From Desulfurivibrio alkaliphilus (lineage in GTDB: Bacteria > Desulfobacterota > Desulfobulbia > Desulfobulbales > Desulfurivibrionaceae): a stretch of DNA of 32,356 nt. How positions within the stretch are numbered: position 1 is the first letter of the stretch; every line of letters begins with the position of its first letter. Below the pieces are notes generated by a model. It was given only the letters and a program-made list of their open reading frames with translations, did no database searches and was not told the origin of the DNA. The stretch is taken from positions 1-32,356 of the forward strand of contig DSDS01000138.1 of the NCBI GenBank assembly GCA_011048585.1, in the 5' to 3' direction. Positions 1 through 32,356 of the stretch are shown in pieces. Position numbers and translations under genes: made by a program.

Positions 1-2
1 CC

Positions 3-930
<928 letters not shown>

Positions 931-934
<4 letters not shown>

Positions 935-1410
935 GTGTATTCTGGGGCAATATCTTTCTGCCGCTGGTCTGGATGGCCCTGACCGGCCAGTTCACTTTTG
1001 CCAACTACCTGATCGGGTTCCTGATCACCTCCCTGGCCCTGTGGATGGTCCACAAGCCCGGCGAGGTCAATCTGCTGATCTACCTGGCGCGGCTGGGCCG
1101 CTGGCTGCGCTTTAGCCTCTTTTTCCTCAAGGAGCTGACCGTCGCCAGCCTGCGGGTGGTAAACGATATCCTCACCAAAGGCCATGGCATGCGCCCGGCG
1201 GTGATTGCCGTGCCGCTGGACCTGAAAAGCAATCTGGAAATCACCCTGCTGGCCAGCCTGGTTACCCTGACCCCGGGCAGCCTGTGCCTGGAGGTCTCGC
1301 CGGAGCGGGACGTGATGTTCATCCACGCCATGTATGTGGAGGATGTGGAGGAGTTTCGCCGGCAGATCAAGGAAAAGATGGAATATCAGGTGCGGGAGGT
1401 GCTGCGATGA
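931..1410 (+). CDS. mrpE: Na+/H+ antiporter subunit E (MrpE/MnhE)
   Basis: MSVFWGNIFLPLVWMALTGQFTFANYLIGFL...NDILTKGHGMRPAVIAVPLDLKSNLEITLLASLVTLTPGSLCLEV is MrpE-like. ATGA overlap with the upstream D gene; distal part of ORF 643..1410. Confidence 0.88.
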
Positions 1411-1733
1411 CCCTGGTCCAGCTGGCAATCTATCTCGCAGTGCTGCCGCTGCTGGCCCTGGGCATTCTGCGCATGCCCGATATCTACATGCGGATGTCCT
1501 GCAATGCCAAAGCGGTGACCATCGGCCTGGGCCAGCTGCTCCTGGCCCTGGCCCTCCACTTCGGCGAGATCGGGGTCACCGCCCGAGCCCTGGCCACCAT
1601 CGGCTTTGTGGTGCTGACCATCCCGGTGGCCTCCCACCTGCTGGGGCGCGCCTCCTACCTGAGCGGTCAACCCCTCTGGCAACAAACCAGCCGCGACGAA
1701 TGGGGGGGCGACGAAGCAGCCCCCCGCAAGTAA
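1407..1733 (+). CDS. mrpG: Na+/H+ antiporter subunit G (MrpG/MnhG)
   Basis: LPLLALGILRMPDIYMRMSCNAKAVTIGLGQLLLALALHFGEIGVTARALATIGFVVLTIPVASHLLGRASYLSG matches the MrpG pattern (lRmPDiYmRm..nAKa.tiG). ATGA overlap with mrpE. Confidence 0.8.
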   Translation: MTLVQLAIYLAVLPLLALGILRMPDIYMRMSCNAKAVTIGLGQLLLALALHFGEIGVTARALATIGFVVLTIPVASHLLGRASYLSGQPLWQQTSRDEWGGDEAAPRK

Positions 1734-1764
1734 GCGGCATTCTCCAACCCCAGGGAACTTATTA

Positions 1765-1935
1765 ATGAACCGTTTGCTGGCCCAAATCGTGCTGATCCTG
1801 ATGGCCATCGGCCTGGTCTACAGCATGTACGCCTTCGCCCAGGGCCGTTTCATCGAAGCCATTATGATCTATCCCCTGCTGATTGCCGGCTACCTCTTTT
1901 CCAGAGCCACCGGCAAAAATCGGGAGGATGACTGA
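1765..1935 (+). CDS. small predicted membrane protein (56 aa)
   Basis: My own translation: MNRLLAQIVLILMAIGLVYSMYAFAQGRFIEAIMIYPLLIAGYLFSRATGKNREDD*. Two hydrophobic segments, same strand, just downstream of mrpG. Below the ORF-track length cut-off. Confidence 0.55.
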   Translation: MNRLLAQIVLILMAIGLVYSMYAFAQGRFIEAIMIYPLLIAGYLFSRATGKNREDD

Positions 1936-1942
1936 CCCACTT

Positions 1943-3832
1943 TCAGCCGCTCAGTCCCAGGGCCAGACGCTTGCCGCTGATCCTGGCATCCAGCAGTTCG
2001 GCGGCCTTGAGCGGATCGGCCTCCACCACGAAACTGGCCCCCACCAGTCCCTCCAGGCCGTGCAGGGCCAGATCGGTCACGGTTTTCGACCCGAGGATAT
2101 TGGGGGGCAGGCCCAAGTGGGTGTAGATACCGCTGGCCACGGCGTAAAGCCCGATGGCAGCGGCCTTTTCCGAATACCATTCCGGCGAGGAAGCCCCCAC
2201 CGGCAGATCGGAGATATCCACTCCCAGTTCCCGGGCAATCAGGGCACAAAGATGAATAATCCGGGAGTTGTCAACACAACTGCCCATGTGCAGCACCGGC
2301 GGGATCCCAAGGGCAGCGCAAACCTCCTTAAGACCCGGGCCCGCCAGGGAAGCGGCCTCGGGCAACAGTAACCCGGCCTTACCGCAGGCGGTGGTGACGC
2401 AGCCGGTGACCAGCACCAAGATATCTTTTTCGATCAGGGCCCGAGCCAGCCCGAGGTTGCAGGAATCCTGCCGCAACTTGGGGTTGTTGCAGCCGACGAT
2501 GGCGACAAACCCCCGCACCTTGCCCGCCTTGACCGCCTCCAGCAGGGGGGTCAGGCTACCGCCCAAGGCGGCAAGCAGGGCCTCGTTGCTGAAACCGGTC
2601 ACCATCTCCAGGGAGGGGCCGGGAATCTCCACCCGCCGGGGGTCACGCCGGCTGAACTGGCCGATGGCGATCCTGACGATCTCCTTGGCCTGGGCCAGGG
2701 CGGTGGCCGGCTTGATGTCGAAATGGATCGCCCCGGTGAAGCGGGCCTTGTTGGCGGTGGTGATAAATTTGGTGTGATAGCAGGCGGCGGCCTGGACCAG
2801 ACTGGGCATGATGCACTGGTAGTCTACCACCACCGCCTCCACCGCCCCGGTGACGATGGCCAGCTCGGTCATCAGGTGGTTGCCGGCCATGGGAATGCCC
2901 CGGCGGGCCAGAATTTCGTTGCCGGTGCAGCAGAGACCCGCCACATTGATCCCTGCGGCCCTGGCGGCGGCGGCTTCGGCCAGCAGCTTCGGGTCGTTAG
3001 CTGCCTCGACAATCATCTCGCTGACCACCGGATTGTGGCCATGGACCAGGATATTGACCTGATCCTGGCGTAAAACCCCCAGATTGACTCGGGCCATTTT
3101 CGGAGTCGGGGTTCCGAAGATCACATCGGAGAGCTCGGTGCCGATCATCGACCCGGCCCAGCCGTCGGAAAGCGCGGTTCGGGCGGCATGGATCAGGGTG
3201 CTGGCCGCATCGTTGTCGCAACCCATATGGGTCCGGTGCATCATCTCGGCGATCTCCCGATCCACCCCCCGGGGCGTCATCCCCAGCCGGCGCCAGATCT
3301 CCTTGCGCTTTTCCGGCACCCGGCAGAGAAAGGCGACCTCGCGCTTGCGGGAACCGAAATCGCCATAAAGCAATTCCAGCAACTCCCGGCCGACCTCCAG
3401 CAGATCCCGGTCCTCTACTGCAATCCCCAGCTCGGCGGCGAGCCGCCGCATTTTGCCTTCATCGCTAATCCGATAATCGCTGGTTTCCCCGGTGACGATG
3501 GCCTCCAGCACCTCAACGAGATCCCGGCCATGGTCGGAGTGGCCGGCCGAGCCACCGGCAATGAAGCGCCCGAAGTTGCGGGCCACGATCACGTCGGCGT
3601 CGGCCCCACATACCCCCCGCACCATCTTGCTCCCCTCCTTGTCGCTCACCCTACAGGGACCCATCACGCAATTACGGCAGGTGGTGCCCAATTCGCAGAA
3701 TTTGCAGTGGGGGGTTTGGGTTTCCAGGCGATCCCAGGCGGTTTCAACTCCGTCCCGCTCCGCCTTGGCCAGCATTTTGCCGGCATCTTCCCAAATGGTT
3801 TTTTCTGCAATGGTCATTTTTTTCGGGGCCAT
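1943..3832 (-). CDS. cooS: anaerobic carbon-monoxide dehydrogenase catalytic subunit (Ni-CODH)
   Basis: 629 aa with CKFCELGTTCRNCVMGPCR and C-cluster motifs HGHNPVVSE, CCTGNE, VDYQCIMPS, VGCNN, TGCVTTACG, HMGSCVDNSR. RBS-like gggagga precedes the ATG. Confidence 0.95.
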   Translation of the reverse strand: MAPKKMTIAEKTIWEDAGKMLAKAERDGVETAWDRLETQTPHCKFCELGTTCRNCVMGPCRVSDKEGSKMVRGVCGADADVIVARNFGRFIAGGSAGHSDHGRDLVEVLEAIVTGETSDYRISDEGKMRRLAAELGIAVEDRDLLEVGRELLELLYGDFGSRKREVAFLCRVPEKRKEIWRRLGMTPRGVDREIAEMMHRTHMGCDNDAASTLIHAARTALSDGWAGSMIGTELSDVIFGTPTPKMARVNLGVLRQDQVNILVHGHNPVVSEMIVEAANDPKLLAEAAAARAAGINVAGLCCTGNEILARRGIPMAGNHLMTELAIVTGAVEAVVVDYQCIMPSLVQAAACYHTKFITTANKARFTGAIHFDIKPATALAQAKEIVRIAIGQFSRRDPRRVEIPGPSLEMVTGFSNEALLAALGGSLTPLLEAVKAGKVRGFVAIVGCNNPKLRQDSCNLGLARALIEKDILVLVTGCVTTACGKAGLLLPEAASLAGPGLKEVCAALGIPPVLHMGSCVDNSRIIHLCALIARELGVDISDLPVGASSPEWYSEKAAAIGLYAVASGIYTHLGLPPNILGSKTVTDLALHGLEGLVGASFVVEADPLKAAELLDARISGKRLALGLSG

Positions 3833-3932
3833 GGATTCCTCCCTTGCTTGACTTTTTTGCCGGCGATTGACCCAGCCATTCTACCCGCCCAAGCCGACAA
3901 TATCACATCTTAATCCCTCAACGCTTTTACAG

Positions 3933-3961
3933 TTTACGACCGGCCGGCTTTCGGGTATATA
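3933..3961 (+). promoter_or_regulatory. candidate sigma70-type promoter for ilvC
   Basis: TTTACG (3933-3938), 17-nt spacer, TATATA (3956-3961), about 85 nt upstream of the ilvC start. Confidence 0.4.
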
Positions 3962-4032
3962 ACACGATTCGTCCTTTTTCCCGGATTACCAGCCGAGCAA
4001 ATTTAATTGCCATGCGCGCATAAGCCAAATAG

Positions 4033-5520
<1,488 letters not shown>

Positions 5521-5550
5521 GCCTTTTGCGGGCGCAAGCCTGGAAATTCA

Positions 5551-5597
5551 AACGCAAATCGCCCGTCACGATTGAACTTTGACGGGCGATTTGCGTT
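5551..5597. terminator. bidirectional terminator-like hairpin between convergent ilvC and the response regulator
   Basis: Perfect 18-bp inverted repeat aacgcaaatcgcccgtca (5551-5568) / tgacgggcgatttgcgtt (5580-5597) with an 11-nt loop. Confidence 0.75.
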
Positions 5598-6165
5598 ATT
5601 CCAGCTCTTTTTTGGCGACTTCGAAACAGGTCGGGCAGTAGGAGTGGCTGGGCCGAATACCCGCCTTGCGGGAGAGGTACTGCTCCATGCTCAGCCAGGG
5701 GCCGCTGCCCGGCTCCCGCCCCTCGTCGTCGCGGATCTTGCCACAGACCGCGCAGACCGGCAGGATATCCTCGTAAAGTTTGATCCGTTTCTTTAAAGCT
5801 CGTCTTTCCAGGCAGATATTGACCCGCACCTGCAACTCTTCAAAACGATAGGGTTTGAGCAGGTAATCGTCGGCTCCCAGACGAATCGCCTCGATGGCCG
5901 ACGGCAGAGCGCCGTAACCGGTGAGAATAATCACCCCGATATCAGGCTCCTCCTCCCGCAGGCGGCGCAGAAGTTCCAGTCCATCCATCCCCTCCATCAA
6001 CAGGTCGGTTATCACCAGCCCGAAAGAACCGGGAGAAAATAGCCGCAGGGCCTCGTCCCCGCTGGCCGCCGTCTCCACCTGGTAACCCGCCTCGGTGAGA
6101 TCCAGGGCCAGGCTGGCCCGAATCAGATCTTCATCGTCAACCAGCATGATTTTCTGCTTTTTCAT
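5596..6165 (-). CDS. response regulator: receiver domain plus C-terminal zinc-ribbon-like domain
   Basis: MKKQKIMLVDDEDLIRASLALDLTEAGYQVETA...VITDLLMEGMDG...ILTGYG...LLKPY, then CAVCGKIRDDEG...YCPTCFEVAKKELE (CxxC...CxxC). The start overlaps the kinase stop. Confidence 0.88.
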   Translation of the reverse strand: MKKQKIMLVDDEDLIRASLALDLTEAGYQVETAASGDEALRLFSPGSFGLVITDLLMEGMDGLELLRRLREEEPDIGVIILTGYGALPSAIEAIRLGADDYLLKPYRFEELQVRVNICLERRALKKRIKLYEDILPVCAVCGKIRDDEGREPGSGPWLSMEQYLSRKAGIRPSHSYCPTCFEVAKKELE

Positions 6166-7856
6166 CTTTTGTCCCGCTCCTCCGTAAGCGGCAGCCAAAC
6201 CGTGAAAGAGGTTCCCCTGCCCGGCTCACTCTCCACCTCGATGCGGCCACTGTGGCGCTGAATGATGCCGTAGCTGACCGACAAGCCCAGGCCGGTACAT
6301 TTAACCGCCGGCTTGGTGGAGAAAAAGGGCTCATAGATATGGGCCAGGTCGTCAGCGGCGATCCCGCTGCCGGTATCGCTGATCCGCACCATCACCTCGC
6401 CGTCGACCAAACCAGTGCTGATCTGGATCTCGCCCCCCTCGGGGCCGATCGCCTCCCGGGCATTGGTCAACAGGTTGAGAAAAACCTGCTTTAGCTGATC
6501 GGGCACCGCCTTGACCCAGGGCAGATCGGGGTAAAAATCCCTCCGCACCTCGATCCTGGCGTTCTGCATATCTTTTTTGCAGAGCAACAGAATATCTTCC
6601 AGGGCAACATGGAGGTCCAGCAGGGTGGTCTTGGCCGAAGTGGGCCGGTTGAAGCTTTGCAGATCGTTGGTCAGCCGGGCCACCCGATCGCACTCACGCA
6701 CCGCCATGTCCACCAGTTTCCGATCGCCGCCGGCCAAGGGCAACCGCCGGCGCAGGCCATGCAGCACGTTACGGATGCCGCAGATCGGGTTATTGAACTC
6801 ATGGGCTATGGAGGCGGCCAGCTTACCCACCGCGCTCAGTTTTTCCGAGTGGAGCAGTTGCCGGTAAAGTTTTTCCACCTCCGCCGTCCGTTCCGCCACC
6901 CGCCGCTCCAGAACATCGTGGGAAAGCTGGAGATCCTCTTCGATCTTCTTGCGCCGCTCCACCTCGGCCTGGAGTTCGCGGTTTCTCTGGGCCAGTTCCG
7001 CGGTCTGGCGGCTGATCTCCTGCTCCAGCTGCCACTGGTAGCGATTGCGAATATCCTCCACCCTTTTCCGCTCGGTAATATCCTGAACCACCAACCAGCA
7101 GGAACTGCCGTCGCCACCGGCCTGGGGCAACAGAGAAACCAGGACCTGGGCTTCTCCCAGGAAAAGGGAACTCTCCTCCCCTAAAATCAGCGGCTGCGGG
7201 CCGCCCGTATCCATCGCCGTGGCCAGCAGGGGCAGGGCCTCCCCTCGCAAGTACTGGAAAAAATCGTTGGAAAGCAGCTTCTCCTCGGCGACCCCGACCA
7301 TCGAGGTCACGGCCCGGTTGGCAAAGACAATCCGGCGCTCTTCCCGGTTCAGCTGCACCACCCCGTCGGTCATGTTCTGCAAAATAGCGTCGAAGTAGTG
7401 GCGAACGTTGAGCAACTCCCGGGTGATATCCCGCCGATGGAGCTCTTCCCGACCCAGAACCCGATCGCCAACCACCCCGGGCTGTTGGACAAACTTCACC
7501 AACACCTCGCGGATATTGCCCTTGAGCTGGGCAAAAGGTCCTTTGGCGATACAGGCATCGGCCCCCAGGGCGCGAAAATCTATATCCACGTCGGCAGCCA
7601 CCGCCGATAGCACAACCAACCGTACCCCCTGCAGATCGGGGATGGTCCTGATTACCCGGCAGAGCTTATCCCCGCTGATGTTGGGCATGATCAGGTCAAC
7701 GAAGATCACATCGGGCCGAAAACTCTCCAAGACCCGCATGGCATCCAGGCCGTCGGCGGCACTTTTGACCTCGTACCCCTCCTCGGCCAAAAAGTGGCAG
7801 ATCAACTTGACAATCACCGGGTTGTTGTCCACCACCAGGATCCGTTTAATCGCCAT
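6162..7856 (-). CDS. hybrid sensor histidine kinase (N-terminal receiver - PAS - HisKA - HATPase)
   Basis: MAIKRILVVDNNPVIVKLI...VIFVDLIMPNISG; PAS-like segment; SEKLSAVGKLAASIAHEFNNPICGIRN (H-box); VFLNLLTNAREAI (N-box); GTGLGLSVSYGIIQRHSGRI-type G-box. Confidence 0.9.
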   Translation of the reverse strand: MAIKRILVVDNNPVIVKLICHFLAEEGYEVKSAADGLDAMRVLESFRPDVIFVDLIMPNISGDKLCRVIRTIPDLQGVRLVVLSAVAADVDIDFRALGADACIAKGPFAQLKGNIREVLVKFVQQPGVVGDRVLGREELHRRDITRELLNVRHYFDAILQNMTDGVVQLNREERRIVFANRAVTSMVGVAEEKLLSNDFFQYLRGEALPLLATAMDTGGPQPLILGEESSLFLGEAQVLVSLLPQAGGDGSSCWLVVQDITERKRVEDIRNRYQWQLEQEISRQTAELAQRNRELQAEVERRKKIEEDLQLSHDVLERRVAERTAEVEKLYRQLLHSEKLSAVGKLAASIAHEFNNPICGIRNVLHGLRRRLPLAGGDRKLVDMAVRECDRVARLTNDLQSFNRPTSAKTTLLDLHVALEDILLLCKKDMQNARIEVRRDFYPDLPWVKAVPDQLKQVFLNLLTNAREAIGPEGGEIQISTGLVDGEVMVRISDTGSGIAADDLAHIYEPFFSTKPAVKCTGLGLSVSYGIIQRHSGRIEVESEPGRGTSFTVWLPLTEERDKR

Positions 7857-7858
7857 GA

Positions 7859-9046
7859 TCACTCCCCTCCCCGCAGGGTTCGCCGCATCTCCGGGGTCCG
7901 GCAACCACAGATTCGGGCCTGATTGAGAAAATATTCATCGGTCATGCCGGCGATAAAATCACGAACCACCGCCGTCTCGCCGGCCTGTTCCCGGTAGTGG
8001 GGAGCCAGAAAGCGAAGATATTCGGTGAAGATGGGGGCCTCACTCCGCCGGGCGTGAAGGTCATCAAGAAAACGGCCGAACATGGTACGATAACAGGCGG
8101 CGATCAGGTCAAATCCCTGCTTGACCAAGGGGTTGAGGTAAATGGCCTGGTAATTGAACTCTTTTAGGCGCCCCAGGGCCTGACCCACCGGCGGGGAAAA
8201 ACCGATTTGGTCCTCCTTAATCCCGTTGGCGATCAGGTCAGTGACCAGTCGGTAAACAATGCTGCCGTTGCTGCGCCCCAGCAATTCGGTACACTCCCGG
8301 GGAATATCTTCCCGGCTGATCAACTGCAGCTCTATGGCGTCCTCGATATCCCGGCCGATATAGGCGATGGTATCGGCCAGCCGCACCACACAACCCTCCA
8401 GGGTCATGGGCAGCAGTTCCAGGCCGGGGTCGGCCAGCTTGGCGGCGAACTCCCGGTCGAAGGCGGCAAAATCCTTGTCCCGGTGAGGCTTGATAACCTG
8501 GTGATGGATCTCGCCGTCATGGCACATGATCCCGTCCAGTACCTGCAGGGTCAGGTTGAGACCCCGCCCCCCCTTTTCAATTTTTTCCAGAAAGATCACA
8601 CTCTGCAGATTGTGCTGAAAAGAGGGCAGCCCATGCTCCCGACAGAGTTGGTCCAACACCTTTTCCCCGTCGTGACCAAAAGGGGGGTGGCCCAGATCAT
8701 GCCCCAAGGCGATCGCTTCGATCAGATCCTCATTGAGCCCAAGAAAACGACCGATGGTGCGAGCAATCTTGGAGACCAGCTGCACATGTAGAACCCGGTG
8801 GGTGATATGGTCGTTGCGGACCATATAAAAAACCTGGGTCTTATCGATATAGCGGGTATAGGCCCGGGAGTGGAGTACCCGGTCGGTATCAACGGCGAAG
8901 GACTGCCGATGATCCCCCGGCTCCCCACCGCGCCGCCACGCACTCCGACTCAGGGTGGCCAAGGGGGAGAGGTGCCGGCTTTCCTTTTCGTCCAGGGCCT
9001 TTTTCAGGGCCAGCAGGACGGGATCAACGGAGCAGGAGGTGTTCAT
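7859..9046 (-). CDS. dgt: deoxyguanosinetriphosphate triphosphohydrolase-like HD-domain protein
   Basis: HSRAYTRYIDKTQVF, IALGHDLGHPPFGHDGEKVLDQL, LADTIAYIGRDIEDA are typical of the dGTPase HD family. Confidence 0.87.
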   Translation of the reverse strand: MNTSCSVDPVLLALKKALDEKESRHLSPLATLSRSAWRRGGEPGDHRQSFAVDTDRVLHSRAYTRYIDKTQVFYMVRNDHITHRVLHVQLVSKIARTIGRFLGLNEDLIEAIALGHDLGHPPFGHDGEKVLDQLCREHGLPSFQHNLQSVIFLEKIEKGGRGLNLTLQVLDGIMCHDGEIHHQVIKPHRDKDFAAFDREFAAKLADPGLELLPMTLEGCVVRLADTIAYIGRDIEDAIELQLISREDIPRECTELLGRSNGSIVYRLVTDLIANGIKEDQIGFSPPVGQALGRLKEFNYQAIYLNPLVKQGFDLIAACYRTMFGRFLDDLHARRSEAPIFTEYLRFLAPHYREQAGETAVVRDFIAGMTDEYFLNQARICGCRTPEMRRTLRGGE

Positions 9047-9223
9047 GAATCACCGCTAATTGTTTTCAGCCATTTTTTTGCCAAAAGCCGGAGCAGGGAA
9101 CCGCAAGTAACCGCGAAACCACGAAGCTAATCATGCCCGGTTCAGGGCCGACTTGCAAGCCCATTGTAGGATCGGACCCGACCGGGGTCCCCCGAAATAT
9201 TCCTTCAATAAGTCTCGACCGTC

Positions 9224-9251
9224 TTGACAGCCCTGGCTTAAAACGTATACA
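9224..9251 (+). promoter_or_regulatory. candidate sigma70-type promoter for the HDAC operon
   Basis: TTGACA (9224-9229), 16-nt spacer, TATACA (9246-9251). The ATG at 9260 is only 8 nt past the -10 box. Confidence 0.5.
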
Positions 9252-9259
9252 CCGTAGAC

Positions 9260-10276
9260 ATGCCCCGCTTAAGCCAGCCACTCCTGGTTATCCAGGATCA
9301 GCATTTCCTCCAGCACGACACCGGCCCGGATCATCCGGAGGGTTCCTGGCGTTTAACCGCCATCGCCCAGCGCCTGCGGACCGGTTTGTTGGCCGACCGT
9401 GTCGCCATCTTTCCCTCCCGGTCGGCCCGGCGTCAGGAACTGACGGCGATCCACGATGAAAACTATCTGCTCCGTTTCGAGGAGGCGGCCCTGACCGGCC
9501 GCAGCTATCTCGACCATCCCGACAACCAGATCTGTTATGATAGTTACCAGGCCGCCCTGCTGGCCGCCGGCGCCGGACCGGCCGCCATCGATCTACTGGA
9601 GGCGCGCCAAGGTTGCGCCGCTTTCGCGGCGGTGCGCCCCCCCGGCCACCATGCCGAAAGGGCGATGGCTTTGGGTTTCTGTTTTTTCAACAACGCGGCG
9701 GTGGCGGCCCGCTACTGGCAAAACCGTTACCAGCGCCGCCGGCTGATGATCATCGACTGGGATGCCCACCACGGCAACGGAATCCAGGCCGCCTTCGAAG
9801 AGGATCCGGAGGTATTTTATCTCAGCATCCATGAACACCCGACCTGGAGCTTTCCCGGGACCGGCTGGGGCGAGGAGCGGGGCAGTGGGTCCGGGCGGGG
9901 GACCACGCTCAACCTGCCCCTGCCACCGGGGTCTGATGACGCGGCGGTATTGCGCCTGGTCAGCGAAAAGGTGGAGCCGGCCCTGGCCCAATTCCAGCCC
10001 CAGGCCCTGATCATCGGCGCCGGCTTTGACGGCCACCGAGACGATGATATGTCCGGACTGGCGTACAGCAGCCAGCTCTATGGGCGACTGGGTCGGTTGG
10101 CCGCCTCCTGGGCCGGCCGCTACTGCCCCGGCCGGCTGCTTACCCTGCTGGAAGGGGGATACCGGCCCGATATTCTGCCCTTGACGGTTGAAAACTACCT
10201 TGCGGGCCTGCTCGCCGAACAGCCGCCGACAACCGACAGCCAAACCGATTCGAACCAGCAAAGGGAAATGCCATGA
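9260..10276 (+). CDS. histone deacetylase family protein (HDAC/AcuC/acetylpolyamine amidohydrolase superfamily)
   Basis: HPEGSWRLTAI, VRPPGHHAERAMALGFCFFNNAAVAAR, IIDWDAHHGNG, YLSIHEHPTWSFPGTGWGEERGSGSGRGTTLNLPLPPG, IIGAGFDGHRDD, LLEGGY. The HH pair and the D/H/D metal ligands all appear present. Confidence 0.93.
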   Translation: MPRLSQPLLVIQDQHFLQHDTGPDHPEGSWRLTAIAQRLRTGLLADRVAIFPSRSARRQELTAIHDENYLLRFEEAALTGRSYLDHPDNQICYDSYQAALLAAGAGPAAIDLLEARQGCAAFAAVRPPGHHAERAMALGFCFFNNAAVAARYWQNRYQRRRLMIIDWDAHHGNGIQAAFEEDPEVFYLSIHEHPTWSFPGTGWGEERGSGSGRGTTLNLPLPPGSDDAAVLRLVSEKVEPALAQFQPQALIIGAGFDGHRDDDMSGLAYSSQLYGRLGRLAASWAGRYCPGRLLTLLEGGYRPDILPLTVENYLAGLLAEQPPTTDSQTDSNQQREMP

Positions 10277-10917
10277 AGATCAGTCAGCACATGACCCGGC
10301 CGGCGGTGACCGTGCCACCGGAACTCACCATCTCCGAAGCGCGCGAGTTATTACGCTCCCACCATTTTCGTCACCTGCCAGTGGTTGATGGGGAGGGTAC
10401 CCTGCTGGGGATAGTCACCGATCGTGATCTGCGCTCGGCCTACCCCTCCACCATCCTTGAAGAGGCCGAGGGCAAGGCCCGCCTCCAGGATCTGGCCCGG
10501 ACCCCAGTCAGTTCCATCATGAGCCAGGGGATCTTCACCCTGTCGGCTGCCGCCACCCTGGATGACGCCCTGCTGCTGCTGGACCGGGAACAGATCGGCG
10601 CCCTGCCGGTGGTCGACGAGGGAGGCAAGGTGGTGGGCATTTTTTCCATCCGCGACCTGATGCGGGCCTACCGTAACCTGTTCGGCCTGGGGGAACGGGG
10701 TTCGGCCATGCTGTCCCTGCTCGATGACGGCCGGCCCCGCCCCCTGAGCCGCCTCTGCGCCGCCCTGGAACAGGCCGATATCCATTTCAACCGGCTGCTC
10801 AAGACCCAGACGGAAGATGGCCATAAAATTATTTACCTGCGCGTCAACACCTATAACCTGGCCGCGGTACACAAAGTTGCCGCCGCCGCCGGTTTCGAGC
10901 CCCATCGGGAAGAGTAA
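10273..10917 (+). CDS. CBS-domain pair protein
   Basis: MKISQHMTRPAVTVPPELTISEARELLRSHHFRHLPVVDGEGTLLGIVTDRDLR... and VSSIMSQGIFTLSAAATLDDALLLLDREQIGALPVVDEGGKVVGIFSIRDLM. ATGA overlap with the HDAC gene. Confidence 0.92.
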   Translation: MKISQHMTRPAVTVPPELTISEARELLRSHHFRHLPVVDGEGTLLGIVTDRDLRSAYPSTILEEAEGKARLQDLARTPVSSIMSQGIFTLSAAATLDDALLLLDREQIGALPVVDEGGKVVGIFSIRDLMRAYRNLFGLGERGSAMLSLLDDGRPRPLSRLCAALEQADIHFNRLLKTQTEDGHKIIYLRVNTYNLAAVHKVAAAAGFEPHREE

Positions 10918-10976
10918 ACCTAATCGTCTGCGGCCGTCGTCCCGCGAGACCCAGCGGATTGTAACGAGGTAAAAAT

Positions 10977-13073
10977 ATGTCGTCCCAACTACGCCCCCTG
11001 CTCTATCCAGCCAGCATCGCCATCATCGGCGCCTCGCGAACTCCAGGCAAGGTTGGCCATGATATCCTGGCCAACCTGCTGGCCGGCGGCTTCGCCGGGG
11101 AGTTGGTGCCGGTGAACCCGGCCGGCAGCGAAATTCTGGGATTGCCCTGCCTGCCCGAACTCAAAGGGGCGGGAAAGAAGATCGATCTGGCGGTGATTGC
11201 CGTGCCCCGGCCCCTGGTGGAGGGAGCAGTCACCGACGCCCTGGCCGCCGGGGCCGGAGCGGTGGTGGTGATTACCGCGGGCTTCAAGGAGATGGACGCC
11301 GAGGGGGCGGCCCTGGAAAAAAGGCTGGCCTCCCTTTGCACCGCCCGTCAGGCCAGAATGCTGGGTCCCAACTGCCTGGGCCTGATTAACAGCCGGCACC
11401 GGATGAACGCCTCCTTTGCCGCCAAAATGCCCACGCCCGGCAATATTTCGGTGATCTCCCAATCCGGAGCCCTGGCCACCGCCATCCTCGATCTGGCGGC
11501 GGGCCGCCACCTGGGCCTGGCCAAGCTGATCAGCATCGGCAACAAGGCGGATATCAGCGAGGTTGATCTGCTTTCGGCCCTGACCACCGATCCCGACTCC
11601 CGGGTGATCATCGCCTACCTGGAGGATATCAGTTCCGGGGAGGAGTTTATCAAGGCGGCCACCGAAACCAGCAGCCAAAAGCCGGTGGTGATCCTCAAGT
11701 CCGGCACCACCGCCGCCGGCCAGCAGGCGGCCTCCTCCCATACCGGAGTCCTGGCCGGAGCCGACATCGCGTACGGCGCCGCCTTCCGCCGCTCCGGAGT
11801 GATCCGGGCCGACACCTTTGAATCGCTCTTCGATTACGCCACCGCCTTTGCCATGCAACCCCTGCCGGCCGGGGATCGGGTGCTGATCATCACCAACGCC
11901 GGCGGTCCCGGCACCATGGCCGCCGATGCCGTCGAACAGGCGGGAATGAAGGTGGCGGTGCTGGACAGCAACACTGCCGCCGCCCTCCGCAGCAAGCTGC
12001 CCCGGGCCGCCAGCGTCGGCAATCCCATCGACGTGCTGGGGGATGCCGAACCGGAACGTTACGCCACGGTGCTGACCGCCGCCCAAAATGATCCGGCGGT
12101 GGACGCCATCGTGGTGATCCTCACCCCCCAGGCGATGACCAGGCCGGCGGAGACCGCCCGGGCCATCGCCGCCTGCCTTAAAGGTGACAAGCCGGTGGTG
12201 GCCGCCTTCATGGGGGGCGAGGATGTCCTGCCCGGCCGGGCCGAACTGGTGGCCGCGGGGCTGCCCGACTACCCCTCGCCGGAACGGGCGGTGGCCGCCC
12301 TTAAGGCGATGCATGAATACGCCTGCTGGCGCAAGCGACCACCGCGGGTGGTCACCAGGTTTCGGGTCAACCGCCGACGGGTGGAGCGGATCATCACCCG
12401 CCGGCTGCGCAGCGGTCACAGCCAGTTGGGCGAGGTCAAGTCCAAGAGCGTACTGGCGGCCTACGGCTTTCAGGTGCCGGAGGGCTATCTGGCCACCTCC
12501 ACCGAAGAGGCGGTGGAGGTGGCGGAACGGATCGGTTTTCCGGTGGCCCTCAAAATCGTCTCTCCCGATATCATCCACAAATCGGATCTGGGCGGGGTCC
12601 GGCTTAATGTGATCGACGCCGCCGCCACCCGGGATGCCTTCGATCTGATGATGTTGCGGATCAGACAAAATGCCCCCAACGCAATGGTGGAGGGGATCTA
12701 CGTGGAGAAGATGCTGAACAAGGGGCTGGAGGTGATCATTGGCATGAGCCGCGACCCCCAGTTCGGACCGATGCTGATGTTCGGCCTGGGCGGCATCTTT
12801 GTCGAGGTGATGAAGGATGTCACCTTCCATCTGGCCCCGATCAGTGAAGCCGACGCGGTGATGATGCTGAAATCGACCCGCTCCTATGAAATTCTCGAGG
12901 GCCGCCGGGGTCAGCAAGGGGTGGACCTGGTGGCCATCGCCCAGGGATTGCAGCGGATCAGCCAGTTGACCACCGATTTCCCCCAGATCATCGAGCTGGA
13001 TATCAACCCCTTTATCGTCGGTGAGATCGGCCGCCCACCAGTGGTGGCCGATGCCCGCATGACCCTGAGGTAA
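10977..13073 (+). CDS. acetate/acyl-CoA ligase (ADP-forming), fused alpha and beta subunits
   Basis: LLYPASIAIIGASRTPGKVGHDILANLLAGGF, GPNCLGL, SVISQSGALATAILD, SSHTGVLAGAD (phospho-His region), ITNAGGPGTMAADA, then an ATP-grasp-like domain ending LDINPFIVG. Confidence 0.92.
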   Translation: MSSQLRPLLYPASIAIIGASRTPGKVGHDILANLLAGGFAGELVPVNPAGSEILGLPCLPELKGAGKKIDLAVIAVPRPLVEGAVTDALAAGAGAVVVITAGFKEMDAEGAALEKRLASLCTARQARMLGPNCLGLINSRHRMNASFAAKMPTPGNISVISQSGALATAILDLAAGRHLGLAKLISIGNKADISEVDLLSALTTDPDSRVIIAYLEDISSGEEFIKAATETSSQKPVVILKSGTTAAGQQAASSHTGVLAGADIAYGAAFRRSGVIRADTFESLFDYATAFAMQPLPAGDRVLIITNAGGPGTMAADAVEQAGMKVAVLDSNTAAALRSKLPRAASVGNPIDVLGDAEPERYATVLTAAQNDPAVDAIVVILTPQAMTRPAETARAIAACLKGDKPVVAAFMGGEDVLPGRAELVAAGLPDYPSPERAVAALKAMHEYACWRKRPPRVVTRFRVNRRRVERIITRRLRSGHSQLGEVKSKSVLAAYGFQVPEGYLATSTEEAVEVAERIGFPVALKIVSPDIIHKSDLGGVRLNVIDAAATRDAFDLMMLRIRQNAPNAMVEGIYVEKMLNKGLEVIIGMSRDPQFGPMLMFGLGGIFVEVMKDVTFHLAPISEADAVMMLKSTRSYEILEGRRGQQGVDLVAIAQGLQRISQLTTDFPQIIELDINPFIVGEIGRPPVVADARMTLR

Positions 13074-13078
13074 TAAAG

Positions 13079-14959
13079 ATGACCACCCATTTACAGACCA
13101 CCATCGACCCCGACTGGCGGCAACGATATCGGGACCTGCTCTGCGGCCCCGACCAGGCCCTTAGCAGGCTCAAGCCCGGCCAGCGGGTCTTCATCGGCAC
13201 CGCCTGCGCCGAACCTTCCGCCCTGGTCCAGGCCCTGACCCGGCGGGCCGGAGAGCTGGCCGACGTGGAGATTGTCCAGGTGCTCACCAAAGGGGATGCC
13301 TCCTACACCGCCAAGCAGCTCCACAACTGTTTTCACATCAACAGCTTCTTTATCGGCCGGGCGATCAGAGAGCATATCCAACAGGGCCTGGGCGATTACA
13401 CTCCCATCCTGCTTTCCGACATCCCCCGGCTCTTCTCCTCCGGCCAACTGCCCATCGACGTGGCCCTGATCCAGGTTTCGGAACCGGACAACCGGGGCAA
13501 GGTCAGCCTCGGGATTTCGGTGGACGTGGTCAAAAGCGCCACCGAAAACGCCTCCATGGTGATCGCCCAGGTTAACCCTCGAATGCCCCGCACTCTGGGC
13601 GATAGTTTCATCGACATTTATGATATTGACCTGCTGGTGGAGGTCGAAGAGGAGATCATCGAGCGCCAGTCCACGGTCCCCACCCCGGCGGCCCGGCAAA
13701 TCGAGGAGCATATCGCCGCCCTGATCGAGGATGGCTCGACCCTGGAGTTCGGCATCGGCCACATCCCCCACTCGCTGGTGGAGTTCCTTCGCGACAAACG
13801 GGACCTGGGGATCCACACCGAAATGGTTACCGACTCCATTCTGGAATTAATCGAGGCCGGGGCGATCAGCGGCGCCCGCAAAACCACTGATCGGGGCCGG
13901 ATTGTCACCAGTTTCTGCATGGGCTCCCGTAAACTCTACGACTTTGTCGACAACAATCCCCTCTTCAGCTTCCGACCCACCGAATATGTCAATGATCCCC
14001 ATATCATCAGCCGCCAGCACAAAATGGTGGCGATCAATATGGCCTTGGAGGTGGACCTGACCGGCCAGGTCTGCGCCGACTCCCTGGGTTCCTGCTTCTT
14101 TTCCGGCATCGGCGGCCAAATTGACTTCAACCGAGGAGCGGCCAGCGCCGTGGGAGGTAAGGCGGTAATCGCTCTGGAATCCACGGCCAAAAATGGTGAG
14201 GTCTCCCAAATCGTCACCCACCTGACCCCGGGAGCTGGAGTGGTGACCACCCGAGGGGAGGCCCACTACATCGTCACCGAGTACGGAGTGGCCTATCTCC
14301 ACGGCAAAAGCGTTCAGGAACGAGCCATGGCCCTGATCAGCATCGCCCACCCCAAATTCCGGGAAAAGCTGTTCCATGAGGCGCTGGCGGCCAAATATCT
14401 GCGTCGCGAGCTGGCTGACCTCGATGGTCGATTGCTGATGGTTTCCCAGGAGATGCAAACCTCAACCCTGCTCGACGACGGCACCCAGATCTCCTTCCGG
14501 CCGGTCCACCCCACCGACGAGCCCCGGATGCGCGACCTGCTCTACGCCCTCTCCCAGGAGACCTTGTATTACCGCTTCATGAGCGCCAGTGGCCGCTTCG
14601 CCCACCAGGAGATTCAGAATTTCGTGTATATCGATCACCGCAAGGACGCCGCCATCGTCGGCACCGTTCCTGAAGCCCATGGGGAGGATATCATCGCGGT
14701 GGGTCGCTACTATCTGGATGAAAAAACCAACCGGGCCGAGGTGGCCTTCGTCATCCGCGATGAATGGCAGAACCGGGGGATCGGCACCTTTCTCTTCAAA
14801 CATCTGGTGGGGATCGCCAAGCACAACGGCATCGCCGGCTTCACCGCCGAAGTCCTGCGGGACAACCGGCGGATGCAGGCGATCTTCAACCACAGCGGCT
14901 ACACCGTCCAGAGCAAGGTGGAGGGGGACGTCTACAGCTACAGCATCGATTTCGGCTGA
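13079..14959 (+). CDS. bifunctional acetyl-CoA hydrolase/CoA-transferase-like protein with C-terminal GNAT domain
   Basis: N-terminal CoA-transferase-like part (DYTPILLSDIPRLFSSGQLPIDVALIQVSEPDNRGKVSLG...GIGGQIDFNRGAASAVGGKAVIALEST...YIVTEYGVAYLHGKSVQERAMALISIAHP), then GNAT (RPVHPTDEPRMRDLLYALSQETLYYRFM...AEVAFVIRDEWQNRGIGTFLFKHLVGIAKHNGIAGFTAEVLRDNRRMQAIFNHSGY). Confidence 0.92.
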   Translation: MTTHLQTTIDPDWRQRYRDLLCGPDQALSRLKPGQRVFIGTACAEPSALVQALTRRAGELADVEIVQVLTKGDASYTAKQLHNCFHINSFFIGRAIREHIQQGLGDYTPILLSDIPRLFSSGQLPIDVALIQVSEPDNRGKVSLGISVDVVKSATENASMVIAQVNPRMPRTLGDSFIDIYDIDLLVEVEEEIIERQSTVPTPAARQIEEHIAALIEDGSTLEFGIGHIPHSLVEFLRDKRDLGIHTEMVTDSILELIEAGAISGARKTTDRGRIVTSFCMGSRKLYDFVDNNPLFSFRPTEYVNDPHIISRQHKMVAINMALEVDLTGQVCADSLGSCFFSGIGGQIDFNRGAASAVGGKAVIALESTAKNGEVSQIVTHLTPGAGVVTTRGEAHYIVTEYGVAYLHGKSVQERAMALISIAHPKFREKLFHEALAAKYLRRELADLDGRLLMVSQEMQTSTLLDDGTQISFRPVHPTDEPRMRDLLYALSQETLYYRFMSASGRFAHQEIQNFVYIDHRKDAAIVGTVPEAHGEDIIAVGRYYLDEKTNRAEVAFVIRDEWQNRGIGTFLFKHLVGIAKHNGIAGFTAEVLRDNRRMQAIFNHSGYTVQSKVEGDVYSYSIDFG

Positions 14960-14965
14960 AAAAAT

Positions 14966-15000
14966 GGAGAGAAAGGGCTTAACCACCGCCCTTTCTCTCC
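14966..15000. terminator. terminator-like hairpin between the acetylation operon (+) and the H1-like gene (-)
   Basis: Perfect 13-bp stem ggagagaaagggc (14966-14978) / gccctttctctcc (14988-15000), 9-nt loop. Six A's just left of it give a U-tract for the minus-strand transcript. Confidence 0.72.
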
Positions 15001-15031
15001 GTGACCGCGGGAAAAGCCGTGACGCCGAAGC

Positions 15032-15688
15032 TCAGCGAGCCGTTTTCTTGCCTTTGGGAACGGCCTTCTTCGGGGCGGTCTTGACCGAAGTCTTCCTGGT
15101 CACCGCCTTCTTGGCCGGAGCTTTCTTGGCCGGAGTCTTCTTGGCCGACGCCGCCTTGGCCGGAGCCTTCTTGGCCGGAGTTTTTTTGGCCGCCGGGGCG
15201 CCGGCTTTCGCCACCTTGGTCGCCGCGGGCTTACGACCTCCCCGGGTGGCGGCCGGCTTCTTCAGGCCCAGGCGTTCGGCCTCCTTCTCCTGGCGAATCT
15301 GACAGGCCAGCTCAAAGGCCTTCTCCTGACCGTGGCGCCGGATGGAGATGGAGGTCTTGCCCTGCTTGCCCACCTGGTTGACCCAGCTTACCTCGTAGCG
15401 ATTCAGCTTTTCATTGTGCCGGACTCCGACCACCCCGGTCTTGGTATTGCTGACCGTCACGATATGCTTGTCGGTCCGAATTTTGCCCAGGCTGATCTCG
15501 GTCTGATCGCGCCAAGCCAGGGCGGCCAGCAAACTGGAATAGCGACCACCGTGTTTGCCGTCGGAAAAGAATTTGGCATGGGTCTTGCCCTGAAAGCGGA
15601 CACGCACATACCACCCGTGGGTCCTCTTGCTCTCCTGATCGATCCGGGCGACATCCTTGTGTTTTTCCAGTTTCGATCTCTTAACCAT
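15032..15688 (-). CDS. AP2-like DNA-binding domain protein with histone-H1-like Lys/Ala/Pro-rich C-terminal tail
   Basis: HGWYVRVRFQGKTHAKFFSDGKHGGRYSSLLAALAWRDQTE and TGVVGVRHNEKLNRYEVSWVNQVGKQGKTSISIRRHGQEKAFELACQIRQEKEAERL resemble AP2 units. The tail is AAKKTPAKKAPAKAASAKKTPAKKAPAKKAVTRKTSVKTAPKKAVPKGKKTAR. RBS aaaggaga precedes the ATG. Confidence 0.82.
   Translation of the reverse strand: MVKRSKLEKHKDVARIDQESKRTHGWYVRVRFQGKTHAKFFSDGKHGGRYSSLLAALAWRDQTEISLGKIRTDKHIVTVSNTKTGVVGVRHNEKLNRYEVSWVNQVGKQGKTSISIRRHGQEKAFELACQIRQEKEAERLGLKKPAATRGGRKPAATKVAKAGAPAAKKTPAKKAPAKAASAKKTPAKKAPAKKAVTRKTSVKTAPKKAVPKGKKTAR
15096..15191. repeat. imperfect short tandem repeats (ttcttggccggag-like) encoding the KK(T/A)PAKKAPAK tail
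   Basis: Visible series cttcttggccggagctttcttggccggagtcttcttggccgacgccgccttggccggagccttcttggccggagtttttttggcc. Confidence 0.7.
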
Positions 15689-16093
15689 CTTATTGTTCTC
15701 CTTTAGTTTTAGCTTAGCGTTGGGTCAGCCTGTAAAGCTCCTAGCGTAAACAAATCAATACAACAAGTACACCCTGCAAATTCCTGGCACCTTTCGGTTG
15801 CAACCCCTCTTTTCCGGGTTGAGCAAAAACCATATTCTGACAGAGCCTTGCAGTTCCCTATCACACACAGGCAATCTGCATACCAACAGCCCCGCAAACG
15901 GAATATTTTTTTAAACTCTTGTAATCACAAGCCATTGAATGATTTAACCCTTGCCCGCCAACTCCATCCGCAAACCTTACTGGTCTATTTTGTCGCACCT
16001 TGGGCAAATTCTGCCGCATGGGATGCGAAAAAAGTGTGGGAGGTCAACCAGGTTGCAATCTCTCGCCGGTCAGGTTAGCCTTGGCCAATCAAC

Positions 16094-16115
16094 CCCACCG
16101 GTTCCGCCCGGTGGG
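16094..16115. other. small stem-loop upstream of the mazG-like gene
   Basis: 8-bp perfect stem cccaccgg (16094-16101) / ccggtggg (16108-16115), 6-nt loop. Function unknown. Confidence 0.3.
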
Positions 16116-16151
16116 CCGGGATCATTATTAAACTCGCGCAACGAGGTCGTC

Positions 16152-16559
16152 ATGCCCCTCCATAATTCCGTCGATTCCTTCAGGCAGCTGGTCGAAATTG
16201 TCGCCCGACTCCGGGCCCCCAACGGCTGCCCCTGGGATCGCAAGCAGACTCCGGAAACCTTTAAACGATACTTGCTTGAGGAAACCCATGAGTTGCTGGA
16301 GGCCCTGGAGGGGGACAACCACGAGCACATTCGCGAAGAGCTGGGCGATCTGTTGTTCCAGGTACTTTTCCTCTGCCAACTCTACAGTGAGCAGGGAGCC
16401 TTCACCTTGGACGAGGTAATTGGTGGGATCAAAAGCAAAATGATCCGCCGCCATCCCCACGTCTTCGGTGACGCCAAGGTCGATTCGGAAGATGACTTAC
16501 GCCGCCAGTGGCTGGCGATTAAGGCCGACGAGAAAAAAAGCCGGACATTGGGCTCTTGA
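16152..16559 (+). CDS. MazG-like nucleotide pyrophosphohydrolase, single domain
   Basis: FRQLVEIVARLRAPNGCPWDRKQTPETFKRYLLEETHELLEALEGDNHEHIREELGDLLFQVLFLCQL is the classic MazG N-terminal signature. The ATG at 16152 gives 135 aa. Confidence 0.9.
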   Translation: MPLHNSVDSFRQLVEIVARLRAPNGCPWDRKQTPETFKRYLLEETHELLEALEGDNHEHIREELGDLLFQVLFLCQLYSEQGAFTLDEVIGGIKSKMIRRHPHVFGDAKVDSEDDLRRQWLAIKADEKKSRTLGS

Positions 16560-16585
16560 CAGCAGTACCGCAGGCATGGTAGAAG
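16556..16585 (+). promoter_or_regulatory. candidate promoter for the rpsF operon
   Basis: TTGACA (16556-16561) overlapping the mazG stop codon, followed at about 17-18 nt by GGTAGAAG. Confidence 0.45.
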
Positions 16586-16687
16586 TCTCCTTTTTTCGTG
16601 CGGCGGCCAACTTTACCGCCGCGATCTTTTCACCTCTTTGCTCTCTCGCAGGACGCGAGGGGGCCGCATGCCCGTAAGGAGGAAACC

Positions 16688-17053
16688 GTGCGCAACTATG
16701 AGAGTGTCATCATCATCCGCCCCGGCGATGCCGCCGAGGCCGAACTCACCGCCATCATCGATAAATATTCAGCGGTGATCACCGACCGTGGGGGCGAGAT
16801 CGCCGGCGTTGACCGCTGGGGCCTCAAGAAGCTCGCCTACCCGATCAAGAAAGAGATTCAAGGGGTTTACATCCTGGCCCGCTTTGCCGCCACCCCCGAA
16901 GGGGTCTATGAGATGGAGCGTCTGCTGCGGATCGACGATCGGATTCTCAAGTACCTCACGGTCAAACTCACCGGCACCGGGGAACCCTTCTCCCTGACCG
17001 ATGACGATGAGCCCGCTTCCGGCGAGAGCGGCAACGACGACGATAACGAGTAA
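16688..17053 (+). CDS. rpsF: 30S ribosomal protein S6
   Basis: VRNYESVIIIRPGDAAEAELTAIIDKY...WGLKKLAYPIKKEIQGVYILARF...RIDDRILKYLTVKL. GTG start after taaggagg; acidic C-terminus. Confidence 0.95.
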   Translation: MRNYESVIIIRPGDAAEAELTAIIDKYSAVITDRGGEIAGVDRWGLKKLAYPIKKEIQGVYILARFAATPEGVYEMERLLRIDDRILKYLTVKLTGTGEPFSLTDDDEPASGESGNDDDNE

Positions 17054-17117
17054 ATGGCCCTGGGCAAAAGTTTACCCACCGCCGGCACCAACTCTTTGAA
17101 GAGATGAGGAACATACC

Positions 17118-17357
17118 ATGATGAAACGCAATAAATTCTTCGGCCGCCGCAAGGTCTGCCGTTTCTGTGCCGACAAGAGCATCGTCATCAACTATAAGGA
17201 TGTTAAGACCCTGCGCAACTTCCTGACCGAACGAGGCAAGATCATTCCCCGGCGGATCTATGGCAATTGCGCCAAGCATCAGCGTCAGCTGTGCGAAGCG
17301 ATCAAACGGGCCCGGCAGATCGCGCTGCTGCCCTACTCCGGCAATCCTTATCTATAA
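17118..17357 (+). CDS. rpsR: 30S ribosomal protein S18
   Basis: [66 protein letters not shown]. Confidence 0.97.
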
Positions 17358-17376
17358 AATATTTCGGGATTTCAAC

Positions 17377-18306
17377 TTGTTGAACCAGGGGGGCGGAGCG
17401 TCATTCTCGGCGGAGCGGCTCAAGGCGCTGCTGCTGATTGCAGCCCCCCTGCTGCTGCCGCTTTGGGGGTCTGGACTATCCTGGCTGCACGCCCTTGTTC
17501 CCCTGACCGTGGCCTATCATCTGGTGACCCTGGGCGGCAGGCAGGGCAACGGCGCCGTCCTGAAGGCCCTGCTTTTGGCCGGCCTGGTCGCCCTGTTCAG
17601 CCGGGAGCTATTGCTCTATTTTTTCGGCCTGACCATGGTGCCCCTGGGCTACATTCTGGCCCACGCCATCCAGCGCCGCGATTCCGCGACCTGGACCGGG
17701 CTGAAGGGTTTGGCCTACCTGGTCGCCCTCTGGCTTTTGCTGGGGGCCTACGCCGGGATAAGCGGAGCGCCCAGCCCCCTGCAAATGGTGCATGAAAGTA
17801 TCGACCATGCCCTGACCGCCGGGGGACTGGGAGAGCAGGAGTTAGCCGCCGCCCTTGAGGGGCTGCGTGATTTCGTCAACCGGGCCTGGCCGGCCCTGTT
17901 CGCGATCTCGCTGATCGGCCTGATCTGGCTCAATCTGCTCACCAGCCACTGGCTGCTGCGGCGAAAAGGGTTGAGCCCCTGGCCCGATCTGCGCCTCTGG
18001 CGAATGCCCGACCATTTCGTGGCCGTGGCGGCCCTGGCCCTGCTCTTATTGCTGCTCCAAATCGAGCCCCTGGCCACCATTGGCCTGAATGGGGTGCTGA
18101 TCATGGGCATCCTCTATTTCATGCAGGGCCTGGGGGTGATGAGCCACCTGATGGCTTATTGGAACCTGCCGCCCCTGCTGCGTGGTGTCTGCTACGCCCT
18201 GGTGCTGCTCCAAGGCTACGGCATGTTGTTACTGGCGATGCTGGGGATGGCCGAAGTCCGGCTCAACCTGCGCCGGCGCCTGCAATTAAAATATCCATCA
18301 GCATAA
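17377..18306 (+). CDS. DUF2232/YybS-like polytopic membrane protein
   Basis: Very hydrophobic multi-TM protein between rpsR and rplI, the usual position of a DUF2232 gene. Start codon (TTG about 17377/17380) uncertain. Confidence 0.7.
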   Translation: MLNQGGGASFSAERLKALLLIAAPLLLPLWGSGLSWLHALVPLTVAYHLVTLGGRQGNGAVLKALLLAGLVALFSRELLLYFFGLTMVPLGYILAHAIQRRDSATWTGLKGLAYLVALWLLLGAYAGISGAPSPLQMVHESIDHALTAGGLGEQELAAALEGLRDFVNRAWPALFAISLIGLIWLNLLTSHWLLRRKGLSPWPDLRLWRMPDHFVAVAALALLLLLLQIEPLATIGLNGVLIMGILYFMQGLGVMSHLMAYWNLPPLLRGVCYALVLLQGYGMLLLAMLGMAEVRLNLRRRLQLKYPSA

Positions 18307-18341
18307 CTGCTGATCATTTGAACAAAACGGAGAATTGAACC

Positions 18342-18830
18342 ATGGAACTGATCCTCAAGGAAACCATCGATACCCTGGGCGAAGTTGGCGATGTCGTAAA
18401 AGTGAAACCCGGCTACGGCCGTAATTACCTGTTGCCCCAAGGCAAGGCGATGCTGGCCAGCAAGAGCAATCTTGCCGTGCTGGCCAAACAGCAGGCCGCC
18501 ATCAACGCTCGCCGGGCCGAACAGCGCGGCCAGGCGGAAAAACTGGCCGCCAGCATCGCTGCCGTCACCGTGACCGTCGTTCAGCGCACCGGCGAGGACA
18601 ACAAGCTCTACGGTTCGGTAACCAGCGCCGATATCGTGGCCGGTCTGGCCGCCCAAGGGGTGGAGGTGGACAAGAAGAAGCTGCTGTTGGATGAACCGAT
18701 CAAGACGCTGGGCAGCCACACCGTACCCTACAAGGCCGGCTACCAGGTAACCGCTGAAGTCAAGGTGGAAGTTGTGGCCCAGGAGGAAGCCGCCGCCAGC
18801 GCGCCTGGCGACCAGCAGACCGCCGCCTGA
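18342..18830 (+). CDS. rplI: 50S ribosomal protein L9
   Basis: MELILKETIDTLGEVGDVVKVKPGYGRNYLLPQGKAMLAS. Confidence 0.97.
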   Translation: MELILKETIDTLGEVGDVVKVKPGYGRNYLLPQGKAMLASKSNLAVLAKQQAAINARRAEQRGQAEKLAASIAAVTVTVVQRTGEDNKLYGSVTSADIVAGLAAQGVEVDKKKLLLDEPIKTLGSHTVPYKAGYQVTAEVKVEVVAQEEAAASAPGDQQTAA

Positions 18831-18837
18831 TCAACCC

Positions 18838-18880
18838 CCGATTTCCGCGGGCCGGGCAACCACCGTTTCGCGGAAATCGG
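18838..18880. other. stem-loop in the rplI-dnaB intergenic region
   Basis: 12-bp perfect inverted repeat ccgatttccgcg (18838-18849) / cgcggaaatcgg (18869-18880), 19-nt loop, no T-tract. Confidence 0.55.
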
Positions 18881-18927
18881 CTGGCCATTAGCTCTAAAAA
18901 GCCCACCAGGAGCCCCACCAGGAACCC

Positions 18928-20301
18928 ATGGAAAACATATCCGGTTCCGCCGCCTCCACCATCCATCGCCTGCCGCCCCAGAATGTCGAGGCCGAGCAGT
19001 GCGTTCTGGGTTCCATTCTGCTGCAGCCCGGCGCCATGGCCCGAGCGGTGGAGATCATCGGCCCCGATGACTTCTACCGGGAAGCCCATCGAGCTATCTA
19101 TACCGCCATGGTGGCCCTCTTTGAGAAGAGCGAGCCCCTGGACTTGATCACCATCACCAGTCTGCTCCAGGATACCCGCAAACTTGAAGGTGTGGGCGGA
19201 CCAGGCTATCTGGCCTCCCTCACCGACCTGGTGCCGGTGGCCGCCAATATCGCCCATTACGCCCGCATCGTGCGGGACAAGGCGATTCTCCGCCGCCTGA
19301 TCCAGACCAGCACCGAAATCGCCAGCCGCTGTTACGAAGAACAGGACGATATCGACGGCCTGCTGGACGAGGTGGAGCAGACCGTCTTCGAGATCTCCCG
19401 GGCCAAAAGCGGCCAGTCCTACTGGCCGATGAAGACGGTGATCAACACCACCTTCAAGCATGTTGAGTCGCTCTACGAACGCAAGGAGCATATCACCGGG
19501 GTCCCCACCGACTACCACGAACTCGATCGGATGACCGCCGGGCTCCAGCCCGCCGACCTGATCATTCTGGCCGCCCGCCCCAGTATGGGCAAAACCGCCC
19601 TGGCCATGAACATCGTCCAGCACGTGGCCTTGATGCACAAAACCCCGGTGGGTGTATTCAGCCTGGAGATGTCCAAGGAGCAGTTGGGCCTGCGGATGCT
19701 CTGCTCGGTGAGTCGGGTCGATTCCCAGCGCCTGCGAACCGGTTTTCTCAAGGAACATGATTGGCCCAAACTGACCCGGGCCTACAACATGCTGCTCGAC
19801 GCCCCCATCTACATCGATGACACCCCCGCCATCACCGTTCTGGAGATGCGGGCCAAGGCCCGTCGGCTCAAAACCGAGCACGATATCGGCATGCTGGTGG
19901 TGGACTACCTGCAATTGATGCGGGGTCGCAGCAACGTCCAGTCCCGGGAGCAGGAGATCAGCGAGATCTCCCGCTCGCTCAAGGCAATGGCCAAGGAGTT
20001 GAGCGTTCCGGTCATGGCCCTTTCCCAGCTTAACCGGAGCCTGGAAAGCCGACCCAACAAACGGCCCCAGCTCTCCGACCTGCGCGAATCGGGGGCCATC
20101 GAACAGGACGCCGACGTGATCTGCTTTATCTATCGCGACGAGGTTTACAACAAGGCCGAAGATAATCCCAAACGGGGGATCGCCGAGCTGATCATCGGGA
20201 AACAGCGCAACGGCCCCACCGGCACGGTGGAGCTGGCCTTCCTCGACCGCTTTACCACCTTCGAAAATCTGGCCCGTCAGGACTATTCCTCCCCAACCTG
20301 A
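18928..20301 (+). CDS. dnaB: replicative DNA helicase
   Basis: [19 protein letters not shown]..., [20 protein letters not shown] (Walker A), [43 protein letters not shown]. Confidence 0.97.
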
Positions 20302-20413
20302 TCCCCGGCCCATTTTTGATCGAGACGGTTGTTTTTTGGGCGGCAGTCAGGTAAAAGAGCAGGACTCACCGGCAGCTGCCACCAAACCAAATTTTTCCGG
20401 ACCATTACCGATC

Positions 20414-22900
20414 ATGAGCTACAACCTGTCCCGTTATGATTTCGCGGCCATCGAGGAGAAATGGCGCACCCGCTGGCTGACCGCCAAAACCTGGAAAGTC
20501 GAAGCCGAACCGGGCCGCAAGAAATATTATGTTCTGGAGATGTTCCCCTACCCCTCCGGGCGAATTCACATGGGGCACGTCCGCAACTATACCATCGGCG
20601 ACGTGGTCGCCCGCTACCGGCGGATGAAGGGAGACAACGTCATCCACCCCATGGGCTGGGACGCCTTCGGCCTGCCGGCGGAAAATGCCGCCATCAAAAA
20701 CGATACCCACCCCGCCAAGTGGACCTTTGAAAATATCGACTACATGCGGGGCCAGCTCCAGCGTCTGGGCCTGAGCTACGACTGGGACCGGGAACTGGCC
20801 ACCTGCAAGGCCGACTATTACCGCTGGGAACAGCTATTCTTCCTCAAGATGTATGCAAAAGGGCTGGCCTACCGTAAAAAAACCACCGTCAACTGGTGCG
20901 AGCCCTGTCAGACGGTACTGGCCAATGAACAGGTGATCAACGGAGCCTGCTGGCGCTGCGACACCTTGGTTACCCCCCGTGAGATGCAGGGTTGGTTTCT
21001 CAAAATTACCGACTACGCCGAGGAGCTGCTGGCCGGATGCGACAAACTGTCGGGCTGGCCGGAAAAAGTGCTGACCATGCAACGCAACTGGATCGGCAAG
21101 AGCCTCGGGGCGGAGATCGAGTTCCCGGTGGAGGGCCGCTCCGATAGGCTGACCATCTTCACCACCAGGCCGGATACCATCTTCGGTGCCACCTTCATGT
21201 CCCTCGCCCCGGAGCATCCCCTGGTGGCCCAATTGAGCCGGGGCACCGAACAGGAAACGGCGGTGGCTGAGTTCGTAAAACGGACCGCCGCCCGCCGCCG
21301 CCTCAAAACCGGTGAAGAGCCAGAAAAGGAGGGGGTCTTCACCGGCGGTTATTGCCTCAATCCTTTCACCGGCGCCCGGCTGCCGATCTATGCCGCCAAC
21401 TTCGTGCTGATGGAATATGGCACCGGAGCGGTGATGGCGGTTCCGGCCCACGATCAGCGCGATTTCGAATTCGCCGGGCTTTACCGGTTACCCGTCATCC
21501 CGGTGATCCAGCCCGAGGGGATGGAGTTGACCGCTGAAACCATGACCCAGGCCCACGAGGGGCCGGGGATTCTGATCAACTCCGGCGATTTCAGCGGCCT
21601 GGGCTGGGAAGAGGCCAAGGTGGCGATCACCCGGCAGGCCGAGGAGCAGGGATTCGGGCGGGCCAGGACCACCTACCGCCTCCGCGACTGGGGGATCTCC
21701 CGCCAGCGCTATTGGGGCACCCCGATCCCGATTATCCACTGCGAAAAATGCGGAATCCAGCCCGTACCGGAAACCGACCTGCCGGTGGAACTGCCCACCG
21801 ATGTCAAGATCGACAAGTCCGGCAAGTCACCCCTGCATACCCTGGAAAACTTTATCCGGACAACTTGCCCCGCCTGTGGCGGCCCGGCCCGGCGGGAAAC
21901 CGACACCTTCGACACCTTTATGGAGTCTTCCTGGTATTTCGCCCGCTACGCCTGCCCCGATTTCCATAACGGTCCGCTGCGACGCGACCAGGTCGATTAC
22001 TGGCTGCCGGTGGATCAGTATATCGGCGGAGTCGAGCATGCCATTCTCCACCTGCTCTACTCCCGCTTCTTCACCCGGGTGTTACGAGATCTTGGTTATC
22101 TGGGGGTCGACGAGCCCTTCACCAACCTGCTCACCCAGGGGATGGTGATCAAGGATGGCAGCAAGATGAGCAAATCCAAGGGTAACGTGGTCGATCCCAG
22201 CGATCTGATCGCCAGGTTCGGGGCTGATACCGTACGGCTCTTCAGCCTCTTCGCCGCGCCGCCGGAACGGGATCTGGAGTGGAACGACCAGGGGGTGGAG
22301 GGCGCCTTTCGCTTCCTGAGCCGGATTCAGCGTTTTGTCGGCGATAACCTGGAGCTGTTGAGCCGGGCCGATGACCATCTGCCGGCCGGGCTCGGCGAGG
22401 CCGACCGGGTCCTGCACCGCAAAACCCACCAGACCATCCGCAAGGTCAGTCGGGACCTGGAAGGCGATTTCCACTTCAACACCGCCATCAGCGCGGTGAT
22501 GGAGCTGACCAACATCCTCTTTGCCCTCACCGGCCCCGAAAGCAAGGAGACTCCGCAACCGCCCCTGGTACGCCGAGCGGTGGAAGCGATCCTGACCCTG
22601 CTCTTCCCCATGGTCCCCCACCTGGCCGCCGAACTTTGGGAGGCCACCGGGCATGACCGGGATCTGGACGCCATGCCCTGGCCGGAATACGATCCGGAGG
22701 CCGCCAAGGATGATGAGATCACGGTGGTGATTCAAGTCAAAGGCAAGGTCCGTGGCCGCCTGCAGGTGGCGCCGGGCACCGCCGAGGATGAGCTGCGGCA
22801 ACTGGCCCTGGCCGACGACAAGGTCAAGGGGTTCATCGGTGGGGCCCCGGTCCGTAAAGTCATTGTCGTGCCGGACAAGCTGGTCAATATCGTAATCTAA
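20414..22900 (+). CDS. leuS: leucyl-tRNA synthetase
   Basis: [22 protein letters not shown] (HIGH region), [11 protein letters not shown] (KMSKS), [17 protein letters not shown]. The start at [10 protein letters not shown] is preferred over the upstream in-frame ATG at 20336. Confidence 0.96.
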
Positions 22901-22914
22901 TGATCCGACAGTAA

Positions 22915-23472
22915 ATGAAACCTCAAACCGGACCGACTCCCTTTCTGGTTGTACTGGCGCTGGGCTGCCTGCTGCTGGCTTCCTGCGGCTACTACAACCC
23001 CAACGTGCTGCCGGAACAGCGTGATCTGCCTCCCGCCCGACTCTACGCCCCCATGTGGCAAAACGCCACCAACGAGATGGGACTGGAAAGCCGGGCCCAC
23101 GGCGCGGTGAGCGACTGGTTGCTGCAATCGGGTCGCATCGTACTGGTGGCCGACGAGGAGGACGCGGAATATATTCTGACCGGCCGGATCAGTTCGATCC
23201 GCTATCCCGGTTTCTCCTACGACATCACCACCACCGCCCGCTCCCTCAACGCGGTGCTGACCAGCTCCGTTAGCCTGAGCGAAAGGGAAAGCGGCCGGAT
23301 AATCTGGCAAAACCCCAGCCTGCGCCTGGAGGAGACCTATAACCTGGACGCCAGCGTCAGCCAGACCGATGCCAATCAGCGCGAGGCCCTGCGCCTGCTG
23401 GTTGACAGTCTGGCCGAGCAGGTATACCTGCGGGTGTTGCGCAGCCTGACCACAGTACACAAATATCGCTAG
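22915..23472 (+). CDS. lptE: LPS-assembly lipoprotein LptE-like
   Basis: Signal peptide with lipobox LLLASCGYY; directly downstream of leuS (a common leuS-lptE order); RLYAPMWQNATNEMGLESRAHGAVSDWLLQSGRI. Confidence 0.8.
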   Translation: MKPQTGPTPFLVVLALGCLLLASCGYYNPNVLPEQRDLPPARLYAPMWQNATNEMGLESRAHGAVSDWLLQSGRIVLVADEEDAEYILTGRISSIRYPGFSYDITTTARSLNAVLTSSVSLSERESGRIIWQNPSLRLEETYNLDASVSQTDANQREALRLLVDSLAEQVYLRVLRSLTTVHKYR

Positions 23473-23518
23473 CCCAGACCCCTGATATTTTTATCAGTAA
23501 AGCCGATCGGAGGAAGAG

Positions 23519-25519
23519 ATGACCACACCCCGCAAACAACTTGCCAACGCCATCCGCGCCCTGAGCATGGACGCCATCCAGAAAGCCAACTCCGGCCACC
23601 CCGGCGCCCCCATGGGGATGGCCGACATCGCCGAAGTTCTGTGGAACGATTTTCTCAAACACAATCCGGCCAACCCCGCCTGGCCCGACCGGGACCGTTT
23701 CGTCTTCTCCAACGGCCACGGCTCCATGCTGCTCTACTCGGTGCTGCACCTGACCGGATACGATCTGACCATCGAGGATATCAAGAACTTCCGCCAGCTC
23801 CACTCCAAAACCCCCGGCCACCCGGAGCACGGCTACACCCCCGGCGTGGAAACCACCTCCGGCCCCCTGGGGCAGGGGATCGCCAACGCGGTGGGCATGG
23901 CCATCGCCGAACGGACTCTGGCCGCCCAATTCAACCGGCCGGGTCACCGGATCATCGACCACTACACTTACACCTTTCTGGGCGACGGCTGCATGATGGA
24001 GGGTATCTCCCATGAGGCCTGCTCCCTGGCCGGCACCCTGGGCCTCAACAAATTGATCGCCTTTTACGACGACAACGGAATCTCCATCGACGGCGAGGTC
24101 GCGGGCTGGTTCACCGAGGATATCCCCCAGCGCTTCCGCTCCTACGGCTGGAAGGTTATCGCCGGGGTGGACGGCCATGATCCCGAGGCGATAAAGGCGG
24201 CCATTATCGAGGCCCGTGGGGAGCAGCAGCGCCCCACCCTGATCTGCTGCAAAACCATTATTGGCTGCTGCTCCCCCAACAAGCAGGGGAAAGAGACCTG
24301 CCACGGCGCCCCGTTGGGCGAAGAGGAGATCAAGCTGACCCGGGCCGAGATGGATTGGCCCCATCCCGCCTTTGTGATCCCCGCGGAGATCGCCGCCGCC
24401 TGGAACGCCCGCGCACGGGGGGCGAAAGCCGAAGAGGAGTGGCAGGAGAAGGTGGCCGCCTACACCCGGGCTTTTCCCCGGGAAGCGGCGGAACTCCAAC
24501 GGCGGCTCAGCGGCCGCTTACCCGTCGGCTGGGGCGAACAGGCGGCGGCCTTCGTGACCGCCAGCGAAGAAAAAGCGGCCAAGGTGGCCAGCCGCAAGGC
24601 TTCCCAGTTGGCCCTGGAGGGCTACGGTCCGCTGCTGCCGGAACTGATCGGCGGCTCGGCCGATCTGGCCGGCTCCAACCTGACCATCTGGTCCGGCAGC
24701 CGCGATATCAAGCAGCACCAAGACGGCAACTACATCTATTTCGGGGTTCGGGAGTTCGCCATGGTGGCCATCGGCAACGGCCTGGCCCTGCACGGCGGTT
24801 TTATTCCCTACACCGCCACCTTCCTGGTCTTTGCCGACTACGCCCGCAACGCCATTCGCATGGCCGCGCTGATGAAGCAGCGGGCCATCTTCGTGCTGAC
24901 CCACGATTCCATCGGCCTGGGTGAGGACGGCCCCACTCACCAGCCCGTGGAACATGCCGCCTCCCTGCGCCTGATTCCCAACCTCCACGTCTGGCGGCCC
25001 TGCGACGCCGGCGAAACCGCGGTGGCCTGGAAGGTGGCCCTCGAACGTGGGGATGGACCCAGTGCCCTGCTCCTTTCCCGGCAGAACCTGCCCCATCAGC
25101 CCCGCACTCCGGAACAGAGCTCCACGGTGAGCCGCGGCGGCTATATTCTGCGTGATTGCCAGGGCACTCCCGAACTGATCCTGCTCGCCACCGGCTCGGA
25201 GGTGGAGCTGGCCGTTGCCGCCGCCGGCAGGCTGGCCGAAGCCGGTAGAGGGGTCCGGGTGGTCTCTCTACCCTGTCTGGAGCTGTTTGAGGCCCAGGAT
25301 GAAAGCTATCGCCAAAGCGTGCTTCCCGACGGGGTGACGGCCCGGATCGCCATCGAAGCCGGCCGCAGCGACGGCTGGTACCGCTATGTCGGCCGCCGGG
25401 GCAAGGTGGTCGGTTTGGACCGTTTCGGTGAATCGGCCCCGGCCGAGCAGCTTTTCCCGCTCTTCGGCTTCACGGTGGAAAATGTGCTGGCGGCCGCCGC
25501 CGAATTAACCGGCAAGTAG
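23519..25519 (+). CDS. tkt: transketolase
   Basis: [57 protein letters not shown]; 666 aa. Confidence 0.96.
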
Positions 25520-26490
25520 TGGAAGCTGTTCTGCGGATTGGGGGAATAACGGCCTCCAGTCCCCTGGTGGCCGCTCCCCTGGCCGGGTACTCCGATTTGG
25601 CCTTCCGCCTGCTTTGCCGGGAGTACGGGGCTGGGATCTGCTGGTCGGAGATGATCAGTTGCCATGGAGTGGTGCGCCGCCAGCCCCGGACCCTGGACCT
25701 GGCGGCGACGGTGGCCGCGGAACGGCCGGTGATCATGCAGCTCTTCGGGGCCGAACCGGAGATCATGGCCGAAGCGGCGGCCATCCTGAGCGAACTGCCC
25801 ATCGACGGCATCGATATCAACATGGGCTGTCCGGTGCGCAAGGTGGTCAAAAGGGGGGCGGGATCGGCCTTGATGAAGGAACCCCGGCTGGCCGCCAACC
25901 TGACCCGGGCGGTGGTGGCGGCGACCAAGCTGCCGGTAACCGTCAAAATCCGCTCGGGCTGGAACCACCAGGCGATCACCGCCCCGGAATTTGCCAAAAT
26001 GCTGGCCGACTGCGGGACCGCCGCCATCACCATCCACGGTCGCACCTGGAGCGACGGTTTCGCCGGCCGGGCTGATCGCCGGGTGATCGCGGCGGTGAAA
26101 GCGGCGGTGGATATTCCGGTGATCGGCAATGGCGATATCAACAGCCATGGCCAAGCCCTGGCGATGATGACCGAAACCGGTTGCGACGGAGTGATGATCG
26201 GCCGAGGTGCCTTGGGCGCCCCCTGGGTGTTCACCCCCCACTGTCCCGACCACTTACCCCTGGCTCCCCGCCTCCGCGCCGCCCTGCGCCACCTCCTCCT
26301 GCTCCGGGAGTTTCACCCCCGTTGCAACCCAATCCACGCCAGGAATCAACTGGGCCGCTATTTCAGGGCCCTGCCCAACGGCGCCCTCCTGCGCAAACAG
26401 ATTTACGACCTCGGTGACCCCGATCGACTGGAAGAGTTTTTGCGCGGCTTGCTCGCCGGGGAACAGCAGGAAAAAACGGAACCGCTTTAG
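25519..26490 (+). CDS. tRNA-dihydrouridine synthase
   Basis: VAAPLAGYSDLAFRLLCREYGAG..., IDINMGCPVRKVVKRGAGSALM, VTVKIRSGW, IPVIGNGDI, GVMIGRGALGAPW. GTG start overlapping the tkt stop. Confidence 0.93.
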   Translation: MEAVLRIGGITASSPLVAAPLAGYSDLAFRLLCREYGAGICWSEMISCHGVVRRQPRTLDLAATVAAERPVIMQLFGAEPEIMAEAAAILSELPIDGIDINMGCPVRKVVKRGAGSALMKEPRLAANLTRAVVAATKLPVTVKIRSGWNHQAITAPEFAKMLADCGTAAITIHGRTWSDGFAGRADRRVIAAVKAAVDIPVIGNGDINSHGQALAMMTETGCDGVMIGRGALGAPWVFTPHCPDHLPLAPRLRAALRHLLLLREFHPRCNPIHARNQLGRYFRALPNGALLRKQIYDLGDPDRLEEFLRGLLAGEQQEKTEPL

Positions 26491-27506
26491 CGTTGGCCGC
26501 GGATAAACTCCTCGTAAAGATCCACGTCACGCCGGCTGCCGATCACCAGGGGAACCCGTTGGTGGAGACCGTCGGGCTTGATCTCGCTGATCTCCCGGCC
26601 GTCATCGGTGATGGCCCGCCCGCCGGCCTGCTCCACCAGAAAGGCCATGGGAGCGGCCTCGTAAAGGAGGCGCAGCTTGCCGTAGGGTTTGGTGGGATCC
26701 TTACTGTCGCTGGGGTAGAGAAAAACCCCGCCGGCGATCAGGTTGCGGTGGAAATCGGCGACCATCGAACCTATATAGCGGGCGCTGTACGGGCGGCCGG
26801 TGGCCCTATCCTCCTCCTTGAGGTATTCGATGTAGCGGCGCACCGGCTCCTGCCAGTAGTTGTAGTTACCCTCGTTGACACTCAGATACTTGCTCTTCTC
26901 GGGAATCCGAATGTCGGGATGGGAGAGGAAGAACTCGCCCACGCTGGGGTCCAGGGTGAAGCCCTGCACCCCTTCTCCGGTGGTGAAGACCAGCATGGTG
27001 CTGGAGCCGTAGATGATATAGCCGGCCGCCACCTGCCGGCTGCTGGCCTGGAGCAGATCCGACTCATCCCCGGGTCCGCCGTCGGTGGAGAGCCGGCGAT
27101 GGATGGAGAAAATGGTGCCGATACTGACATTGACATCGATATTGCTGGAACCGTCCAGGGGATCGAAGGCCAGGGTGTATTTACCCTCGTACCCCTCCAC
27201 CACCGGAATGATATCGGCCTCCTCCTCGGAGGTCATGGCGCAAATATAGCCGCAACGAGCCATCCGCCGCTTGATGGTGTTGTTGGCAAAATCATCCAGT
27301 TTCTGAACATGCTCGCCCTGGATGTTGGTCTTGCCGCTCATCCCCAAAATATCGGCCAGGCCCGCCATATTGACCTCGGCCGAGATGGTCTTGGCCGCCA
27401 CGATCAGTTCGTTGAGCAGGCCGGTCAGATCTCCAGTGGCCTCGGGGTGGAGGCGCTGGCTGTCCATAATATGGCGACTTACCGTTATTCCCAAAGGTCT
27501 GGTCAT
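26487..27506 (-). CDS. fbp: fructose-1,6-bisphosphatase class I
   Basis: LAFDPLDGSSNIDVNVSIGTIFSIHR, YSARYIGSMVADFHRNLIAGGVFLYP, LLYEAAPMAFLVEQAGGRA. Confidence 0.95.
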   Translation of the reverse strand: MTRPLGITVSRHIMDSQRLHPEATGDLTGLLNELIVAAKTISAEVNMAGLADILGMSGKTNIQGEHVQKLDDFANNTIKRRMARCGYICAMTSEEEADIIPVVEGYEGKYTLAFDPLDGSSNIDVNVSIGTIFSIHRRLSTDGGPGDESDLLQASSRQVAAGYIIYGSSTMLVFTTGEGVQGFTLDPSVGEFFLSHPDIRIPEKSKYLSVNEGNYNYWQEPVRRYIEYLKEEDRATGRPYSARYIGSMVADFHRNLIAGGVFLYPSDSKDPTKPYGKLRLLYEAAPMAFLVEQAGGRAITDDGREISEIKPDGLHQRVPLVIGSRRDVDLYEEFIRGQR

Positions 27507-27612
27507 CTCTGTCTCTCCCTGGTCCCAAAACTGTTCTCGTAAGGGCCTGGCCGCTCGCGGGCCCGCTTACCGGATCAGCTTAAGCAAGATGGGGAAGGCG
27601 GTCAAACAAATT

Positions 27613-27626
27613 CCGCTTTAAAGCGG
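27613..27626. promoter_or_regulatory. perfect 14-bp palindrome ccgctttaaagcgg in the fbp/MFS divergent intergenic region
   Basis: Self-complementary 14-mer; possible operator or part of a hairpin. Confidence 0.3.
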
Positions 27627-27681
27627 CCTTTTGCTCCCCTTAGAGCTTGACAGCCCCGGCGAAAAAACTCATCTTGGCTCG

Positions 27682-28989
27682 ATGCCCGCCATGGAACCAC
27701 ATACCCCAACCGTCACCAGAACCCACCTGCCCGCCGGGGAGTGGCGCTCATACGTCATCCTCTTTACCGGCAACCGCAACTATCTGCGGTTCTGGCTGGC
27801 CGGGGTGATCAGTCAGTTGGGCAACTGGTTCAACTATATCGCCGTTTTTGTCCTGCTCAACGAGCTGGCCGGCTCCGGCGTGGCGGTGAGCTGGTTTCTG
27901 ATCGCCAAGTTCATACCCACCGCCATCCTGGCCCCGGCGGCCGGAGTCATTGCCGACCGTTTCTCCCGCAAGAGGATCATGATCACCTGCGATGTGGGCC
28001 GGATCTTCGTGGTGCTGGCCTTTCTGCTGATTCGCGACTCCTCGCTGATCTGGCTGGTTTTCGTGCTGGCCCTGATCCAGGAAGCGATGTGGAGCTTTTA
28101 CGATCCGGCCCGGCGGGCCTCGGTGCCCAATATCTGCCGCTCCGAGGAGCTGCACCTGGCCAACGCCCTTTCCGGGGCCACCTGGTCGATCATGCTGGCG
28201 GTGGGGGCGGCCCTGGGCGGCCTGGTCACCGCCGCCTGGGGCTGGCAAACCGCCATTGTACTCGATGCCCTCACCTTTGCCCTTTCCGCCCTTTTGCTCA
28301 ACACGGTGATTCTGCCCCATACCTCCCGCAAACGGGAGGGCAAGACAGGATGGCGGGAATACACCGGGCTCAATGATCTGGTGGCCGGTTTCAGCTATCT
28401 GGCCGGGCGCCGGCACGTGGCAGCCCTGCTGCTGGTCAAGAGCGGCTGGGCCCTCTCGGGGGGGATCATGGTGATGCTGGCGATCTTCGGCGAACAGGTC
28501 TTCCAGGTGGGGAACCAGGGCGGGGGCGGCAGCGGCATCCTCTACAGCATGCGCGGGGTGGGAGCGGCCATCGGCCCGATTCTGGCCTGGCGACTGCTGG
28601 GGGAGCGCGACCATCAGATGTACCGTTCCATCGGCCTGGCCTTTTTTCTGGCCTGTGCCTGCTATCTCGGCTTCAGCCAATCCCCGACCCTGGCCTGGGC
28701 GGCCCTCTTCGTGATGCTGGGCCATCTGGGGGGGTCGGTACAGTGGGTTTTCAGCACCACCCTGCTGCAGAAAAAGGTGGAGGACCAGTTCCGGGGCCGG
28801 ATCTTCGCCGCCGAGATGGCTCTGCTCACCCTGATCCTCAGTTTATCGACCTATTTCACCGGAGCCGCCCTGGACCGGGGCGCCGATCCGCGCTCGGTCA
28901 CCGCCGTGCTGGCCCTGCTCTTCCTGCTGCCCGGCACCCTTTGGACCATCTACGCCAAGCTGCGCCTCGGGGCCAGGGAGACCCGCTGA
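27682..28989 (+). CDS. MFS transporter (MFS_3/EntS-like)
   Basis: FRNRNYLRFW-like N-terminus (GNRNYLRFWLAGVISQLGNWFNYIAVFVLL), GVIADRFSRKRIMITCDVGR, about 12 hydrophobic segments. Start (27682 or 27691) uncertain; the track's TTG at 27631 is unlikely. Confidence 0.87.
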   Translation: MPAMEPHTPTVTRTHLPAGEWRSYVILFTGNRNYLRFWLAGVISQLGNWFNYIAVFVLLNELAGSGVAVSWFLIAKFIPTAILAPAAGVIADRFSRKRIMITCDVGRIFVVLAFLLIRDSSLIWLVFVLALIQEAMWSFYDPARRASVPNICRSEELHLANALSGATWSIMLAVGAALGGLVTAAWGWQTAIVLDALTFALSALLLNTVILPHTSRKREGKTGWREYTGLNDLVAGFSYLAGRRHVAALLLVKSGWALSGGIMVMLAIFGEQVFQVGNQGGGGSGILYSMRGVGAAIGPILAWRLLGERDHQMYRSIGLAFFLACACYLGFSQSPTLAWAALFVMLGHLGGSVQWVFSTTLLQKKVEDQFRGRIFAAEMALLTLILSLSTYFTGAALDRGADPRSVTAVLALLFLLPGTLWTIYAKLRLGARETR

Positions 28990-29841
28990 GGCGGCAGCCG
29001 CCAGGGCCAGATAGTGTTCACCCTCCCCGGGGCGGCCATGCTTCAGGCAGCCCCGGCCATAGATCAGAGATTTGCGGGCCAGTTCCCGGCGAGCCAGCTC
29101 GGCCTGGGTGGCGGTGAGGTTGGTGGCGGCCAGCAGTTTCTGCAGGGCCTTGATCCGAAATCGATCCATGCCCAGGCGATAGCGCGCCGATAGCTGGTCG
29201 CTGCGACCGCCATGCTTCTCGGTCAGGGGCCGGTCGATGAACAGCACCGGAAAGCGGGCCGTTACCCGCAGCCAGAGTTCGTAATCCTCGCAGCAGGGCA
29301 GTTCCTCGTCAAACCCGCCCACCTCCTCCAGTAATGGCCGCCGCAGCATCACGGTGGACATTCCGATCACGCACAGCTCCAGGCTGCGGGCAAAGAGGTC
29401 GCCCCCCTCCTTGCGATGACGTTTTTTGGGGTTGAGGTGCTCGCCCCGCCGCCGCCAGATCTCTTCGGTGTGGGAGAGCGGCAGGCGGGGATTGGCGGCC
29501 ATGGCCGCCGCCTGGATGGTCAGCTTGCCCGGTTGAAAGCGGTCATCACAATCGAGGAAGGCCAACAGTTTGGCGCCAGCCCGGCGGACCCCCAGATTGC
29601 GGGCCGCCGCCGGCCCCCGGTTTTCCTGAAAAAGATAGCGCAACTCCGGGGCCGGGGCGGCGGATTTACGCAATTCTCCCGCCCAGCTTCGCACCACCTG
29701 CCGGGTATGATCGCTGGAGCCGTCGTCCACCACCAGCAGTTCCAGGGGGCGGTAATCCTGCTCCACCACCGAAGCGATGGCTCGATTGAGCCAATCGGCC
29801 CGGTTATAGGTGGGAATAATAACGGAGACCGGTTCCATCAT
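28843..29841 (-). CDS. glycosyltransferase family 2
   Basis: MMEPVSVIIPTYNRADWLNRAIASVVEQDYRPLELLVVDDGSSDHT...FLDCDDRFQPGKL...VMLRRPLLEEVGGFDEELPCCEDYELWLR. The C-terminal tail is antisense to the MFS gene. Confidence 0.9.
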   Translation of the reverse strand: MMEPVSVIIPTYNRADWLNRAIASVVEQDYRPLELLVVDDGSSDHTRQVVRSWAGELRKSAAPAPELRYLFQENRGPAAARNLGVRRAGAKLLAFLDCDDRFQPGKLTIQAAAMAANPRLPLSHTEEIWRRRGEHLNPKKRHRKEGGDLFARSLELCVIGMSTVMLRRPLLEEVGGFDEELPCCEDYELWLRVTARFPVLFIDRPLTEKHGGRSDQLSARYRLGMDRFRIKALQKLLAATNLTATQAELARRELARKSLIYGRGCLKHGRPGEGEHYLALAAAASAGLPGPEAQLGVDGPKGAGQQEEQGQHGGDRARIGAPVQGGSGEIGR

Positions 29842-29848
29842 GGTCGAA

Positions 29849-31192
29849 TCAATCCGGTTTGGGGGGGATGAAATTACCATGGATCAATTTACGGCCGCGA
29901 CTGCTGGTGAGCTGGCTGACGGAAAAAAGCAGGGTGGAGGTCTCATCGGCCTGCACGGCGGTTTCCCGGCCGATCAGTTCGACTCCGGCCAGATCAAGAC
30001 GGCTGGAGGTCACCGCCAGGGCCGTATCCCCCTCGACCCAAAGGCCGCTGGCCAGCACCACCGAATCGACAACCCGCAAAACGGTACCCTCACCCTGGAT
30101 CACCCCCTGCTCGATGGTAACCCGCGATCCCCGGATGGTCACCCCGTTGGCATAAACGCCGACCAGCCGGACCTCGTCGCAGTCGGCAATCTCCAGCCGC
30201 TCATAACGACCGCTGAAGGTCAACCCCTGCTCATTCTGGCAGGTTCCGATCCGGTCGGCGGGCCCGGTGGGGGGAACCCTGGGCGCGGGGTTCTCAACCA
30301 GGACCCTGCCCAGGGCCGCCCGGAACAGCCCGGGCTGCTGGGCCATCGGGACATGACCGGCGCCGGGAATCACCAGCAGGCTGGCCCGGGGCAACAGGGC
30401 TTCCAACAACAAGCCGGTGCGCAGGGGAGTGACCTGATCCTCCTCCCCCCAAATGATGAAGGTGGGGGCCTCTATCGTCCGCAGGGCCCGGCTGAAATCC
30501 TCATGCACCAGGGCCAACCCGGCAATCCGTCCCGGATCTCCAGCCAGAACCCTGGCGCGCAGGGTTTCGCTGGCCAGGATCTGTTCCACATCCATGGGCA
30601 ACCGGGGCAGGCTGGTGATCAGATTACCCACCCATTCGTCGATCCGCTCCAACGGCTTGGCGGGCAGCTGGGGCAGACGGCCCCGCAGATTGGGATCGAG
30701 CATATCCCGGGTGATTATTTTCCGATGGAGAATGCCGGCCACATCGATCAGCACCAGCCGCTGCACTTGGCGGGGGTAGTCGGCGGCAAAACGCAGAGCC
30801 ACCCCCCCACCCAGGGAATGCCCCAGCAGCACCACCGGTTCGGCGCTGAAGCGATCCACCAGCCAGCGCAGATAGGCGGCATACTCCTTGGGCGAATAAA
30901 GGCGATTGAGCTTGTCGGAACGGCCAAACCCGGGCAGGTCCACCGCCAGGACATGGTAATCGACGGCCAGCTCCTCAATGAGTCCGGCCCAGGTGGAGGA
31001 TGCCTGATCGCCCAGGCCATGCACCAGCAACAGGGTCGGGGAGTTGCCCCGGCCCGCCTCCAGGATAAATGCCTGACCGCCGAAAATCGGCTCAGCCACC
31101 AAATACTCCCGGACCGGTGGATGTTGAGCCCCCGCCGCCAACGGCCAGCAGCAGAGCAAGAGCAGCAATATTTTCAACCTTAACAAACGCAT
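29849..31192 (-). CDS. secreted alpha/beta-hydrolase with C-terminal beta-helix-like repeat domain
   Basis: Signal peptide MRLLRLKILLLLLCCWPLAAGAQ; LLLVHGLGDQASSTW, LLGHSLGGGVALRFA, IIWGEEDQVTP, GAGHVPM. The last ~110 aa have short beta-type repeats (VTIRGSRVTIEQGVIQGEGTVLRVVDSVVLASGLWVEGDTALAVTSSRLDLAGVEL). Confidence 0.87.
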   Translation of the reverse strand: MRLLRLKILLLLLCCWPLAAGAQHPPVREYLVAEPIFGGQAFILEAGRGNSPTLLLVHGLGDQASSTWAGLIEELAVDYHVLAVDLPGFGRSDKLNRLYSPKEYAAYLRWLVDRFSAEPVVLLGHSLGGGVALRFAADYPRQVQRLVLIDVAGILHRKIITRDMLDPNLRGRLPQLPAKPLERIDEWVGNLITSLPRLPMDVEQILASETLRARVLAGDPGRIAGLALVHEDFSRALRTIEAPTFIIWGEEDQVTPLRTGLLLEALLPRASLLVIPGAGHVPMAQQPGLFRAALGRVLVENPAPRVPPTGPADRIGTCQNEQGLTFSGRYERLEIADCDEVRLVGVYANGVTIRGSRVTIEQGVIQGEGTVLRVVDSVVLASGLWVEGDTALAVTSSRLDLAGVELIGRETAVQADETSTLLFSVSQLTSSRGRKLIHGNFIPPKPD

Positions 31193-31242
31193 CCCGGGGT
31201 CTCAGGGCCGAAAGGGGGGATTGAAGCGCGGGAGTTGGCCAA

Positions 31243-31470
31243 TCAGTCGCGCAACAGTTGCCGGAGCAGTGCTTCGAGTTCAGCCAGGAGAAATGGTTTG
31301 CTCAAGCGGCCATCGAAACCATGCTCCCGATAGTTGGCCAGAACCCCCTCATGGGCGTAACCGCTGGCCACCACCACCTTGGCGGCGGGATCAATAGCCC
31401 GCAGCTTGCCCACCGCCTCCTGGCCGCCCATGCCGCCGGGCACGCTCAGATCCATGATCACCAGATCATC
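31243..31470 (-). pseudogene. receiver-domain remnant (C-terminal part), probably the 3' end of the same hybrid kinase gene
   Basis: DDLVIMDLSVPGGMGGQEAVGKLRAIDPAAKVVVASGYAHEGVLANYREHGFDGRLSKPFLLAELEALLRQLL starts mid-receiver and lacks the N-terminal acidic pocket. Confidence 0.8.
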
Positions 31471-31483
31471 TGATATTCACAAC

Positions 31484-32356
31484 TCACCCCACTGCCCCGC
31501 AAAACAAAGTCGGTGGAATCCCGATAATGGTGCCGCTGCGGTCGCGGATGGGCGCGCCGCTGTCGGCAATCGGCCGCCGGGTGCCATCCTTGCCGATCAG
31601 CAGGGTATGGTTCTCCAGGGCCACAATCCGGCCGCTGGCCAGCACCTTCTCCACCGGATTTTCACAGGCGCGGCCACTGCGTTCGTTGATGATATTGAAC
31701 ACTTCGGTGAGGGGGCGGCCGACGGCCTCCACCTGGCTCCACCCGGTGAGCTGGCTGGCCACTCCGTTGAGCATCATTATCCGCCCCCGCCGGTCGGTGG
31801 TGATCACCCCATCCCCGATACTCTGCAGGGTGATGGTCAGGCGCTCCTCGCTGGCCTGCAGCTCCTCAAAGGCCCGGCTCAGTTCAGCTTCCCGCTTGCG
31901 GATCACCTCGACCTGCGCCGCCACCTCTGCCATATTGCGGTGCAGCGAGGCGACCATGGCGGCAATATTCTCCCTGAGCCGCGACAACTCCAACAGATAG
32001 GTGCCGGCGGGGGGAGCAGCCTCCTCCCCCGCCCCCACCCGGGTGGCGTAATCGGTAAGTCTGATCAAGGGCAAAACCAACAGCTGGCGGATCACCAGGG
32101 TCAGCAGCACCGCGATCAGCAGAGCCACCGCCAGCACCAGCAGATTGATCCGGAGAAAGGCGTGGCGGGGGGCGAAAAGCTCATCCTCGCTCACGCAGAT
32201 GCCCAGATAATTCTGCCAGGGTTCATAAAACATCATGGCCGCCATCCGCTTTTCCCCGTTGACGTTGAAACGGTGGACAACCGGCTGTCGTTGTCCCTGC
32301 AACTGAGCAAACAGCTCGGCAAAGTCGTGGTCTTTCTGCACGGCAAATTCCCGGGC
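31484..32356 (-). pseudogene. membrane sensor kinase, truncated: sensor - TM - HAMP-like - PAS present, HisKA/HATPase absent (continues past window)
   Basis: LLVLAVALLIAVLLTLVIRQLLVLPLIRLTDYATRVGAGEE...ERLTITLQSIGDGVITTDRRGRIMMLNGVASQLTGWSQVEAVGRPLTEVFNIINERSG...PIADSGAPIRDRSGTIIGI, then the ORF departs (PPTLFCGAVG*). Confidence 0.8.

What the first reader, a model, noticed from the sequence alone, without database searches (positions are those of the whole stretch)
15032..15688. AP2-like domains fused to a histone-H1-like Lys/Ala/Pro tail
Two AP2-like segments (about residues 25-70 and 85-140) precede a tail of about 80 residues dominated by AKKTPAKKAPAK repeats. H1-like tails (AlgP, HctB, Hc1-type) are known in bacteria and AP2 domains occur in bacterial/phage proteins. 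Their combination suggests a DNA-compacting nucleoid protein with an added sequence-reading module.
Basis: partly seen in the sequence, partly recalled or inferred. Interest (0 to 1): 0.6.

Follow-up and report, generated by a model that had tools for sequence, protein, structure and literature searches.

The report
Tandem-AP2 protein with histone-H1-like tail
A small, strongly positively charged protein built from two AP2-type nucleic-acid-binding modules is kept almost unchanged, at the same chromosomal spot, in most families of one order of sulfur bacteria; one genus (Desulfurivibrio) has added a lysine-rich tail like that of histone H1, so the protein probably binds DNA, or possibly RNA, but nobody seems to have studied it.

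Summary
On the minus strand, 15032-15688 encodes 218 residues: two AP2-fold modules (residues ~12-67 and 84-140) and a disordered Lys/Ala/Pro tail (142-218) encoded by 15-bp repeats. Pfam detects only the second AP2; structure prediction shows both. The only solved structures matched with confidence are tandem-AP2 proteins: malaria SIP2 on DNA, and AP2 proteins of the Toxoplasma mitoribosome.

The interpretation needs turning round. The conserved element is the tandem-AP2 core, not the tail. Orthologues of ~140 aa occur in 108 of 193 genomes of the class, pairwise identity averages 77% (higher than neighbouring S18, DnaB, L9 and S6), and the gene stands head-to-head with mazG(-rpsF-rpsR-rplI-dnaB) in 80 of 82 genomes testable; the other two have the genes on different contigs. 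It is inherited vertically and was not found in phages. The H1-like tail occurs in only the three Desulfurivibrio members that carry the gene; unrelated basic tails recur on distant Balneolota relatives.

Best reading: a chromosomal, sequence-reading DNA-binding protein (local regulator or nucleoid protein) that gained an electrostatic tail. Rival: an rRNA/ribosome-associated AP2 protein. No binding was tested. New variant of a known kind.

The parts
15032..15688 (-). CDS of the tandem-AP2 protein with H1-like tail, 218 aa, pI 11.0, net charge +42
15488..15655 (-). N-terminal AP2-like module, residues ~12-67 (beta-beta-beta-alpha)
   Evidence: AlphaFold core model; no Pfam hit; similar to second module by hhalign
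15269..15439 (-). C-terminal AP2 domain, residues 84-140
   Evidence: Pfam PF00847 E=1.6e-11; model
15035..15265 (-). histone-H1-like Lys/Ala/Pro tail, residues 142-218, predicted disordered
   Evidence: sequence; pLDDT ~50; census
15105..15192 (-). 15-bp tandem repeat (5.9 copies) encoding the pentapeptide-like tail repeats
   Evidence: TRF
15698..15704 (-). Shine-Dalgarno sequence AAAGGAG, 9 bases before the ATG
   Evidence: read from the sequence
14966..15000 (-). perfect 13-bp inverted repeat followed by a T run on the minus strand: probable intrinsic terminator of the AP2 gene
   Evidence: read from the sequence; not reported by the pattern scan
15689..16151 (.). divergent intergenic region shared by the AP2 gene and mazG; candidate regulatory region
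   Evidence: the divergent arrangement is conserved in 80 of 82 genomes
16152..16559 (+). mazG (short form), head-to-head neighbour, followed by rpsF, rpsR, DUF2232, rplI, dnaB
   Evidence: Pfam; synteny

Best explanation
It is a chromosomal, vertically inherited nucleic-acid-binding protein. Its two AP2 modules (three-stranded sheet packed on a helix) most likely read DNA, as the tandem AP2 of malaria SIP2 does, and the protein acts as a regulator or nucleoid-associated protein of order Desulfobulbales, with the shared mazG/rpsF/dnaB divergent promoter region as the first candidate target. In Desulfurivibrio a disordered lysine-rich tail was added; it would bind the DNA backbone without sequence preference, raising affinity, residence time or DNA bridging around the sites chosen by the core. 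Shown: the two-module fold (predicted), the composition, the conservation, the synteny and the genus restriction of the tail. Inferred: DNA as the ligand, the target region and the tail's role.
For: AP2 Pfam hit above cut-off. Confident two-module model, whose only PDB matches at E<=0.001 are tandem-AP2 proteins, including SIP2 bound to DNA, 6sy0. Core net +15, pI 10.3; tail net +27. Core mean pairwise identity 77%, against 72% S18, 68% DnaB, 59% L9, 47% S6 in the same 18 loci. Divergent from mazG in 80 of 82 genomes, gaps 213-794 bp between the matched segments, an arrangement often seen for regulators. Tree follows families (18 label changes against 54 shuffled). Basic tails recur on distant Balneolota relatives, as expected if extra nucleic-acid contact helps the core. 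K/A tails with repeats bind DNA in AlgP (PMC9239181), and Hc2 binds DNA with lysine-rich pentamers (PMC2848022).
Against: No binding data. Best structural matches by E-value are rRNA-bound mitoribosomal AP2 proteins. No conserved operator word beyond A/T runs was found upstream across families. The protein is missing in a smaller same-genus genome and in most of family f11, where mazG-rpsF persist, so it is not needed for that operon to exist. Codon bias is unremarkable.
Confidence: 0.55

Rival explanations
1. Ribosome- or RNA-associated protein: the tandem AP2 core binds rRNA or another RNA (ribosomal accessory or assembly factor), and the lysine tail adds backbone contacts, as basic tails do on many ribosomal proteins.
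For: Top PDB matches are AP2 proteins of the Toxoplasma mitoribosome (9g6k_Lk E=4e-6, 9i05_Xn, 9hqv_Yn), described as rRNA binders (PMC11652630, PMC11742926). The gene is fixed beside an rpsF-rpsR-rplI cluster. Conservation is at or above ribosomal-protein level. In sister genera the mRNA has a conserved structured leader ending at the Shine-Dalgarno site, found only at this gene apart from one-mismatch matches, which would fit autogenous translational control.
Against: The Toxoplasma proteins belong to a eukaryotic lineage-specific family and contact rRNA mainly through added extensions (PMC11742926). The gene is divergent from, not inside, the ribosomal operon; it is lost in some complete genomes and duplicated in others; codon bias is below the ribosomal set.
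Confidence: 0.2
2. Narrow transcription factor that controls only the divergent mazG-rpsF-dnaB operon and itself.
For: Near-perfect conservation of the divergent pair with a 213-794 bp gap.
Against: No shared operator word found. A local regulator would not obviously gain a non-specific compaction tail. The operon survives in genomes without the gene. Such strong whole-length conservation is more than a single-target regulator usually needs (inference).
Confidence: 0.15
3. Remnant of a homing endonuclease or other mobile element whose AP2 DNA-binding part survived.
For: AP2 modules are common in phage HNH endonucleases (viral fold matches). A few scattered distant relatives and plasmid copies exist.
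Against: No nuclease domain. No phage or viral-contig relative. One fixed locus, vertical tree, strong conservation.
Confidence: 0.03

Closest known systems
AP2 domain proteins (Pfam PF00847): plant AP2/ERF, apicomplexan ApiAP2 (SIP2), bacterial 'AP2 domain-containing protein' such as WP_015405771.1 of Desulfocapsa sulfexigens
   Same: AP2 family match and tandem AP2 fold; the Desulfocapsa plasmid paralogue is 67% identical to the core
   Different: bacterial, stand-alone, ~140 aa core fixed beside mazG-rpsF; the Desulfurivibrio form carries an H1-like tail
Histone H1-like bacterial proteins: Chlamydia Hc2, Pseudomonas AlgP, Bordetella/Burkholderia H1-like proteins
   Same: Lys/Ala/Pro repeat composition, short repeat unit, predicted disorder
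   Different: the tail matches Hc2-type models only below cut-off; the folded part is tandem AP2, not AlgP's helical N-terminus; the tail is confined to one genus
AP2-type proteins of the Toxoplasma mitoribosome (mtAP2, e.g. chains 9g6k_Lk, 9i05_Xn, 9hqv_Yn)
   Same: closest solved structures to the core; small and basic
   Different: eukaryotic organelle proteins, 18-23% identity; the RNA role of the bacterial protein is untested
Lysine-repeat tails grafted on other DNA enzymes, e.g. actinobacterial topoisomerase I (PMC7398561)
   Same: a basic low-complexity tail added to a sequence- or structure-specific DNA binder
   Different: different core; lineage-specific independent origin

Membership tests
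AP2 domain (PF00847) | HMM score above the curated cut-off | tested here: met
   44.8 bits against 33.3, residues 84-137; the first module does not reach it
AP2 domain (PF00847) | three-stranded sheet plus helix fold | tested here: met
   both modules in the core model; PDB tandem-AP2 matches E 4e-6 to 3e-4
AP2 domain (PF00847) | sequence-specific DNA binding | not testable with these tools
   needs EMSA/DAP-seq
Histone H1-like protein HC2/Hc2 (PF07382, NF038052, NF038053) | score above the curated cut-off | tested here: not met
   23.2 against 40 bits; 17.9 against 135; 23.7 against 80
Histone H1-like protein HC2/Hc2 (PF07382, NF038052, NF038053) | Lys/Ala/Pro low-complexity repeats, disordered | tested here: met
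   15-bp repeat, 5.9 copies; pLDDT ~50
Histone H1-like protein HC2/Hc2 (PF07382, NF038052, NF038053) | repeat number varies within a species | not tested
   only one strain per species available; lengths differ between species
Nucleoid-associated protein | high abundance | tested here: inconclusive
   codon bias at the 36th-92nd percentile of background genes in seven genomes, below most ribosomal genes
Nucleoid-associated protein | DNA compaction or broad chromosomal binding | not testable with these tools
   needs microscopy/ChIP
AP2-HNH homing endonuclease | nuclease domain | tested here: not met
   no HNH or GIY-YIG family at significance
AP2-HNH homing endonuclease | mobility / phage association | tested here: not met
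   no phage or viral-contig relatives; fixed locus and vertical tree

The most novel reading that the evidence does not exclude
The tandem-AP2 core is an order-specific bacterial ribosome- or RNA-binding protein, autoregulated through a structured mRNA leader in some genera, a bacterial parallel to the AP2 proteins of the apicomplexan mitoribosome; the H1-like tail in Desulfurivibrio is an added RNA-contacting extension.
Probability: 0.15. Interest if true: 0.8.

Novelty: new variant of a known kind. Interest (0 to 1): 0.5.

Why it matters
AP2 proteins are best known as plant and parasite transcription factors, and bacterial ones are mostly seen in phage endonucleases. Here a stand-alone tandem-AP2 protein is a core chromosomal gene, more conserved than adjacent ribosomal proteins and the replicative helicase, with no assigned role. 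Desulfurivibrio adds a natural before-and-after experiment in which an H1-like tail was joined to an unchanged DNA- or RNA-reading core, so the effect of such tails can be measured directly. Cultured Desulfurivibrio strains exist, and a proteome is published for one of them (PMC12142623).

Tried and rejected
Homing-endonuclease or phage origin: no nuclease domain and no phage or viral-contig relatives. Anti-phage defence: no PADLOC match. Known RNA family in the divergent region: none in the window or in sister loci. Conserved operator by word counting over 31 upstream regions: only A/T runs exceed shuffles. Codon bias as a proxy for abundance: inconclusive. Hc2-type homologues elsewhere in this genome: none other found in the 78%-complete assembly.

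Full report
OBSERVATION. The coordinates 15032-15688 hold an intact 218-codon ORF on the minus strand, with a good Shine-Dalgarno site (AAAGGAG at 15698-15704) and, after the stop, a perfect 13-bp inverted repeat followed by T's on that strand (14966-15000; read, though the pattern scan did not list it). Pfam finds AP2 at residues 84-137 (E=1.6e-11, above cut-off). The N-terminal segment has no Pfam hit. Two AlphaFold runs show a second beta-beta-beta-alpha module there: full length with 27 rows, and the 143-residue core with 69 rows (mean pLDDT 88, pTM 0.68). The two halves resemble each other by hhalign (probability 74%, E=2.7e-5). The tail (142-218) is K/A/P-rich, predicted disordered, net +27, and encoded by 15-bp repeats.

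STRUCTURAL RELATIVES. Against the PDB the core has five matches at E<=0.001, and all five are tandem-AP2 chains: three from the Toxoplasma mitoribosome (9g6k_Lk, 9i05_Xn, 9hqv_Yn) and the two SIP2 chains on DNA (6sy0). That the mitoribosomal chains carry AP2 folds is taken from the papers on that ribosome, not checked chain by chain. TM-scores are low (0.31-0.48), probably because the relative placement of the two modules differs, so the match supports the fold of the modules rather than their arrangement. The mitoribosomal AP2 proteins are described as rRNA binders (PMC11652630), in one report mainly through extensions rather than the canonical DNA-binding face (PMC11742926). The fold alone therefore cannot decide between DNA and RNA.

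CENSUS. In a class-wide sample, 108 of 193 genomes hold the core; beyond the class it is rare (6 of 247 genomes in the phylum sample match, and four of those lie in the window's own order), with distant relatives in Balneolota and a few plasmids. Among 131 loci read through to the stop codon, a K/A-rich tail of 40 aa or more is present only in G000, G002 and G003. The other Desulfobulbales orthologues end within a few residues of the core; one divergent f11 protein has a 90-aa extension that is not lysine-rich. The closest tail-less relative (G005) ends LKSMKR. The three tails differ in sequence and length, and only the window's has the TPAKKAPAK repeats. So the tail arose within or just before the genus and evolves fast while keeping its composition. 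Among Balneolota relatives, several carry other basic tails, up to 112 aa (L258) and 46 aa (L253), so appending a basic tail to this core has probably happened more than once.

CONSERVATION AND SYNTENY. In 18 loci with the whole neighbourhood, mean pairwise identity is AP2 77%, S18 72%, DnaB 68%, L9 59%, S6 47%, DUF2232 32%. The gene is divergent from mazG, which leads into rpsF-rpsR-DUF2232-rplI-dnaB, in 80 of 82 genomes where both were located; the two exceptions have the genes on different contigs. The 82 genomes are those whose coordinates were copied from the printed tables of both searches. The tree of the core follows families (18 label changes against 54.3 in shuffles), though with 144 columns many forks are unresolved. 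In G004 (same genus, 1.7 Mb, complete) and in f11 genomes, mazG and rpsR are present without the AP2 gene. Paralogues occur in several genomes, one on a Desulfocapsa plasmid.

MECHANISM. Conserved basic and aromatic residues lie on both sheets (for example W26, R29, R31, K39, F41; R90, R97, Y98, W102, K111), as expected of two nucleic-acid-binding faces. I favour DNA as the ligand, because AP2 tandem domains are established DNA readers and because the gene faces a shared promoter region. I put about 55% on a DNA-binding regulator or nucleoid protein with broad action, 15% on a purely local regulator, and 20% on an RNA/ribosome role. The tail's role as a non-specific electrostatic clamp is inferred from AlgP and Hc2, for which DNA binding has been reported (PMC9239181, PMC2848022).

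TESTS THAT DID NOT DECIDE. Codon bias placed the core between the 36th and 92nd percentile of background genes and below most ribosomal genes, so it neither proves nor excludes an abundant protein. Word counts upstream found only A/T runs. In genera g4 and g5 the mRNA leader folds into a conserved structure ending at the Shine-Dalgarno site (22 pairs, two with two-sided changes). Exact copies of its signature occur only at this gene in the genomes searched, with a few one-mismatch matches elsewhere. The window's own leader lacks it.

The parts list was right, and the guess of a DNA-binding chromosomal protein is reasonable. The framing, a compaction protein with an added reading module, is reversed by the comparative evidence.

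Noticed in passing
L007:1432-1510 and equivalents in L009, L010, L012-L014, L016-L020: Conserved structured 5' leader (TGGCGCAGGGGGGGCC...CCTGTGCGAGGTGAG) before the AP2 gene in genera g4/g5, with its outer helix closing next to the Shine-Dalgarno site. No Rfam match; exact signature only at this gene. Possible autoregulatory leader.
   Followed up: partly
window 9260-14959: Histone-deacetylase-family protein, an ADP-forming acyl-CoA ligase-like protein and an acetyl-CoA hydrolase fused to a GNAT acetyltransferase lie close to this lysine-tailed protein's gene. Not found beside it in the sister-species loci, so probably coincidence.
   Followed up: partly
window 16152-16559: MazG is a short single-domain form (135 aa) in Desulfurivibrio and f12, against ~270 aa in other genera.
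   Followed up: no
L118 (G004) 3001-6189: A 1.7-Mb complete genome placed in the same genus lacks the AP2 gene; ilvC lies upstream of mazG-rpsF instead.
   Followed up: partly
L258, L259, L253, L251: Distant Balneolota relatives carry long lysine-rich C-terminal tails on the same kind of core, apparently independent of the Desulfurivibrio tail.
   Followed up: partly
L136 2138-3007, L137 1791-2582: Larger proteins with what look like three or more AP2-like segments (263-289 aa) in two f12 genomes.
   Followed up: no
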